From the NCBI GenBank assembly GCA_001899145.1, contig MKVF01000018.1:558001-622000 (forward strand): DNA of 64,000 nt, read 5' to 3'. The position numbers and the translations under genes were made by a program. The notes below the pieces were generated by a model, which was not told where the DNA came from, searched no databases, and saw only the letters and a list, made by a program, of their open reading frames with translations. Source of the stretch: Flavobacteriia bacterium 40-80. GTDB taxonomy: Bacteria; Bacteroidota; Bacteroidia; Flavobacteriales_D; Crocinitomicaceae. Position 1 is the stretch's first letter. The number at the start of each line of letters is the position of its first letter. Shown here piece by piece: positions 1 to 64,000 of the stretch.

Positions 1-13
1 CAATATAAAAAAG

Positions 14-552
14 TTACCAGTTCATTCCGGTCCATTTCCACAAGCCGTGTTCTCGTATAAGGATCATTTTTTTACCATGTTGCGGCTGAATCCGGAACAT
101 ATTTTCCATCGGAAACTCCATGATCAGCTGTAGAAATACACGAATAACTCCCGAGTGGGTAATGATCAGTACTTTATCACCGGAGTGTTTCTGTTCTATT
201 TCCGTAAGAAAATCCCGTATGCGTCTCTGCATAACCAGAAGGTTTTCCCCGTTGGGCGGTGTTACGTGAATAAAATCAGTGTACCATGGTTGAATCTGTT
301 CCGTTGGAATTGCATCCCATTGCTGTAGTTCCCAGTCGCCGAAGCTCATCTCTATCAGGCGGTTTTCCACGGTATAATCCAGCTGAAAATGATCAGCAAG
401 CTGTGTACAGCGTTTCAAGGGACTTGAATAAACAGCAGAATAGTCTTTTTCCAATTGTATGGAACTTAGGTCATCGGGCCATTCCGGGCGTAACTCTACG
501 TCCGATTGTCCGAAGCAGAAGGCATCGGAAACAGCTACTTTTGTGTGGCGGA

Positions 553-568
<16 letters not shown>
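14..568 (-). CDS. cobC: Alpha-ribazole phosphatase (histidine phosphatase family)
   Basis: Predicted to dephosphorylate alpha-ribazole 5'-phosphate in the cytoplasm during nucleotide-loop assembly of cobalamin. The 184-residue protein has the phosphoglycerate-mutase-like signature: the RHT motif at residues 7-9 supplies the phosphohistidine, followed by a SSPLKRC segment and a later ITHSG motif with the second catalytic histidine. A longer reading frame runs upstream, but the conserved domain begins at the ATG at 568, which overlaps the end of cobS by 16 bp, as expected for translational coupling. It is the last gene of cobT-cobS-cobC. The substrate is inferred mainly from this neighbourhood, because the fold alone would also fit other small phosphatases. 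Confidence 0.85.
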
Positions 569-2699
<2,131 letters not shown>

Positions 2700-4721
2700 T
2701 CATTCTTTCTTCGGAGGTAAAAAGAAAGAAAGCGGCTCGACACGGAAACGCAGAACAACAGCCTTGAACAGCGGAATCAGCTCTCCGTAGGCAATGTCCC
2801 GTGAACGGAGCGCCAAACCGAGTGAAAGTATGAAGCTGACAATAAAGTTCATAAAACCGATAATAATAATCCCGATTGATGCCCAGAAAATCATATCCGT
2901 AGTAAGTTCGAAACCGGATCCGAAATTTCCGATCGCGAAATTTCCCGTAGAGAAGGTGATATGGCGGACATCTAAGTTTAACCCCAGAAATGCACCAACG
3001 GAAGCAGTTGTTCCCATGAATACACCGAACCAGAAGTTCGAAGAAACTCCCGGCCATTTTTTCTCCAGCCACGAAGCGATCTTTTCCGCTTTTGCTTTTC
3101 CCAGGTTGCGTTTTAAGACTGGATGCTCCTTAATGCGGTAATACAAACGGTTGTGCTTGTTCGAATTGGCTACACTTCCAGAAATAATGCCGGAAAGGAA
3201 AAGAAAGACCCCGGCAATTGCTGCATGAAAAATGGCAAGTGAATGGATAGGGCTGCAATCCTTGATCAGCTTAGGCCAGTCGTGCTCGGCGGCATTTGTA
3301 TCAGTTAACAGCTGAATGAGATAAATCAGCAGTAAAGCCATTGAAAAAGTTCCGATTATATTTCCGACGAAAGCGATGAATTGTGAACGGATCAGCCTGC
3401 TGGTCAATTCAGAGAAAGCGCTGTAACGTTTGAGGCGGTCTGTTTCATGACGGTCCTTCTCAATAGACTGGATCATGGCAGATGCGGTCATTGCCGGCTG
3501 CTTGGTTGCTAGTGTCGCTCCGACCAGGTAAATGGTGATGAAGCCAAAAGCATAGTTCATGCTGTAGAAAAAAGCATAGCCAAACTGGCTGAGCTCCCAG
3601 TGGTGGATATACAGCTTAAAAATACACAAAAACCCAACAATGAACCCTCCGAAAGTCGCTGATTTCAGCATGGAGAAATATTCCTGCCGGCCTTTTGTAA
3701 TGTAATGCTCACCTGTTTTTGCAGTATGCTGTGTTATTTCATAAGAAATCAGCTGAGTGCTTTCCGCGATCAGGGTGCGGATATTGTTTTTCTGGCAATT
3801 GTATTTAATCAGCAGGAACAACAACCGGGTGGTTTTCCTGAAAGCCTCTTTTTTATCCTGGACAACAAAAAAATCAATCAGGATTTCTGTTCTTTCCAGC
3901 TGCTGTCTGATCCGCAGCAGGTTCTGGTTGACATCCAGGGAAATTCCGTATTTCGAGCTGTTGCTGTAGGCAGCATCAATAAACTCATGGCACTGTGACG
4001 CGAGAATTTTGAAGTGCCGCAGATCCAGATCTTCCGGATTAAATGTATGATAAGCGTTGGTCTGAATTTTTTGTTCGAGAACGTCGAATTCTTTTTCCAG
4101 CGCTTCGAAGGGAGATTCCAGCTCTTCATACTCCGGCACCATTTTAATAACAGCGCTTTCCAGCGCGCTTCCGGTCATCCGCTGAAGGTTCAGACGAATG
4201 GCCTGAACAACTTCCGAGAGCGGTGAGGTAGGAATAAGCTTTTCGTAAATATGTGGAATTTCAAGCAGCTCGATCAGCTCATCAATGTCTGCCCGGTCAA
4301 TTTTTGAAATCCATTCATAATCACGACGCTGATAAAATACCTGGTTTAAAAAATATTCCAGCTTTGTTTTCTCCGGCTGGTAAGGAATGAGATTTGCAAT
4401 GATGCGTTTCTTTAATTCTCTCCGAAAGTAAGTATTGTATAAAATTCCCGCATCAGTAAGAATGGTTTTGAACTGACGTCCGGAAAAAAGAGTAATGAGC
4501 CGTTCTGAAAAAGCGGTTTTCTTTTCCGGATTTTTAAGCGTATCCAGAAGCTCTTTCAATTGGATCGGGTGAGTATCCGCATTCTTGGGCGGACGGTAAT
4601 AATTTACCAGGTCGGCAAAATAATACACCAGGTCATCTTCATTTTCTATCGGGATTGAAACAAATTTTTGGAATAAAGATTCAAATGAAGGTTTGAAAAT
4701 TTTTTGATGCCTCAGTTTCAT
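2700..4721 (-). CDS. PF10136-type 'site-specific recombinase' (Gcr-like) membrane protein
   Basis: Resembles the family annotated as site-specific recombinase, after gonococcal Gcr. The 673-residue protein has a soluble, helix-rich N-terminal half (about residues 1-360) and six hydrophobic segments in the C-terminal half, for example FGGFIVGFLCIFKLY and FWASIGIIIIGFMNFIVSF. I see neither a tyrosine-recombinase R-H-R-Y pattern nor a serine-recombinase motif, so the recombinase label should be doubted; this is an integral membrane protein of unknown role. The ATG at 4721 is preferred because an upstream TTG would overlap the -7 element at 4774-4767. It is divergent from the helicase gene, and the two promoters lie back to back. 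Confidence 0.75.
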   Translation of the reverse strand: MKLRHQKIFKPSFESLFQKFVSIPIENEDDLVYYFADLVNYYRPPKNADTHPIQLKELLDTLKNPEKKTAFSERLITLFSGRQFKTILTDAGILYNTYFRRELKKRIIANLIPYQPEKTKLEYFLNQVFYQRRDYEWISKIDRADIDELIELLEIPHIYEKLIPTSPLSEVVQAIRLNLQRMTGSALESAVIKMVPEYEELESPFEALEKEFDVLEQKIQTNAYHTFNPEDLDLRHFKILASQCHEFIDAAYSNSSKYGISLDVNQNLLRIRQQLERTEILIDFFVVQDKKEAFRKTTRLLFLLIKYNCQKNNIRTLIAESTQLISYEITQHTAKTGEHYITKGRQEYFSMLKSATFGGFIVGFLCIFKLYIHHWELSQFGYAFFYSMNYAFGFITIYLVGATLATKQPAMTASAMIQSIEKDRHETDRLKRYSAFSELTSRLIRSQFIAFVGNIIGTFSMALLLIYLIQLLTDTNAAEHDWPKLIKDCSPIHSLAIFHAAIAGVFLFLSGIISGSVANSNKHNRLYYRIKEHPVLKRNLGKAKAEKIASWLEKKWPGVSSNFWFGVFMGTTASVGAFLGLNLDVRHITFSTGNFAIGNFGSGFELTTDMIFWASIGIIIIGFMNFIVSFILSLGLALRSRDIAYGELIPLFKAVVLRFRVEPLSFFLPPKKE

Positions 4722-4735
4722 TCTTATTACTTTTG
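4704..4735 (+). promoter_or_regulatory. Promoter for the SF1B helicase gene
   Basis: TTG at 4704-4706 and TACTTTTG at 4728-4735 are separated by 21 bp, matching the Bacteroidota -33/-7 layout. The predicted transcript starts near 4740, giving a leader of about 40 nt before the ATG at 4780. Confidence 0.6.
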
Positions 4736-4766
4736 TAAAAATTTCGTGTTTAGGTATAAATACAGG

Positions 4767-4774
4767 CAAAGATA
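4767..4774 (-). promoter_or_regulatory. -7 element (TATCTTTG) for the gene starting at 4721
   Basis: A perfect TAnnTTTG element on the minus strand, about 45 bp before the ATG. It overlaps the alternative TTG start at 4769, which supports the downstream ATG. Confidence 0.55.
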
Positions 4775-4779
4775 AAAGA

Positions 4780-6594
4780 ATGACATATCAAAATACAGCG
4801 GATTATACAGAAAAAATACTAAAATTACTTGATTTAGAGCTGAACGAACAGAAAAAACGGATCAAACAGTCATATCAGTCTCTGGCAGAGCTGAAAAAGT
4901 CAGGTTACGGTATTTGTCCCGTTTCAGTGGTAAACAGGTCATTCGGCTTTGCGGAATACCCGGAGATCGTATTTAAAATTCCTTTGAACCAGCCAATTGA
5001 CCGGTTTCGTCAGCAGGAAATGATTGAATTGTTTTCAGAGGAAGGAATGATAAAAGGAGCGATTCTTTATCTGACGCCGTCCGAAGGGAAAATACGTCTT
5101 TTTGCGGATGATTTTCCGGAATGGATGGATACTTCGGCAATCGGAATTCGTGTCGGAGTGGATGAAAAGAGCATGCAGCAGGCAAAAGATGCAGTGCAGC
5201 AGCTGGACGGGAAAAATCCTTTTGCAGCTTATTTATTTGAAGATAAGCCATTGAGAAATAACAATACCAATTGGACACTTCAGCCTTCTCATAAATTGAA
5301 TGAAAGCCAGAATCAGGCAGTACGGCATATTTTGAGCGATAAACCGTTGTCCATTGTCCATGGTCCTCCGGGAACGGGGAAAACAACGACATTGGTGGAA
5401 GCGATCCGCCAGCTGGTGAACCAGGGAGAAAAAGTGCTGGCCGTTGCTCCTGGTAATATGGCTGTAGATCATTTGTCAGTGTCGCTGATCAGGGCAGGTG
5501 TGAATGTATTGAGAGCTGGCAACCCTGCAAAGATCTCCGAAGAATTGCTGCAGCATACGCTGGAAGGAAAGCTGGCATCAGGACCTGTCTTTCAGGAATT
5601 AAAAAAATTGAAAATACAAGCGGAAGAATACCGGAAAATGGCTTCGCAGTACAAGCGTAATTTTGGGAAAGATGAACGGGAACAACGCAAATTGATCTGG
5701 GAGCAGTTCCGTTTGCTGAAAAAGGAAATTCAGCAGACGATCCGTTTTTATAAAGAAAAATGGCAGGATGAAGCACAGGTAATTTGCGGAACTCCTGTCG
5801 GGCTGGCTGAAGAGCTGTCGAAAAGTAATGCAAGAATAGTGGTGATTGACGAGGCCGGGCAATGTTTACAGCCATTCGCCTGGATTGCCATTCAGCCGCA
5901 GGTGGAAAAGCTGGTGTTGGCAGGAGACCATTTTCAGCTTCCGCCGACAGTCATTTCAGAAGAAGCTTCCCGCCTGGGGTTGTCCGAATCGGTTCTGGAA
6001 TTATTCCTGGACAAAGCAGATGCGGTTTTGCTGGATACACAATACCGTATGCATGAGCAGATCGCTTCTTTTTCGAGCAGCTATTTTTATGAAGGAAAGC
6101 TGTTAACTCCTCCGGCTCAGTTGGATAACGGATCACATTTGTTGTTTTTCGATACCGCCGGAACAGGCTATGAAGAACAGAAAGAAGAGGAGGGAAGCTC
6201 CTTGTTTAATACCGGTGAGCTGGAATTAATTCCCAAGATCATTGAGCAGCTGGGGCTTCGGCCGTCCGAAACGGTTTTTATTTCTCCCTATTCAGGACAG
6301 GTGGCAAAAGCAAGAGAATATGAGCTGCCGGTCAGCAGAATTTCAACAATAGACAGCTTTCAGGGACAGGAACACCATACAGTGATTCTTTCGCTGGTAC
6401 GCTCCAATGAACGCCAGGAGATCGGATTCCTGAAAGATTACCGCCGGATGAATGTGGCCATGACACGGGCGCAGGAACAGCTGATCATTATTGGCGATAG
6501 CGCAACCATCGGGAATGATTCCTTTTACAAGAAATTCCTGGATCACGCTGAGCAGCAAAACGCGTACCGGACAGCCTGGGAAGTTTTGTATTGA
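4780..6594 (+). CDS. SF1B DNA/RNA helicase, IGHMBP2/Upf1-like
   Basis: ATP-dependent helicase of superfamily 1B, expected in the cytoplasm. The 604-residue protein has Walker A GPPGTGKTTT at residues 195-204, Walker B DEAGQ at 357-361, GDHFQLPP (motif III), DTQYRMHEQI (motif IV region), TIDSFQGQE (motif V) and RRMNVAMTRAQ (motif VI). About 175 residues precede the first motor domain and probably form the nucleic-acid binding beta-barrel. Close homologues are common in Bacteroidota and usually annotated AAA domain-containing protein or IGHMBP2 family helicase; no cellular role can be read from the context. Confidence 0.9.
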   Translation: MTYQNTADYTEKILKLLDLELNEQKKRIKQSYQSLAELKKSGYGICPVSVVNRSFGFAEYPEIVFKIPLNQPIDRFRQQEMIELFSEEGMIKGAILYLTPSEGKIRLFADDFPEWMDTSAIGIRVGVDEKSMQQAKDAVQQLDGKNPFAAYLFEDKPLRNNNTNWTLQPSHKLNESQNQAVRHILSDKPLSIVHGPPGTGKTTTLVEAIRQLVNQGEKVLAVAPGNMAVDHLSVSLIRAGVNVLRAGNPAKISEELLQHTLEGKLASGPVFQELKKLKIQAEEYRKMASQYKRNFGKDEREQRKLIWEQFRLLKKEIQQTIRFYKEKWQDEAQVICGTPVGLAEELSKSNARIVVIDEAGQCLQPFAWIAIQPQVEKLVLAGDHFQLPPTVISEEASRLGLSESVLELFLDKADAVLLDTQYRMHEQIASFSSSYFYEGKLLTPPAQLDNGSHLLFFDTAGTGYEEQKEEEGSSLFNTGELELIPKIIEQLGLRPSETVFISPYSGQVAKAREYELPVSRISTIDSFQGQEHHTVILSLVRSNERQEIGFLKDYRRMNVAMTRAQEQLIIIGDSATIGNDSFYKKFLDHAEQQNAYRTAWEVLY

Positions 6595-6596
6595 TC

Positions 6597-6640
6597 TGAT
6601 TGGAAGATTGAGAAGATTTAGAAAATTAAAAATTGCAGAT
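6597..6640. repeat. Intergenic GAAGATTGA-type repeat, copy 1
   Basis: Just after the helicase stop, the DNA reads as short degenerate units around GATTGGAAGATTGAG followed by AAGATT. The same 15-mer occurs at 48195-48209, between mutY and ssb. Confidence 0.5.
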
Positions 6641-6690
6641 TACAAATTGCAAATTTGGAGATTGTAAATTTGTAATGTCTTATTTAAACA

Positions 6691-6720
6691 AAACAAGCGA
6701 GGATATTTCCTCGCTTGTTT
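6691..6720. terminator. Bidirectional terminator between helicase and PorP/SprF genes
   Basis: A perfect 13 bp stem (AAACAAGCGAGGA against TCCTCGCTTGTTT) with a TATT loop. It is followed by a T-rich stretch on the plus strand and preceded by A-rich sequence, so it can serve both convergent genes. Confidence 0.85.
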
Positions 6721-6775
6721 TTATTTTGTAATCTCTAAAGTATAATCTTAAACTTCTGATATATAGCGCCTAACG

Positions 6776-6858
6776 TCTAATGTCTAAAATCTATTGTCTA
6801 ATATCTAATATCTAATGTCTGATGTCTAGCCTCTGGCTTCTAAAAATCTATTGTCTAT
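6776..6858. repeat. Degenerate heptanucleotide tandem repeat (TCTAATG-like)
   Basis: About twelve consecutive units of the form TCTAAYR or close variants, in nearly perfect 7-base register; one unit is 8 bases. The array ends at the stop codon of the PorP/SprF gene. A second array of the same heptamer starts at 40197. Confidence 0.75.
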
Positions 6859-7821
6859 TTAATATTGCGATCCTTTAAACTTACGTACCCGCATACCTTT
6901 CACTTTTCCGTTTGGCTTGATGATCTTGCGTTTATCGAATCCGGGTTTCATGAATGGTGTGTAAAAGCCGATTCCAAGTTCGTGGGATGTTCCCAATCCT
7001 GTGAATTGTGAGAACGGAGCAGTTTCGAAATTGTACGAAATCCGGAGTCCGAAATCAAACTTGTATCCGACTGTAGCGTGAACGCTGTTCCCTGATTTAT
7101 ATCCGGCGCCTACAAAGAAGGAATCGTAGAATACCGCATTTAAATCTCCGAGAAAGTTAATCGGAGCACCACCCGTTGCTCTTACAAGAAGCGCAGGCAT
7201 TAAGGAGAAATACTTATTAAATACGAACTTATAGGAAGCGCTCAGGTAAACGCTGGAATATTGCGTTTTCCATCTCGCATCCGTATCCACCATCGCATTG
7301 GCAAAAAATCTCGGGAAAGAAAGATTGACCGTCAGGTTTTTGGACTGCAAAGATGCGCCCGCACCGAAATTCACACCTCCGATGGACCTTGTATCCAGAA
7401 ACACGGGATCGTAAATGGATTGCGCATTGAAAACCGCCGGGTTGAAAGTTTGCTGGTAGAAATTCACATTTGCACCCAGACCAATCGCTGTAGTGTTATT
7501 TAACCAGATGTGATAAACATAGTTCAATCCTGCTTCAAACAAGTTGAATTTATTCATGTTCTGGTTGTTGATCGTCAGGCCAAGCCCGTGATTTTTATGT
7601 AAATGGTAAGAAGTATTAAAATACGCGTTTTGAGGAAATCCCGTCTGGTTCAGATACTGAAGACGATACAGCAACGTAGCGCTGAATTCATTGTGGATAT
7701 CCATGTATCCCGGATTGAACGTTTCCGGATTCAACAGGTAATGATTGAATAGTAAACGATTTTGTCCTTTAGCTGTTAACGATGCAACAACTAACAAAAA
7801 AGCAAAGCAAAGTTTTCTCAT
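6859..7821 (-). CDS. PorP/SprF family type IX secretion membrane protein
   Basis: Outer-membrane beta-barrel of the PorP/SprF family, which is linked to type IX secretion and to surface anchoring of partner proteins. The 320-residue protein starts with a signal peptide (hydrophobic stretch ending ...TAKGQ). The mature part has the family pattern LLFNHYLLNPETFNPGY, followed by alternating aromatic strands and a C-terminal barrel. Its ATG overlaps the stop of the preceding sorting-domain gene by 4 bp (ATGA), so the two are probably co-translated. PorP/SprF genes commonly sit next to a protein with a type B sorting domain, as here. A heptamer repeat array starts directly at its stop codon. Confidence 0.9.
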   Translation of the reverse strand: MRKLCFAFLLVVASLTAKGQNRLLFNHYLLNPETFNPGYMDIHNEFSATLLYRLQYLNQTGFPQNAYFNTSYHLHKNHGLGLTINNQNMNKFNLFEAGLNYVYHIWLNNTTAIGLGANVNFYQQTFNPAVFNAQSIYDPVFLDTRSIGGVNFGAGASLQSKNLTVNLSFPRFFANAMVDTDARWKTQYSSVYLSASYKFVFNKYFSLMPALLVRATGGAPINFLGDLNAVFYDSFFVGAGYKSGNSVHATVGYKFDFGLRISYNFETAPFSQFTGLGTSHELGIGFYTPFMKPGFDKRKIIKPNGKVKGMRVRKFKGSQY

Positions 7822-8207
7822 CTTTTAATGGTTATTTTCCCGGAATGTTTTCTCTTTATTGTGTCGATCAGCGTGTAGTAGTAAACGCCGTCCGGCAGAT
7901 CCTGACCTACAAGAACCATATTCACGTTCGCACGCCCGCTGAATTCGTTCTGGTAATTTTTGTTCTGATAGACCATGCTGCCCCAGGTATTGTAAACCAT
8001 CAGCTCGCTGTTCGGGAAATATTGAAGATAGTCGATTACAAAATAATCATTGAAGCCATCGCCATTGGGACTGATAAAATCGTAGAATTTTAGCGAGTCA
8101 GCAAAATAAGATGTTTCACTTACCACAACAGAATCTTCGAATGTCTGCCCGAAAACACTGCTGAAACCTGTAAATGAAGTGATTAGAAAAATATATAAAA
8201 ACCTCAT
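7818..8207 (-). CDS. Short secreted protein made almost only of a T9SS type B (CHU_C) sorting domain
   Basis: The 129-residue product has a signal peptide (ending ...FSSVFGQ) and then almost nothing but a gliding-motility-associated C-terminal domain. This includes SPNGDGFNDYFVID, a LMVYNTWGSMVYQ strand, and a LPDGVYYYTL then GKITIKR end. Such domains normally form the last 80-90 residues of large secreted adhesins; here the cargo part is missing. The ATG at 8207 is preferred over a GTG at 8222 because the latter overlaps the -7 element. It is translationally coupled to the PorP/SprF gene. It could be a real mini-protein or the remnant of a longer cargo gene. Confidence 0.85.
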   Translation of the reverse strand: MRFLYIFLITSFTGFSSVFGQTFEDSVVVSETSYFADSLKFYDFISPNGDGFNDYFVIDYLQYFPNSELMVYNTWGSMVYQNKNYQNEFSGRANVNMVLVGQDLPDGVYYYTLIDTIKRKHSGKITIKR

Positions 8208-8221
8208 AAGTAATTTTTGCA

Positions 8222-8229
8222 CAAATATA
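8222..8229 (-). promoter_or_regulatory. -7 element (TATATTTG) for the sorting-domain/PorP operon
   Basis: Perfect TAnnTTTG on the minus strand, 14 bp before the ATG at 8207. The matching -33 element is weak. Confidence 0.5.
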
Positions 8230-8287
8230 CTTCGTTTGAAGTTAGCTTTTAAAGAAAAAAAGATGTTTTTCGAAAGGCCTTTGTTAA

Positions 8288-9004
8288 TTACTTCTGTAAT
8301 TGGCTGTATTTGTTCTTAATAATCTGAAGAGCAAGTTCTAACTGACCTTCCATTGTCAGGTCTGAATTATCGATCTCAATGGCGTCTGCAGCTTTTACCA
8401 GAGGAGAGTCCGCTCTTGTCGTATCAATATGATCGCGTTCCAGTAAATTGGCTTTGACTTCCTCAATAGTCCCGTTGAAGGAAGGATTGGTTTGCTTCAG
8501 CTCGGTGTAACGTCTTTGCGCGCGGATGTCCGGAGATGCGGTGAGAAACAATTTCACAGTCGCGTCCGGGAAAACAACAGTTCCGACGTCACGGCCGTCC
8601 AGCACAACGTGAGTGGTTCGTCCCAGCTTTCGCTGTGCTTCTACCAGCTTTTTCCGGACAAGGCTGTTGGCGGCAACTTTTGAAACATTCGCGTTGACCT
8701 CCACAGAACGGATTTCATTCTGAACATTCTCACCGTTCAGAAGTATCACAGGATTCTGAATGGACTGGCTGATATCAAATGAAACATCAATAGCAGGGAG
8801 CATTTGCTCCAGCTTTTTGCTGTCCGGCTGTCCCTCGCTGTCCAGCAAATTATTTTGAAGCGCAAATAAGGTAACGGCACGATACATCGCTCCGGTATCG
8901 ATGAAAAGCAGGTTTAACGATTTGGCAAGCGCTTTTGCAAGCGTACTCTTTCCACAGCTGGAATAGCCGTCTATCGCAATGATGAGCTGCTTTGTTTCTT
9001 CCAT
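8288..9004 (-). CDS. cmk: Cytidylate kinase
   Basis: Phosphorylates CMP and dCMP with ATP in the cytoplasm. The 238-residue protein has the P-loop IDGYSSCGKSTLAK at residues 11-24, then DTGAMYRAVT, the VLDGRDVGTVVFPDA motif, and a LID-region ERDHIDTTRADSPL segment. The ATG at 9004 overlaps porQ by 34 bp. This porQ-cmk arrangement is shared by many Bacteroidota, so the pairing is not specific to this strain. Confidence 0.95.
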   Translation of the reverse strand: MEETKQLIIAIDGYSSCGKSTLAKALAKSLNLLFIDTGAMYRAVTLFALQNNLLDSEGQPDSKKLEQMLPAIDVSFDISQSIQNPVILLNGENVQNEIRSVEVNANVSKVAANSLVRKKLVEAQRKLGRTTHVVLDGRDVGTVVFPDATVKLFLTASPDIRAQRRYTELKQTNPSFNGTIEEVKANLLERDHIDTTRADSPLVKAADAIEIDNSDLTMEGQLELALQIIKNKYSQLQK

Positions 9005-10026
9005 CGGTCTATATTTGTTGATAATGTAAGCATATTCTGCATTCCCGCGACAGAGTAGAAATTGATTCCATAGTCAATCGAAAAGCGTTTGAAATAAAGA
9101 CCTAAGCCAAAAGAGAATCCTGCAAGCCCCGGACGGTTGGCAACTTTTAAGGTGCTTCTTCTGTAAATATCGAAAGCCGCCCGTACATGAACGATCTTCC
9201 CGAGAATGATTTCAGACTGAAAGGTAAAATGCTGTGCCAGCTTTCTTCCGAAGCCTTCCGGTTTCGGGTAAATGGTGTCGTTGGTTAAAGGATCGTATGT
9301 CGGCTTTTTATTCGGGTCAAAGTAGCTGAGATTCCATTTGTTCAGATGATGGATCACCATGCTGAACCGGAAAGGAGCATGCTTCAGCCGGTGGCTGATT
9401 CCGAACTGCAGATCCATCGGTAGATTGGAGCGCTCTGTTTTTGTATAATTTTTCAGCTGATAACCGATATTTTTAGCTATGATTGTCAGGGTAAGATTCG
9501 CCTTTTTTTCATAATAGCTCGCTGCCAGGTCAACTGCTGCTCCCAGAGCAACGTAACGGTCCAGCTGAGAAAGCAGGAAGTTAAAGTTCGCGCCTACCCG
9601 CATTTTGGGATTCAGACTGTAAGAAGTTCCTGCACCGATAATATAATCACTCGGATGAAATCGCCCGGTATTGAACCCAAGCTCATCCATCCGGTCCTGA
9701 ACACCGTAGCTGACATACCGTATGTGGGCAGCAGAGCTGAATTTCTCTCCGAATTGCCTTCCGTAGCTTGCCATTCCGAAATTCAGGCCGCTGGGCATGA
9801 TTCCATGACTGAAGCTTGCCTGATTGTGCATTTCCGGATTATACAAGGAAGGATTGGAAACTCCCAGGTTGACATCCTGATCAATAGCGGTGATAAAATC
9901 CGTTCCCAAACCATTTGAACGCGCATTAAATGCCATATCCAGGATCGGAAAAGCGTAATTCCCGCCAATCTGCGCAGAGACGGAAGAAATAACAGAGAAA
10001 CAAACTAAAATCGTAAAAAATCTCAT
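8971..10026 (-). CDS. porQ: Type IX secretion system protein PorQ
   Basis: Outer-membrane barrel protein of the type IX secretion system, implicated with PorU, PorV and PorZ in cargo processing and attachment at the cell surface. The 351-residue protein has an N-terminal signal peptide (ending VSAQ) followed by the PorQ/PorV-type start IGGNYAFPILDMAFNARSNG and barrel-like strands throughout. Its 3' end overlaps cmk. I find no clear promoter: only a one-mismatch TTAATTTG lies upstream. PorV is a paralogue, but the adjacent cmk supports PorQ. Confidence 0.87.
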   Translation of the reverse strand: MRFFTILVCFSVISSVSAQIGGNYAFPILDMAFNARSNGLGTDFITAIDQDVNLGVSNPSLYNPEMHNQASFSHGIMPSGLNFGMASYGRQFGEKFSSAAHIRYVSYGVQDRMDELGFNTGRFHPSDYIIGAGTSYSLNPKMRVGANFNFLLSQLDRYVALGAAVDLAASYYEKKANLTLTIIAKNIGYQLKNYTKTERSNLPMDLQFGISHRLKHAPFRFSMVIHHLNKWNLSYFDPNKKPTYDPLTNDTIYPKPEGFGRKLAQHFTFQSEIILGKIVHVRAAFDIYRRSTLKVANRPGLAGFSFGLGLYFKRFSIDYGINFYSVAGMQNMLTLSTNIDRWKKQSSSSLR

Positions 10027-10197
10027 AAGCCTTTTCCAGAACGCAAATTAACGTATAATATTTTGAAACAGCTTAAAATTACCAGTATAAACTTCCGTGG
10101 ATTCAGGTGATAAATTAGGATGCAAAGCCAGGCAATGACAGAGAATAGTATTATATATGCTAAATAGTTGCCGATAGATATCTTTTGTTTTTCTTCT

Positions 10198-10809
10198 TTA
10201 CCCTTTAATTCCTGTAATTCTGATAATACTGCTTTTACCCGTGTGAAAAATTCCTTCGTTTAATTCCGTTTCTGTTTCGTAAGCTTCTGTAAAATCGAAA
10301 TCCGGGAAATCATTTTTCAATTCTTCCAGGCTGTAAAGCATTTCCGGATCACCGGGACCTCCTGCGTCGGAATTTTCTTTTTGAAAAATGCTGTGCTTTT
10401 TGCTGAACCCTTCGATGATAAGTGTTCCGCCTGGTTTAAGAAAATAAGCGAGCTTCTGATGGTATTCTCTGCGTTTTTTACCCGGAAAATGTGCATAAAT
10501 CAATGCCAGGGCATCTGCTGATACGGGTTTTAGCTCAAAATGCTCAACATCGGAAATGATATAATTGATTTCCACATTGTGTCTCTTTGACAACAATTCT
10601 GCTTTTTTTCTACCTTCCTCACTCTGGTCAAAAGCAGACACATTCCATCCGAGTATTGCTGCATAAACCGCATTTCTCCCTTCTCCTTCAGCCGGGAATA
10701 AAATTGTTCCCGGTTGTAATCCGGTAAGCTTTTCTTTCAGGTATTCATTAGGTTCTTCACCGTAAGCAAATTCACTATGGCTGTAACGCTCATTCCAGAA
10801 ATCTTTCAT
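10198..10809 (-). CDS. Class I SAM-dependent methyltransferase (TehB/thiopurine methyltransferase-like)
   Basis: Cytoplasmic methyltransferase with the small-molecule type fold. The 203-residue protein opens with FWNERYSHSEFAYGEEPNEYL, then the SAM-binding loop FPAEGEGRNAVYAA, an acidic VSAFDQSEEG strand end, and a LKPGGTLIIEGFSK segment. It begins 3 bp after the stop of the MBL-rhodanese fusion and should be co-transcribed with it, hinting at a sulfur or thiol substrate. That is inference; tellurite or selenium methylation would fit the family equally well. Confidence 0.83.
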   Translation of the reverse strand: MKDFWNERYSHSEFAYGEEPNEYLKEKLTGLQPGTILFPAEGEGRNAVYAAILGWNVSAFDQSEEGRKKAELLSKRHNVEINYIISDVEHFELKPVSADALALIYAHFPGKKRREYHQKLAYFLKPGGTLIIEGFSKKHSIFQKENSDAGGPGDPEMLYSLEELKNDFPDFDFTEAYETETELNEGIFHTGKSSIIRITGIKG

Positions 10810-10812
10810 CTT

Positions 10813-12237
10813 TTAATTGTTGAGTTGTAAAACCTTGCTCTGACAGACATAATCCGTTCTGGGAATATTCGTTTTGGAGGCAATTGCATTGAAACCGCCT
10901 TCCACTTCAGTAAAATTACGGTAACCTCTTGCCTGGAGAATACTTGCTGCAATCATACTTCTGTAACCGCCCGCGCAATGCAGGAAGAAATGTTCTTCCG
11001 GACGGATCTCTTTGATCCAGTCATTAATGTAAGCTAATGGTTTGCTGTATGCTTCTTCCACGTGCTCAGCCGTATATTCGCTCTCTTTCCGGACATCAAT
11101 TACCTTACTTTTGCCAATTTTTAATCTAGCAGCGAATTGCTCCGGAGTGATACGGTTTACAGCATCAATTTCTTTTCCTGCTGCTTTCCATGCTTCAAAT
11201 CCATTTTCCAGATGCCCCAGCACATTATCAAACCCGACACGGCTCAGCCTTGTTACAGCTTCTTTCTCTCTGCCTTTATCAGTGAGCAGTAAAATCGGCT
11301 GCTTTACATCAATAATCAAAGCTCCTGCCCATGGAGCAAAATCTCCGTCTAAGCCGATATTGACGGATTGAGGAATAAATCCTTTTGCGAATTCCATGTC
11401 ATTCCGTGTGTCTAAAATCAATGCACCTGTTTCCTCCGCTGTCGCTTCAAATTCAGTAACGGACAACACTTTCATTCCATGGTTCAGCACTTCATCGAAG
11501 CTCTCATAGCCTTTTTTGTTCATGGCAACATTCATTCCGAAATAAGCCGGCGGAGGAGTTAAGCCGTCCGTTACAGCTTTGATGAATGTTTCTCTTCCTG
11601 GCTGGTTCAGCGCGTAATTCATTTTCTTTTGATTGCCCAATGTATCAATCGTTTCCTTCATCATATTTTTTCCACAGGCAGAACCAGCTCCGTGAGCCGG
11701 ATAGACGATAATATCATCCGGCAGCGGCAAGATCTTATGATACAAGCTGTCGTACAGTAGTCCTGCCAGCTCTTCCTGCGTCAGATTAGCCGCTTTCTGT
11801 GCCAGATCAGGCCGTCCGACATCTCCCAGGAATAAAGTGTCTCCGCTGAATAATGCTGTTTCTTTGCCGTTTTCGTCGATCAGAAGAAAACAGGAGCTTT
11901 CCATGGTATGCCCCGGAGTGTGTAGCACTTTTATTGTTACCTTTCCTATTTTAAAAAGCTGGTTGTCTTCTGCGATGATAGCCTCAAATTCAGGCTGTGC
12001 TGTAGGGCCGTAAACGATGGGAGCATTTGTTTTTTTGCTCAGATCCAGATGGCCGGAAACAAAATCCGCGTGGAAATGCGTTTCGAAGATATACTTTAAT
12101 GTTACGTTGTCCTTTTCTAAACGTTCGGTATAGGGTTGTGTTTCCCTTAATGGGTCAATGATCGCCGCTTCTCCGTCAGAAGTGATATAATAAGCGCCTT
12201 GTGCCAGGCAGCCGGTATAAATCTGTTCTATTTTCAT
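10813..12237 (-). CDS. MBL-fold persulfide dioxygenase-like protein fused to two rhodanese domains
   Basis: Predicted sulfur-detoxification enzyme. The 474-residue protein starts with an ETHE1-like metallo-beta-lactamase domain (residues 1-215) carrying THFHADF (His54, His56, Asp58), TPGHT (His110), SGDTLF (Asp133) and YPAHGAG (His182). Two rhodanese domains follow (about 255-355 and 365-465). The second has the active loop HCAGGYRS with Cys421. In the first, the equivalent loop reads LLTDKGRE with Asp320, so that copy should be inactive. The ATG at 12237 matches the family start; an upstream TTG is unlikely. The promoter carries a motif shared with the TauE/SafE gene at 53.6 kb, pointing to a common sulfur regulon. 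Confidence 0.9.
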   Translation of the reverse strand: MKIEQIYTGCLAQGAYYITSDGEAAIIDPLRETQPYTERLEKDNVTLKYIFETHFHADFVSGHLDLSKKTNAPIVYGPTAQPEFEAIIAEDNQLFKIGKVTIKVLHTPGHTMESSCFLLIDENGKETALFSGDTLFLGDVGRPDLAQKAANLTQEELAGLLYDSLYHKILPLPDDIIVYPAHGAGSACGKNMMKETIDTLGNQKKMNYALNQPGRETFIKAVTDGLTPPPAYFGMNVAMNKKGYESFDEVLNHGMKVLSVTEFEATAEETGALILDTRNDMEFAKGFIPQSVNIGLDGDFAPWAGALIIDVKQPILLLTDKGREKEAVTRLSRVGFDNVLGHLENGFEAWKAAGKEIDAVNRITPEQFAARLKIGKSKVIDVRKESEYTAEHVEEAYSKPLAYINDWIKEIRPEEHFFLHCAGGYRSMIAASILQARGYRNFTEVEGGFNAIASKTNIPRTDYVCQSKVLQLNN

Positions 12238-12258
12238 ATTTGTCTCAATTTTCTTGTA

Positions 12259-12304
12259 CAAATATGGAACTGTTAAATACTTTATACAGCTACTTTTGTT
12301 ACAG
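12259..12304 (-). promoter_or_regulatory. Putative Crp/Fnr-type activator site and -7 element of the MBL-rhodanese gene
   Basis: On the minus strand CTGTAACAAAAGTAGCTGTA (12304-12285) lies 18 bp upstream of CATATTTG (12266-12259). The same motif (18 of 20 bases), spacing and -7 position occur upstream of the TauE/SafE gene. The imperfect dyad TGTAAC-AAAA-GTAGCT is centred about 41 bp before the likely start of transcription. Confidence 0.6.
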
Positions 12305-12449
12305 TCGGATCCGGAAGGAAAGCGCTGTCTGTTAAGCTATAAGTAGAATAACCCATCCGTTTGACTGTATTTGTGTTAAGGATATTGTTTTTTTATGAAT
12401 ATAATATGATAACAAAATGCAAAAATGTGCAGAATCCAATATTTAACCG

Positions 12450-12457
12450 TATCTTTG
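12450..12457 (+). promoter_or_regulatory. -7 element (TATCTTTG) for the DEAD-box gene
   Basis: Perfect TAnnTTTG element, predicted start near 12462 and a leader of about 18 nt before the ATG at 12480. Confidence 0.6.
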
Positions 12458-12479
12458 CACCCTAAATTTAAATTTTTAT

Positions 12480-14264
12480 ATGACCTTTAGTGAATTAGGG
12501 CTAAGGGAAACAGTGCTTCAGTCGATAAAAGAATTGGGTTTCGAAGCACCAACTCCCATCCAACAAAAGGCGATTCCGCACTTATTAAAATCTAATAGTG
12601 ACTTTGTTGGTCTAGCGCAGACAGGAACGGGAAAAACAGCAGCATTCGGGCTGCCATTAATTAACAACATCACCTCTCAGAAATCATTACCGCAAGGATT
12701 GATAATTTGTCCAACGAGAGAATTGTGTTTACAAATCACAAAAGATTTAGAAAATTATGCCAAAAACGACCCTTATGTTCAAGTGGTGGCTGTTTATGGC
12801 GGGGTAGATATTCGTCGTCAGATGACTTTACTGAAGAATGCAACCATTATCGTTGCAACTCCGGGAAGGCTTTGTGATTTAATTGACAGAAAAGCAGCAA
12901 AGCTTACAGAAGTAAGCTACGTGGTGCTGGATGAGGCAGATGAAATGCTGAACATGGGCTTTAAAGAGGATATTGATCGTATTTTGGAAGAAACGCCATT
13001 CGATAAGAATGTCTGGTTGTTCTCTGCTACTATGCCTCAGGAAGTAGCGAGAATTGCTAAGAACTATATGACCACTCCTTTGGAAGTGGCCATAGGACAC
13101 AAAAACCAAAGTAACGAAAACATTGAGCACATCTATTATTCAGTGAAAGAAAAAGACCGTTATGCGGCTTTGAAACGACTGATCGATGTGAATCCGGATA
13201 TTTTCGGAGTGGTTTTCTGCCGTACAAGAACAGAAACGCAATCAGTTGCTGAAAAATTAGGAAAAGACGGTTATAATGCCGAGCCGTTACACGGTGATTT
13301 GTCACAGGCACAACGTGACAATGTGATGAAACGCTTCAGAGAGCGCACATTACAATTGTTGGTAGCAACGGATGTTGCAGCCAGAGGAATTGACGTGGAC
13401 AGCATCACACACGTGATCAACTATAATTTACCGGATGATATCGAAAACTATACGCACCGTTCAGGACGTACAGCCCGTGCCGGTAAGAAAGGACAATCGC
13501 TGGTATTGGTAAATACACGCGAGACAGGAAAGATCAGAGCGATTGAACGCCAGATCCGCACAAAATTCACGGAAGGTGCTATTCCGAGCTCTGAGGTAAT
13601 TTGCGGAATCCAGCTTTCCAGCCTGATCTCAAAAGTAAAAGAAACAGAAGTAAAAGAAGCGGACATAGCGAAATTCTTACCGCAGATCATGGATGATTTT
13701 GCTGATCTGACGAAAGAAGAGGTTATCAAGAAATTCATTTCCGTTGAATTTAACCGTTTCATCGAATATTACGAACGTGCAGGCGATTTGAATGCACATC
13801 CGGAAAAAGGAGAAAGAGGTGAGCGTGGAAGAGACAGAGACCGTGATTTCAGAAGAGGCGGAGACGACAGAGATGCAGATAAAACACGTTTCTTTGTGAA
13901 CCTTGGAAAACGCGACGGCTTAAATCCGGGAGGATTGCTGCGTGTTATCTGTGATGAAACAGGCTTGAAATCTTCTAACATCGGTAAAATTGATGTATTG
14001 CCGTCTTTCAGCTTCTTTGAAGCGAGCAATGAATTCGTTTCAAATATCCTTGACAATGTGAACGGCTCCCAGTTTGAAGGAAATACCCTGAAAATTGAAA
14101 TTACGAAAAATGACAGAAGCGGTGGCGGCGGAAGCCGTAACGGCGGCGGCAGAAGTAATTTTGGCGGAGGACGTGAACGAAGAGGAGGCCGTGGAGACGA
14201 AAGAAACGGTTCAGGAAGACGTTCAGAATCAAGAGGAAGAAATTCAAGAAGTAAAGCATATTAA
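12480..14264 (+). CDS. DEAD-box RNA helicase (CsdA/DbpA-like) with RG-rich tail
   Basis: ATP-dependent RNA helicase likely to act in ribosome assembly or RNA turnover. The 594-residue protein has motif I AQTGTGKT at 47-54, PTREL at 78-82, DEAD at 151-154, SAT at 183-185, and HRSGRTARAGKKG (motif VI). After the two RecA domains comes a DbpA-type RNA-binding domain (FFVNLGKRDGLNPGGLLRVI), then a Gly/Arg/Ser-rich tail of about 40 residues, typical of promiscuous RNA binding. It is the first of four plus-strand genes. Confidence 0.93.
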   Translation: MTFSELGLRETVLQSIKELGFEAPTPIQQKAIPHLLKSNSDFVGLAQTGTGKTAAFGLPLINNITSQKSLPQGLIICPTRELCLQITKDLENYAKNDPYVQVVAVYGGVDIRRQMTLLKNATIIVATPGRLCDLIDRKAAKLTEVSYVVLDEADEMLNMGFKEDIDRILEETPFDKNVWLFSATMPQEVARIAKNYMTTPLEVAIGHKNQSNENIEHIYYSVKEKDRYAALKRLIDVNPDIFGVVFCRTRTETQSVAEKLGKDGYNAEPLHGDLSQAQRDNVMKRFRERTLQLLVATDVAARGIDVDSITHVINYNLPDDIENYTHRSGRTARAGKKGQSLVLVNTRETGKIRAIERQIRTKFTEGAIPSSEVICGIQLSSLISKVKETEVKEADIAKFLPQIMDDFADLTKEEVIKKFISVEFNRFIEYYERAGDLNAHPEKGERGERGRDRDRDFRRGGDDRDADKTRFFVNLGKRDGLNPGGLLRVICDETGLKSSNIGKIDVLPSFSFFEASNEFVSNILDNVNGSQFEGNTLKIEITKNDRSGGGGSRNGGGRSNFGGGRERRGGRGDERNGSGRRSESRGRNSRSKAY

Positions 14265-14292
14265 TTGGTAATCAAGCCGACAGGTTTAATTT

Positions 14293-16089
14293 ATGGAAAT
14301 TAGAAATATTGCAATTATTGCACACGTTGACCACGGAAAAACTACACTGGTTGACAAAATGATCGAAGCCGGACAGGTAGTAAATGAAAGAGAACGTCCG
14401 ACAGGTGAGCTGATCATGGATAATAATGACCTCGAAAGAGAAAGAGGCATTACGATCGTTTCTAAAAATGTTTCTGTACTTTATAAAGGTACAAAGATCA
14501 ATATTATCGACACTCCCGGCCACGCCGACTTTGGAGGTGAGGTAGAGCGCGTGCTGAACATGGCGGACGGTGTTTGTTTGCTGGTGGACGCTTTTGAAGG
14601 CCCGATGCCGCAAACACGCTTCGTACTTGGAAAAGCATTGTCGATGGGGATCAAGCCGCTGTTGGTGATCAACAAGGTGGACAAAGAAAACTGTACACCG
14701 GATGAAGTGCATGAGAAAGTGTTTGACCTGATGTTTGAGCTGGATGCCAATGAGGCGCAGCTGGACTTTCCTACGATCTACGGATCAGCTAAAAACGGAT
14801 GGATGTCAGAGGATTGGAAACAGCCGCAAACAGATATTAATGCCCTGCTGGATAAGATCCTTGATTATTTTCCACCGAGAAAAATCGAAGAAGGGAATAC
14901 GCAATTGCTGATCACTTCGCTGGATTATTCTTCGTATGTCGGCCGTATTGCGATCGGAAGACTTTCAAGAGGTGTCCTGAAAGAAAATCAAAATGTGATC
15001 GTTGCGAAAGCGGACGGAAAGCAGGAAAAGCACAAAATCAAAGAAGTGTTCGTGTTTGAAGGCCTGGAACGCAAAAAAGTAGCAGAAGTGCAGGCAGGAG
15101 ATATCTGTGCAATTACAGGTATTGAAGGTTTTGAGATCGGTGACTCCATTTGTGATTTTGAGAATCCGGAGCCGCTTCCTACAATTAAGCTGGACGAACC
15201 GACGATGAGCATGTTGTTTTCGATCAATGATTCTCCTTTCTTCGGTAAAGAAGGAAAATTCGTAACCTCTCGCCATATTCAGGAGCGTTTGAATAAAGAG
15301 CTGGAAAAAAACCTGGCGTTGAGAGTCCATGAAACAGATAAAGCGGATAAATGGCTGGTGTTCGGCCGTGGAGTTCTTCACTTGTCGGTATTGATCGAAA
15401 CGATGCGTCGTGAAGGTTATGAGCTGCAGGTAGGACAGCCGCAGGTAATCATCCGTGAAATTGATGGTGTGAAATGCGAACCGGTAGAAGAGCTGACGAT
15501 TGACTTACCGGAAGAAAATTCAGGAACGGCTGTTGAAGCGGTAACCAAGCGAAAAGGAGAGATGAAAAATATGGAGCCGAAAGGAAACCGTATGATTCTG
15601 AAATTTGAAATTCCTTCACGTGGTATTATCGGCTTGAGAAACTATTTGTTGACACAAACTGCAGGTGAGGCGATTATGAACCACCGTTTTCTGGAATACC
15701 AGCCGTATAAAGGCGAAATTCCGGGACGTCAGAACGGTTCATTGATCTCAATGGAGCAGGGGCAGGCAATTCCTTATGCTTTGAACAACCTGCAGGACAG
15801 AGGAAGATTCTTTGTTCACCCGAACGAGAATGTGTACGAAGGACAGGTGATCGGTGAAAATTCAAGAGCAGGAGACCTGGTGGTGAACGTTACGAAAACG
15901 AAAAAACTCACAAATATGCGGGCTTCCGGTTCAGATGACAAAGTAAAGCTGGCACCACCGAGAGTATTCAGCCTGGAAGAGTGTTTAGAATACATTCAGT
16001 CAGATGAATATGTGGAATGTACACCGCAAAACCTGAGAATACGTAAAATTTTATTGAAAGAAACAGACAGAAAACGTTCATCGAAATAA
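14293..16089 (+). CDS. typA: Ribosome-associated GTPase TypA/BipA
   Basis: Translational GTPase that binds ribosomes and helps large-subunit assembly and stress adaptation. The 598-residue protein has all G motifs: AHVDHGKTTLVDKM (G1), the RGIT switch I, DTPGHADFGGEV (G3), and NKVDKENC (G4). The BipA-specific C-terminal domain contains PSRGIIGLRNYLLT and an EECLEYI segment near the end. The start is 28 bp after the DEAD-box gene, so both may be on one transcript. Confidence 0.97.
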   Translation: MEIRNIAIIAHVDHGKTTLVDKMIEAGQVVNERERPTGELIMDNNDLERERGITIVSKNVSVLYKGTKINIIDTPGHADFGGEVERVLNMADGVCLLVDAFEGPMPQTRFVLGKALSMGIKPLLVINKVDKENCTPDEVHEKVFDLMFELDANEAQLDFPTIYGSAKNGWMSEDWKQPQTDINALLDKILDYFPPRKIEEGNTQLLITSLDYSSYVGRIAIGRLSRGVLKENQNVIVAKADGKQEKHKIKEVFVFEGLERKKVAEVQAGDICAITGIEGFEIGDSICDFENPEPLPTIKLDEPTMSMLFSINDSPFFGKEGKFVTSRHIQERLNKELEKNLALRVHETDKADKWLVFGRGVLHLSVLIETMRREGYELQVGQPQVIIREIDGVKCEPVEELTIDLPEENSGTAVEAVTKRKGEMKNMEPKGNRMILKFEIPSRGIIGLRNYLLTQTAGEAIMNHRFLEYQPYKGEIPGRQNGSLISMEQGQAIPYALNNLQDRGRFFVHPNENVYEGQVIGENSRAGDLVVNVTKTKKLTNMRASGSDDKVKLAPPRVFSLEECLEYIQSDEYVECTPQNLRIRKILLKETDRKRSSK

Positions 16090-16152
16090 TTTTTTTTGTA
16101 CTTTCAGGTTATCTGGATTCGTTCAGATGGCTAATTAAAAAAATGCGTTAAC

Positions 16153-17559
16153 ATGTTTAATGATGATGAAGACGAATTCCTTGACAGGAATTTGGGAGAA
16201 CATATCGAGAAATTTGAATCGTATTTAAAAGGCGACGCATTTTTCTTTTTTGACAGCGATGTCCTGGAGATGATCGTAGATCATTACATTGTTAATGGAG
16301 ATTATACAAAAGCAATAAAGGCAGCTGAATACGGATTAAATTATTTTTCTCCGAATCAGCTGTTTGTATTGCGCATCGCACAGGCATATTCTGCTAAAGG
16401 CTTGCTGAAAGAAGCGCTGAATATGCTGAACAACAAAGATGATTTTCAGGAAAACCTGATAGAATATTACCTGACAAAAGCCTCTATTTTCAGTCAGCTG
16501 AAAAATTCTGACAATGCGATAAAATTCTTTAAGCTGGCACTGGATCTTACAGAAAGCGATGAACGGGATGAGATTTATCTTGACATTGCGATGGAATATC
16601 AGTACAAAGGAGATTACCGTGCCGCGATCGAAGTGCTGAATGAAGCCATAAAATCCAATCCTAAAAATGAAGTGGCACTGTATGAAGTAGCATACTGCTA
16701 TGATTTTATAGGAGAGTTTGATAAAGCAATTGAATGCTACAATAACTTTATTGATGAAAATCCCTATTCCTATACAGCCTGGTACAACCTGGGGAATATC
16801 TATTCCAAGGTGGAGGATTGGGAAAACGCATTACGCGCTTATGATTTCTGTAACGTGATCAACGAGCAGTTCTCGCCGGTTTATTTCAATATGGGAAATG
16901 CTTTCCTGTCGCTGGACCGTTATGAGGAAGCGGAAGAAGTGTTCCGTAAATGTATCGAAATGGAAGGTGACGATGCGCTGGCGTTTTGTTACCTGGGAGA
17001 AAGCCTTGAGCAACAGGGAAAGATTCAGGAAGCAAGAGAGAATTACAATCAGGCAATTGCGATCAATCCGGTACTTTCTGACGCCTGGCTGGGTCTGGGT
17101 ATTGTTTGTGATTTGGAAGGAAATACGGAAAAAGGAATTGAGCTGATCCAGAAGGCAATTGATTTAGAGCCTTCTAATGCCAGCTATTATCATGTTTTAG
17201 CAAGCGCTTACGATAAGATCGATAAGTTTGAAGAATCGGAAATCTGCTTTCTGAAATCATTGGAGCTGGATGCTAAAAATGAAGATGCAATCAAAGATTT
17301 TTATATCATGCTGTTCAGCACAGCACAATGGAATAAAGCTTACCGTCTGCTGGATGATTATGAGCAATATGAATCCAATTATTTAACGGTGAGTTTATTG
17401 CGTTTTCACTGGTACTGGAATAATTTTAACCAGGAGCTGGCGCTGGAAATTTTAGGAGCATGTATAATTGAAGATGAAGTGAAATCAAAACAAATTTTTG
17501 AATGGTTCGAAGATCTTTCAAAAGAACCGCAAGTGACAAGTTTGTTTGAAAAACGATAA
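16153..17559 (+). CDS. Tetratricopeptide-repeat protein
   Basis: Cytoplasmic protein of 468 residues with about ten TPR units (from residue 45 to about 390), for example AWYNLGNIYSKVEDWENALRAYDF and later copies. There is no signal peptide or membrane helix. The N-terminus is acidic (FNDDEDEFLD). It is likely a scaffold; no enzymatic role is visible. It sits 8 bp upstream of the phosphosulfolactate synthase homologue, so the two are very probably one operon, and a TPR partner for that enzyme is a reasonable inference. Confidence 0.85.
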   Translation: MFNDDEDEFLDRNLGEHIEKFESYLKGDAFFFFDSDVLEMIVDHYIVNGDYTKAIKAAEYGLNYFSPNQLFVLRIAQAYSAKGLLKEALNMLNNKDDFQENLIEYYLTKASIFSQLKNSDNAIKFFKLALDLTESDERDEIYLDIAMEYQYKGDYRAAIEVLNEAIKSNPKNEVALYEVAYCYDFIGEFDKAIECYNNFIDENPYSYTAWYNLGNIYSKVEDWENALRAYDFCNVINEQFSPVYFNMGNAFLSLDRYEEAEEVFRKCIEMEGDDALAFCYLGESLEQQGKIQEARENYNQAIAINPVLSDAWLGLGIVCDLEGNTEKGIELIQKAIDLEPSNASYYHVLASAYDKIDKFEESEICFLKSLELDAKNEDAIKDFYIMLFSTAQWNKAYRLLDDYEQYESNYLTVSLLRFHWYWNNFNQELALEILGACIIEDEVKSKQIFEWFEDLSKEPQVTSLFEKR

Positions 17560-17567
17560 GAAACAAT

Positions 17568-18386
17568 ATGAATTTTGAATTACCATTTATACCTGAACGA
17601 GCATCGAAGCCCAGAAATAAAGGTGTGACGATGATGATGGATAAAGGATTAAGTTTAAGAGAAACAGAAGCTTTTATTGAAGGAAACGGTCATCTGACAG
17701 ATTTAGTAAAATTTGGATTTGGAACATCTTATGTGACACCCAATCTGAAAGAAAAAATAAAATTGTATAAAGAAAACGGGATCACGCCCTACTTTGGAGG
17801 AACTTTATTTGAAGCGTTTTATGCACGCGGAAAGTTTGAGGATTACCTGCGAGTGCTGGATCAGTACGGAATGGAGATGGCAGAAGTGTCTGACGGTTCC
17901 ATCATCATTGACCATGATCATAAGTGTGAAGCGATCCGGAGACTGGCAAAAGACCGTACCGTACTTTCTGAGGTAGGTTCAAAAGATGCGGGAATTTTAA
18001 TTGCTCCTAACCGCTGGATTAAAATGATGAAAACAGAATTGCAGGCAGGTTCATGGAAAGTGATCGCAGAAGGACGCGAAGCAGGAAATGTAGGTGTTTT
18101 CAGAGCAAACGGACAGGCACACACCATGCTGATCAATAAAATTACCGCGAAAGTAAAGCCGGAAGACATCCTTTGGGAAGCACCGCAAAAAAATCAGCAG
18201 GTCTGGTTTATCAAATTGTTTGGTGCGGATGTCAACTTGGGTAATATTGCTCCGAATGATATGATTCCGCTGGAATGCCTGCGTTTGGGACTTCGTGGAG
18301 ATACTTTCTTCGAGTTTCTTCCGGAAGATTACGCAAAACGCCTGAAACAGGTGGATTCAGATGTTCTAAATGAAGAAGATCTTTAA
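17568..18386 (+). CDS. Phosphosulfolactate synthase (ComA family)
   Basis: The family adds sulfite to phosphoenolpyruvate, giving (2R)-phospho-3-sulfolactate, the first step of coenzyme M synthesis in archaea and of sulfolactate synthesis in sporulating Bacillus. The 272-residue TIM barrel has GVTMMMDKGLSLRE, LVKFGFGTS, TPYFGGTLFEAF, EVSDGSI, SEVGSKDAG and an EGREAGNVG segment, all hallmarks of the family. No comB- or comC-like partner follows, so the sulfonate made here is unknown; precursors of envelope sulfonates are one possibility. A terminator follows at 18417. Confidence 0.87.
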   Translation: MNFELPFIPERASKPRNKGVTMMMDKGLSLRETEAFIEGNGHLTDLVKFGFGTSYVTPNLKEKIKLYKENGITPYFGGTLFEAFYARGKFEDYLRVLDQYGMEMAEVSDGSIIIDHDHKCEAIRRLAKDRTVLSEVGSKDAGILIAPNRWIKMMKTELQAGSWKVIAEGREAGNVGVFRANGQAHTMLINKITAKVKPEDILWEAPQKNQQVWFIKLFGADVNLGNIAPNDMIPLECLRLGLRGDTFFEFLPEDYAKRLKQVDSDVLNEEDL

Positions 18387-18416
18387 TTTCGAAAAGAAGA
18401 AATTTGAAAATATTAC

Positions 18417-18447
18417 AGAGCTGTCTATTTTATAGATGGCTCTTTTT
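18417..18447 (+). terminator. Rho-independent terminator of the typA-TPR-ComA stretch
   Basis: A 12 bp stem with two G-T wobbles and a TTT loop (18417-18443), followed by TTTT. It ends the four-gene plus-strand run. Confidence 0.75.
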
Positions 18448-18451
18448 ATTG

Positions 18452-18625
18452 ATGGGTTTTCTGATATTGAAATTGGGTAGTTTTATTATTTCGGAGATTT
18501 CAGTGAAGTTAGGGGTAAGAGTTTTTGAGGTTTTTGGAGTAGAGGTGATTCTTCTCATTATTTGTTATTTTCTTGGATTAGTAAATAGTTTACGAGCCAT
18601 TGAAAAGCTACAAAACCCAAAATAA
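18452..18625 (+). CDS. Possible small hydrophobic protein (57 aa), uncertain
   Basis: An ATG at 18452 opens a 57-residue frame with two hydrophobic stretches (MGFLILKLGSFII and VILLIICYFLGLV). It starts just after the terminator and its last 68 bp run antisense to the 3' end of the convergent TPR-membrane gene. No family is recognised. The overlap lowers the chance that it is translated. Confidence 0.2.
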   Translation: MGFLILKLGSFIISEISVKLGVRVFEVFGVEVILLIICYFLGLVNSLRAIEKLQNPK

Positions 18626-19814
18626 AAACAAAAGACATTAGGTTAAATAGTTCCTCTGTTATAAATGTTTGTACGATTGCTAAAATTCCTACAGTTCCCA
18701 TTGTTATCGAATAAATGAGCAAGATGTTTTTGGGTTTAGAAGCTGAAAACATTGCGCTGAAAGGTAGCATCATTGCAAAACCAAAAACTGCAATTGTCAG
18801 AAATTTTTCGTCCGACAAGACAATGTATGTTACAACTCCAATAATAAAGGTGGATAATGCTCCTGCAACAAAGTTGGAGCTCATTTTTTCTTTCTTGTCA
18901 AGTAAAAACCGCCCATATCTATTGAAACGTAAAAACAAATTGCTTATTGGTGTGATTATCCAGGTTGAAAACGCAAGGAAAGCAAGTGAAAGAATCAAAG
19001 GTGTTAGGTATGGCTGTAACGCATCGTTGTTTTTAGAGATTGTTCTTAAGACTCTTGTTCCAAAATAAAAACCGATAATAACTGCCCACTGATATTTGGC
19101 TGTCAAGCTATTCATCCAAAAATCATATTTCAAAAATGCTTTGTAAATCGGATTACCTGCTTTTAATGCTTCAATCATTCCCGATTGTGAATGTTCAAAA
19201 TTTGGGTCGTTTTTTAATGATTCTTTGAAGTGCTCCAATGCTTTTCTATGGTCACCTTTTTCTAATAAACTCCAACCATAATTGGAGTGAGTGTAAGCAT
19301 TATTCGGATCTTCTCGTAACGCTCTTTCAATAGTTTCAAATGATTCTTTACTTCGGTTTAATTTAATTAAGGCTGAGCTTCTTGTGTTTAATCCTAATAG
19401 ATTTTCTGCATCAATCTCTAACGCTTTGTTTGCCAATTCTAAGGCTTGTTTATATTGTTTTCTTGTCAATTTGATGCTAGCCAGTAGCGCAAAATAATCA
19501 GCATCGTCAGGGTCTAATTTTATTGCTTGGTTAATGTTTTGTTCTGCTTCTTCGTAATTGTCTTGTTGAATTGTAATTCTTGATTTTATGTAGAATAAAT
19601 ATGATGAATAGTTTGATAACTCAATTGCATTGTCAATTATACTCATTGCTGTATCACATTTATCTTGTTGCAAATTTGCTTCGGCAAGGAGAGAAAGAAA
19701 ATGAATGTTATTCGTATCTTCTGTAAGTAAATCTTTTAAAATTCGCTCAGCTGCTGCGTATTTTTTCTGTTGAAATAAAATACTGACTTTTCTAAGTCTG
19801 TTGTCGTCTTGCAT
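18558..19814 (-). CDS. TPR protein with six C-terminal membrane helices
   Basis: The 418-residue protein has about five TPR units in its first 210 residues (for example NYEEAEQNINQAIKLDPDDA), then a short linker and about six membrane helices between residues 230 and 410. The TPR half should face the cytoplasm. The combination suggests a membrane scaffold or sensor, but no enzyme domain is visible. The codon use looks more AT-rich than in the neighbouring typA operon, as in the next gene, so this stretch may be accessory DNA. The ATG at 19814 is clear. Confidence 0.8.
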   Translation of the reverse strand: MQDDNRLRKVSILFQQKKYAAAERILKDLLTEDTNNIHFLSLLAEANLQQDKCDTAMSIIDNAIELSNYSSYLFYIKSRITIQQDNYEEAEQNINQAIKLDPDDADYFALLASIKLTRKQYKQALELANKALEIDAENLLGLNTRSSALIKLNRSKESFETIERALREDPNNAYTHSNYGWSLLEKGDHRKALEHFKESLKNDPNFEHSQSGMIEALKAGNPIYKAFLKYDFWMNSLTAKYQWAVIIGFYFGTRVLRTISKNNDALQPYLTPLILSLAFLAFSTWIITPISNLFLRFNRYGRFLLDKKEKMSSNFVAGALSTFIIGVVTYIVLSDEKFLTIAVFGFAMMLPFSAMFSASKPKNILLIYSITMGTVGILAIVQTFITEELFNLMSFVFILGFVAFQWLVNYLLIQENNK

Positions 19815-20020
19815 TACTTCTTTATGTTTAGGTAAGTTAAACGGTAGTCATAAGGATATGTTTTAGGAAGATGTTTTAATACTTCTGTTAAACTGTTTAG
19901 GGTATGGTTGTATATATTTTAGAACAGTACGTATTTCTTTTATGGACTGTATTTTGTTATTCATATTTTATGTGTGTAGGACTTGTAACATTAAAGATAA
20001 CGTTTTGTGGAAAGCAGCTG

Positions 20021-20464
20021 TTATATGGTTGTTTTTCTTTCAGGCAGATACATATTTAATGTGCTAAAGATTAAAATAAACCACCCGCTGACTTGAAGTG
20101 AATACTTTGGATGCCAGTATTCGAAATCCATACCGTCCATTCTATATTCATCTACGACAATATTTGAATCTTTCAGGGAGTAAATACATAATGTAACTCC
20201 TATTATGCAACAAACAATATTTATCCAGTAATTTTTCCTTAGCCAAATTTTTAAATTTTGATTTAACCTAAAAAACAAACCTATTATGAGGCTTGGGATT
20301 GCTGCTCCAATAAAGTAAAACAAAAATGGAATTGTATCTCGAATGTTAAGTTTTACATAGTTAGAGCCATCTGGTGAATATTCGAAAGATGTAAATATAG
20401 TCGTCAGAATAGCACATACTATTGCAGATGTTATGAGTTGTATTATTATATCTCTATTGTGCAT
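20021..20464 (-). CDS. Small membrane protein of unknown function
   Basis: 147 residues with four likely membrane helices (ITSAIVCAILTTIF, IPFLFYFIGAAIPSLIIGLFF, YWINIVCCIIGVTLCIY, and SGWFILIFSTLNMYL). There are no motifs I can name. It is monocistronic, about 200 bp upstream of the TPR-membrane gene on the same strand, and AT-rich like it. The 247 bp on its other side, up to the WD40 gene, holds no feature I can support. Confidence 0.6.
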   Translation of the reverse strand: MHNRDIIIQLITSAIVCAILTTIFTSFEYSPDGSNYVKLNIRDTIPFLFYFIGAAIPSLIIGLFFRLNQNLKIWLRKNYWINIVCCIIGVTLCIYSLKDSNIVVDEYRMDGMDFEYWHPKYSLQVSGWFILIFSTLNMYLPERKTTI

Positions 20465-20711
20465 TCTCTTCTAGTTAGTTATAAAGTCATGAGTATATAT
20501 TTTATACCTTTCAAATTTAGAATAATTTTATAAAAAAACAACTGTCAATGAGTTGATTGAGTACTGTGCAAAATCCTTGATTTATTTTGCTGAAAAAATC
20601 AAACTCCTTTGAAAAATGTGATTATATTCACAAAAGTCGTTTGAGAAATGTGATTTTAAAAAGCAAAAAAAGAGCATAACATATAAACAGTTTAATTTTC
20701 AGATATTTACA

Positions 20712-21581
20712 ATGATCTTTCAAAAGAAACAGGAGATACGGGAACATAACGGGGCAGTCTATTCCATAGATGGCACTTCGTTTTTTGTATTTACCTCTGC
20801 TGCGGATAAATTTGTTGTAAAGTGGAATATTCAGGAAGCGCAGCAGGAGAAATTCGCCATTAAGATGGATCATACCAGCTATAAGCTGGTGCTGCATAAT
20901 CAGAAATTATTCATCGGTTCGAATAAAGGCGAATTGTATGTTATTGATACAGTAAACAGAGTAGTAGAGCAGCAACGGAAAATCACGGATACAGCAATTT
21001 ATTCACTAATTCTGAAGGATGAATTGATAATTATCGGAACAGCGGATGGGACTATTCATTTTCTCGAAAAAGATTCATTGCAGGAAAATAAACAATTGTC
21101 TTTTTCCTGCGGAAAAATCCGTGATCTGATATTCCTGAATAGTCAGATGCTGGCCTTGGCTTGCCAGGACGGATTTATCCGTATTATAAATACGGAAACT
21201 TTCGAGCTGGAACACCGGTTTTTTGCTCATGAAAAAGGAGTGAATAAGCTTCTGCAGATAGATCACAAGCTGTTTTCCGCCGGAAAAGATGCACATTTGA
21301 AAGTATGGGACTGGCAATCGGAAGAATTGCTGTCCTCATGGCCGTTACATTATGAAGCCATTTACGATATGAAGCAAATTGGGGATAAATTGATTACTGC
21401 TTCACGTGATAAATCCATAAAGATCTGGGAGCTGGATGATTCACAGATCAGATTGCTTCAGAAAATTACCGCTAAAGAAAAAGGACATTCCCATTCGGTA
21501 AATGCCCTGTATATTATCGATGAATTTAATTTCTGTTCCGTTGGAGACGACCGGAGAATTATCTGGTGGAGCTGTTCTTAG
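20712..21581 (+). CDS. WD40 repeat protein
   Basis: A 289-residue cytoplasmic beta-propeller with six to seven WD40-like blades. The clearest are HNGAVYSIDGTSFFVFTSAADKFVVKWN, LFSAGKDAHLKVWDW and LITASRDKSIKIWEL (given in part). There is no signal peptide and no fused enzyme domain, so it is probably a protein-interaction platform. The gene overlaps the convergent CNNM/CBS gene by 4 bp, leaving no room for a terminator between them. Confidence 0.83.
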   Translation: MIFQKKQEIREHNGAVYSIDGTSFFVFTSAADKFVVKWNIQEAQQEKFAIKMDHTSYKLVLHNQKLFIGSNKGELYVIDTVNRVVEQQRKITDTAIYSLILKDELIIIGTADGTIHFLEKDSLQENKQLSFSCGKIRDLIFLNSQMLALACQDGFIRIINTETFELEHRFFAHEKGVNKLLQIDHKLFSAGKDAHLKVWDWQSEELLSSWPLHYEAIYDMKQIGDKLITASRDKSIKIWELDDSQIRLLQKITAKEKGHSHSVNALYIIDEFNFCSVGDDRRIIWWSCS

Positions 21582-22891
21582 TCTTCGATAGAATCTTCTG
21601 TTTCCAGTGTTTTCAGCTCGACGGTAATCAGCTTGTTCCCGCTTCGTTCCAGGATTTTTACTTCGTAATGCTCAAGCTGAATGATTTCTCCTTCATTCGG
21701 AATTTCTCCGAATTCTTCAAGAATCACACCTGCAAGTGTCTCATTATTCTCATCCGATGAGATCTCATAAGGAAGAAAGCTGTTGATATCATTGATAGGA
21801 GCCGTAGCAAATACTTTGTAAGTGGTATCATCGATCTGCTCCACAATCGGATTTTCATTGTCATATTCGTCCTGAATTTCTCCGACAATTTCCTCAATGA
21901 TATCTTCCATGGTCGCGATCCCTTCCATTGCTCCGAATTCATTTACGATCACGGCCATGTGGATATGCTTTGACTGGAATTCCTTCAATAAGCTGCCAAT
22001 TTTCTTGTGCTCCGGAACAATGATGATCGGACGTAGCAATTCCGTGATAATGATCTCGTCATTCGAACGGAGCTTTCGCAGTAAGTCCTTGATGTGGATC
22101 AGTCCTACAATATTATCGATATCATCCTCATAACAAGGGATCCGGGAATATCCTTCTTCCAGCAATCGTTCCAGCTCTTCGTCGTCAAATTTGCTGACAT
22201 TCAGATAAGCGACCTGGTTCCGTGGAATCATAATCTGCTTTACGCTACGGTCGGAGAAATCAAAAGCATTTCGGATAATATCGTATTCTTCCGATTCAAT
22301 AGTTCCGCTTTCGCTACTTTGCTGGATGAGGTATTTCAGCTCGTCCGTAGTGTGAATCTCTGCGCCATGCGTAGCACGGATACCCACTGTTTTCAGCAAT
22401 GCTCCCGCAAGTCCGTTCAGCACGAAAATAAACGGGCGAAAGATCACATAAAAGAAATTCAGGGGATAAGCAAGCACGATCGTTGTGGTTTCCGCTTTCT
22501 GGATGGCAATTGATTTAGGAGCTAATTCACCGAAAACAATGTGAAGCACGGAAATGAGAACGAAGGCTGCCGGTAAAGCGATCTGATGGCTGAGCTCTTC
22601 ACTGATATTGATTCCGAGCATTTCGAACATTCCAATAATGACTTTGGATACAACCGGCTCACCGACCCAGCCCAGCCCAAGAGAAGCAAGTGTGACACCT
22701 AACTGTGTAGCTGCTAAATACCCGTCCAGGTTGCCTACGATTTTCAGAGCCAGTTTGACTGCCCCGCTGTTTGACGTTTGTGCTTTGGTTTCAAGTTGTG
22801 ATTCTCTGACTTTTACAATCGCGAATTCTGCTGCGACAAAAAATCCATTTAAAAAAACAAGTAAGAGCGTAAGAAATATATCCGAGGCCAT
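21578..22891 (-). CDS. CNNM/CBS-domain 'hemolysin family' membrane protein (CorC/TlyC type)
   Basis: 437 residues. Order of parts: a CNNM (DUF21) membrane domain of three to four helices (residues 1-190, with NGFFVAAEFAIVKVR), two CBS domains (about 205-330, with MIPRNQVAYLNVS), and a C-terminal CorC_HlyC domain (about 345-425). Related proteins act in magnesium or cobalt transport; the haemolysin name is historical. GldE shares this architecture, but the N-terminus here resembles the general TlyC/YhdP group rather than GldE, and gldD lies elsewhere (48.7 kb). Confidence 0.86.
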   Translation of the reverse strand: MASDIFLTLLLVFLNGFFVAAEFAIVKVRESQLETKAQTSNSGAVKLALKIVGNLDGYLAATQLGVTLASLGLGWVGEPVVSKVIIGMFEMLGINISEELSHQIALPAAFVLISVLHIVFGELAPKSIAIQKAETTTIVLAYPLNFFYVIFRPFIFVLNGLAGALLKTVGIRATHGAEIHTTDELKYLIQQSSESGTIESEEYDIIRNAFDFSDRSVKQIMIPRNQVAYLNVSKFDDEELERLLEEGYSRIPCYEDDIDNIVGLIHIKDLLRKLRSNDEIIITELLRPIIIVPEHKKIGSLLKEFQSKHIHMAVIVNEFGAMEGIATMEDIIEEIVGEIQDEYDNENPIVEQIDDTTYKVFATAPINDINSFLPYEISSDENNETLAGVILEEFGEIPNEGEIIQLEHYEVKILERSGNKLITVELKTLETEDSIED

Positions 22892-22972
22892 TTAATTTTA
22901 GACTATACAATAATACAAATTTAAAACTTTGTTGGTCATATTACCGATAAAACCCAATAATTTAATAACAGG

Positions 22973-25672
22973 TCAGAATGGATAACCTATACCGAAATGA
23001 AGTGAAGGGGTGAAAGGACGAGGCATTTTGTCCTTGAAGCCGTCGCCAAATTTCGCGTATCCCTCGTCGTAGTAAGGCTGACGTGACTGGAAAATCCAGC
23101 GCGCATTTTCAGGTAATGCCGGATTGGTGAGCGGAATTCCAAGGTCGAGACGCAGAATAAAGAACGAGAAATCCAGCCGCAGCCCGACTCCCGGAGAAAG
23201 CGCTATTTCTTTCCAGAAATCTTTGGAGAATTTTCCGCCCGGACGGTTCACATCATCGCGTAAGGTCCAGATATTATGCGCATCCATAAATAATGCGAGC
23301 TTTAACATATCCGTGACCGCAATCCGGTATTCAAACTGCGTTCCCAGTCGGATGTCGCCGATTTGCGTGGCGGTTCTGTTTTCATCCAGGTAATATTTGT
23401 AGCTTCCCGGCCCCAGCGTCCGTGCTCTCCATCCTCTGTTATCATTGGCTCCTCCCGCGAAGAAAGAGTAGTCATAAGGAAGAGAAGTGGGAATGTTTCC
23501 GTAAGGAAGGCCGGCACCGGCTAAAAAACGGAAATTGAGCGATTGTCTTTTGTTGATCTTATATTCCGCGATAATTTCATTGTCCAGACGTACAAACTGG
23601 GAATAGGCCACGTTGAAAATCGTTTTCTGTTCCAGTTCACTATCGTATCCGCGGCTGAAAAGATTGGCAAGGAATCCGGCGTGATTGAACGTAATATTGT
23701 AGAAGAAAGTAGTTTTCTTCCGTCTGGAAGAGTTTAAGTTATTAAACTCATAAATGATCTTTATATCTTCCCAGATCAGCTGGTTGCTATAAGCATTCCG
23801 TAAGAACAAATCGTTTGTCTCATCGATCTTCTGCTGGAAGTAATCATCCTTGTTGATCTTTACATACTTGATCACGGAAGCCAGAGGTAATCCTATCTGG
23901 ATGATCTGCATCTGGTCGATGACAAACTTATACATATAATTGAACTGGAAGGTCTGTCTGTCAAAGTCGATACGGTGCTGTTTGTTATAAGCTAATGAAA
24001 TGATGGTTAAAGGACGTTTCCTTTTTGTAAGTAATTCCGCCGGTGCCGGGAACAGGCCGGGAAGCTCCAGCTTAATGGTTGGCCCGTATTCGAATGTGTT
24101 AAATGTCCGTTTGTATTTGGTGGTGCTTCCGTCCAGGTTTTTATCAAAAACGGGTGGAGTTGATTCAAAACCTCCCGAAAAGGAGATAGTAAGGTTTTCG
24201 GCTCCCCTGAACAGGTTTCTGTTGAGATAATTGACAGAAGCGGCAACTCCTAAAAAGCCGTTTGAGTTGGTGAAACGCGGTTCGAACGAAAAGCTTTGTT
24301 TTTTATACGGAACCAGGTAATAATGAACATCAAGCGTATTTGTCCCTTCTACTTCAGTCAGCTCCGGCTTGATTGTCTGGAAAACATTGAGCTCCATCAG
24401 ACGCGTGATGGAACGCTCCACGTAATATTCTTTATAGTAATTACTTTCCTCCAGGAAATTCTGAAGCTCAATAACGGAGGGCTTGACATAAGGTTTCCCG
24501 TTGTACAGGAATGTTGCCATCCTGCCCGGATTAAGCGTATCTGTTTTCAGGGGAAGCCCCATACGTTTTTTATTGCTCCAGTCGTACTGAAGCTTTTTAT
24601 ATCGGAGCGTATCAAATGTAGGCAGGTATTTTTGCTTGCTCAGATCAATCCCTTTGCTTTCCAGTAATTCCAAAAAATTCCCTTTGTAGCGGGTGGTATC
24701 TGCAAGGTGAAAATAAACATTCCGGATATGCTTGATCTCCTGCTGCTTTTTATAAGCGAGGTCCCCGTCACGCAGGATCCGGTCGCCCAGCTCGATTTTT
24801 ACAAAAGCTTTCAGGTTTCCTAAGCTGGTATCTGCGGTAATATTGATATGGCTTGCGCTGAAGCCGTAATAACCATTGTCCCGGAAAAACTTCGCCAGGA
24901 TTTCTTTTGCGGAATTTAATACATCTGAATCCAGACGCTGCCCGCGAAGCCTCGCATCAGGATTTTTCTTCAGGAACTGCTGAAAAGTAACGCTCACGGC
25001 ATCATTATCAGTAGTAACTTTTACAGAATCAATAATATAAGGTTTTCCGGTGGTGACTTTATAAATAACTGAAATCTGGTCATTTCTGGAATTGGTGTCC
25101 ATTTCTGTGGAAACACTGGAAAAGAAATAACCTTTCTTTTTCATGTAATTGTTCATAGAAAGGGTGCTTCTGGAAATTGCTCCCGTATCCAGGATGACTG
25201 GTTTTTCACCAAACTTATATTTGAACCATTCTCTCAGAAAACGACGCGGCTCCACTGTATCTTTCAATGAAACGATCTTTTCATAATAAAGGCTGTCACC
25301 CCGTTCCCTGGCTTTCGCCATGCGCTTTTCATTGATCTTGTCCTGGCGTGCCAGGCGTTTATGGTTTTTCTGGCTCAGCTTTTCATTTTTTTTTGCCCGG
25401 ATGTTCGCAATGGTAAGCGAATCTGATTTCAATCCGAAAAAACGGTCCTGATTATATGCCCAAAGACGCATTTTCAGGCCGAGCATACTTCGGTTGGGCT
25501 TTTGCCTGATGACATCTTCCAGGTCACCCTTTTCAATGGCATCACCTTCGATTTTGATCTTATTTTTTTTGAGCAGGTATTTTCCTTCCGGGACATGTTT
25601 TGCCAGATTACATCCCAGTGTAAAAAAAAGTATAAAAACCAGAAGAAAATATGTAAGTTTGGATTTCGTCAA
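22973..25672 (-). CDS. tamL: TamL, outer-membrane assembly lipoprotein (BamA/TamA family)
   Basis: 899 residues. It begins with a lipoprotein signal (LLVFILFFTLGC, lipidated Cys near residue 21), followed by POTRA-like repeats (about 130-450, with the YYVERSITRLMELNVFQ segment typical of the last POTRA) and a C-terminal 16-strand barrel ending in the aromatic GIGYPF. This is the Bacteroidota counterpart of TamA, involved with TamB in outer-membrane biogenesis. The only possible start is TTG at 25672: an in-frame TGA lies two codons upstream and the next ATG falls well inside the protein. A -7 element close upstream agrees with this start. Confidence 0.9.
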   Translation of the reverse strand: MTKSKLTYFLLVFILFFTLGCNLAKHVPEGKYLLKKNKIKIEGDAIEKGDLEDVIRQKPNRSMLGLKMRLWAYNQDRFFGLKSDSLTIANIRAKKNEKLSQKNHKRLARQDKINEKRMAKARERGDSLYYEKIVSLKDTVEPRRFLREWFKYKFGEKPVILDTGAISRSTLSMNNYMKKKGYFFSSVSTEMDTNSRNDQISVIYKVTTGKPYIIDSVKVTTDNDAVSVTFQQFLKKNPDARLRGQRLDSDVLNSAKEILAKFFRDNGYYGFSASHINITADTSLGNLKAFVKIELGDRILRDGDLAYKKQQEIKHIRNVYFHLADTTRYKGNFLELLESKGIDLSKQKYLPTFDTLRYKKLQYDWSNKKRMGLPLKTDTLNPGRMATFLYNGKPYVKPSVIELQNFLEESNYYKEYYVERSITRLMELNVFQTIKPELTEVEGTNTLDVHYYLVPYKKQSFSFEPRFTNSNGFLGVAASVNYLNRNLFRGAENLTISFSGGFESTPPVFDKNLDGSTTKYKRTFNTFEYGPTIKLELPGLFPAPAELLTKRKRPLTIISLAYNKQHRIDFDRQTFQFNYMYKFVIDQMQIIQIGLPLASVIKYVKINKDDYFQQKIDETNDLFLRNAYSNQLIWEDIKIIYEFNNLNSSRRKKTTFFYNITFNHAGFLANLFSRGYDSELEQKTIFNVAYSQFVRLDNEIIAEYKINKRQSLNFRFLAGAGLPYGNIPTSLPYDYSFFAGGANDNRGWRARTLGPGSYKYYLDENRTATQIGDIRLGTQFEYRIAVTDMLKLALFMDAHNIWTLRDDVNRPGGKFSKDFWKEIALSPGVGLRLDFSFFILRLDLGIPLTNPALPENARWIFQSRQPYYDEGYAKFGDGFKDKMPRPFTPSLHFGIGYPF

Positions 25673-25689
25673 ATTGCTTCAATATTTGG

Positions 25690-25697
25690 CAAAATTA
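25690..25697 (-). promoter_or_regulatory. -7 element (TAATTTTG) for tamL
   Basis: Perfect TAnnTTTG on the minus strand, 17 bp before the TTG start. Predicted leader of about 12 nt. Confidence 0.5.
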
Positions 25698-25712
25698 ATA
25701 ATTGTCACTAAG

Positions 25713-26435
25713 ATGCTGTCTAAAAATATTATAAAACATTTGAACGCATTACAGCGAAAAAAATTTCGGAATGAATTCGGAGAATTTATTCTGGAAGGAG
25801 AAAAAATGGTGCTGGAAGCTGTTCAGATGTTCAGAGAACGTATCGTGAAAGTATATTGCCTGCCGGAATTTGCTGCAGAAAATAATTTGTCAGGTGTTGA
25901 TTTTGAGGTGATTGAAGAAAAGGGGCTGAAACAGATTTCCGGATTGACAACACCTAATAAGGCATTGGCAGTATTACGGCAGGAAGTAGCATCAGCTGAG
26001 AAAAGTGATTTTTATCTGGCTTTGGACAGTATTCAGGATCCCGGAAATATGGGAACAATTATCCGTCTGGCAGATTGGTTCGGGTTAAAACAGATCATTT
26101 GTTCCCCCGATTGCGTGGATTGTTATAACCCAAAAGTGGTTCAGGCAACAATGGGCTCCATTTTACGGGTCCGGCTGCACTATGCTGATCTGTCCGGCTT
26201 TTTAAAGGAAACGGATCTTCCTGTTTTCGGAGCGCTGCTCAACGGAGAAAACGTCTATCAAAAGCAGCTGAACCGCAACGGAATCCTGCTGATGGGAAAT
26301 GAAGGGAACGGCATCCGCCCGGAATTGCTGCCACTGATCTCTTCTCCGCTTACCATTCCGCGTTTCGGGGAAGCAGAGTCGTTAAATGTGGGGATTGCAA
26401 CAGCAATATTACTGTCGGAGTTTTCAAGAGGTTAA
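25713..26435 (+). CDS. SpoU/TrmH family RNA 2'-O-methyltransferase
   Basis: SAM-dependent ribose methyltransferase of the SPOUT class acting on tRNA or rRNA. The 240-residue protein has an N-terminal substrate-binding domain (LNALQRKKFRNEFGEFILEG) and the three SPOUT motifs: DSIQDPGNMGTIIRLADWFG, LLMGNEGNGI and IPRFGEAESLNVGIATAILL, forming the trefoil knot. A longer reading frame extends upstream through tamL, but the ATG at 25713 is where the family begins. It is divergent from tamL, with 40 bp between the starts. Specific target RNA unknown. Confidence 0.9.
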   Translation: MLSKNIIKHLNALQRKKFRNEFGEFILEGEKMVLEAVQMFRERIVKVYCLPEFAAENNLSGVDFEVIEEKGLKQISGLTTPNKALAVLRQEVASAEKSDFYLALDSIQDPGNMGTIIRLADWFGLKQIICSPDCVDCYNPKVVQATMGSILRVRLHYADLSGFLKETDLPVFGALLNGENVYQKQLNRNGILLMGNEGNGIRPELLPLISSPLTIPRFGEAESLNVGIATAILLSEFSRG

Positions 26436-26470
26436 AAACAAAAAGCTGCTTACTTTCGGTAAACAGCTTT
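26434..26470 (-). terminator. Terminator of the RRM gene
   Basis: On the minus strand AAAGCTG...CAGCTTT with an inner GTTTAC/GTAAGC-type stem (one C-A mismatch) and then TTTTTGTTTTTAAC. The T-rich end is on the minus strand, so it serves the RRM gene. On the plus strand no T-run follows. Confidence 0.65.
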
Positions 26471-26492
26471 CCAGAATATTCAATTTTTTATA

Positions 26493-27068
26493 TTAATAGT
26501 CGAAATCTTCGTCGTCATCGTAGAAAAAACGGTTTTGCTTCCCGCTTTTTTTATACGCTTCCATCTTATTTTTTTTCGGGCCATCCGAAGCACCGCTGCC
26601 TTTTTTCTTATTATCTTTCTTGGTACGATCGTTTTTTGCGCTTAAAGCATTTCCATCAGAAGGAGGAAAGAAATTTGCCGGCTTTGCCGGTTCGTCGGAA
26701 GTTTTGTATTCATTTCTTTGTTCCGGGCGGCGTTCCTGGTTATTAAAAGGTCTTCTGTCTCCGGTATTGTTATATGGGCGCTGAGGGCGATCACCATTAT
26801 TATTAGCCGGACGTTGTGGTCTGTCCCCGCGTTCTTCAGCAATTTTTACAGAAATAGAACGGTTGTTCAGGCTGTAGCCATCCAGATCTGAAATAATCGT
26901 GTCGGCGTCGTTGCTGTCAATTTCCACGAAGGCAAAGCCTTTTGTTTTTCCGGTTTCTTTGTCGGTAGGTATTACCACTTTTCTTACGTATCCGTAAGGC
27001 TTGAATAAAGCAATCAGATTCTCCTGAGTTACTCCGTAATCTAATCTTGAAACGAATAAGTTTACCAT
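26493..27068 (-). CDS. RRM-type RNA-binding protein with low-complexity tail
   Basis: 191 residues. An RNA recognition motif occupies residues 1-80, with RNP2 NLFVSRLDY and RNP1 GFAFVEI. The rest is a low-complexity tail with Arg/Pro/Asn repeats (GDRPQRP twice, then GDRRPFNNQERRP), a Lys-rich part, and the acidic end DDDEDFDY. Single-RRM proteins of this type are abundant in Bacteroidota, which lack Hfq in many cases, and may act as general RNA chaperones; that role is inferred. Confidence 0.9.
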   Translation of the reverse strand: MVNLFVSRLDYGVTQENLIALFKPYGYVRKVVIPTDKETGKTKGFAFVEIDSNDADTIISDLDGYSLNNRSISVKIAEERGDRPQRPANNNGDRPQRPYNNTGDRRPFNNQERRPEQRNEYKTSDEPAKPANFFPPSDGNALSAKNDRTKKDNKKKGSGASDGPKKNKMEAYKKSGKQNRFFYDDDEDFDY

Positions 27069-27193
27069 ATAAAATTCAAAAATGCTGACGGTTAATCTTT
27101 TTTATGTCAGTTTATAAGTTCGAAAGTAGTATTTTTTTGAATTGATGATTCTTTTATTGTGAAAAAAATATTTAAACAAGAAAAAGCTTTTGT

Positions 27194-27201
27194 TATCTTC
27201 G
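27194..27201 (+). promoter_or_regulatory. Near-consensus -7 element (TATCTTCG) for the SSS symporter
   Basis: One mismatch from TATCTTTG, 18 bp before the ATG at 27220. It covers most of the region a TTG start at 27190 would use as leader, which favours the ATG. Confidence 0.4.
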
Positions 27202-27219
27202 TTTGTTCAAAACTTAAAA

Positions 27220-28713
27220 ATGAGCGCTGCTTTAGTTATTGCTTTATTAACAGGATATTTCGGGATTCTCATATTGATTTCTGTCCTGACTTCCAGAAAC
27301 GCTACTTCCGATACTTTTTTTACAGGAAACAGATCCAGCAAATGGTACCTTGTCGCTTTCGGAATGATAGGGACATCCCTTTCCGGCGTCACTTTCATTT
27401 CTGTTCCCGGAAAAGTATATGTGGACGGAATGGCTTATTTCCAGGTGGTTTTGGGATATATTCTCGGATATATTGTCATTGCACAGGTACTGATGCCCTT
27501 ATATTACCGCCTGAACCTGGTTTCTATCTATGAGTTCCTGAACGAACGCTTCGGAGTGGTTTCTTACAAGACAGGAGCAAGCTTCTTTATCCTTTCACGT
27601 ACCGTAGGTTCCGCAATGCGTTTGTACCTGGCGACTTTTGTTTTGCAGAAATTTCTTTTTGACGGGCTGGGAGTTCCTTATATTGTCACGGCGATCATAA
27701 CTGTGTTGTTGATCTGGGTGTACACTTTTAAAGGAGGAGTAAAAACCATCATTTACACAGATACGTTTCAGACAGTATTTTTAGTAGGAGCAGTTGTGCT
27801 GAGTGTTTTTATTATTTCAAATGCGCTGGACCTGAATCTCCCGGGATTATTTAAAAGTATCCAGGCAAAGACGAACCAGCTGGGATATTCGATGACAAAG
27901 ATTTTTTATACGGAAGATTATAAATCGCCGGTTTATTTTCCGAAACACTTTTTCGGAGGAATGTTCCTGGCAATAGCAATGACCGGGCTGGATCAGGATA
28001 TGATGCAGAAAAATCTGACCTGTAAAAATATCGGGGAAGCGCAGAAAAACATGTATTCGTTTACAACGATCATGATCATTGTAAACTTCTTCTTTCTGCT
28101 GCTTGGAGGAGCGCTATATGTTTACAGCGATTCGATGAACGTTGCTTTGCCCATGATGGATGGAAAGGTGGCAACAGACGAAGTATATCCTACGCTGGCT
28201 TTTGAGCATCTGGGACTTTTTGTCGGAGTTTTATTCCTTTTAGGGATTTTAGCATCTTCTTACGCCTCTTCCGATAGCGCGCTGACAGCGTTGACCACCG
28301 GGTTTTGCATTGACTTTCTGAATTTTAACAAGCGGGAAGAAAGTGAGAAAAAACGTCTGAAATTTATCGTTCACATTGGCTTTTCGTTGATCTTTCTGCT
28401 CATTGCGCTGGTGACAAAATGGTACATGGACAATTACGGAAAGGACCTGATTGATGTCATACTCAAAGCCGCGGCTTATACTTACGGTCCATTGCTGGGC
28501 TTATTCTTTTTTGGAATCCTGACGAAGCGTAAATTAAAGGAAATACTCGTTCCTTTTGTATGCGTAGCAGCACCGCTGATCTGCTTTATCCTGTCATCCA
28601 ATTCAAAAGAATGGCTGAACGGCTACGTGTTCGGCTATGAAATACTAATTTTGAACGGATTATTGACATTTGCCTTATTAGCACTAATTTCGAAGAAAAC
28701 TTTACAAGACTAA
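27220..28713 (+). CDS. Sodium:solute symporter (SSS family)
   Basis: Inner-membrane Na+-coupled transporter with about 13 helices, 497 residues. Family landmarks include GNRSSKWYLVAFGMIGTSLSG, the region around ISVPGKVYVDGMAYFQ, FKGGVKTIIYTDTFQ, and DQDMMQKNL. The last helix ends near residue 490. The substrate cannot be told from the sequence; sugars, amino acids, sialic acid or pantothenate are known in the family. The GlmU-like gene follows after 7 bp, so they may be one transcript. The ATG at 27220 is used because the first helix starts there. Confidence 0.88.
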   Translation: MSAALVIALLTGYFGILILISVLTSRNATSDTFFTGNRSSKWYLVAFGMIGTSLSGVTFISVPGKVYVDGMAYFQVVLGYILGYIVIAQVLMPLYYRLNLVSIYEFLNERFGVVSYKTGASFFILSRTVGSAMRLYLATFVLQKFLFDGLGVPYIVTAIITVLLIWVYTFKGGVKTIIYTDTFQTVFLVGAVVLSVFIISNALDLNLPGLFKSIQAKTNQLGYSMTKIFYTEDYKSPVYFPKHFFGGMFLAIAMTGLDQDMMQKNLTCKNIGEAQKNMYSFTTIMIIVNFFFLLLGGALYVYSDSMNVALPMMDGKVATDEVYPTLAFEHLGLFVGVLFLLGILASSYASSDSALTALTTGFCIDFLNFNKREESEKKRLKFIVHIGFSLIFLLIALVTKWYMDNYGKDLIDVILKAAAYTYGPLLGLFFFGILTKRKLKEILVPFVCVAAPLICFILSSNSKEWLNGYVFGYEILILNGLLTFALLALISKKTLQD

Positions 28714-28720
28714 AAGCACT

Positions 28721-29863
28721 ATGAAATATATTCTTTCCGATAACGGCCTGCATTTACGATTTGCTCCTTTTACGCTGACACGGCCTTTAGGCACAGTACG
28801 AATGGGAATTATGACCAACGAAGAGCGAATCTGTTTGTTTGACGCTTCAGCGGAAGTTTTATTTCAGACAGAGGATTATCTGACAGCGAAATTCCCATCC
28901 GGAGAAGACCATGAAGCAGCTGTAACAATCAATGCACAGGTAATTTTATCGGAAAACCTGATGAATGTCATCAGCTTATTGAAAGAAGGAGAGATGTTGG
29001 TAAAAGACGGGCTTTGGATCGCACGGAACGGAACGGAGAAACAACGTGAAGTGAATTTTTCCGGGGAGCTGCTTTTCATCAGCCAGCGCTGGGATTTATA
29101 CCAGAAGAACCACATCGCTTTGCTGTCCGATTTTTCCTGGCTGACAAAAGACAGAATTTCACAACCTGTCAGTGATACGAATACGATTATCGGCGACAGA
29201 GCTCTGGTATTTCTGGAAGAAGGAGCAAGTGTGGAAGCCTGTATTTTAAATACGAAAACAGGTCCTGTTTATGTAGGTAAAAACGCAGAGCTGATGGAAG
29301 GATCGGTTGTTCGAGGCGGATTGGCATTAGGTGAAGGAGCAGGCTTGAAGCTGGCAACAAAAGTATATGGCGCAACGACATTGGGTCCGCATTGCAAAGT
29401 AGGAGGAGAAGTGAATAATGTTGTTTTTCAGGCTTATTCCAATAAGGGACATGACGGATTTTTAGGAAACGCAGTGATTGGTGAGTGGTGTAATCTGGGA
29501 GCAGATACCAACTCGTCCAACCTCAAAAATAACTACTCGAATGTTGCCGCTTATTCTTATGAAACCGGAAAAACCGAGAAAACGGACGTTCAGTTCATGG
29601 GGATCATGATGGGAGATCACAGCAAATGCGGAATTAATACGATGTTTAATACCGCAACGGTTTGTGGTGTTTCCTGTAATATCTACGGAGGTGATTTTCC
29701 TCCGAAATATACCCCTTCTTTTTCCTGGGGAGGAGCAGACGGATTTGAACGCTTTGATCTTGAAAAAGCCATTCAGGCAGCACAGGCGATGATGTCGCGC
29801 CGAAATGTAGCGTTCACGGAAGGCGACAGAAGGATTTTTGAAAAACTATTCGCGGAAAGCTGA
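28721..29863 (+). CDS. GlmU-family putative sugar nucleotidyltransferase (Bacteroidota paralogue)
   Basis: 380 residues. The N-terminal third is a nucleotidyltransferase-like domain beginning ILSDNGLHLRFAPFTLTRPLG, and the second half is a left-handed beta-helix of hexapeptide repeats (for example AVIGEWCNLGADTNSSNLK). This matches the Bacteroidota-specific GlmU paralogue group rather than the housekeeping GlmU: the usual LAAGxGTRM nucleotide loop is replaced by a divergent sequence. The activity is presumably the transfer of a nucleotidyl or acyl group to a sugar phosphate. It lies 7 bp after the symporter gene. Confidence 0.87.
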   Translation: MKYILSDNGLHLRFAPFTLTRPLGTVRMGIMTNEERICLFDASAEVLFQTEDYLTAKFPSGEDHEAAVTINAQVILSENLMNVISLLKEGEMLVKDGLWIARNGTEKQREVNFSGELLFISQRWDLYQKNHIALLSDFSWLTKDRISQPVSDTNTIIGDRALVFLEEGASVEACILNTKTGPVYVGKNAELMEGSVVRGGLALGEGAGLKLATKVYGATTLGPHCKVGGEVNNVVFQAYSNKGHDGFLGNAVIGEWCNLGADTNSSNLKNNYSNVAAYSYETGKTEKTDVQFMGIMMGDHSKCGINTMFNTATVCGVSCNIYGGDFPPKYTPSFSWGGADGFERFDLEKAIQAAQAMMSRRNVAFTEGDRRIFEKLFAES

Positions 29864-29870
29864 TTGGGAT

Positions 29871-30689
29871 TTAATACAGTGGCTTAAAGATCAATTTGAA
29901 TCCCTGGTAAATGCTGTTGTGCAAAATGGTTGCATGATCTTCCTCCATCAGCAGGAATTTCGCTACAGTATTTGCTTTTCCTGATTTAGAAAGGATATCA
30001 TACAGTTTTTTGGCCTCTGTCTGCATAATCTTAGGTTCATTTTTTCCTGCAGAGATATAAACAAATCGTTTGCTGTCCGATTGTTCCCTGTATAATTCGG
30101 GCGCTTTTTTCAGCATACTTTCGTTATCCCACCAAAGGCTGGGGCTGATAATGAAATAATGAGTAAACAGATCTGCATGATGCAGGAGAATTTCGGAGGC
30201 AAGCAGCCCGCCTAACGACTGTCCGATAAGAAAAGAAGTTCCGTTGGTCTTAAATCTGGATTGAACATAAGGCTGAAGCTCATTTTTTACAAATGAAATG
30301 AATCTGTCCGAATGTCCGGTTGTCGGATAGCTTTTCTTCAGTTCCTCCAGTTCCGTATGAAAAGTAAAATCCCGTTTCCGGTCAATATTGGCAATTCCTA
30401 CAATAACGGTTTCCGGCATATCGTACATCAGATGGAAAAATTGTGCCAGCCCTGAAATGTGAAGGAAATCTTCATTCATGCTCCCGTCCAATAGGTAAAT
30501 GACCGGATAAGCCCGGGACGAATCATAGCCCGGCGGCAGGTAAATGTTTAAGGTGCGTTCTTCGTTAAGGCTGGAAGAATAAATCGTGTGAATTTCGCCA
30601 ATGGAAAGGGGCGAAATCATATCAGACTGCGCTGAGAGAAAGCTTCGGAAAAAGAAAAGCAGGAAAAAAACGGCTACATATTTTTTCAT
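29871..30689 (-). CDS. Secreted alpha/beta hydrolase, esterase D/siderophore-esterase type
   Basis: 272 residues with an N-terminal signal peptide (hydrophobic, ending FLSAQ), so periplasmic or secreted. The esterase (PF00756) fold shows YPVIYLLDGSMNEDFLHISG, the nucleophile elbow GQSLGG (serine near residue 160), and a late LLMEEDHATIL with the catalytic histidine. Relatives hydrolyse siderophore or acyl esters. The ATG at 30689 is preferred over a GTG four codons upstream. It is 16 bp after the DUF6150 gene, in the same direction, and convergent with the GlmU-like gene. Confidence 0.85.
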   Translation of the reverse strand: MKKYVAVFFLLFFFRSFLSAQSDMISPLSIGEIHTIYSSSLNEERTLNIYLPPGYDSSRAYPVIYLLDGSMNEDFLHISGLAQFFHLMYDMPETVIVGIANIDRKRDFTFHTELEELKKSYPTTGHSDRFISFVKNELQPYVQSRFKTNGTSFLIGQSLGGLLASEILLHHADLFTHYFIISPSLWWDNESMLKKAPELYREQSDSKRFVYISAGKNEPKIMQTEAKKLYDILSKSGKANTVAKFLLMEEDHATILHNSIYQGFKLIFKPLY

Positions 30690-30705
30690 CAGTACTTTCA
30701 CATAA

Positions 30706-31038
30706 TCAGTACATCAGCTGCTGCTTGGAAGAATTTCTCCAGCCCGCCTGACTTTCATAATCAACAAAATAGATCTTCAGATCCGCCTGGCTCTCATATT
30801 TCACGAAAAAGATCTTTTTCTTAGCCTGGCTTTCATAATCAGTAAAAAACCATTTTCCGTCATTTTTTCCCGCCTGACTTTCATACTTTACCTTGAAAAC
30901 TTTCAGATCGGCCTGGCTTTCGTAATCCACGACAAATACTTTTACATCTGCCTGGCTCTCGTAGTTTACAGAATATACTTTCTGAGCGGACAGGAACCCG
31001 GAGAATAACAATAAGCAGAAAAAGATAAGTTTTTTCAT
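30706..31038 (-). CDS. Secreted DUF6150-type repeat protein (six YESQA repeats)
   Basis: 110 residues: a signal peptide (LLLFSGFLSAQ) and then six copies of a short unit ending in YESQA (NYESQAD, DYESQAD, KYESQAG, DYESQAK, KYESQAD, DYESQAG), each preceded by an alternating hydrophobic strand such as KVFVV or KIYFV. The spacing of 12-20 residues suggests a small all-beta repeat fold. I match it to DUF6150 by memory of this repeat; no function is known to me. It is probably co-transcribed with the esterase. Confidence 0.78.
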   Translation of the reverse strand: MKKLIFFCLLLFSGFLSAQKVYSVNYESQADVKVFVVDYESQADLKVFKVKYESQAGKNDGKWFFTDYESQAKKKIFFVKYESQADLKIYFVDYESQAGWRNSSKQQLMY

Positions 31039-31150
31039 TATTTCTTTATTAAAACGAGTACAAGATATTTAATCCTTTTTAAAAATCAAAACTATATATA
31101 TGTCTGAATTACAGAAATTCGTTATTTTGGTTCACTTTTAGACAGAAATT

Positions 31151-32428
31151 ATGAAGCATGAATTCGAAGAAAAGCCGGTAAAAAAGAAAAAGTTTTATCA
31201 GCTGCTGTATGTTCAGGTGCTATTTGCCATCGTTATAGGTGTTTCACTGGGATATTTCAGGCCTGATCTCGGGACAAAGATGCAGCCTTTGGGAGATGGC
31301 TTCATAAAATTGGTGAAGATGATTATCGCACCGGTGATATTCCTGACAGTTTCTACGGGAATTGCAGGGATGAATGATCTGAAGAAAGTCGGACGGGTAG
31401 CAACAAAAGCTTTTGTTTATTTTTTCTTTTTTTCTACGCTGGCCCTGATAATAGGATTGCTGGTGAGTCATGTTGTACAGCCAGGTGCCGGCTTGAATAT
31501 TGATCCGTCTTCACTGGACAGCTCAAAAATCAATAAATACGTAGAAGCAGCCAAAGAAAATTCCGTTGTTGATTTTATATTTAATATCATACCGCAGACT
31601 TTGTTCAGCCCCATGACCGGAGATGTAATCCTCCAGGTGCTGCTGGTCGCAATACTGTTTGGTGTCGGGTTAGCGCTGACAGCAGAAAAAAGCAAACCGG
31701 TAATTGATTTTCTGGAGGTGCTGACCATACCGGTTTTTAAAATCGTGGAGCTTTTGATGAAACTGGCTCCGATCGGTGCATTCGGTGCAATGGCTTATAC
31801 CATTGGTGCTTACGGGATTGATTCGCTGATGTATCTCGGGAAATTAGTTATTACCTTTTACCTGACTTCCTTTTTGTTTATTGCTGTGATCCTGGGCTTG
31901 GTAGCTAAGCTGAACGGATTCAATATTTTTAGGTTTATCCGCTACATCAAAGAAGAAGTATTTCTGGTTTTGGGAACAAGCTCTTCCGAACCTGCGATGC
32001 CCGGGCTGATGCGTAAGCTGAATGATGCGGGATGTGATAAAGGTGTTGTTGGTCTGGTAGTTCCGACAGGATATTCATTTAATCTTGACGGAACAAATAT
32101 TTATATGACGCTGGCAGCATTATTTATTGCGCAGGCATGTAATATTCATCTGGAATTTGACCATCTGATGGTGTTGTTGCTCGTGGCAATATTATCTTCA
32201 AAAGGAGCGGCAGGTGTTACTGGAGCGGGATTTATTACGCTGGCAGCAACATTAGCCGTTGTGCCGGAAGTTCCTGTTGCAGGAATGACTCTCATCTTAG
32301 GTATTGATAAGTTCATGTCGGAATGTCGTGCGCTGACCAATGTTATAGGAAATGGCGTGGCATGTGTGGTGGTTTCTAACTGGGAGAATCATCTGGATAA
32401 AGAAAAGCTGAAGGAAAAAATTGGCTGA
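31151..32428 (+). CDS. Dicarboxylate/amino acid:cation symporter (DAACS family, DctA/GltP-like)
   Basis: Inner-membrane symporter for C4-dicarboxylates or acidic amino acids. 425 residues with eight helices and two hairpins. Landmarks: [14 protein letters not shown] (serine-rich hairpin 1), [17 protein letters not shown] (unwound helix TM7 with the NLDGT/NxDGT cation motif) and [21 protein letters not shown] near the C-terminus. The acidic-residue pattern is closer to DctA than to GltP, but the substrate is not certain. The DUF1697 gene begins within its stop codon region. Confidence 0.92.
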
Positions 32429-32957
32429 GTGGCAGAAGTTTGTTGTTTTCCTTCGCGGAATTAATGTTTCCGGGAAGAATATTATCAAAATGGAAGAACT
32501 GAAAAAACAGCTTTCCGCTGCGGGTTTTTCAGAGGTGCTTACCTATATCCAGAGCGGTAATATCGTGTTTAATTCATTGTATAACAAAGAAGAAACGGAA
32601 CGGAAAGTTTCAGAGCTGATCAAGGAAAGATTTCAGCTGGATATTCCTGTTTTTGTCCTTTCTTCTGAAGATTTGACACAGGCATTGGCGAATAATCCTT
32701 TTTCTGCTGACAGCGAACCTTCGAAGCTGTTTTTCACTTTTCTGAAAGGAGAACTTTCTTCAGAATTATTAGAAAAGCTCCGGCAGCAGGATCATGGAGA
32801 GGGAGTCTTTCACCTGGAAGGAAATGTTCTTTATTTCTACCTTCCGGAAGGGATGGCCAGATCCATAATGAATAATAACTATTTTGAGAAAAAGCTTAAA
32901 ATAACAGCTACCGGAAGGAATCTGAATACAGTGAATAAGATGATGTCGATGATCTAG
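32421..32957 (+). CDS. DUF1697 family protein
   Basis: 178-residue cytoplasmic protein of unknown function with the family start [14 protein letters not shown] and end [13 protein letters not shown]. No ATG precedes the conserved FLRGIN motif, so translation must begin at the TTG at 32421, overlapping the last 8 bp of the symporter gene. A second copy of its final 43 codons-worth of sequence is not present, but the last 14 codons recur, diverged, at 38854-38898, on the other side of the AT-rich operon. Confidence 0.85.
32915..32934 (+). repeat. 20 bp direct repeat flanking the accessory operon, left copy
   Basis: AAGGAATCTGAATACAGTGA lies in the 3' end of the DUF1697 gene and is identical to 38853-38872. 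The two copies are 5938 bp apart and bracket the five-gene operon. Confidence 0.8.
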
Positions 32958-32993
32958 AATTTTCATAGAGGTTTATTTATCTGTGAAAAATAT

Positions 32994-33001
32994 TACCTTT
33001 G
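32994..33001 (+). promoter_or_regulatory. -7 element (TACCTTTG) of the DUF4178 operon
   Basis: Perfect TAnnTTTG only 6 bp before the ATG at 33008. The transcript would start within a few bases of the start codon, so the mRNA may be leaderless or nearly so. Confidence 0.55.
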
Positions 33002-33007
33002 TCTTGC

Positions 33008-34438
33008 ATGGGAATCGTTTGTACTTCTTGTCAATATGTCTTTAATACTACTCAAATCCAGAGTCATTTTAATGTCTTCGTGTGTCCTGAATGTCAGGAA
33101 CTTCATTCTTTTGAAAAAGAAGAAATCATTTTTGTAGGTAAATTTAAGCAGGCAGAAATTGAAAATCCATTAGGGATAGATATAGGTGATGTATTCTTGT
33201 ACAATTCCTCAAAATATACAATCACTAATATTTCGAAAAAAGAAAGCATGCAGGATTCTTGGTGGGAGTACGGAGGAATGAACGCTAAGAACGAGTGGTA
33301 TTTTTTTAGCTTTTCGGATAATTTCAAAAAAGGTGTTTTTGGATTAAAAGAATTTAAACTTCCCCAGCAATTTGATCTGAATGCTGCAAAACAACAAGGG
33401 GTCAGGAAGTATAGAAAATATTTCAGATATGATTACATGTATTCTGCAAAAACTACTTTTGCATCGGGAATATTTCAGTATGATATTAGAGAGAAGGTCA
33501 CTTATTATCCTTTTAATTGTGATGTTGAAAATGACAGTAGTTTTCTCAGTATAGAAAGTGCAGGCAAAGAGCTTTTCGGCTATTATGGAAATGCTCTTAC
33601 GATGCACGATTTTTATAATAGATTTGAAAATAAGAAGGATAAAAATAAAAGCAGCTATAGAAATTATTATTTTAATTTCTTTAATATGTGTGTACTTGTT
33701 CTGATGTTTTTTGGACTGATATTTCTGGGATTTCATTATAAGGGATTGTTTTTTGATAAAGAGGTATTGTATGAAAGTACAGAGGTGAAAGAAAATAGTT
33801 TATTCGTTTCAAATTACAGATTAAAGCAGAAGATAGACCTTAGTTGGATTAAATCATCAGAACTGACGATCGATGGTTCTGTTGAATCAAGAACACACCC
33901 GGTTGTATATTTTTCCTTGATAAGTCTATCAAAAAACAGAATGGTCTATTCACAGAGAGTCGGTCTGAACTATAATTCAATTAACTATGCCTCTGCGCTT
34001 AATATATTGATTAATAATCTTGAACCAGGTGAATATGAGTTACGCATTTCGGCAAATACACCAAAACAGATTATTATACCAACGGATTATTTGGAATTTG
34101 ATGTGATGACGGATTTGAGATTTACAGTAGGGCATATTATCAGATATACACCTTTTGTTGTTGCACTTATTGTCGTTATTGTTCTTTTCTATTTAATGTA
34201 TTTGCGTCTGGACAGGAACTATAAGATGAATAAAAAAAGTACTTCTATTGATATTTTACTAATGGACAGATATATGTATATTGTACTTTTTATATTTGCA
34301 GCATTTTTATATACGAGTGCTGAAGTATATAATAACAATTATCGGGGAGCGAATATTGAAACACTGGAAGATGCCAGTTATATAGGACGTTCAAATCACT
34401 ATGTCTACAAATCAGAATCATATTCAAATCATAAATAA
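33008..34438 (+). CDS. DUF4178 domain membrane protein with N-terminal zinc ribbon
   Basis: 476 residues, first gene of the five-gene operon. A zinc ribbon occupies the N-terminus (Cys5, Cys8, Cys26, Cys29). It is followed by a DUF4178-like all-beta region (about 45-200, with GDVFLYNSSKYTITNIS and WWEYGGMNAKNEWYFF), a membrane helix near 215-235, an extracytoplasmic segment of about 130 residues, and two more helices near 375-395 and 415-435. DUF4178 proteins are often encoded with DUF350 and spermidine-synthase-like genes, as here. The function is unknown. A TTG three codons upstream overlaps the -7 element, so the ATG is used. Confidence 0.78.
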   Translation: MGIVCTSCQYVFNTTQIQSHFNVFVCPECQELHSFEKEEIIFVGKFKQAEIENPLGIDIGDVFLYNSSKYTITNISKKESMQDSWWEYGGMNAKNEWYFFSFSDNFKKGVFGLKEFKLPQQFDLNAAKQQGVRKYRKYFRYDYMYSAKTTFASGIFQYDIREKVTYYPFNCDVENDSSFLSIESAGKELFGYYGNALTMHDFYNRFENKKDKNKSSYRNYYFNFFNMCVLVLMFFGLIFLGFHYKGLFFDKEVLYESTEVKENSLFVSNYRLKQKIDLSWIKSSELTIDGSVESRTHPVVYFSLISLSKNRMVYSQRVGLNYNSINYASALNILINNLEPGEYELRISANTPKQIIIPTDYLEFDVMTDLRFTVGHIIRYTPFVVALIVVIVLFYLMYLRLDRNYKMNKKSTSIDILLMDRYMYIVLFIFAAFLYTSAEVYNNNYRGANIETLEDASYIGRSNHYVYKSESYSNHK

Positions 34439-34445
34439 ACCGTAT

Positions 34446-34658
34446 ATGGAAAATTATATTCAAGGAATTTTAAATTCACTTATCTACTGTTTTATAGGAA
34501 TTGTGCTATTACTTGCCAGCTATTTTGTAATTGAAAAAATAACACCGGAAAAATCCTGGAAAGAAATTGTAGAAAATAAAAATCATGCATTAGCAATCAT
34601 TTTTTCGGCTTTAATTATAGGGATCTCTATGATCATCAGTGCAGCGATTCATGGCTAA
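34446..34658 (+). CDS. DUF350 family small membrane protein (YjfL-like)
   Basis: 70 residues with two membrane helices (LIYCFIGIVLLLASYFVI and ALAIIFSALIIGISMIISAAI), matching a single DUF350 unit; E. coli YjfL has more. The ATG at 34446 is 7 bp after the DUF4178 stop. An earlier ATG at 34401 would add 15 polar residues and overlap the upstream gene by 38 bp; I prefer the shorter form because the family starts just before the first helix. It overlaps the next gene by 8 bp. Confidence 0.72.
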   Translation: MENYIQGILNSLIYCFIGIVLLLASYFVIEKITPEKSWKEIVENKNHALAIIFSALIIGISMIISAAIHG

Positions 34659-36174
34659 TAAAAGAAGGTTTCAGTTCTTATTATTAATGGCGGTTTTTAC
34701 AATCGCTACCTGTGGATTAATATATGAATTGATCGCCGGAGCATTAGCAAGTTACCTTTTGGGAGATTCTGTAAGACAGTTTTCTTATACTATAGGTACT
34801 TATATGTTTGCTATGGGAATAGGTTCCTATTTTTCCAAGTTTATAGAAAAAAAATTACTAAAGAGGTTTGTCGAAATAGAAATACTGATCGGAATTGTAG
34901 GAGGAATAAGTTCCACGTTATTATTCCTGTTATTTCAGCAGGGTAGCTATTTTCAGGTGGTTTTGTATTTTTTACTGGGCTTGACAGGTATTCTGGTTGG
35001 GATGGAAATCCCGATTTTGATGAGGATTTTGAAAGATAAAGTAGAGTTCAGACAATTGGTTGCGAATATTTTTACGTTTGATTATATAGGGGCGTTGCTT
35101 GCTTCTATTTTATTTCCTGTGGTTCTTGTTCCCAAGTTAGGTCTGATAAGTACTTCTATAGTTTTTGGCATTATAAATATTGTTGTCGGTTTACTGTTGA
35201 TCTATTTATTCCGTAAGGAACTAAAAGATACGTTTATTCTTACATTTAAGTCCATTGTTGCTTTTTCCGGATTATGCATATTGCTTTTTTTTAATAAAGA
35301 AGTTTTAGATTATAGTGAAAGAAACTTATACAACGGGAGTATAGTTTATAGTCATACAACTCCTTATCAGAAGATTGTTTTGACGAATCAGGGGGCAGAT
35401 TTTCAGCTCTATCTGAATAATAATTTGCAGTTTGATACAAAAGATGAATATCGCTATCATGAATGTCTGGTACATCCTGTTATGGGATTTGCTGCATCAG
35501 TTGAGAAGGTATTAATTCTTGGAGGAGGCGATGGACTGGCGGCTCGTGAGGTATTGAAATATGATGAAGTTAAATTTGTTACACTGGTAGATTTAGATGA
35601 AGGTATGACGCAATTATTTGCAAAGAACCCAAGATTGATGGCTTACAACAAACAATCATTGACGAATCCGAAAATGGAGGTAATTAATCAAGATGCTTTT
35701 TTGTGGGTGAAGAATAATAAAACAAAATACGATGTGGTAATCATTGATTTTCCGGATCCGACAAATTACAGTATAGGAAAATTATATACCAATTATTTTT
35801 ATGAGTGTCTTAAACAATCACTTAAATCAGAATCAGTAGTAAGTATTCAGACAACTTCGCCATTTACAGCGCCTAACGCTTATTGGTGCATTAATGCCAC
35901 TATTTCAGCTATTTATCCTGAGGTTAGAGCGTATCATGTATATGTTCCGTCTTTTGGAGAATGGGGATTTAACTTATTCAGTAATGATCCGAAGCAATCA
36001 TTTCGGTATGTGAAACGACGGATGGATAATCTGAAATTTTACGATTATCAATTTGAATCCTATACTGATTTCAAAAAAGATATGCTCCCTGCTTCAGAAC
36101 TGGAAATAAATCGTCTTGATAATCAGGTGTTGGTTCGTTATTTTGAAGAGGACTGGTCAAAATTGAGAGAATGA
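34651..36174 (+). CDS. Membrane-anchored polyamine aminopropyltransferase-like protein
   Basis: 507 residues. The first 200 or so form about seven membrane helices; a spermidine-synthase-type domain follows. That domain has the SAM-family loop GGGDG at residues 291-295, an acidic DLDEGM that should bind the ribose of the nucleoside, and DFPDP at 366-370, which holds the catalytic acid of aminopropyltransferases. Family members transfer an aminopropyl group from decarboxylated SAM to an amine. No SpeD (SAM decarboxylase) gene is in the operon, so the donor must come from elsewhere or the chemistry differs. It overlaps the genes on both sides by 8 and 4 bp. Confidence 0.83.
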   Translation: MANKRRFQFLLLMAVFTIATCGLIYELIAGALASYLLGDSVRQFSYTIGTYMFAMGIGSYFSKFIEKKLLKRFVEIEILIGIVGGISSTLLFLLFQQGSYFQVVLYFLLGLTGILVGMEIPILMRILKDKVEFRQLVANIFTFDYIGALLASILFPVVLVPKLGLISTSIVFGIINIVVGLLLIYLFRKELKDTFILTFKSIVAFSGLCILLFFNKEVLDYSERNLYNGSIVYSHTTPYQKIVLTNQGADFQLYLNNNLQFDTKDEYRYHECLVHPVMGFAASVEKVLILGGGDGLAAREVLKYDEVKFVTLVDLDEGMTQLFAKNPRLMAYNKQSLTNPKMEVINQDAFLWVKNNKTKYDVVIIDFPDPTNYSIGKLYTNYFYECLKQSLKSESVVSIQTTSPFTAPNAYWCINATISAIYPEVRAYHVYVPSFGEWGFNLFSNDPKQSFRYVKRRMDNLKFYDYQFESYTDFKKDMLPASELEINRLDNQVLVRYFEEDWSKLRE

Positions 36175-37772
36175 GGCGCAGACAGTTTATCCGTTTGACA
36201 ATGCTTGCATCTGTTGGTATGATCTTATTAAAATCATGCCGTGATACAGCACTTCGCTTTGTACTGAAGATTACCGGAACTAATCATCTGCTGGGACACA
36301 GGTTATGGACAAAGGATTTTCCCGTACCGACTGAAAAGGAGCGATATAAATTTGTTATTATAGGAGGAGGAGTTAGTGCATTAAGTGCCGCCAGAGCCTT
36401 GATAAAGACAAATGAAGAGGATTTTGTGCTGTTTGAGCTGGAGGGAATTGCAGGAGGAAATTCTTCTTCCGGAAGTAATAATTATTCGGCATATCCACTG
36501 GGAGCGCATTACGTGCCAGCAATTAATCTTCATCATAAGGAACTGGCTGTCTTTTTTGAAGAAGAAAATATTATCACTGGTTATCAGGATGGGAAAGCAG
36601 TTTATCATCCTGAATATGTGTGTCATTCACCACAAGAACGGTTATTTATTGATTATCAATGGGTAGAAGGTATTGAGCCGAATAATAGATTGGATGATGA
36701 TTGTAACGGGCAATTTCTTCGCTTTTCTTCGCAAATGAAGGACTATCGTTCTGCTAAAGGAACAGATGGACGTTTTATTTTTGATTTACCTCTTGCATAT
36801 TCTTCAACAGACGCAGACTATTTGACATTAGACAAACTATCAATGAAGGATTGGATGGAGCAGGAAGAATATATACATCCTAATTTGTTATGGTATGTTA
36901 ACTACTGCTGTATGGATGATTATGGTCAGGGAATAGATCGTGTGAGTGCCTGGGCAGGCATTCATTATTTTACTTCGAGAAAACACGATTTATACAGTGA
37001 ACATCAAGAACTCTTAACGTGGCCTGAAGGAAACGGTTTTTTGATTAAATGTTTGGAAAAATATGTGAAGGGTAAACAATTTCTTCAACATGTTGTTTAC
37101 AATATAGATGTACAGAAAGACAAAGTTGTGTTGAATGTTTTTGATGAAAGACGAAATATTTCAAAACAGATTTATGCAGAAAGAATTATCCTGGCGACAC
37201 CACAATATATTAACAGATACCTTTTACCTGATCGCAAGATTAATTATGGGAAATTTTGCTATTCTCCTTGGATTTTGGCAACGCTTGTATTAGAACGATT
37301 TCCTTTGAGCGAAGGAGCTGAATTAAGTTGGGAAAATGTTATTTTTCAGGGAAAAGGGCTGGGGTATATTTATAATCAGCATCAGAATTTGACTCAATAT
37401 GAATCTCCTTTTGTAATTACTTATTACCGGGCGTTAGATGGAGGAAATCTGAAAGAAGAACGTAAGAAGTTACAGCGATATTCAGATGAATATTGGAAGA
37501 ATGAAGTATTAGAAGATCTAAAAACAGTTCATCCGGAAATTGAAAAGTATTTGGTTTCTATTGAAATTTTTAAACGCGGACACGGAATGATTAGTCCCTC
37601 GATCAATTTTCTGTTTTCTGAAGATAAGAAGGAAGCATTGAAACCGATTGGAGATAAAGTTTTTTTTGCACATACGGACTTGAGTGGAATATCTCTTTTT
37701 GAAGAGGCTTTTTATCAGGGAACAAGAGCTGTTGAACAAATGTTGAATGATGAAAAAATACTGGATATATAA
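36171..37772 (+). CDS. FAD-dependent amine-oxidase-like protein with Tat/lipoprotein-type signal
   Basis: 533 residues. The N-terminus RRRQFIRLTMLASVGMILLKSC resembles a twin-arginine signal (RRQFIR) ending in a possible lipidated Cys23, which would place a folded flavoprotein outside the cytoplasmic membrane. The FAD-binding GGGVSALSAARAL starts at Gly65, followed by FELEGIAGGNSSSG, where the ribose-binding Glu is expected, and a C-terminal FFAHTDLSGISLFEEAFYQG that matches the flavin-contacting end of this superfamily. The substrate is unknown; an amine or polyamine is suggested by the upstream gene. The ATG overlaps the previous stop (ATGA). Confidence 0.8.
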   Translation: MRRRQFIRLTMLASVGMILLKSCRDTALRFVLKITGTNHLLGHRLWTKDFPVPTEKERYKFVIIGGGVSALSAARALIKTNEEDFVLFELEGIAGGNSSSGSNNYSAYPLGAHYVPAINLHHKELAVFFEEENIITGYQDGKAVYHPEYVCHSPQERLFIDYQWVEGIEPNNRLDDDCNGQFLRFSSQMKDYRSAKGTDGRFIFDLPLAYSSTDADYLTLDKLSMKDWMEQEEYIHPNLLWYVNYCCMDDYGQGIDRVSAWAGIHYFTSRKHDLYSEHQELLTWPEGNGFLIKCLEKYVKGKQFLQHVVYNIDVQKDKVVLNVFDERRNISKQIYAERIILATPQYINRYLLPDRKINYGKFCYSPWILATLVLERFPLSEGAELSWENVIFQGKGLGYIYNQHQNLTQYESPFVITYYRALDGGNLKEERKKLQRYSDEYWKNEVLEDLKTVHPEIEKYLVSIEIFKRGHGMISPSINFLFSEDKKEALKPIGDKVFFAHTDLSGISLFEEAFYQGTRAVEQMLNDEKILDI

Positions 37773-38775
37773 TAAGACGTTTGACCTAATATGGATTTTA
37801 CTGCCTCCGATTTTTATCTGGTTTATTGTTATGTTTTTTCATCAGCAATTGCAGGAAATACAAGAAGGATATTCTTTCTATACTTGGTTGATCTTAATTG
37901 TTTTTATTGATGTTGCTCATGTATACGCTTCGATTTTCCGTTCATATCTTGTAAAAGAAAAATGGAAGAAACACAAACTGCTTTTTTGTATTATTCCCAT
38001 CACCTGCTTTTTGCTGTCTCTTCTTCTGTACAGTTTCGGGGCATCAGTATTTTGGAGTGTGTTAGCTTATGTTGCTGTTTTTCATTTTATCAGGCAACAA
38101 TATGGTTTTCTACGTTTATACAACCGTAATGAAAGACTCTCAAAAGGTGAAAAATTGCTGGATACTGTTGTTATCTATAATGCGACTGTCTATCCGATGC
38201 TTTATTGGTTTTTACACGCAGACAGAAGGTTTACATGGTTCATGCCCAATGAATTTATTCATTTGAATCTTCCTGTATTAGAGCCTGCCCTCTTTTCACT
38301 GTATAGCATAATTTTGATTACTTATATGCTCTATCTGCTCGTTTTTAGAATCCGAAAAAAAGAAGCAATTAATTATCAGAAGTTGTTATTGATTTCTGGA
38401 ACTTATTTGTCATGGTATTTCGGGATAGTTCATTTTAATAATGAATTGGTATTTACCTTACTGAACGTAATTTCTCACGGAATTCCATATATGGCATTAG
38501 TTTATTTTACGGAATTTAAAATGAAATCTCATGATTTTCGGATCATCGGAAAAGTAAAACAATCCATTTCTGTACTCGTGTTTGTCGGAGGATTACTTTT
38601 TTTGGCTGTCATTGAAGAATTTACATGGGAAACTTTGGTTTGGAAAGAGCAGGTGGGATTGTTTGAAATTAATTGGGAAGAGATTTGGGTTGTTCCTTTG
38701 CTTGCATTGCCGCAGTTTACTCATTATATTTTGGATGCTTTTATTTGGAAAAGAAGTTATTCGAAATATGAATAA
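37747..38775 (+). CDS. Polytopic membrane protein with intramembrane histidine motifs, unknown function
   Basis: 342 residues with about eight to nine helices. Polar residues recur inside or at the ends of helices: DVAH (Asp55, His58), HFIRQQYG (His113, Gln117, Gln118), His157, His229, SHGIPYM (His244), and HYILDAFIWK (His326, Asp330, Lys335). This spread of His and Asp resembles integral-membrane di-metal oxidases or hydroxylases, but I cannot name the family. It overlaps the flavoprotein gene by 26 bp and ends the operon. The second ATG (37750) is an equal start choice. Confidence 0.7.
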   Translation: MMKKYWIYNKTFDLIWILLPPIFIWFIVMFFHQQLQEIQEGYSFYTWLILIVFIDVAHVYASIFRSYLVKEKWKKHKLLFCIIPITCFLLSLLLYSFGASVFWSVLAYVAVFHFIRQQYGFLRLYNRNERLSKGEKLLDTVVIYNATVYPMLYWFLHADRRFTWFMPNEFIHLNLPVLEPALFSLYSIILITYMLYLLVFRIRKKEAINYQKLLLISGTYLSWYFGIVHFNNELVFTLLNVISHGIPYMALVYFTEFKMKSHDFRIIGKVKQSISVLVFVGGLLFLAVIEEFTWETLVWKEQVGLFEINWEEIWVVPLLALPQFTHYILDAFIWKRSYSKYE

Positions 38776-38852
38776 TATTTATATGAGATAGGGAATAATT
38801 ATTAATCAAGCTTTTATACTTAAAATCATTCTCAATAAAATACTATTTGTAG

Positions 38853-38872
38853 TAAGGAATCTGAATACAGTG
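38853..38872 (+). repeat. 20 bp direct repeat flanking the accessory operon, right copy
   Basis: Identical to 32915-32934. Sequence upstream of this copy has no similarity to the DUF1697 gene, so homology begins at this repeat. Confidence 0.8.
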
Positions 38873-38898
38873 AGAAAAATGATGGAAATGCTCTCTTA
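38854..38898 (+). pseudogene. Remnant of a DUF1697 3' end
   Basis: Read in the same frame, these 15 codons give RNLNTVRKMMEMLS and a TAG stop, matching the last residues of the intact DUF1697 protein ([13 protein letters not shown]). The rest of the gene is absent. The differences after the shared 20-mer show that it is not a recent perfect duplication. Confidence 0.7.
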
Positions 38899-39186
38899 GT
38901 CGAGAGCGCCTGAAAAATAAAATAGTGGTCAGATGAGGTTTTCTCAGTGAATAGTGATAGTGTACACAGTGAGTTTTGGTAATTAAATTACAATGCTAAA
39001 GTAAACAAAAAAACATTTGTGTGTGATGGATGAATGTTAAAAATGCACAGATGAATCACTTTTTTTATTCGACTAATATCTTTTTTCAGGTAATAAAATA
39101 GATTATAAACCTAATTTTTAATTACTTGGAAATTCTTCTTTTTCAATGTTAAGTTTTACACAAAAAATATAAACGAATAAAAATAA

Positions 39187-39217
39187 TACCATGGTAAATA
39201 TATTTTTTATATCTTTG
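39187..39217 (+). promoter_or_regulatory. Pirin promoter with palindrome
   Basis: TATCTTTG at 39210-39217 is a perfect -7 element. A 10 bp palindrome TACCATGGTA (39187-39196) lies between the -33 and -7 positions and could be an operator. The gene also has an unusually good ribosome-binding site (AGAGGAGA) about 7 bp before the ATG. Confidence 0.55.
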
Positions 39218-39247
39218 TATTATTAAATTAACAGAGGAGAAATAAAC

Positions 39248-40123
39248 ATGGCAACAAAACACCTTGAAGCAATTATTCAGCCGCGGCCTGCGCACTATGT
39301 GGGAGACGGTTTCAGAGTTCATAACTTTATACCGGGTTTTGAACGTCTGAATATGCAGCGAATGGATCCGTTTATTATGCTGGATTATAATTCCAAATAT
39401 GAATTTCCTGCGTCAACGGTACCAAAAGGAGTCGGTGTGCACCCACACCGTGGATTTGAGACAGTGACGATCGCTTATCAGGGAAGGGTACAACATCATG
39501 ACAGTTCCGGCGGTGGCGGAATTATCGGACAGGGAGATGTGCAGTGGATGACGGCGGCAAGCGGTGTCCTGCATAAAGAATATCATGAGAAAGAATGGTC
39601 TGAAAAAGGCGGCATCTTCCAGATGGTTCAGCTGTGGGTAAATCTTCCTGCAAAAGATAAGATGAGCCAGCCTAAATACCAGTCGATTGAGAATGCTTCG
39701 ATGAAACGGGTAGATCTGGGAGAAAACGGTTATGTGGAAGTTATTGCCGGCGAATACAACGGCGAAAAAGGACCGGCTTTTACGTTTACACCTGTAAATA
39801 TGATGAATGCTAAACTGAAAGCAGGAGGAAAAGCGACATTTAGCTTTCCGGCTCATTATACTACGGCAGGAATTGTAATTGAGGGAAATATTATCGTTAA
39901 CGGCGAGAAAAAAGTACCTACGGACTATATGCTGCTGTTCGAAAATCAGGGAGAAGAATTTGTAATTGAAGCAGAAGATGACGCTGTCGTTTTGATTTTC
40001 AGCGGCGAGCCGATCAAAGAACCGATTTTTGCTTACGGACCGTTTGTAATGAACACACGAGAAGAAATAATTCAGGCATACGAGGACTTTAATAACGGAA
40101 AATTTGGTACATTGGAAGAGTAA
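39248..40123 (+). CDS. Pirin family protein
   Basis: 291-residue bicupin. The N-terminal cupin has the iron-site residues His65 and His67 (VGVHPHRGFETVT), His109 and Glu111 (VLHKEYHEK); the GIFQMVQLWVNLP segment is typical of the family. Bacterial pirins include quercetin dioxygenases and regulators of pyruvate metabolism; the role here is open. Monocistronic, with its own strong promoter and Shine-Dalgarno sequence, which is rare in this window and suggests high or inducible expression. Confidence 0.93.
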   Translation: MATKHLEAIIQPRPAHYVGDGFRVHNFIPGFERLNMQRMDPFIMLDYNSKYEFPASTVPKGVGVHPHRGFETVTIAYQGRVQHHDSSGGGGIIGQGDVQWMTAASGVLHKEYHEKEWSEKGGIFQMVQLWVNLPAKDKMSQPKYQSIENASMKRVDLGENGYVEVIAGEYNGEKGPAFTFTPVNMMNAKLKAGGKATFSFPAHYTTAGIVIEGNIIVNGEKKVPTDYMLLFENQGEEFVIEAEDDAVVLIFSGEPIKEPIFAYGPFVMNTREEIIQAYEDFNNGKFGTLEE

Positions 40124-40196
40124 ATTTTGAAGGAAGAATCAATGAATTTTGAATCCCGGATTTATTAAAATTTTGACACCTCTATCTTGTCCAACA

Positions 40197-40260
40197 TCTA
40201 ATGTCTAACGTCTAATATCTAATGTCTAATTGCCTTCCATCTAACATCTTAAAGTCTTAA
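40197..40260. repeat. Heptanucleotide tandem repeat, second locus
   Basis: Five clean units (TCTAATG, TCTAACG, TCTAATA, TCTAATG, TCTAATT) at 40197-40231, then degenerate TCTAACA and TCTTAAA units. It is the same heptamer as the array at 6776-6858 and again lies between two genes. Confidence 0.75.
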
Positions 40261-40288
40261 AATCATAATATCCTAAAATCCACACAAT

Positions 40289-40606
40289 ATGAAACCAGAA
40301 TTTGAAAATATTGAATTAATTGAAAATACAGCAGAAAGCCGCTTTGAATTACCTTTTAACGGTCACATTGCATTTATAACCTACGAGCAGGAAGGAAATG
40401 CTTTGGCTTTGACACATACAATTGCTCCTGATGAATTAAAAGGAACAGGAGCAGCACAGGCACTGGTAGAAAAAGTATTTGCGAAGGTGGAAGCTTCCGG
40501 GAAGAAAATTCATCCCTATTGTCCCTATATCTTTGCTTACATCCGTAAGCACCCGGAATGGAAAAGATTGGTAGATCCTGCTTTTTCCGGCTATAACGGG
40601 CTTTAA
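40289..40606 (+). CDS. Small GNAT-like N-acetyltransferase (YjdJ/PF14542 type)
   Basis: 105 residues forming a minimal acetyltransferase domain. The acetyl-CoA loop is in APDELKGTGAAQALVEKVF; the core PYCPYIFAYIRKHPEW is diagnostic of this short group. These proteins carry out acetylation of unknown small molecules or proteins. There is no neighbour in an operon. Confidence 0.88.
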   Translation: MKPEFENIELIENTAESRFELPFNGHIAFITYEQEGNALALTHTIAPDELKGTGAAQALVEKVFAKVEASGKKIHPYCPYIFAYIRKHPEWKRLVDPAFSGYNGL

Positions 40607-40850
40607 AAGGAGATCCGGAGCTTTTCAGGAAAAATCCTTTTCTCATCTTTAACACTGATATAGTGGACCTTTTATACATTATTAAATAAAATCCCGGAGG
40701 TATTTATATATTTTTTAAGTTAATATTATTTAGATTCCTAAAAAACGAAAAATCAGATTTAATAAATGCAAAAAAATATGGGCGTCTAATGTGAGTATGG
40801 TAATTTCATGATGTAAACAACGACATAAGTTAAACAAATACGAAGAAATC

Positions 40851-41483
40851 ATGAAATTATTAAGAAACACATTTTTTATTGCAATTACTTTATTTGCATT
40901 TCAATCTTTCGGTCAGAACATCACGTTTAGAGACCGTCTGACATTCGGTTTAAAAGCAGGTATTAACGTTAACATGATCTATGATGAGGAAGCTCAGGAT
41001 TTTACGGCTGACCCGTTAGTAGGTTTTGCCGGTGGGGCTTTCGTAACGCTTCCTTTAGGTAAATTCTTAGCGCTTCAACCGGAGGTAATGTTCTCCCAAA
41101 AAGGGGTTAAAGCTTCCGGATCCGTATTAGGAACATCTTATACCTGGAAGAGAATGGTAAATTACCTGGATATCCCGTTGTTATTTGCGATTCGCCCGGC
41201 TGAATTTATCAATATTTATGTCGGTCCGCAATTCGGGTTCCGTTTGAGCCAGAAAGACTCTTTTACATGGGGAGATAACGGAGTGATTAATCAGGAAGAT
41301 TTTGATACGGATATCCGTAGATTTATGCTCGGAATTCATACAGGTCTTGATTTTAATATCCATCATTTTGTAATATCTCCGCGTGTTGGGTTGGATTTGC
41401 TGGATAATAGAGGAGACGGAAGCTCTACAGATCCGAGATATAAAAACCTGACCTTTCAGTTTACGCTGGGCTATAGATTTTAA
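40851..41483 (+). CDS. Outer-membrane beta-barrel protein (PorT-like, OMP_b-brl_2)
   Basis: 210 residues with a signal peptide (ending QSFGQ). The mature protein has the pattern TFGLKAGINVNMIY, LQPEVMFSQKG and NYLDIPLLFAIRP, and ends in an aromatic FTLGYRF, typical of the eight-strand Bacteroidota barrel family. No specific function is visible; PorT itself belongs to the same broad family but lies in other contexts. The 244 bp upstream holds no clear promoter. Confidence 0.85.
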   Translation: MKLLRNTFFIAITLFAFQSFGQNITFRDRLTFGLKAGINVNMIYDEEAQDFTADPLVGFAGGAFVTLPLGKFLALQPEVMFSQKGVKASGSVLGTSYTWKRMVNYLDIPLLFAIRPAEFINIYVGPQFGFRLSQKDSFTWGDNGVINQEDFDTDIRRFMLGIHTGLDFNIHHFVISPRVGLDLLDNRGDGSSTDPRYKNLTFQFTLGYRF

Positions 41484-41526
41484 AAGCTGACTTCCGGGAT
41501 TGAGAGACTATTTTTCTTAATAACTT

Positions 41527-41566
41527 AACGGATAAACGCAATCATTGTGTTTATCCGTTTTTTTTT
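41527..41566 (+). terminator. Terminator of the outer-membrane barrel gene
   Basis: AACGGATAAAC pairs with GTTTATCCGTT; three more inner pairs give a 14 bp stem with a 5-base loop, followed by seven T. Confidence 0.9.
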
Positions 41567-41616
41567 GAGAGAAGTTGAAAATCACTTTTCTGACCGTAAT
41601 AATCCTCCGGATCATC

Positions 41617-41637
41617 TATCTTTGTGCCTTCACAAAG
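41617..41637 (+). promoter_or_regulatory. SulP promoter with overlapping inverted repeat
   Basis: TATCTTTG at 41617-41624 is a perfect -7 element. CTTTGTG-CCTT-CACAAAG (41620-41637) forms an inverted repeat across the end of the element and the likely start site, so it could be an operator or a 5' hairpin. Confidence 0.5.
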
Positions 41638-41641
41638 GACG

Positions 41642-43141
41642 ATGAAAGCAATTAACTATAAAAATGAGCTGTTTGCCGGACTGACGGTAGCAATGACAAT
41701 GATCCCGGAGTCTCTTTCTTTTGCAATCCTGGCAGGATTGACACCTCTCACAGGACTGTATGCTGCTGTTCTGATGGGGTTGATAACCGCAATTTTGGGA
41801 GGCCGTCCGGGAATGGTATCCGGTGGTGCGGGAGCAACGGTGATCACACTTATAGCCCTGATTACTTCTCACGGAGTGGAATATTTGTTCGCTACTGTGG
41901 TTTTAGCCGGGCTGATACAAATTCTTGTGGGCCTGTTCAAGCTGGGGAAATTTGTCCGGCTTATCCCGCAATCAGTGATGTATGGATTTTTGAACGGACT
42001 GGCTGTTGTGATTTTTATGTCTCAGCTTTCTCAGTTCAGGATTGTTGAAAATGGGGTTTCTCACTGGATGTCGGGCGATGCGTTGTGGATTATGTCCGGG
42101 CTGACTGCTTTAACAGTCGCTATCGTATATGCTTTTTCAAAAATTACCAAAGCAGTTCCTGCCTCGCTGGTAGCGATCATGTCAGTTTTTGCACTTGTTT
42201 ATTTTCTCGGAATTGATACCAAAAAAGTAGTTGATATTGCTTCCGTCAGCGGCACGCTACCTGAATTTCATATTCCTTTAGTTCCTTTTACCCGGGAAAC
42301 ACTGAATATTATTTTTCCTTATGCGCTAATTATGGCAAGTGTCGGGCTGATAGAAAGCCTGCTGACCTTAAGCATGGTGGATGAGATTACCAATACCAAA
42401 GGAGTTGCAAATAAAGAATCTGTTGCTCAGGGTATAGCGAATATCGCCAACGGGTTCTTTGGCGGGATGGGAGGATGTGCAATGGTGGCACAGACCATGG
42501 TTAACCTGGAAGCGGGCGCGCGGACACGTATTTCAGCGATTATCGGGGCATTGACAATTCTCCTGATCATCCTGGTGGGAGCGCCGGTTATTGAGCAGAT
42601 CCCGATGGCTGCGCTTGTTGGTGTTATGATGGTTGTGGCAGTAGGAACTTTTCAGTGGGGATTCTTGCGAATGCTTAATAAAATGCCGAAATCCGATATG
42701 ATTGTCGGAATTATTGTTGCGTTAATTACAATCCTTCTTCATAATCTTGCGCTGGCAGTTTTAAGCGGTGTGGTTATTTCCGCTCTGGTATTTGCCTGGG
42801 AAAGCGCTGTACGGATCCGGGTGAGAAAGTCAACAGACGAAAACGGGTATAAAGTGTATGAGATTTACGGCCCTTTATTTTTCGGATCTGTTAATGCTTT
42901 TCTGGATAAATTTGATATAGATACAGACCCGGAACAGGTAATTATTGATTTCAAGGAATCAAGAGTAGCGGATATGTCAGCGATTGAAGCGCTCAATAAA
43001 TTATCAGAAAAATACGGGGAACAGCATAAACACATCGTTTTACGGTATCTGAGCCCCGATTGCCGGAGATTACTCAGACACGCCAACAGCACTGTGGAGA
43101 TCAGCCCGGATGATCCTGCTTATCATGTAATGCCGGAATAA
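41642..43141 (+). CDS. SulP family inorganic anion transporter with STAS domain
   Basis: 499 residues. The transport domain (about 14 half- and full-length segments) has the family start MTMIPESLSFAILAGLTPLTGLYAA and the later NGFFGGMGGCAMVAQTMVN; a cytoplasmic STAS domain follows (about 395-495, with EQVIIDFKESRVADMSAIEAL). Known SulP members carry sulfate, bicarbonate or dicarboxylates. The ATG at 41642 is used; a GTG at 41624 overlaps the -7 element. The MHS transporter follows 70 bp later. Confidence 0.92.
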   Translation: MKAINYKNELFAGLTVAMTMIPESLSFAILAGLTPLTGLYAAVLMGLITAILGGRPGMVSGGAGATVITLIALITSHGVEYLFATVVLAGLIQILVGLFKLGKFVRLIPQSVMYGFLNGLAVVIFMSQLSQFRIVENGVSHWMSGDALWIMSGLTALTVAIVYAFSKITKAVPASLVAIMSVFALVYFLGIDTKKVVDIASVSGTLPEFHIPLVPFTRETLNIIFPYALIMASVGLIESLLTLSMVDEITNTKGVANKESVAQGIANIANGFFGGMGGCAMVAQTMVNLEAGARTRISAIIGALTILLIILVGAPVIEQIPMAALVGVMMVVAVGTFQWGFLRMLNKMPKSDMIVGIIVALITILLHNLALAVLSGVVISALVFAWESAVRIRVRKSTDENGYKVYEIYGPLFFGSVNAFLDKFDIDTDPEQVIIDFKESRVADMSAIEALNKLSEKYGEQHKHIVLRYLSPDCRRLLRHANSTVEISPDDPAYHVMPE

Positions 43142-43211
43142 CCCGTATTCCTGTTCTGTTTTCCATGTTTTTGGTGAAAATTTCTAATTTAGAAACACAA
43201 ATAAGTAATTC

Positions 43212-44513
43212 ATGAAAACCACACTCTCTGCTGCTGATCGTTTAAAAGCTATCATTAGCGGTTCAATAGGAAATTTAGTGGAATGGTATGATTGGTATGC
43301 CTATGCTGCTTTTTCCATCTATTTTGCACCCGTCTTTTTTCCGTCTGAGAATGCAACAGCGCAGCTCTTGAATACCGCGGGGATTTTTGCTGTCGGCTTT
43401 TTAATGCGCCCGATAGGCGGCTGGCTGTTCGGAAGTATTGCTGACCGGTCAGGGAGAAAATTTTCAATGACACTTTCTGTTCTGCTGATGTCTTTCGGTT
43501 CATTACTGATCGCGCTGACGCCTTCCTATGAAACGATCGGAGTCGCTGCTCCTGTCTTATTGCTGACGGCACGTTTGCTTCAGGGGCTGAGTGTTGGCGG
43601 AGAATACGGTGCATCAGCAACCTATTTAAGCGAGATGGCAACTGCTGACCGAAGAGGTTTTTATTCCAGCTTTCAATATGTTACACTGATTGGAGGACAG
43701 CTGATTGCGCTGGGTGTTCAACTGCTGTTGCAAAAGTTTTTCCTGACTGCAGAAGAAATGCATCAGTTTGGATGGAGAATCCCGTTTTTTATTGGTGCAT
43801 TACTGTCTTTAATTGCGCTTTATATGCGAATGCACATGGAAGAAACACAGCAATTCAGGGAAGAGGATAAGGAGCAAAAATTGATGAGCGGATCCTTAAA
43901 GACCTTGTTGAAATATCCCAGAGAGATTCTAACCGTAGTCGGTTTAACGTTAGGAGGAACGATCGCATTTAATTTTTATACGACCTATATGCAGAAGTTC
44001 CTGGTCAATTCAGTTGGCTTTACCAAGGAAGATGCTACGGTCATTACATTCTCTACTATGTTATGCTTTGCCGTGTTACAGCCGGTGATCGGTCTGATAT
44101 CTGACAGAACCGGAAGGAAACCGGTGCTTATAACCTTTGGTATTCTGGGAACGATCAGCACCATCCCGCTGCTTACGGCTTTAAGTAAATTACAGCCGGG
44201 CGAAAACTGGCAGGCGTTTGTGATCATTATGTCGGCATTAGTGATTGTGAGTTGTTATACCTCGATAAATGCAGTAGTGAAAGCGGAATTATTCCCTACT
44301 CATATCCGTGCTTTGGGAGTCGGGTTACCTTACTCGCTGACTGTGGCTATCTTTGGAGGAACTTCTGAATGGATCAGCTTATATTTCAAAAATCAGGGAC
44401 ATGAAGAATGGATGTACTGGTATGTGACCATTTGTATTTTTTGCTCGTTGTTAGTGTACAGCCTGATGAGAGATACAAAGAAAAATTCAACGTTTAGAGA
44501 TGAGTCCCATTGA
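43212..44513 (+). CDS. MHS-type MFS transporter (KgtP/ProP-like)
   Basis: Inner-membrane proton symporter of the metabolite:H+ symporter group. 433 residues with 12 helices. Signatures: GSIGNLVEWYDWYAYA, GSIADRSGRKF (loop 2-3), QGLSVGGEYGASATYLSE, and SDRTGRKPVL (loop 8-9). The best match by motif is the alpha-ketoglutarate permease group, though proline, betaine or citrate carriers share these motifs. There is a 70 bp gap after the SulP gene. Confidence 0.9.
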   Translation: MKTTLSAADRLKAIISGSIGNLVEWYDWYAYAAFSIYFAPVFFPSENATAQLLNTAGIFAVGFLMRPIGGWLFGSIADRSGRKFSMTLSVLLMSFGSLLIALTPSYETIGVAAPVLLLTARLLQGLSVGGEYGASATYLSEMATADRRGFYSSFQYVTLIGGQLIALGVQLLLQKFFLTAEEMHQFGWRIPFFIGALLSLIALYMRMHMEETQQFREEDKEQKLMSGSLKTLLKYPREILTVVGLTLGGTIAFNFYTTYMQKFLVNSVGFTKEDATVITFSTMLCFAVLQPVIGLISDRTGRKPVLITFGILGTISTIPLLTALSKLQPGENWQAFVIIMSALVIVSCYTSINAVVKAELFPTHIRALGVGLPYSLTVAIFGGTSEWISLYFKNQGHEEWMYWYVTICIFCSLLVYSLMRDTKKNSTFRDESH

Positions 44514-44636
44514 TTTTATTTTGAGAATAAGAACATTAGAGTTAGTCCGCTGAACAAAACAAAGAAGATTACTGATATTCCGTGTTTTCTGTTGCAGATT
44601 AAATTTAAATAATTATATTTGCACTCGAATTTAATG

Positions 44637-44709
44637 GCGAGGTAGCTCAGTTGGTTAGAGCGCGGGATTCATAACCCCGAGGTCACGAGTTCAACTCTCG
44701 TCCTCGCTA
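44637..44709 (+). tRNA. tRNA-Met (CAT anticodon, elongator type)
   Basis: The 73 nt cloverleaf is complete. Acceptor stem GGCGAGG pairs with CCTCGCT (G-U at 1-72), the D-stem contains AGCTCAGTTGGTTAGAGC, the anticodon loop is TTCATAA, and the T-stem ACGAG/CTCGT encloses TTCAACT. CCA is not encoded. The 1-72 pair and the A-C mismatch at the base of the anticodon loop speak against initiator tRNA. A tRNA-Ile with a modified CAT anticodon cannot be fully excluded. Confidence 0.93.
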
Positions 44710-44719
44710 CTAAACGTAA

Positions 44720-44753
44720 AAATGCGGTAATCAGTTGATTAACCGCATTTTTT
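44720..44753 (+). terminator. Terminator after tRNA-Met
   Basis: AAATGCGGT pairs with ACCGCATTT, with an inner AATCA/TGATT stem interrupted by a bulged A, followed by a T-run. Confidence 0.8.
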
Positions 44754-44840
44754 ATGCTTGAAAAAATTTAAAAGTATTATGCCGTATACGCTAACGCATA
44801 CGATTTGGTGTAAAAGATAGTTCTTAAATCATACAGATAC

Positions 44841-44866
44841 AAAAAAGAGCCGCTTTAAGCGGCTCT
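44841..44866 (-). terminator. Terminator of rng
   Basis: On the minus strand AGAGCCGCT-TAA-AGCGGCTCT is a 9 bp stem, followed directly by six T, 5 bp after the rng stop codon. Confidence 0.9.
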
Positions 44867-44870
44867 CGTT

Positions 44871-46418
44871 TTAAAAAGTAATTTCTTCATTGTCCTTATC
44901 TACAAATGAATACTGCAGCAACTGGTAAGCATTGTTACCTCTGACCGGAATCCATTTTTTGTATTTAAAGAACCATTTCCATTGCTTGGAGATGAATCCT
45001 TTCTGGAAATAAGCTTCCAGGTAAGGATGTACAATCAGCTGAATATCTTTTATCTTCTTGTCTGTTACAAGAAAATCCAGATTGGTTTCAATTTCCTCTG
45101 CAAATAAGATCGAAGCCTGGATTTCACCCGTTCCGTTACATGTAGGACATGTTTCGGAAGTGATAATATCTCTTTCCGGGCGTACACGCTGGCGGGTGAT
45201 CTCAATCACACCAAATTTGGACGGAGGCAGGATATTGTGTTTTGCACGGTCATTTTTCATGAATTCTTTCATGTTGTCGTACAGTTCACGGTTGTTATCC
45301 TTATCGTGCATATCAATAAAATCGATAGCGATGATTCCTCCCATGTCACGCAGCTGCAATAATCTTGCGATTTCTTCCGCTGCTTCAATATTGGTTGCCA
45401 AAGCGTTGCTTTCCTGATTGTCCGTGTCTTTGCGGTTTCCGCTGTTGACATCAATGACGTGCATCGCTTCCGTGTGCTCGATAATTAAATATCCTCCCGA
45501 AGGAAGCGGCACTTTTTTACCGAACAAAGTTTTTATTTGCTTATTGATACCGAATCTTTCAAAGATCTCATTTTTCCCTTCGTAGAATTTTACAATTTTT
45601 TCTCTTCCGGGAGCGATATTACTTACGTATTCCCTGATCTCTTCTGCCAATCTGCCTTCATTGACATGAATGTTTGAAAAATCAGAGTTCAGCAAGTCAC
45701 GCAACAGGGTAGAAGTTTTATTGATCTCTCCAAGTACTCTTTTGGGAGGTGCCGCTGCCTGTAGATTGGCAAACATGGTCTTCCATTTTTCGAGTAGGTT
45801 ATGAAGATCCTGACTTATTTCTTCTACTTTTTTATTTTCCGCAACAGTACGGATAATAACACCGAAATTTTTAGGTCTGATTTCCTCTAAAATACCTTTT
45901 AGGCGTTCTCGTTCCTTCTGATCTTTGATCTTTTGGGAAATCGAGACTTTCTCGGTGAACGGTACAAGTACCAGATAGCGTCCGGCAAGTGTAATTTCAG
46001 CACTTAATCTCGGGCCTTTGCTTGAAATAGGTTCTTTTGCAACTTGCACCAGAATCGGCTGGGATGAGGAAATAACTTCTCCGATTTTCCCTTCCTTTTC
46101 TATTTCTCTTTCAGGCTTGAAATACTGTAAATTAGGTACCTTTTGCTTGTTATGTAACGTGTCCTTAACAAACCGGTTTAAAGAATTAAACTGCGGCCCT
46201 AAGTCCAAATAATGCAAAAAAGCATCTTTGTCATAACCGACATCAACAAAAGCTGCATTCAGGTTAGTGACAATTTTTCGTACTTTTCCTAAGTAAACAT
46301 CGCCTACACTGAAATCAGTATTACCTTCTTCCTGGTGCAGCTCAATTAACTTTCCGTCACGTAACAAAGCAAGCCAGACTCCATTGGAACGAGAATCTAC
46401 GACTAACTCTAAACTCAC
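44871..46418 (-). CDS. rng: Ribonuclease E/G family protein (RNase G-like)
   Basis: Endoribonuclease for rRNA processing and mRNA decay. 515 residues: an S1 domain near the N-terminus (VGDVYLGKVRKIVTNLNAAFVDVG), the catalytic region with MHVIDVNSGN and GIIAIDFIDM carrying the metal-binding acids, and the zinc-link cysteines in TCPTCNG. There is no long RNase E-type C-terminal scaffold. The start is GTG at 46418: an in-frame TAA lies a few codons upstream and the next ATG is far inside. It is preceded on the same strand by the small basic protein gene and HU. Confidence 0.94.
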   Translation of the reverse strand: MSLELVVDSRSNGVWLALLRDGKLIELHQEEGNTDFSVGDVYLGKVRKIVTNLNAAFVDVGYDKDAFLHYLDLGPQFNSLNRFVKDTLHNKQKVPNLQYFKPEREIEKEGKIGEVISSSQPILVQVAKEPISSKGPRLSAEITLAGRYLVLVPFTEKVSISQKIKDQKERERLKGILEEIRPKNFGVIIRTVAENKKVEEISQDLHNLLEKWKTMFANLQAAAPPKRVLGEINKTSTLLRDLLNSDFSNIHVNEGRLAEEIREYVSNIAPGREKIVKFYEGKNEIFERFGINKQIKTLFGKKVPLPSGGYLIIEHTEAMHVIDVNSGNRKDTDNQESNALATNIEAAEEIARLLQLRDMGGIIAIDFIDMHDKDNNRELYDNMKEFMKNDRAKHNILPPSKFGVIEITRQRVRPERDIITSETCPTCNGTGEIQASILFAEEIETNLDFLVTDKKIKDIQLIVHPYLEAYFQKGFISKQWKWFFKYKKWIPVRGNNAYQLLQYSFVDKDNEEITF

Positions 46419-46447
46419 GTAAACTTTTTAATATGTTATGAAATAAA

Positions 46448-46478
46448 AAAATAACTCAATGAAGCATTAAGTTATTTT
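46448..46478 (-). terminator. Hairpin between the small basic protein gene and rng
   Basis: On the minus strand AAAATAACT pairs with AGTTATTTT, with an inner AATG/CATT stem and one mismatch, followed by TTTTTTTA-type sequence. It would limit read-through into rng. Confidence 0.7.
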
Positions 46479-46502
46479 CTCTAATGTTTTACCCGAAAAA
46501 GA

Positions 46503-46595
46503 TTATTTTTTCTTTTTGTGACGGTTTTTTCTCAATCTTTTTTTACGCTTATGAGTCGCCATTTTGTGTCTTTTTCTTTTTTTTCCGCTTGGCAT
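46503..46595 (-). CDS. 30-residue basic protein, AURKAIP1/COX24-domain type
   Basis: An ATG at 46595 opens a 30-codon frame beginning MPSGKKRKRHKMATHKRKKR and ending NRHKKKK; 20 of 30 residues are Lys, Arg or His. Almost identical tiny proteins are annotated in many Bacteroidota as AURKAIP1/COX24 domain-containing protein, a family related to mitochondrial small-subunit ribosomal components, so a ribosomal location is likely. It lies between HU and rng with hairpins on both sides. It is too short for ordinary gene-finding length limits. Confidence 0.85.
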   Translation of the reverse strand: MPSGKKRKRHKMATHKRKKRLRKNRHKKKK

Positions 46596-46648
46596 AATTT
46601 TAATTTTTAAATAGTTATATATTTTAGATCAATACTGATCTTTAATTC

Positions 46649-46677
46649 AAAAAAAACTCCTATCGCTTGATAGGAGT
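46649..46677 (-). terminator. Terminator of the HU gene
   Basis: On the minus strand ACTCCTATC-AAGC-GATAGGAGT is a perfect 9 bp stem, followed by seven to eight T. Its left arm overlaps the expected start site of the promoter at 46679-46686. Confidence 0.88.
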
Positions 46678-46678
46678 G

Positions 46679-46686
46679 CAAAGATA
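46679..46686 (-). promoter_or_regulatory. -7 element (TATCTTTG) immediately before the HU terminator
   Basis: Perfect TATCTTTG on the minus strand ends one base before the terminator stem. It probably drives the 30-residue protein gene; its transcript would start inside the left arm of the hairpin. Confidence 0.55.
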
Positions 46687-46721
46687 AGAAAATCTTAAAA
46701 ACAGAGGTACTGTATTTAAAA

Positions 46722-47012
46722 TTATTTTACTTTAACCTGAGTTTTTACTTGCTCAACAAAAACTTTAGCCGGCTTGAAAGACGGAATGTTATGAGCCGGA
46801 ATAATGATAGTCGTATTTTTAGAAATATTTCTACCTGTTTTTTCAGCTCTTCTCTTAACTACGAAACTACCAAATCCACGCAGGTAAACATTCTCTCCTT
46901 TCGCCATTGTGTTTTTGATAGATGTCATAAACGCTTCAACAGTTTTTGATACTTCATTTTTCTCTACTCCTGTAGCATTTGAAATTTCGTTAATAATATC
47001 TGCCTTTGTCAT
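46722..47012 (-). CDS. HU/IHF family DNA-binding protein
   Basis: 96-residue histone-like protein that bends DNA as a dimer. It has the typical start MTKADIINEISNATGVEKNEV, the strand-turn region VYLRGFGSFVVKRRAEKTGRN, and the arm with IPAHNIPSFKPAK. The proline at the tip of the arm is in place. It is divergent from mutY and has its own promoter and terminator. Confidence 0.94.
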   Translation of the reverse strand: MTKADIINEISNATGVEKNEVSKTVEAFMTSIKNTMAKGENVYLRGFGSFVVKRRAEKTGRNISKNTTIIIPAHNIPSFKPAKVFVEQVKTQVKVK

Positions 47013-47048
47013 ATCGATTGTTTAATTAATAATTTTGATATTCGCTGA

Positions 47049-47056
47049 CAAATTTA
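47049..47056 (-). promoter_or_regulatory. -7 element (TAAATTTG) for the HU gene
   Basis: Perfect TAnnTTTG on the minus strand, 36 bp before the ATG at 47012. Confidence 0.5.
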
Positions 47057-47114
47057 GCTCCTTTATTAATTGCTTGTTTATGAGCACTGTAAAAAATAAC
47101 AAAAAAATATATCA

Positions 47115-48158
47115 ATGCTTAATTTTGTTCTACTAATAGCCGAATGGTACAGACAAACGGCCAGAAATCTCCCTTGGAGACAGACCAAAAACCCCTATAA
47201 AATCTGGCTTTCTGAAGTGATTCTGCAACAAACAAGGGTAGAGCAGGGCATGCCTTATTACTTAAAATTTACCGAAAATTTTCCGACAGTTATCGATCTG
47301 GCAAATGCGGAGGAAGAAATTGTACTGAAAAACTGGCAGGGACTGGGATATTATTCCCGTGCAAGAAATCTGCATGCGGCAGCTAAGATGATCCGCGATG
47401 AATATCATGGAGATTTCCCGTATTCTTACAAGGATATCCTGAAATTAAAAGGAGTCGGGGAATATACGGCGGCGGCAGTTGCTTCTTTTGCCTTTGACCT
47501 GCCGCACGCGGTAGTAGATGGAAACGTATATCGTGTACTGAGTCGTTTTTATGATATTGATACTCCCATTGATTCCACGGAGGGAAAAAAGCTGTTTTAT
47601 AACCTGGCAAACGAGCTGTTGCTGAAAGAAGATCCGGCCTTGTTTAACCAGGCAATGATGGAGTTTGGTGCCATGCAATGTGTGCCGGTGAATCCTGATT
47701 GCGGGAATTGTCCTGTTCGTCCGGAATGTCTTGGATACAGGAACGGAACGGTTTCAATTCGTCCTGTAAAGGCTAAAAAGACAAAAGTGACGGACCGGCA
47801 TTTTTACTATATGGTCTTTCATAATGACCATCAGCTGGTGCTGAAGAAAAGAGGCCCGAAAGATGTGTGGCAGGGGCTGTATGATTTTCCCCTGATAGAA
47901 TCACCGTCCGGTTTGGATGAAGGCGAGTATGATGCCGTTCTGGGGATTTCTCTTTCTCAGGTAAAAAAACAGCATAAGACGAAGCATATTTTGTCGCATC
48001 AGCGGATTTTCGCTACTTTTCTCTATCTTGATTTTCTTCCGGAAAGAACATTTTGGAAGGAGGATTGGGAGCTGGCAGAGTGGAGTGAGCTGGAAAGATA
48101 TCCTTTGCCCCGCATTATCGAAAGATACCTGAAAGACGACTTAAAAGCGCTGGATTGA
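47115..48158 (+). CDS. mutY: A/G-specific adenine DNA glycosylase
   Basis: Removes adenine mispaired with 8-oxoguanine. 347 residues: catalytic Glu in SEVILQQTRVEQ (residues 34-45), the helix-hairpin-helix LKGVGEYTAAAVASFAF with the following VDGNVYRVLSR carrying the catalytic Asp, and a [4Fe-4S] cluster loop with CVPVNPDCGNCPVRPEC. A C-terminal NUDIX-like domain recognises 8-oxoguanine. It is divergent from HU and upstream of ssb and gldD, an order common in Flavobacteriia. Confidence 0.96.
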   Translation: MLNFVLLIAEWYRQTARNLPWRQTKNPYKIWLSEVILQQTRVEQGMPYYLKFTENFPTVIDLANAEEEIVLKNWQGLGYYSRARNLHAAAKMIRDEYHGDFPYSYKDILKLKGVGEYTAAAVASFAFDLPHAVVDGNVYRVLSRFYDIDTPIDSTEGKKLFYNLANELLLKEDPALFNQAMMEFGAMQCVPVNPDCGNCPVRPECLGYRNGTVSIRPVKAKKTKVTDRHFYYMVFHNDHQLVLKKRGPKDVWQGLYDFPLIESPSGLDEGEYDAVLGISLSQVKKQHKTKHILSHQRIFATFLYLDFLPERTFWKEDWELAEWSELERYPLPRIIERYLKDDLKALD

Positions 48159-48169
48159 TTATATTTGAG

Positions 48170-48212
48170 AATTGAAAGATGAGAAAATTGAGAAGATTGG
48201 AAGATTGAGCAT
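48170..48212. repeat. Intergenic GAAGATTGA-type repeat, copy 2
   Basis: Between mutY and ssb the DNA is built from AGATTGA/GAAGATT-like units, including GATTGGAAGATTGAG (48195-48209), identical to a stretch at 6597-6611. Confidence 0.5.
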
Positions 48213-48229
48213 CTAAAAAGCATACACGA

Positions 48230-48691
48230 ATGGCAGGAAGTATAAATAAGGTAATACTGATAGGAAATCTGGGACGTGATCCCGAAATCCGGAGAATGGA
48301 TAATAATACGGCTGTAGCTAATTTTCCCGTGGCAACTTCAGAAACATTTACGGATCGCGTGACCGGGGAAAGGCGTGAAACGACGGACTGGCATACTATC
48401 GTTTGCTGGCGAAATCTGGCGGAGTTTGTTGAAAAGTACGTAAAAAAAGGAATGAAAGTGTATGTGGAAGGCCGTCTGAAAACCCGTTCATGGCAGGATA
48501 AAGACAATAATACACGCTATACGACAGAAGTGCTTGCAGACAATATTCAGATTGTTAACTGGAATGATGTTTCCGGTGGAGAACGTCCGCAGGAAAAGCC
48601 GGCTTATCCTCCGAACACGCCACCTGTTAATCCGACACCGGCTCCGCCGCAAACTTATGATTTTGAAGAAGATGATGATTTACCGTTTTAA
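48230..48691 (+). CDS. ssb: Single-stranded DNA-binding protein
   Basis: 153 residues. The OB-fold occupies residues 1-112 (MAGSINKVILIGNLGRDPEI, then DWHTIVCWRNLAE and YVEGRLKTRSW). A Pro-rich linker follows and the acidic tip DDDLPF, which binds replication and repair partners, closes the protein. It overlaps gldD by 20 bp. Confidence 0.96.
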   Translation: MAGSINKVILIGNLGRDPEIRRMDNNTAVANFPVATSETFTDRVTGERRETTDWHTIVCWRNLAEFVEKYVKKGMKVYVEGRLKTRSWQDKDNNTRYTTEVLADNIQIVNWNDVSGGERPQEKPAYPPNTPPVNPTPAPPQTYDFEEDDDLPF

Positions 48692-49268
48692 TATTTTCGC
48701 AGGATTTTTCCTGTTCCTGGCCCTAGTAGTGCTTTTGTCTGCCTGCGGACAAGATAAAACCATACCGAAACCATCGTCCTATCTGCGCCTGGACGTGGAG
48801 CACAAAGGCTATATGAATTACCATTCTGACTGTGGTTATTCATTTGACGTCAATAAGCTTTATACTGTTAAAAATGTAACGGATGAAAACGGGGATCCGC
48901 TTTGTCACCGGGATATCAGTTTTAATGAGCTGAACGGAACCTTACATTTTTCGTTTATTGAGATGAAAGAACCACTGAAGTCCTATATTGATTATTCGCT
49001 GGACAAAGTAGATGAGCACAAAGTGAAGGCAAATTCGATTGACGATACTACTTTTCTTTTCCCGGATAAAAGAGTATTCGGAACCTTGTTCGAGCTGAAA
49101 GGAGATGTTGCATCGCCTTTTCAGTTCTACCTGACAGATTCCACGACAAAGTTTGTCAGCGGAGTGGTTTATTTCAATGTTGTTCCCAACTATGACTCGT
49201 TGCGCCCGACCCTGGACTTTGTAAAGAAAGATATCGTCCACATGATCGAAACATTCAAATGGCAGTAA
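48672..49268 (+). CDS. gldD: Gliding motility lipoprotein GldD
   Basis: 198-residue lipoprotein: signal peptide with lipobox LLSAC, then the GldD pattern (KPSSYLRLDVEHKGYMNY, DCGYSFDVNKL, VKANSIDDTTFLFPDKRVFGTLFELKGD in part, FYLTDSTTKFVSGVVYFN, and a VKKDIVHMIETFKW end). GldD is needed for gliding and surface assembly in Flavobacterium. The start is one of two consecutive ATGs inside the end of ssb; upstream codons in this frame overlap the SSB domain and are not used. In Flavobacterium gldE lies between ssb and gldD; here it is absent. Confidence 0.9.
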   Translation: MMIYRFNIFAGFFLFLALVVLLSACGQDKTIPKPSSYLRLDVEHKGYMNYHSDCGYSFDVNKLYTVKNVTDENGDPLCHRDISFNELNGTLHFSFIEMKEPLKSYIDYSLDKVDEHKVKANSIDDTTFLFPDKRVFGTLFELKGDVASPFQFYLTDSTTKFVSGVVYFNVVPNYDSLRPTLDFVKKDIVHMIETFKWQ

Positions 49269-49269
49269 G

Positions 49270-50052
49270 ATGAGCCTGATTGCACCTTTAAGAACGGTTA
49301 CCGTCATGCGCTATATTACGCCGCTGCGCGAAGGAGGCTCACTTCCGGCTTTGGCAGAAGCGGATGATGAATTTAAGTATGTGCTGAAATTCAGAGGTGC
49401 AGGTCATGGTGTAAAAGCACTGATCTCCGAATTTATAAGCGGACAGATTGCCAAATACCTCGGGCTCCCGATTCCGGAGCTGGTTTTTGCTGAGCTGGAC
49501 GAAGGTTTCGGGAAGACAGAAGCCGATGAAGAAATTCAGGATTTACTGCTTTTTTCAAAAGGGCTGAATCTTGGCTTACATTACCTGCAGGGAGCTTTGA
49601 CATTTGAAGCAGCTGTTAATACCTGCGAAAGTTATCTGGCCTCTAAAATAGTATGGTTTGATGCTTTTATTACCAATATTGACCGTACGTTCAGAAATAC
49701 AAACCTGCTGATCTGGCATAAGGAAATATGGCTGATAGATAACGGAGCTTCATTCTATTTTCATCACAGCTGGGACAATTGGGAGCAGGCTGCCAAAAGT
49801 ACGTTTCCGTACGTCAAAGATCACGTTTTATTACCATTTGCATCAGAGCTGGATCGTGTTGACGAAGAATTTTCTAAAGTGCTGACCAAAGAAGCGCTCT
49901 CAGAAATCGTTACCCAGATTCCTGCTGACTGGCTTCAGTGGGAAGGAAGCGTACTGACACCAGAAGAGATAAGAAAAGTGTACGAGCAATTTCTGCATAT
50001 CCGATTGGATAATAGCCGTTTATTTACTGAATTCGCGAAAAATGCAAGATAG
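49270..50052 (+). CDS. HipA-like kinase domain protein
   Basis: 260 residues of the compact HipA-like (HipA_2 type) kinase family. Signs: KYVLKFRGAGHG near residue 36 (nucleotide loop), the catalytic-loop FDAFITNIDRTFRNTNLL with Asp and Asn, and the metal-binding IDNGASFYFHH. There is no HipB-like DNA-binding partner. The next gene, overlapping by 11 bp, encodes DUF3037, and the two families often pair. It starts 1 bp after gldD. The substrate is unknown; classical HipA phosphorylates glutamyl-tRNA synthetase. Confidence 0.85.
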   Translation: MSLIAPLRTVTVMRYITPLREGGSLPALAEADDEFKYVLKFRGAGHGVKALISEFISGQIAKYLGLPIPELVFAELDEGFGKTEADEEIQDLLLFSKGLNLGLHYLQGALTFEAAVNTCESYLASKIVWFDAFITNIDRTFRNTNLLIWHKEIWLIDNGASFYFHHSWDNWEQAAKSTFPYVKDHVLLPFASELDRVDEEFSKVLTKEALSEIVTQIPADWLQWEGSVLTPEEIRKVYEQFLHIRLDNSRLFTEFAKNAR

Positions 50053-50425
50053 TTACTATTACGAATATGCGGTCATCCGGCTGGTTCCGCTGGTGGAACG
50101 GGAAGAGTTTGTGAATATAGGGCTGATCCTGTTCTGTAAGCACCAGAAGTACCTGCGTTGTGAATTGCACCTGAACGAGCAGCGGATCCTTGGTTTTTCC
50201 CCTTCTGTGGACCTGGAGCAAATTAAAGAGAACCTGGAAGCACTGCCCGTTATTTGTACAAAAACGACTCACAAAGGACGGCTGGACGAGATGGATCTGG
50301 CAGAGAAATTCCGTTTTGTGACAGCCTACAAAAGTTCCGTTATCCAAACTTCCCGTCCACACCCCGGAAGAACAGGTGATCCGGAAAAGACCTTTGAACG
50401 ATTATTCAATGAATTAGTCCTGTAA
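50042..50425 (+). CDS. DUF3037 family protein
   Basis: 127-residue cytoplasmic protein with the family start YYYEYAVIRLVPLVEREEFVN and the segment GLILFCKHQKYL. A later HPGRTGDPEKTFERLF part is also conserved in my memory of the family. Function unknown. It is coupled to the HipA-like kinase gene by an 11 bp overlap, so it may be a substrate, inhibitor or partner of the kinase. Confidence 0.84.
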   Translation: MQDSYYYEYAVIRLVPLVEREEFVNIGLILFCKHQKYLRCELHLNEQRILGFSPSVDLEQIKENLEALPVICTKTTHKGRLDEMDLAEKFRFVTAYKSSVIQTSRPHPGRTGDPEKTFERLFNELVL

Positions 50426-50460
50426 AAGATGACTAAGCAATGATCGACAATATTTAAAAT

Positions 50461-51441
50461 TTAGTCCTTTACCCATAAAGGGCCATTTTTTGAGATTACT
50501 TTTTTTAGCTTTCCCTGATCAGCAAGCTGCTCCAATTCCTTTTCGCTCTCTTCCCAGCTTTTATCGCTCAATTCTGAATATTCCCGGGTTGTCAGGCTCG
50601 CGTACTTTTTGAAAAGTGACTGCCAGTCTTTCGGGTAGGAATATTTTGTTATTTCGGGATATATTTTTTGAATTCCGTATTCGTAAACAGCATACGGCCT
50701 GAAACCGTAGATAAATTCTGATTGTCCCTGCTCATTCGTGATAAATACGGAAGGAAAACCTCTTACTCCCATCTTTTTTGCCAATTCCAGGTCATTTTGA
50801 AACCATTCTTTCGCTCGGCCTTCATAATCAGTTTTTAATTGTCTGGTGTCCAGCCCCGATTTTTTTGCGGCCTGCTCAATAAATTCCCATTTAGTGATAT
50901 TTTTCTTACGAAGGAAAAGCAGCTCGCGTAATTCTCTCATGAATAATACCGCTTTTTCCTTATCCTGATACTGAGCAGCTTTAAAAGCAATGGACGGAGG
51001 ATAGGAAGAGGATAATGGATCTTCCAGCCAGACATCTCCGTCGATAGGCATTTTATAATAAGCGCTCACTTCATCCCAGTGGTGCGCGACATCTGACGGT
51101 TTGCTGATTCCGCCGCTATTGTAGCTCCAGTCAGGGAGCAGCCCGCCCATGCGGTATTCAATCTCAACATCATTACCGTATTCCAGCTTTAATCTTCTCA
51201 ACTGAGGTTCTATTCCCCAACAGGAGGAACAGATCGGATCGGTGAAGTAAATAATTTTTACAGGCTTATCAGTAGATTTTATTGTTTCTTTTTGAGAGGA
51301 TACAACAGAATCAGGGATCTCACACACTCCTGTTTGTGGATCGCAAAGCAAAGGGTTATTTTTTGTTTCCATGGTTTTATTATTTTGTGCCTGGCAGCTC
51401 AGAAAGCTTGTCAGGGCGATTAACGTAAAAATAAATTTCAT
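50461..51441 (-). CDS. DsbA/SpxH-like thioredoxin-fold lipoprotein
   Basis: 326 residues. A lipoprotein-type signal (FIFTLIALTSFLSC) places it in the envelope. A DsbA-type domain follows: IIYFTDPICSSCWGIEPQLRRL with a CSSC active site, the helical insertion, and the cis-Pro loop GVRGFPSVF. The domain order resembles the SpxH (YjbH) group, but the export signal argues against a ClpXP-adaptor role. The C-terminal 60 residues are extra. It is divergent from an HxlR regulator with an inverted repeat between them, so a thiol-redox-controlled pair is likely. Confidence 0.84.
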   Translation of the reverse strand: MKFIFTLIALTSFLSCQAQNNKTMETKNNPLLCDPQTGVCEIPDSVVSSQKETIKSTDKPVKIIYFTDPICSSCWGIEPQLRRLKLEYGNDVEIEYRMGGLLPDWSYNSGGISKPSDVAHHWDEVSAYYKMPIDGDVWLEDPLSSSYPPSIAFKAAQYQDKEKAVLFMRELRELLFLRKKNITKWEFIEQAAKKSGLDTRQLKTDYEGRAKEWFQNDLELAKKMGVRGFPSVFITNEQGQSEFIYGFRPYAVYEYGIQKIYPEITKYSYPKDWQSLFKKYASLTTREYSELSDKSWEESEKELEQLADQGKLKKVISKNGPLWVKD

Positions 51442-51460
51442 TGCACTCACGTATTTTGTA

Positions 51461-51475
51461 CATTTGTGCAAATGT
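51461..51475. promoter_or_regulatory. Inverted repeat in the SpxH/HxlR divergent region
   Basis: ACATTTG-TG-CAAATGT (7 bp arms, 2 bp spacer; about 51460-51475) lies in the 72 bp between the two divergent starts. It is the natural candidate for an HxlR operator. Confidence 0.5.
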
Positions 51476-51513
51476 CGTGATGCTTTATTAATCTTGCAAT
51501 AAGTCAGAAAAAA

Positions 51514-51825
51514 ATGACTACGGAAAATCGGGAAGAGAAGGAGGAAACCTGTCGTGTTCAGGGATTATTGAAATTACTTTCAGGGAAATGGAAACCGGAG
51601 CTGTTTCACCTGGCTACACTTGCGCCCTTGCGTTTTAATTCCCTGATGCGCCGGTTGAAAGGTATCAATAAACAATCCCTCGCCACTGCTCTCCGGGAGC
51701 TGGAAGATGCTGAGCTACTGGAAAAATCGGTGATCAGTGAGAAGCCGTTACATATAGAATACCAGCTAACTGAAAAAGGTAAATCGTTGATTCCTGTTTT
51801 TCAGCAGCTGGAAAAAATAATGTAG
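51514..51825 (+). CDS. HxlR family transcriptional regulator
   Basis: 103-residue winged-helix DNA-binding protein. It has the family core LLKLLSGKWKPELFHLATL, RFNSLMRRLKGINKQSL (recognition helix) and a wing around YQLTEKGKSL. A single N-terminal cysteine at position 13 corresponds to the redox-sensing cysteine of the YodB/HypR-like members. It faces a thioredoxin-fold lipoprotein gene, so thiol-stress control of that gene is a reasonable inference. Its stop is 4 bp from the stop of the convergent SMR gene. Confidence 0.9.
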   Translation: MTTENREEKEETCRVQGLLKLLSGKWKPELFHLATLAPLRFNSLMRRLKGINKQSLATALRELEDAELLEKSVISEKPLHIEYQLTEKGKSLIPVFQQLEKIM

Positions 51826-51829
51826 AGCC

Positions 51830-52159
51830 TTAGTGGCTTGAGACAGCTTTCAGGCCGATAATAGAACCGATCAATGTTACAATAAAAAATAACCGTAAGA
51901 AAGTTACCGGTTCTTTGAATACGGTTATTCCGATTAAAACAGTTCCTACGGCACCGATTCCTGTCCACACAGCATACGCAGTTCCTAACGGAAGTGTTTG
52001 TGTTGCTTTAATAAGTAAGTACATGCTGGCAAACAGGCAGAAAACAAAACCGGTGTACCACATATAAGCTATATTGCCTGCAGCTTCTTTCGCTTTTCCT
52101 AAGCAGAAAGTGAATCCGACTTCAAAAAGGCCTCCGATGATTAAAAAAATCCAGTTCAT
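51830..52159 (-). CDS. Small multidrug resistance family exporter (SugE/Gdx-like)
   Basis: 109-residue inner-membrane protein with four helices that functions as a dimer. The conserved Glu13 is present in WIFLIIGGLFEVGFTFCLGKA; LPLGTAYAVWTGIGAVGTV is the typical third helix. The group includes guanidinium exporters (Gdx) and quaternary-amine exporters; I cannot decide between them, and no guanidine riboswitch is apparent. The ATG at 52159 follows a TACCTTTG promoter; longer forms would include that promoter. Confidence 0.88.
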   Translation of the reverse strand: MNWIFLIIGGLFEVGFTFCLGKAKEAAGNIAYMWYTGFVFCLFASMYLLIKATQTLPLGTAYAVWTGIGAVGTVLIGITVFKEPVTFLRLFFIVTLIGSIIGLKAVSSH

Positions 52160-52176
52160 TGTATTTAATTTTAGTA

Positions 52177-52184
52177 CAAAGGTA
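52177..52184 (-). promoter_or_regulatory. -7 element (TACCTTTG) for the SMR gene
   Basis: Perfect TAnnTTTG on the minus strand, 17 bp before the ATG. Confidence 0.55.
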
Positions 52185-52232
52185 GGATATGAGAACAAGC
52201 CCGGATTTTACAAATGATAAAAAATGCAGGGA

Positions 52233-52799
52233 TCAGAATTTTAGATCAGCCCGGATCCGGCTTAAGCTTACCTGTGTAATTCCTAAATAAGAAGCGATGT
52301 GACTGAGCTGAATTCTCCGGATTAAATTAGGATTATTGATTAACAGTTGCTTATACCGTTCGGTAGCTGTTTTAAATTGCCGCTGAATTAAACGCTCTTC
52401 TGTTTTAAGCAGCTCTCGCTCGGCAAATTTTCTGCCCCAGTTGGCAATATGAATATCCAGCTTAAATAAACGCTGCAGGTCGCCGGAATTTAACAAGTAC
52501 AGATCGCATTCTTCCAGCAGCTCTATATTTTCATATCCGGGCAGATTTTCAACATAGCTTTTCATGGAAATAACCGGATCTCCTTCCAGGCCGAACCAGA
52601 AAGTGATCTCATTTTCAGGCGTATCAGAATAGGCACGGACAATTCCTTTTTTAATAAGAAAAATATTTTTTTCGACTGTATCCGCTTTCAGTAAAATATG
52701 GCCTTTCGGAAACTTTACTTCACGAATGTGCTGAATCATCCTGTTTTTTGATTCTTCGGGAAGCAGGTAAATAAGGTCAATAATTTCAGAGATTTCCAT
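52233..52799 (-). CDS. Crp/Fnr-type regulator (cNMP-binding fold)
   Basis: 188 residues: a cupin-like sensor domain (VKFPKGHILLKADTVEKNIFLIKKG), dimer helix, and a short HTH at the very C-terminus (LSHIASYLGITQVSLSRIRADL). It lacks the full winged part of classical Crp and belongs to the divergent group common in Bacteroidota, often next to small exporters. The SMR gene is just downstream. TauE/SafE ends 48 bp upstream; the gap contains TTATCA and TGATAA arms 12 bp apart, a possible autoregulatory site. Confidence 0.87.
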   Translation of the reverse strand: MEISEIIDLIYLLPEESKNRMIQHIREVKFPKGHILLKADTVEKNIFLIKKGIVRAYSDTPENEITFWFGLEGDPVISMKSYVENLPGYENIELLEECDLYLLNSGDLQRLFKLDIHIANWGRKFAERELLKTEERLIQRQFKTATERYKQLLINNPNLIRRIQLSHIASYLGITQVSLSRIRADLKF

Positions 52800-52847
52800 T
52801 AAAAAATGAAACTAATTTATAATTTATCAGTGAAACATCAGTGATAA

Positions 52848-53642
52848 TTATAAAACAGTTTCCCTGACGAGAATGTAAATTCCCATTAAAAGCGTAAACC
52901 AGCCGAAAGCAGGTTTCAGTGTGTTACTGTCTATTTTGTGAGAAATGCTGCTTCCCATTACTATTCCGGTAATAGCGGCTGCTGAAATGCTGAGAATTAA
53001 TTTCCAGTCAATAACGCTGGTGTTAAGCGAGAATAGAAATCCAGAAAGAGAGTTGATAACAATGATGACCAGAGAAGTGCCAATAGCTGATTTTATCGGT
53101 ATTTTTAAGAAATGAACAAGTGCCGGAATGATCAGAAAGCCGCCGCCGGCACCTACCAGACCGGTAAGTGTGCCGACTACGGTTCCTTCTGTCAGGACTA
53201 GTGGATAGCTGAACTTCTGTATTCGTTGAATTTCTGTGGTTTGTCTTTTATCTTTTCGGATCATGCTGTAAGAAGCGAAGATCATTAATAGGGCGAAAAT
53301 CAGCATCAGTAAAATACTTTTTGTGATGATGTGGTTTCCAATACTGAAAATTTCATCGGGAATAGCAGGAACAACTATAGCTCTTGTGAAAAAGACAGCA
53401 ATGACGGAGGGGATTCCAAAGATAAATGCTGTTCTGATATCAACCAGCCCTTTTCGGAAGTAAGAAATCGAGCCTGTCATGCTGGTAATACCTACTATGA
53501 ACAGCGAATAGGCAGTTGCCGGTACAGGTTGAATTCCAAACAGGTAAACCAAAACGGGGACAGTCAGAATGCTTCCACCGCTTCCGATTAAGCCTAATGT
53601 AACTCCGATAAATATCGCTGCGAGATAACCTGCTGTTTCCAC
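52848..53642 (-). CDS. TauE/SafE family sulfite/sulfonate exporter
   Basis: 264-residue inner-membrane protein with eight helices in two repeats. Repeat 1 has FIGVTLGLIGSGGSILTVPVLVY and repeat 2 has GTLTGLVGAGGGFLIIPALV, the duplicated TauE glycine motifs. Family members export sulfite, sulfonates or related anions. The start is a GTG with AGGAA before it; an in-frame stop lies just upstream and no ATG is close. Its promoter carries the same motif as that of the MBL-rhodanese fusion, which links both to sulfur detoxification. Confidence 0.9.
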   Translation of the reverse strand: METAGYLAAIFIGVTLGLIGSGGSILTVPVLVYLFGIQPVPATAYSLFIVGITSMTGSISYFRKGLVDIRTAFIFGIPSVIAVFFTRAIVVPAIPDEIFSIGNHIITKSILLMLIFALLMIFASYSMIRKDKRQTTEIQRIQKFSYPLVLTEGTVVGTLTGLVGAGGGFLIIPALVHFLKIPIKSAIGTSLVIIVINSLSGFLFSLNTSVIDWKLILSISAAAITGIVMGSSISHKIDSNTLKPAFGWFTLLMGIYILVRETVL

Positions 53643-53662
53643 TTCCTGTTCTGTTTAGCCGG

Positions 53663-53708
53663 CAAATTTGGAGCTTTATAAACCTGCTTACAGTTACTTT
53701 TGTTACAC
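53663..53708 (-). promoter_or_regulatory. Putative Crp/Fnr-type activator site and -7 element of the TauE/SafE gene
   Basis: On the minus strand GTGTAACAAAAGTAACTGTA (53708-53689) lies 18 bp upstream of CAAATTTG (53670-53663). The imperfect dyad TGTAAC-AAAA-GTAACT is centred near -41. The layout is the same as at 12259-12304. Confidence 0.62.
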
Positions 53709-53778
53709 AAAAGATGAAAAATTGTTTTCACCTGAATTCTTGCTTTTATCAGCAGGATATTTGTTAATTTTATATCCT

Positions 53779-54402
53779 ATGAATCAGAATGTATTTGCAG
53801 AGGAAATTAAATTATCTCCGGGCTTAAAGGAAAAGCTGTACGAATATAGTATTTTGAAAAACTACGAAGCAGGAGATGTTCTGCTGAATGAAAATTCCTA
53901 TATCCGTTCTATTCCCATTGTGATCAAAGGAGCGATCAAAGTGATCCGTACAGAAGAAGACGGACGTGAGATCCTATTGTATTATATTAAGCCGGGAGAA
54001 AGCTGTATCATGTCTTTCCTGGGAGGAATGCACAATGAGACAAGCAAGGTGAAAGCCGAAGTGGAGGAGGATGCCGAGCTTCTTTTTCTGCCGATAGACA
54101 AGGTTTCCCTTTTCATTAAAGAATACCCGGAATGGCTCGATTATATTTTCCGTTTATATCATAAACGTTTTGAAGAATTACTGGACATTGTCAATGCGAT
54201 AGCTTTTAAGAAAGTAGATGAACGTTTACTGGCCTTGCTCCGGAAAAAGCAGGAATTGCTCGGAAAGCCATCCATAACCATCACTCATGAACAATTGGCA
54301 AACGAGCTGGGAACAGCCCGTGTTGTTGTTTCCAGGCTGTTGAAACAGCTGGAAGAAGATGGAATAGTGGAACTGGGAAGAAATAAAATCGTACTTAGAT
54401 AA
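53779..54402 (+). CDS. Crp/Fnr family transcriptional regulator
   Basis: 207 residues: sensor cupin domain (about 20-120, ending ELLFLPIDKVSLFIKEYPEW), dimer helix, and a complete winged helix-turn-helix ITHEQLANELGTARVVVSRLLKQLEEDG. There are no cysteines positioned like an Fnr iron-sulfur cluster. The ATG at 53779 gives the usual length; a longer frame upstream would add a sequence unlike the family. It is divergent from TauE/SafE, with the shared motif between them, so it is the best candidate activator of the two sulfur genes. Confidence 0.9.
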   Translation: MNQNVFAEEIKLSPGLKEKLYEYSILKNYEAGDVLLNENSYIRSIPIVIKGAIKVIRTEEDGREILLYYIKPGESCIMSFLGGMHNETSKVKAEVEEDAELLFLPIDKVSLFIKEYPEWLDYIFRLYHKRFEELLDIVNAIAFKKVDERLLALLRKKQELLGKPSITITHEQLANELGTARVVVSRLLKQLEEDGIVELGRNKIVLR

Positions 54403-54445
54403 GCAGGCACGTAATTTTGGTTTTGAAAGTTACTTTGAAAAAATA

Positions 54446-54469
54446 AAGGGAGATTGAAAAATCTCCCTT
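54446..54469 (-). terminator. Terminator of the fba-accD operon
   Basis: AAGGGAGATT pairs with AATCTCCCTT around a 4-base loop. On the minus strand the stem is followed by TATTTTTTC, so it serves accD. Confidence 0.85.
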
Positions 54470-54500
54470 ATGTCCTTGTATATCTTAAACTCTGATTTTT

Positions 54501-55346
54501 TTAGCTTCTGAACAATCTGATCGAATGAGAAAGTTCTTTTTTCAGATGGTGGCGTTCCACTATGTAGTCAAGGAACCCGTGCTCCAGCAGGAATTCGGAA
54601 GTCTGGAATCCTTCCGGCAGCTCACGGCCGATTGTTTCTTTTACAACGCGAGGGCCTGCAAACCCGATCAAGGCTTTCGGTTCAGCGATATTGATATCAC
54701 CTAACATAGCGTAAGAAGCTGTTACACCTCCTGTCGTAGGATCGGTAAGGAACGAAATGTACGGTAGCTGATGTTCTGCCAGTTGCCCCAGCTTACCGCT
54801 TACCTTTGCCATCTGCATCAGTGAATATCCCGCTTCCATCATACGTGCGCCTCCGGATTTTGAAATAATCATGAAAGCGGCTTTTTTCTTGATGGCGTGA
54901 TCAATCGCACGTGCGATCTTTTCACCTACCACAGAACCCAGAGAACCGCCGATAAAGTTAAAATCCATACAAGCGATAACTAAATCTTGCCCGTCGATCT
55001 TTCCGTGGGCTGTACGTACAGCATCTTTAAGCCCTGTATTTTTGATAGTGGATTTCAGGCGATCCGTGTATTTTTTAGTATCACTGAAGTTAAGCGGGTC
55101 ACCGGAAACCAGATCAGCATCCAGCTCCTTGAACTTTCCTTCGTCAAACAAGATCTCAAAATATTCTTTTGAGCCGATGCGCTCATGATGACTGCAACGG
55201 TCACAAACATATAAATTGTTGATAAACTCATTTTCTGTGAAAACGGTTTTACAGTTCGGGCATTTGTGCCACAAACCTTCCGGAGTTTCTTTTTTCTCCT
55301 TGGTGGAAGTTGTAATACCTTCTTTATTTCTTTTAAACCAAACCAT
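54501..55346 (-). CDS. accD: Acetyl-CoA carboxylase carboxyltransferase subunit beta
   Basis: Transfers the carboxyl group from biotin to acetyl-CoA in the first step of fatty-acid synthesis. 281 residues: an N-terminal zinc ribbon (CPNC and CDRC) and the crotonase-like carboxyltransferase domain with [12 protein letters not shown], the oxyanion [10 protein letters not shown] and [13 protein letters not shown]. It begins 26 bp after fba, so the two are likely co-transcribed, ending at the terminator at 54446. Confidence 0.96.
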
Positions 55347-55372
55347 TTCCTTTTGTTTTAAAAATTACTCGA

Positions 55373-56440
55373 TTACAATGTATTTATGTTATTTAAGTCG
55401 CGGAAAGCCTGTTCTAAACGCTTATTAAACGTTAGTTCTCCTTCCCGCAGCCATTTTCTCGGATCGTAGTATTTTTTGTTAGGGAGATCTTCGCCTTCCG
55501 GATTGCCGATCTGTGTTTTGAGATAACCGATTTTAGAAGTGATATAATCTCTCACTCCTTCCGTATAAGCAAACTGAAGGTCAGTATCAATGTTCATTTT
55601 GATAACACCGTAATCGATAGCTTCTCTGATTTCTTCCAGTGTAGAACCTGAACCTCCGTGGAAAACGAAATCTACCGGATTATTTCCTGTGTTGAATTTT
55701 TCCTGTACATACGTTTGGGAATTTTTCAGAATAACTGGTGTCAGCTTTACATTTCCGGGCTTATACACACCGTGAACATTACCGAAAGCAGCAGCAATGG
55801 TAAAACGATGGCTGATTTTGGATAATTCTTCGTAAGCGTAAGCCACTTCAGCAGGCTGGGTATATAATTTTGATGAATCAACACCTGTATTGTCCACGCC
55901 GTCTTCTTCACCGCCGGTAATTCCCAATTCAATTTCCAGCGTCATTCCCATCTTGCTCATACGCTCCAGGTATTTTTTGCAGATTTCGATGTTTTCTTCG
56001 ATAGGCTCTTCGGATAAATCGATCATGTGAGAACTGTAAAGCGGTTTTCCTGTCAGTTTAAAGTACTCTTCACTTGCATCCAGCAAACCATCGATCCATG
56101 GTAATAATTTTTTAGCACAGTGGTCCGTATGCAGAATGACAGTCGCGCCGTACAATTCCGCTAATTTGTGAATATGTAAAGCTCCTGTTACTGCTCCTGC
56201 GATCGCAGCACGCTCATTTTCATTCGAAAGGGATTTTCCGGCATTGAAAAGCGCTCCTCCGTTAGAAAACTGAATGATGACAGGAGCGTTTAGTTTCGCG
56301 GCTGTTTCCATTACGCTGTTCACAGTCGAAGAACCTGTCACGTTTACTGCCGGCAAAGCAAATTTCTTTTCCTTAGCAAGTTTGAAAATTTCTTGAACCT
56401 GGTCGCCAGTAGCAACTCCGGGACGTATGTTATGTGCCAT
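55373..56440 (-). CDS. fba: Class II fructose-bisphosphate aldolase
   Basis: Zinc-dependent aldolase of glycolysis and gluconeogenesis. 355 residues, the long class II form of E. coli FbaA. Metal-binding residues sit in ILHTDHCAKKLLPW, EIELGITGGEEDG, AAFGNVHGVYKPGNVKL and VFHGGSGSTLEEI. It has its own promoter (TACTTTTG at 56468-56461) and accD follows closely. Confidence 0.96.
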   Translation of the reverse strand: MAHNIRPGVATGDQVQEIFKLAKEKKFALPAVNVTGSSTVNSVMETAAKLNAPVIIQFSNGGALFNAGKSLSNENERAAIAGAVTGALHIHKLAELYGATVILHTDHCAKKLLPWIDGLLDASEEYFKLTGKPLYSSHMIDLSEEPIEENIEICKKYLERMSKMGMTLEIELGITGGEEDGVDNTGVDSSKLYTQPAEVAYAYEELSKISHRFTIAAAFGNVHGVYKPGNVKLTPVILKNSQTYVQEKFNTGNNPVDFVFHGGSGSTLEEIREAIDYGVIKMNIDTDLQFAYTEGVRDYITSKIGYLKTQIGNPEGEDLPNKKYYDPRKWLREGELTFNKRLEQAFRDLNNINTL

Positions 56441-56460
56441 TGTTTAGAAAATTAGTGGAA

Positions 56461-56468
56461 CAAAAGTA
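56461..56468 (-). promoter_or_regulatory. -7 element (TACTTTTG) for fba
   Basis: Perfect TAnnTTTG on the minus strand, 20 bp before the ATG. Confidence 0.55.
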
Positions 56469-56581
56469 AAAAAAATATTGAATGGAGAAACTTAATTATT
56501 ACTTTGAAACGTGCTGTGGTACCTCACAAGATTTTTCAAAATGATAGGATTTCTGTCACAAATCGGCTACGGATGAATGCT

Positions 56582-56589
56582 TATCTTTG
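56582..56589 (+). promoter_or_regulatory. -7 element (TATCTTTG) for the globin gene
   Basis: Perfect element 20 bp before the ATG at 56610. It overlaps an earlier in-frame ATG (56577), which rules that start out. Confidence 0.6.
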
Positions 56590-56609
56590 TTGCAGATAAA
56601 CCGGCTTGT

Positions 56610-56984
56610 ATGAATAAAGACATCAATTCACCCGACGATATCCGACTGCTTGTCGATACATTTTATGGTGAAATTCAGAAAGACAATCTCCTTGGAGGGA
56701 TTTTTATGGGAGTAATAAAGGACTGGCCGAAGCATCTGGAAAAAATGTACGGCTTCTGGCAGTCAATTCTCTTCAGCGAAGATACTTACAGAGGACAATC
56801 ATTTGAGCCGCACCGGCATTTACCGGTAGAAAGAAAACATTTTGACCGCTGGCTGGCGCTCTGGAGAAAAACAGTGGATGCCCATTTTTGCGGAGAAAGA
56901 GCGGAAGAAGCCAAGAATCGTGCTGAAAAGATTGCGGAAGTATTTTGGTATAAAATTGATTATCTGAGGAATAATAAAGTATAG
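56610..56984 (+). CDS. Group III truncated haemoglobin
   Basis: 124-residue haem protein, probably cytoplasmic. The TrHb3 pattern is clear: LLVDTFYGEIQKDNLLGGIF at the N-terminus, HLEKMYGFWQSILF, and the proximal-histidine helix PVERKHFDRWLALW. Group III globins are thought to handle oxygen, nitric oxide or peroxide, with roles poorly defined. Monocistronic with its own strong promoter. Confidence 0.9.
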   Translation: MNKDINSPDDIRLLVDTFYGEIQKDNLLGGIFMGVIKDWPKHLEKMYGFWQSILFSEDTYRGQSFEPHRHLPVERKHFDRWLALWRKTVDAHFCGERAEEAKNRAEKIAEVFWYKIDYLRNNKV

Positions 56985-57364
56985 TGAATGATTCGGGGAT
57001 TAAGTCCCAAAAAAATAGTACTTTGGCAAATATATTAAAAGCGGGAAGATAATATTCATCATTCTTCAAAAGGCTGCTTTAATAAAAATTTAAAACCAGA
57101 TACGGAATAAATGGTCGCATTGATTTTATTTGCCGGGACCCAAACAGCGAAATTGCCGTATCAAAAACAATTGTTTGAGCAGAGCGAGTTTTGTTTTTGA
57201 AGGTAATAAGCACATTTGGGTGGTGAAAAAAACACGGCGACGAGGTTTTTGTTTCTTTTTGACGGGCAAAAAGAAAGAAATTTAATGAAGAATTCATTTA
57301 TTTATCTGATTTTTTTGGTTTTTATCTTTTTTCTATGCTTTAACAACTGTTTTCTACTAAAACC
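56985..57364. other. Intergenic region between globin and truA
   Basis: This 380 bp gap between convergent genes contains one clear element, an inverted repeat at 57252-57276. A 72-codon minus-strand frame covers part of it but has no family resemblance or start signal. I see nothing else. Confidence 0.55.
57252..57276. repeat. Perfect 10 bp inverted repeat (palindromic element)
   Basis: TTTCTTTTTG-ACGGG-CAAAAAGAAA. It lacks a T-run suited to a terminator and is low in GC apart from the loop, so it looks more like a short palindromic repeat element. Confidence 0.6.
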
Positions 57365-58099
57365 CTAATAAACAATTTCCCATAAAAAAAGTGCATGTCC
57401 GGGAACGGAAGAGCTTGCTTTGCCGCGGTCTTTTGCTTCAAGAATGGAAAGAATAGCATCCGGAGAGAGCTTTCCGGTTCCCACGTCTAATAATGTTCCC
57501 ACGGTGGCACGTACCATATTTCTCAAAAAGCGGTCCGCTGTAATTTCAAAATAAAATTCTGTTTCACTCTTTTGAAACCATTTTGCCTGTGTAACCTCAC
57601 AAATGTTTGTTTTTACATCTGTATGTAATTTTGAAAGCGATGTGAAATCCTGCCTGCCCAGAAAATATTGAGCTGCTTCATTCATTTTTTCAAAATCAAC
57701 CGGTAAATTCAGGTAAAGGCTTTGTTCATAATTAAAACAATCTTTTCGAGTATGGGAAAAATAGCGGTAGGTTCTGCTTTTTGCATCAAAACGCGCATGA
57801 AAATCCGGAGAAACTCCCTCAATTTTGAAGATCACTATATCATCAGGAAGCATTTTGTTCAGTTTGTAGGTAAGCTGCTGCGGATCTTCAATGTCATTGA
57901 AATCAACGTGAAGCACATAATGAGCTGCATGAACTCCCGTATCTGTCCTGCCGCAGCCGACCACTTCCACCTGCTGATTGCGGTTTAATCTGGTTAAAGC
58001 ATTTTCAATAACTTCCTGTACGCTGATTTGATTCGGTTGCCGCTGCCAGCCGAAATAGTTTTTACCGTTATAAGCGAGTGTGACCGCATACCGTTTCAT
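57365..58099 (-). CDS. truA: tRNA pseudouridine(38-40) synthase
   Basis: Modifies uridines 38-40 in the anticodon arm of many tRNAs. 244 residues with the catalytic GCGRTDTGVHA motif (Asp near residue 52), the N-terminal VTLAYNGKNYFGWQRQP and the late FLRNMVRATVGTLLDVGTGK. A near-consensus -7 element (TATCTTTA, minus strand) lies about 5 bp before the ATG. Confidence 0.95.
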   Translation of the reverse strand: MKRYAVTLAYNGKNYFGWQRQPNQISVQEVIENALTRLNRNQQVEVVGCGRTDTGVHAAHYVLHVDFNDIEDPQQLTYKLNKMLPDDIVIFKIEGVSPDFHARFDAKSRTYRYFSHTRKDCFNYEQSLYLNLPVDFEKMNEAAQYFLGRQDFTSLSKLHTDVKTNICEVTQAKWFQKSETEFYFEITADRFLRNMVRATVGTLLDVGTGKLSPDAILSILEAKDRGKASSSVPGHALFLWEIVY

Positions 58100-58186
58100 G
58101 CGGTAAAGATAAGTGATATAGAGAAAATTTAATGTAAATATTATTTTTAGTTCGGTTTAGTAAAGAATCTATCGTAATCTGGTAAT

Positions 58187-59437
58187 TTATTCAGTAGCCT
58201 GTAACAGCTCCAGATGCTCCCAGAATTGAGGATAGCTTTTTCCGACACTTTCGGCTTGCTCAATGGTGACAGGAGAAGTGGCAAACATTCCGGCAATTGC
58301 AAGACACATTGCTATCCGGTGGTCATTGTGTGAATGAACAATTCCTCCGTTTATATAATTTTTTCCTTCCACAATCAAGGTATCTCCTTCCACAGAAAGG
58401 ACAACACCCAGTTTTGAAAATTCTTCCAGGAGTGCTGCTGTGCGGTTGCTCTCTTTGTTATAAAGGCGATGCACTCCTTTCAGATAAGAAGTTCCAGGTG
58501 TGAGCGCAGCATATGTGGTGAGTGCGGGAAACAGGTCCGGAGAATGAGTGAGATCAGTATTGACCGGCGTTCTTTTTTCTCCGTCAACTGTTAAAAACTG
58601 GCTTCGCAGAACCGTACAGTTTGCATTTGTTAAAATGTTCAGTAGCTGCTTGTCTGCCTGAAGGCTGCTCAGCTGAATACCATCAACGGCAATATTTTTT
58701 CCTAAAGCAGCCGCCACCAGCCAGAAGCTGGCAGAGCTCCAGTCGCCTTCGATCGTATGTGAGCAGGCTTGTAAGCCATTATTTTCAGAAATGGAGAAGA
58801 ATTCGAAATTCTGATGGGTGACAACTATTCCGAATTTGGATAAAGTGTCCAGTGTCATCTGAAGGTACGGTTTGCTTTTTAAATGCAGAACATGCATATT
58901 AAAAGTCTTCCCGGAAAAAGCGAGCCCGTATAACAGCCCGGAAATGTCCTGAGAACTTTCACCTCCGTTGACAGTAAAGCCGGATGAGCTGATCGCATTG
59001 TGAAAGGTCAGCGGAAGCATATTGTCTTTATTTCCAGAAACCTGGCATTGCAGTTCGTTAGTATGTTTGAAATAGAAGGACATCTTTCTGCTCAAAACCG
59101 AACCTTGCCCCTGTACAGTCTGCTGTCCTTCACTGAATGCAAAGACACCGCTTAGCAGCCGCGCCGCCAAACCGCTTTCTGAAATATTGACTTCAATACC
59201 AGAAGGGATTTTTGATATTCCGGTTATTTCTGTTCCATCTTCGGTTTCCCGAATCTGAGCTCCCAATGTTCGGATCGCTTCCAGCATCGCTGCTTCATCG
59301 CTGCAGATCCCGATATTTTTAATAAGTGAAGTTCCTTTTGCCAGTCCTGCAGCTAAAATAACGCGCTGGCTGTCACTTTTTGAGCTGGGGATTTTGACAA
59401 TACCCTCAAAATTTCCGGGTATAACAGTTTTATTCAT
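58187..59437 (-). CDS. aroA: 3-phosphoshikimate 1-carboxyvinyltransferase (EPSP synthase)
   Basis: Sixth step of the shikimate pathway. 416 residues, somewhat shorter than the usual 427-440. Conserved parts: IPSSKSDSQRVILAAGLA at the N-terminus, ESGLAARLLSGVFAF, GDWSSASFWLVAAAL, LTHSPDLFPALTTYAAL and NDHRIAMCLAIAG. The classical NSGT motif reads SESG here and the shikimate-site LFLGNAGTAMR region is altered, so the enzyme is a divergent (class II-like) form. The start overlaps the DAHP synthase-chorismate mutase gene by 8 bp. Confidence 0.9.
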   Translation of the reverse strand: MNKTVIPGNFEGIVKIPSSKSDSQRVILAAGLAKGTSLIKNIGICSDEAAMLEAIRTLGAQIRETEDGTEITGISKIPSGIEVNISESGLAARLLSGVFAFSEGQQTVQGQGSVLSRKMSFYFKHTNELQCQVSGNKDNMLPLTFHNAISSSGFTVNGGESSQDISGLLYGLAFSGKTFNMHVLHLKSKPYLQMTLDTLSKFGIVVTHQNFEFFSISENNGLQACSHTIEGDWSSASFWLVAAALGKNIAVDGIQLSSLQADKQLLNILTNANCTVLRSQFLTVDGEKRTPVNTDLTHSPDLFPALTTYAALTPGTSYLKGVHRLYNKESNRTAALLEEFSKLGVVLSVEGDTLIVEGKNYINGGIVHSHNDHRIAMCLAIAGMFATSPVTIEQAESVGKSYPQFWEHLELLQATE

Positions 59438-60506
59438 CCGCTAAGTCTTGGTTCATCACTTTATTCTGGTGCCGGATAGATTCCTGGTGAATGGCATCCA
59501 TGAGCGACCGGATAAATTTAGGGCTTAAGCCTGTTTTTTCAGATGATTCCAAACGCTCCTGCAAAATCCTCATCCAGTGACTGACACTTAAAATAGTGAG
59601 ATTTTTGTCCCGCTTAAAGTCTCCCAATTCGTCGCAAAGTTGCATTCTTCTCGACAGCAGCTCAAAAATCCCGTCGTCCATTGTTTTTAGCTGATCACGG
59701 TAATGACTTAGCTGGATATCAAAATTTTCTTCTGAAGAATTTCTTAATATGAGTCGGGAAAGTATGGATTCTAGGGTTTCAGGCGTGACCTGCTGTGCAG
59801 CATCTGACCATGCTTTTTCAGGTGTCGGATGCGTTTCGATCATCAGTCCGTCAAAATCCAGGTCCAGCGATTTTTGAGAAACTTCCTGGATTAAATTTCT
59901 GTTTCCGGTAATATGGCTCGGATCACAAAGGATCGGAATATCCGGAAAATGCTCTTTTAAAGCGATCGGAATTTCCCAGTTGGGAATATTCCGATATTTC
60001 GGGTGCTTATAAACAGAAAAGCCTCTGTGTATTGCTGTTAAATCAGTAAGATCTGCATTCAAAAAACGCTCGAAAGCTCCGATCCACAGCTGAACATCCG
60101 GGTTTACGGGGTTTTTGATCAGAACAGGGATATTTGTTCCTTTCAGCGCGTCTACAATATCCTGAACAGCAAACGGATTGACCGTTGTTCTTGCACCGAT
60201 CCACACAGCATCAATTCCTGCTTTTAACGCCAGCTCAACGTGTCTGGGATTAGCGACTTCAATGCAGAACGGTTTCGGAAATTCTTTTTTAACAGCTTCG
60301 ACCCAGGATAAGCCAAGAGCTCCGATTCCTTCAAAAGAATCCGGGCGGGTACGCGGCTTCCAGATTCCACCTCGGATATATTTTACACGGGGATTATTAT
60401 AGAGCTCCTGTGTGACAGTAAATAGCTGTTCTTCTGTTTCAATGCTGCAGGGGCCGGCAATGACAAACGGACGCTTTGATGATCTGATCTCTTCCTGTAA
60501 CGGCAT
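59430..60506 (-). CDS. Bifunctional DAHP synthase / type II chorismate mutase
   Basis: 358 residues. The first 250 are a KDO8P-like (class I-beta) DAHP synthase, with FVIAGPCSIET, RGGIWKPRTRPDSFEG, LIKNPVNPD and ILCDPSHITGNR. The last 100 are an AroQ-type chorismate mutase with LLSRRMQLCDELGDFK and a closing HQESIRHQNKV helix. This fusion is typical of Bacteroidota. It starts in the shared TAATG of tsaB and overlaps aroA, so tsaB-aroG-aroA form one operon. Confidence 0.94.
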   Translation of the reverse strand: MPLQEEIRSSKRPFVIAGPCSIETEEQLFTVTQELYNNPRVKYIRGGIWKPRTRPDSFEGIGALGLSWVEAVKKEFPKPFCIEVANPRHVELALKAGIDAVWIGARTTVNPFAVQDIVDALKGTNIPVLIKNPVNPDVQLWIGAFERFLNADLTDLTAIHRGFSVYKHPKYRNIPNWEIPIALKEHFPDIPILCDPSHITGNRNLIQEVSQKSLDLDFDGLMIETHPTPEKAWSDAAQQVTPETLESILSRLILRNSSEENFDIQLSHYRDQLKTMDDGIFELLSRRMQLCDELGDFKRDKNLTILSVSHWMRILQERLESSEKTGLSPKFIRSLMDAIHQESIRHQNKVMNQDLADE

Positions 60507-61180
60507 TAAGCTTTCTTTGGTTTGTTAACTACGAAATCTTTTAAATACAATGGTTCAAAGTAAGCTAAATCTACAAAATCTTTTTCAATAAATTTCTGAT
60601 AAGCTTCTTTTGCCTGTCCTGCTGCGCTTGCGAAATTCTCTCCGGAAATAATGACATTCCGCTCTTTCCAAAGTTCTTTCAGCTTTGGTGCTCCGTCGCC
60701 TGTGGCAACAAACGGATCGAATGCTGAAAAAGTATTTTCTTCAAAAATAGTTGCTTCGATGGCGTTTAGTGCTTTCAGATCCGGATCAAATAGTTGGGTA
60801 AATGCTTCCATTCTTCTTGCGTCAATCATGGCGGCAATGATTGTATCCGGGTATTTTTCCCGGGCATTTAATGCGATGCAGCGCAAAGAGTCGATTGCTA
60901 TTAAAGGAATACTGAGTGCAAAGCAGATCCCTTTTGCAGTAGAGGCGCCTATTCGCAGCCCTGTGTATGAACCGGGACCGGAACTGATGGAAACTGCCGC
61001 TAATTCAGAGCTTGTAATTCCTGATTTTTGTAATGCTTCTTCGATATACAGCGTAAGCTTTTCTCCGTGAGAAAATTCCTCATCGAGAGATTCTATAACC
61101 TGTTTGATAACTCCATTAACAGAAACTGCTACCGAACAAGATTTGGTAGCAGTTTCTAAATGCAATAGGTGATAATCCAT
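60506..61180 (-). CDS. tsaB: tRNA N6-threonylcarbamoyladenosine synthesis protein TsaB
   Basis: Partner of TsaD and TsaE in making t6A37 in tRNAs that read ANN codons. 224 residues of the actin-like ATPase fold, with LLHLETATKSCSVAVS, the ELAAVSISSGPGSYTGLRIG signature and AAMIDARRMEAF. Its stop and the next ATG share one base (TAATG), showing translational coupling. The response regulator is just upstream, 7 bp away, on the same strand. Confidence 0.94.
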   Translation of the reverse strand: MDYHLLHLETATKSCSVAVSVNGVIKQVIESLDEEFSHGEKLTLYIEEALQKSGITSSELAAVSISSGPGSYTGLRIGASTAKGICFALSIPLIAIDSLRCIALNAREKYPDTIIAAMIDARRMEAFTQLFDPDLKALNAIEATIFEENTFSAFDPFVATGDGAPKLKELWKERNVIISGENFASAAGQAKEAYQKFIEKDFVDLAYFEPLYLKDFVVNKPKKA

Positions 61181-61187
61181 TGATTGC

Positions 61188-61877
61188 TTATTCTTTCACT
61201 TCTAATTTAAAACCGATTCCGTGAATGTTATTGATCTGAACGTTATCGTCTTCTTTAAGATACTTTCTTAACTTCGTGATAAACACATCCAGGCTTCTTC
61301 CTACGAAGTAGTCATCCTGTCCCCAGACGGCATTTAATACGACTTCTCTCGGAACTACCTGATTTTTGAACTTGCAAAGCATTTTTAAAATCTGCGCTTC
61401 TTTCTTTGTCAGGGTTTTCTCGAAAGTAGGGTGGATCAGCTTATAGTTCTCCGTGTCGAAGGTATAGCTTGCTAATTTGATTACTTTCTCTTCTGCTTCA
61501 CCGATGATGATGTTTACCCGTTTCAACAATGCTTTGATCCGCATGTGCAACTCATCAAAGTTGAATGGTTTCGTAAGATAATCATCTCCTCCTGCTTCGA
61601 ATCCTTTGATTTTATCTTCTGTCATTGATTTGGCAGTCAGGAAAATAATCGGAATTTCCGTATCGAGTTTACGAATGTCTTCAGCTAATGAAAAACCATC
61701 TTTTTTTGGCATCATTACGTCAAATATACAGATGTTGTATTTGTCTTCGTTGAATCGTTGATAAGCTTCAACACCGTTAGAGCACAGCGTTACGTGATAT
61801 CCTTCAGACCGTAGCTGATCTGCAATCACAAAACCTAGGCTTGTGTCATCTTCGGCTAATAAAATTTTCGCTTTCAT
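61188..61877 (-). CDS. OmpR/PhoB-family response regulator (RprY-like)
   Basis: 229 residues: receiver domain (acidic Asp10 and Asp11, phosphoacceptor Asp53 in CIFDVMMPKKDG, then FLTAKS) and a winged-helix DNA-binding domain with VVPREVVLNAVWGQDDYFVGRSLDVFI in part. The partner kinase is not next to it in this window. It looks like RprY, an essential or near-essential regulator in some Bacteroidota. It lies 7 bp upstream of tsaB, so it may be co-transcribed with tsaB and the aro genes. Confidence 0.92.
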   Translation of the reverse strand: MKAKILLAEDDTSLGFVIADQLRSEGYHVTLCSNGVEAYQRFNEDKYNICIFDVMMPKKDGFSLAEDIRKLDTEIPIIFLTAKSMTEDKIKGFEAGGDDYLTKPFNFDELHMRIKALLKRVNIIIGEAEEKVIKLASYTFDTENYKLIHPTFEKTLTKKEAQILKMLCKFKNQVVPREVVLNAVWGQDDYFVGRSLDVFITKLRKYLKEDDNVQINNIHGIGFKLEVKE

Positions 61878-62050
61878 TGAATAAAATTTGATTCTGAAAA
61901 TTAGTTATTAAAGTACAAAGGGAATCTAAAAATTCTTATAAAAATCTTATAATTTGTTAAAAAGTAAATTTTTTTAAATTATTTTACAAATAGGAAGGCT
62001 GGCTTTACAATAAACGGGAAACCTGCTTTAATATTTTGAGATAAGGACTT

Positions 62051-62078
62051 TATCTTTGAAAACGGTTTTCTATCTTTG
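62051..62078 (+). promoter_or_regulatory. Two tandem -7 elements upstream of purB
   Basis: TATCTTTG occurs at 62051-62058 and again at 62071-62078. Between them GAAAAC-G-GTTTTC (62058-62070) is an inverted repeat. The second element gives a leader of about 15 nt before the ATG at 62098. Confidence 0.6.
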
Positions 62079-62097
62079 CACGCAAATATAATTGGAA

Positions 62098-63450
62098 ATG
62101 TTAAACGAATTAACTGCAATTACATCAATTGATGGCCGGTACAGACGAAAAGTAGAAGAAGCAGCAAAATATTACTCTGAGTTCGGGTTGATAAAATACA
62201 GAGTTCAGGTTGAAATTGAATATTTTATTGCTTTGGTAGAATCCGGAGTGAAAAATTTGTCAGGTTTTCCTAAAGACCGGTTCGATGCGGTTCGTCAGAT
62301 TTATCTGCGCTTTTCGGAGGAAGACGCTTTAACGATTAAGGATATTGAAAAAACGACCAATCACGATGTAAAAGCGGTTGAATATTTTATCAAGGATAAA
62401 TTTAAGGCTCTTGGCCTGGAGGATTACCTTGAGTTTATTCATTTCGGCTTAACTTCACAGGATATTAATAATACGAGCATTCCTCTTTCGCTGAAAGAAG
62501 GATTGAACGAAGTAGTATTTCCGTTGATTGAGAAATTAATCGGAAAACTGGAAGCGCTTAAACAGGAATGGAAAGGTATTTCCATGCTGGCGAGAACTCA
62601 CGGGCAACCGGCTTCTCCTACGAATTTAGGAAAAGAAATCCAGGTGTTCAGCGAGCGGTTGTCTGTTCAGTTCCAACAGGCGAAAAATGTTCCTTTCTCC
62701 GCGAAATTCGGCGGTGCTACGGGAAACTTTAACGCTCATTATGTTGCTTATCCCGCGATTGATTGGGTGGCTTTTGCGAATCATTTTGTCAATGATCGAC
62801 TGGGATTGTCAAGAAGCCGGACAACTACACAGATTGAACACTATGATAATCTTGCGGCCCTTTTTGATGTGCTGAAACGGATCAATACAATTATCCTGGA
62901 TCTGGACAGAGACATGTGGACGTATATTTCAATGGATTATTTCAAGCAAAAGCTCAAAGAAGGAGAAGTAGGCTCTTCCGCTATGCCACATAAAGTAAAT
63001 CCGATTGATTTTGAAAATTCCGAAGGGAATATCGGGGTAGCAAACGCGCTGTTTGAGCATCTTTCAGCAAAACTTCCTGTTTCCAGGTTACAGCGTGACC
63101 TGACGGACTCAACAGTTCTGAGAACGATAGGAACTCCGATCGCTCATACGATTGTTGCGGTAAAATCTACGCTTAACGGGCTGGATAAGCTGCTGCTGAA
63201 CCAGGAGGCGATCAAAGCAGATCTGGAAAATAACTGGGCGGTTGTTGCAGAGGCTATTCAGACGATTTTAAGAAGAGAAGCCTATCCTTCACCTTATGAA
63301 GCATTGAAGTCACTGACACGTAAAAATGAAAAAATGACGCAGCAACGTGTTCATGAATTCATAGAAACGTTAGATGTTAGTGATATTATTAAGGAAGAAT
63401 TAAGGAAAATTACACCTCATAATTATACGGGAGTAAATTTAGTTTCGTAA
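62098..63450 (+). CDS. purB: Adenylosuccinate lyase
   Basis: Acts twice in purine synthesis, releasing fumarate from SAICAR and from adenylosuccinate. 450 residues of the fumarase/aspartase fold. The flexible signature loop GSSAMPHKVNPIDFENSEGN contains the catalytic Ser; TSQDINNTS and ARTHGQPASPTNLGKE carry the other active-site residues. The length and TSQD motif match the E. coli-type enzyme. The ATG at 62098 is preferred over a TTG two codons upstream. Confidence 0.96.
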   Translation: MLNELTAITSIDGRYRRKVEEAAKYYSEFGLIKYRVQVEIEYFIALVESGVKNLSGFPKDRFDAVRQIYLRFSEEDALTIKDIEKTTNHDVKAVEYFIKDKFKALGLEDYLEFIHFGLTSQDINNTSIPLSLKEGLNEVVFPLIEKLIGKLEALKQEWKGISMLARTHGQPASPTNLGKEIQVFSERLSVQFQQAKNVPFSAKFGGATGNFNAHYVAYPAIDWVAFANHFVNDRLGLSRSRTTTQIEHYDNLAALFDVLKRINTIILDLDRDMWTYISMDYFKQKLKEGEVGSSAMPHKVNPIDFENSEGNIGVANALFEHLSAKLPVSRLQRDLTDSTVLRTIGTPIAHTIVAVKSTLNGLDKLLLNQEAIKADLENNWAVVAEAIQTILRREAYPSPYEALKSLTRKNEKMTQQRVHEFIETLDVSDIIKEELRKITPHNYTGVNLVS

Positions 63451-63486
63451 ATTTAGACTTTAGCTTACGCAAACTAAATTACGGAG

Positions 63487-64000
63487 ATGAGGTATCTGAT
63501 TTTTTGTTTCATTTTTCTGGTGTCTTTCACGCATGCGCAAATTGATGCATCGTGGAGTGATGAACTCAATTACAATTGCAGTGTCATTAAAACAATTCCG
63601 AAAGACAGGAATTCCTATTATGTAGTGACGGTAACCAATGGTTCCGCTAAAGAATTCAGGATTCATCTGTTCACATTCGGAAAGATGCAGTTTGAAAATA
63701 CCTTCTCCCCGAAGCTTAATAATGCAATCAATACCATTGTCGATATTCATCTGCTGAACGATCAGCTGTACCTGTTCTATTCCGACGAACATTCTTCCGG
63801 AAATAAATTATATGTGCAGCGGATCGACGAACGCTGCCAGCTGGTCGGGAACCCGGTTTTACTGAAAGAGCAGGAAATTAAAGGAGGATTAAATTCCAAA
63901 GCGATTGATTATTATGTGAATGTATCTCCGAACGGTAAATACCTTTCGGTTTCTTATTTATACAATAACACAAATGTTTTTGAATTCCCGGAATTAGTTA
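63487..64000 (+). CDS. Secreted protein of unknown function, 5' part only
   Basis: An ATG at 63487, preceded by GGAG, opens a frame that continues past the end of the window (171 codons visible). The first 18 residues are a signal peptide (FCFIFLVSFTHAQ). The rest alternates short beta-strand-like segments (YYVVTVTNGSAKEFRIHLFT, LYLFYSDEHSSGNKLYVQRI in part) like a beta-propeller of a periplasmic or surface protein. No family is recognised. It begins 36 bp after purB. Confidence 0.72.
   Translation, partial: MRYLIFCFIFLVSFTHAQIDASWSDELNYNCSVIKTIPKDRNSYYVVTVTNGSAKEFRIHLFTFGKMQFENTFSPKLNNAINTIVDIHLLNDQLYLFYSDEHSSGNKLYVQRIDERCQLVGNPVLLKEQEIKGGLNSKAIDYYVNVSPNGKYLSVSYLYNNTNVFEFPELV

Follow-up and report, generated by a model that had tools for sequence, protein, structure and literature searches.

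The group-2 PspA/CesT-Tir operon, in the part of Ravi et al. 2024 (PMC11237479) drawn on here, comprises a membrane spermine/spermidine-like synthase, a DUF350 protein, a DUF4178 protein and the Ctha_1186 lipoprotein. In a second type of system, the E. coli proteins YgiC and YjfC are annotated as peptide-spermidine ligases. Annotations name membrane SpeE homologues polyamine aminopropyltransferases; these homologues also have a link to envelope stress genes.

The window analysed here, the whole 64,000-nucleotide stretch from Flavobacteriia bacterium 40-80, contains an operon in which membrane SpeE, DUF350 and DUF4178 co-occur, as found by domain searches. These three are shared with the group-2 operon as presented in that part of Ravi et al. 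(PMC11237479), including the fusion of the SpeE domain to seven transmembrane (TM) segments. In contrast to the group-2 operon, the window has no PspA in either the operon or the genome, adds a Tat-type flavoprotein and a TM protein, and carries a small TM tail protein fused to DUF4178 instead of a lipoprotein, Ctha_1186 being the probable counterpart of this tail.

All five plus-strand genes proposed in the initial annotation are present at positions 33008-38775, and together they are a conserved operon. The first, g1 (33008..34438, +), encodes a DUF4178 protein that has zinc-ribbon-like CxxC pairs at its N-terminus and the tail fused to its C-terminus; its match to DUF4178 is weak (21.4 bits, under the cut-off of 25), but it groups with annotated DUF4178 proteins in one profile. 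The second, g2 (34446..34658, +), encodes a small DUF350 membrane protein of 70 aa (55 bits, cut-off 26), whose homologues measure 70-74 aa in 10 of 11 loci and 98 aa in L053. Its ATG lies 7 nt past the g1 stop; an alternative start at 34401 in the ORF list would run into g1 and was rejected. The remaining genes encode a membrane aminopropyltransferase whose SpeE domain follows seven N-terminal TM segments (g3, 34651..36174, +), a Tat-type flavoprotein of amine-oxidase fold, probably lipid-anchored through Cys23 (g4, 36171..37772, +), and a polytopic membrane protein with conserved Asp/His/Glu for which no solved fold was found (g5, 37750..38775, +).

A single TACCTTTG promoter had been claimed for the operon. 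This reading was rejected: the window contains 74 copies of TANNTTTG, where chance would give 66 ± 8, and the TACCTTTG site ends 6 nt upstream of the g1 ATG, so that the mRNA would be almost leaderless. Upstream of g1 and outside the module lies a DUF1697 gene (32421..32957, +), whose 3' end is partly duplicated past the operon (38836..38894, +; 75% over 59 nt). This partial repeat is likely the scar of an insertion, and the operon copy looks horizontally acquired. The DUF1697 gene (E <= 1e-30) is found in just 2 of 40 family genomes, its own genome counted.

The identity of g3 as an aminopropyltransferase-like protein with an N-terminal membrane half was borne out by its matches to Spermine_synth (125 bits, cut-off 22.9) and to NF002956, 'polyamine aminopropyltransferase' (626 bits, cut-off 472; residues 5-504 of 507), and by its seven TM segments. 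The GxGDG motif for dcAdoMet and the two catalytic aspartates of DxxDP are invariant across an 8-row alignment, and the Asp pair and motif glycines are at least 97% conserved in 76 aligned rows. By sequence, g3 keeps the catalytic residues, which align with those of solved synthases. For all 76 sequences between 480 and 560 aa long, positive-inside counts gave an N-in topology with seven TM segments, which would therefore place the catalytic domain outside the cytoplasm. The membrane part of the family also holds conserved acidic residues. A PADLOC match to mad2 (53 bits), which would suggest a defence system, is confined to residues 284-469, the SpeE part.

A neighbourhood survey of 78 membrane-SpeE operons confirmed that DUF4178, DUF350 and spermidine-synthase-like genes recur together. 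The Tat flavoprotein adjoins in 42 operons, the last TM protein in 32 and both in 31. The usual full layout is SpeD, DUF4178, small tail protein, DUF350, membrane SpeE, Tat flavoprotein and TM protein; it is kept in all 10 loci selected by g5 (L044-L053) and in Flavobacterium akiainvivens, and the flavoprotein also adjoins membrane SpeE in Novosphingobium, Burkholderia and Gemmatirosa plasmid records. The initial annotation had named two observations that would tell against it, namely five genes that do not occur together elsewhere and an aminopropyltransferase domain lacking its amine- and SAM-binding residues; since the genes recur together and the catalytic residues are, by sequence, retained, neither was found.

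SpeD and PspA were rightly placed outside the operon. A PspA_IM30 profile search of the window genome found none (9 of 14 control genomes were positive), as did a GSP_synth search (2 of 14 positive), and a fused SpeD-SpeE is encoded elsewhere in the genome. SpeD is normally the first gene in relatives, and because it is present in all 10 g5-selected loci and in L008, its absence from the window looks like a loss in this copy and is rejected as the hallmark of a distinct variant. The suggestion of such a variant was right that the operon lacks SpeD and PspA, but, given the counts above, neither of the last two genes is peculiar to the window genome.

A further component of these operons, overlooked initially, is a small protein or lipoprotein, anchored in the membrane, whose flexible C-terminus ends in lysine; this is a new observation. 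Such tails were found in 59 of the 78 operons, as 38 small TM proteins (each verified as encoded), 18 of 18 lipoproteins and 3 fusions to DUF4178; no recognisable tail was found in 16 of the 78, among them three Burkholderia records, close relatives of one another, that have both SpeE and FAD. A location-based scan detected a TM ORF ending in K in 33 of 42 gaps, where shuffled gaps would be expected to yield 0.12. As a control, a terminal K was counted in six other families from these loci (SpeD, DUF350, SpeE, FAD, TM and ATP-grasp) and is present in 8 of 272 proteins; among DUF4178 proteins, which are outside the control set, the count is 15 of 80, or 10 of 75 once five fused tails are subtracted. 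The small tails are 48-80 aa long and end in HK (31), GK (6) or VK (1), and their charges favour an N-in/C-out orientation (28 for, 5 against, 5 ties; Wilcoxon p = 2e-5). Three examples scanned had no Pfam or NCBIfam model, with one sub-threshold Pfam match. The lysine tail is not mentioned in the literature searched, beyond which Li 2019 and Pederick 2023 could mention it, nor is a C-terminal lysine in the part of Ravi et al. 2024 (PMC11237479) covered here.

In the window, the tail is fused to g1 (34256..34435, +) as a TM segment followed by the C-terminus ...ESYSNHK, the Lys codon being 34433-34435. The commoner end is YHK. The sister locus L095 has a similar fusion ending ...VSGSHK, and fusion to DUF4178 leaves the C-terminal lysine in place; L008 and L044-L053 carry a separate tail gene at the position of the g1 fusion. 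A strict rule that a His-Lys tail signals the flavoprotein was rejected: the operons of L096 and L098 have HK tails but no FAD, and L009 combines WGK with FAD. In comparison, tails beside ATP-grasp polyamine ligases of the YgiC/YjfC type end in GG (12 of 14) or GS (2 of 14), none in K, a switch that would match the chemistry of the nearby enzyme. Within the membrane-SpeE tree, the change from K to G was probably a single event; in the three loci concerned, tail and ligase are divergent neighbours of SpeE, outside its operon.

The flavoprotein g4 scores 27.2 bits against Pfam Amino_oxidase (cut-off 19.8), and its family conserves the GxG and E of the FAD motif in 38 aligned homologues. Its N-terminus starts RRRQFIR, a twin-arginine-like motif is found in 36 of the 38, and TatC is encoded in the window genome (217.6 bits), consistent with the predicted export of g4 as a Tat-type protein and with the earlier claim of a FAD-binding protein with an RRQFIR export signal. 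The fold resembles putrescine oxidase and spermidine dehydrogenase (Foldseek, best E 2e-20, ~15% identity). Amine oxidases of the MAO, PAO and LSD1 type carry a conserved catalytic lysine. No column exceeds 50% Lys among the 38 homologues; this lysine is therefore absent, and the label 'amine oxidase' for g4 is uncertain for that reason.

No match to g5 was found in Pfam or NCBIfam. Homologue alignment supports the earlier description of a polytopic protein with scattered His/Asp, showing conserved D/H/E residues, but 'His-rich' was too strong. Its predicted structure (pLDDT 80, fair) had a best PDB match of E = 3.1, giving no function from the fold. Proteins of this type were found only in Bacteroidota, where most searching fell, with no match in plasmid records. 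None of eight weak-match loci (L054-L061) has a SpeE or FAD relative, and distant paralogues in five loci (L055-L057, L060, L061) share no common partner by eye. Both g4 and g5 are absent from many operons with K-ended tails, and oxidation is therefore not essential to the core.

The membrane amine-modifying pathway with outside oxidation proposed initially agrees with the gene set, catalytic residues and Tat signal; its oxidase step is less certain, given the missing conserved lysine, and it had missed the lysine tail as the likeliest substrate. From topology and signal rules, we infer that the aminopropyltransferase domain, tail and flavoprotein all lie outside the cytoplasm. The evidence suggests that membrane SpeE modifies the tail rather than making free spermidine. 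We tentatively hypothesize, at a little under an even chance, that the operon is an envelope protein-modification system in which g3 aminopropylates the C-terminal lysine of the tail and g4 oxidises the product. The analysis shows the gene set, its conservation, the catalytic residues and the tail with its C-terminal lysine; we infer that the tail is the substrate, by what chemistry it is modified, and what g4 and g5 do. SpeD, in the window genome the SpeD half of the fusion encoded elsewhere, would make decarboxylated AdoMet in the cytoplasm, and the membrane part of g3, with its acidic residues, may carry or admit this donor to the catalytic domain, which would sit on the inner membrane's outer face. 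There the flexible outer segment of the anchored tail (in the window, the DUF4178 fusion ending SNHK) would be the substrate: the side chain of lysine, a four-carbon amine, resembles putrescine, the acceptor of spermidine synthase, and g3 would therefore aminopropylate the lysine amine, giving a hypusine-like modification. Tat-exported g4, on the same side, would oxidise the modified tail; g5 may pass electrons on or process the product, and DUF350 and DUF4178 may be scaffold or accessory parts. Points against the tail-modification proposal are that an outer catalytic domain would need dcAdoMet outside the cytoplasm, where it is not known to occur, that 16 operons have no recognisable tail, that the flavoprotein family has no conserved lysine, and that the window has the less common SNHK end and no SpeD in its operon.

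It is unlikely, in our judgement, that the product of g3 is instead a free polyamine, made at the membrane or outside it, with the tail only sensing or binding the polyamine or the enzyme and the flavoprotein degrading the polyamine. In favour of this are the true homology of the SpeE domain to aminopropyltransferases and the likeness of the g4 fold to putrescine oxidase and spermidine dehydrogenase; however, the SpeD-SpeE fusion could already make spermidine, and the recurrent C-terminal lysine, like the GG ends beside ATP-grasp ligases, would be left unexplained. An acceptor amino group on a membrane lipid (phosphatidylethanolamine, ornithine or glycine lipids), with the tail as scaffold, is improbable: it would suit an enzyme fused to a membrane domain and an integral membrane g5 with enzyme-like conserved Asp/His/Glu, but does not explain the tail C-terminus, and no lipid enzyme is among the ten families tracked around SpeE. 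Equally improbable is that the lysine is a recognition or sorting signal (for a protease, carboxypeptidase or export) and no modification site, for although it mostly follows His or Gly in a short motif and is retained in DUF4178 fusions, none of those ten families is a protease or sorting enzyme and the tail end residue varies with the nearby enzyme class.

In these terms, the Lys-ended tail is a concrete candidate substrate encoded in the same operons as membrane SpeE, and a family of small tail proteins has come to light. If tail modification is correct, it would be a new class of protein modification outside the cytoplasm, AdoMet decarboxylase may serve beyond free polyamine synthesis, and polyamine aminopropyltransferase annotations of membrane SpeE would name the wrong product. 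With slightly more doubt, we extend the proposal to a hypusine-like envelope modification in bacteria, in which a membrane SpeE homologue with an outer catalytic domain would aminopropylate the lysine of a tethered tail, a Tat flavoprotein would then oxidise it in many Bacteroidota, and sister ATP-grasp systems would use a C-terminal glycine, so that the last tail residue would tell the chemistry.

Comparison with E. coli YjfIJKLMC and YgiBC, which combine a DUF1190 protein with an ATP-grasp peptide-spermidine ligase, shows that they share with the window DUF350, which in their case belongs to the yjf operon, as well as a polyamine enzyme and a protein anchored in the membrane whose tail is rich in Gly, Ser and Arg; these systems differ in using an ATP-grasp ligase and tails ending GG, without membrane SpeE, and no GSP_synth match is present in the window genome. 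The fold and FAD motif of g4 are those of flavin amine oxidases (MAO, putrescine oxidase, SpdH), whereas the g4 family has a Tat-type signal and lacks the conserved lysine in 38 homologues. In deoxyhypusine synthesis on eIF5A, spermidine is the donor of an aminobutyl group to a protein lysine amine. The reaction proposed for g3 would use another enzyme, another donor and another site, and would resemble it, by analogy only, in placing a polyamine-derived group on a protein lysine amine.

Gene calling in the window returned five genes at the positions given by the initial annotation, and the operon is real. The DUF350 gene starts at 34446, 7 nt 3′ of the DUF4178 gene; the gene for the membrane aminopropyltransferase (membrane SpeE) overlaps the DUF350 gene by 8 nt, that for the Tat flavoprotein (FAD) overlaps the SpeE gene by 4 nt, and the last gene, for a polytopic transmembrane (TM) protein, also overlaps its predecessor. 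Pfam and NCBIfam assign the first, second and fourth products to DUF4178 (weakly), DUF350 and Amino_oxidase, and NCBIfam assigns the third to polyamine aminopropyltransferase NF002956 (626 bits); the TM protein has no match in either collection. The promoter motif proposed in the initial annotation occurs at chance frequency. This kind of operon is already partly described in Ravi 2024 (PMC11237479).

Window-type genes recur as a conserved operon. A search with the TM protein matched 24 of 392 phylum genomes, 11 strongly (E < 1e-100, own genome counted); the weak matches fetched were unlinked paralogues or a fragment. The order SpeD-DUF4178-DUF350-SpeE-FAD-TM is found in F. akiainvivens and in 10/10 other strong loci, which were picked via the TM protein itself. 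Searches with membrane SpeE, in which the flavoprotein and TM protein played no part in selection, matched 27/392 phylum and 42/396 class genomes, two overlapping samples that both contain the own genome. Together with the TM-protein loci and plasmid and viral-contig records, these gave 78 operons in 75 loci, including near-copies among plasmid records (three Burkholderia, two Novosphingobium); two more loci are without a full SpeE. The flavoprotein is present in 42 of the 78 operons, the TM protein in 32 and both in 31. The flavoprotein also adjoins SpeE in Novosphingobium, Burkholderia and Gemmatirosa; the TM protein had zero matches among the plasmid records.

Several loci depart from this arrangement. 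L163, L164 and L165 each carry two convergent, paralogous membrane SpeE operons, one of lipoprotein type with SpeD, the other SpeE-TM-FAD without its own tail. L167 and L173-L176 form a membrane-SpeE clade in which neither DUF4178, DUF350 nor a tail was recognised, the upstream neighbour in L167, L173 and L175 being a 715-747-aa protein. In L052, two small genes located between 5942 and 6635 that by eye resemble a RelE/ParE-type toxin-antitoxin pair separate SpeE from the flavoprotein. DUF4178, FAD and TM are split over several frames in L153, which may be decaying or poorly sequenced. The own genome also has a lone distant TM-protein paralogue (L055, contig C27, 421 aa), adjoining a tandem pair of near-identical small genes whose product looks like a helix-turn-helix protein.

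In relatives, a gap of ~200 nt separating DUF4178 from DUF350 encodes a single-TM protein, here called the tail, which ends in [FY]YHK in 11/11 of the first loci and is 57-64 aa long in nine of them, the other two ORFs having longer possible starts. In the window the tail is fused to the C-terminal end of DUF4178 and ends in SNHK; a similar fusion in the sister locus, L095, ends in SHK. When TM ORFs were sought by location in 42 gaps, 33 contained at least one, and every one of the 33 had a Lys-ended one (33 observed vs 0.12 expected from shuffles); other frames of the same gaps gave six additional TM ORF candidates, none Lys-ended. The nine gaps without a match comprise three fusions (the window, L095, L103), five whose ORF is displaced or hidden under an over-long neighbour (L096, L110, L114, L178, L181), and the frame-shifted L153, whose gap has no tail ORF. 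A Novosphingobium small tail gene, annotated as hypothetical (WP_193828724.1), ends in PSHK.

Tails in the other major branch of the SpeE tree are mostly lipoproteins, and lipoprotein tails end in GK in 18/18. Overall, 59 of the 78 operons have a Lys-ended tail (38 small TM, 18 lipoprotein, and 3 fused only, in the window, L095 and L103) and three (L108, L109, L182) a GG-ended tail next to an ATP-grasp ligase. No tail was recognised in 16, some close to contig ends: L010, L091, L115, L116, L142, L153, L166, L167, L173-L176, L180 and the SpeE-TM-FAD copies of L163, L164 and L165. As a control from the same loci, SpeD, DUF350, SpeE, FAD, TM and ATP-grasp proteins are Lys-ended in 8/272, and DUF4178 proteins in 15/80, or 10/75 without five fused tails. 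L168 and L169 merge both tail types in a single operon, with a lipoprotein ending in GYGK and a DUF4178-fused tail ending in YFGK.

A ligase acts on a carboxyl acceptor and an aminopropyltransferase on an amine, and the tail ends match the class of the neighbouring enzyme. We examined 10 of 146 plasmid records of YgiC relatives, together with E. coli ygiBC and yjfMC. A candidate tail (a DUF1190, unannotated or hypothetical neighbour) adjoins the ligase in 9/10 plasmid records. These nine, the two from E. coli, and L108, L109 and L182, in which tail and ligase are divergent neighbours of SpeE, end in GG (12/14) or GS (2/14), and none in K (0/14). The last three form one clade in the SpeE tree; within that tree the switch was probably a single event, which makes the counts non-independent. 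RefSeq annotates YgiC and YjfC as peptide-spermidine ligases, for which the paper is reportedly Pederick 2023.

Membrane SpeE of the window retains the Q, YHE, GGGDG, D, DxxDP and Q common to the own-genome spermidine synthase and solved synthases. The loop after DxxDP reads DFPDPTNYSIGKLY, vs DGSDPVGPAEGLF in the own-genome enzyme, a difference that may change the acceptor site. Among the 76 of 78 SpeE sequences that are 480-560 aa long, each of seven TM segments is hydrophobic in 97-100%. Under an N-in model, K+R is 10.45 for cytoplasmic loops vs 1.05 for outer ones, and all 76 sequences show this bias. Given this charge pattern and the odd number of segments, the catalytic domain is predicted to lie outside the cytoplasm. 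The membrane-domain acids E30, E81, E123 and D148 (511-aa ORF numbering) are at least 97% conserved. By charge, the small tails are N-in/C-out in 28 cases, with 5 against and 5 ties. Our best, tentative guess is that membrane SpeE places an aminopropyl group on the tail lysine. As far as our literature searches show, the Lys-ended tail, the matching last-residue switch and the outer topology are new, and they make the substrate question of membrane SpeE directly testable.

The window SpeE is sister to that of L095 (100/98) within a Flavobacterium-containing clade. SpeE of L010, from the window's family, and L009, from its order, falls in the distant lipoprotein-type branch, and that of L182, also from its order, in the ATP-grasp clade. 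GC content is 31-38% in the operon and mostly 39-44% in the flanks, but 34% at 40000-40999. The 3′ end of the upstream DUF1697 gene (32897-32955) is partly copied 3′ of the operon at 38836-38894 (59 nt, 75%), resembling an insertion scar. The operon was likely acquired horizontally and has probably lost SpeD; a SpeD-SpeE fusion in the own genome (G000:C6:202073-203182) can serve as its source of decarboxylated AdoMet. Nearby, 30706-31038 (minus strand) encodes a short secreted-looking protein composed of about six YESQA(D)xK motif repeats.

The TM protein found no match in a fold search; its conserved residues over 32 rows are D55, H58, H113, H244, E290, E291, H326 and D330 (342-aa ORF numbering). 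The flavoprotein has a fold of the MAO/putrescine-oxidase/SpdH type. A twin-arginine motif is present in 36/38 homologues, and the conserved Cys23 suggests a lipid anchor. Classical flavin amine oxidases carry a lysine. In the 38-row flavoprotein alignment no column is mostly Lys, and the family thus differs from the classical flavin amine oxidases in being without their lysine.
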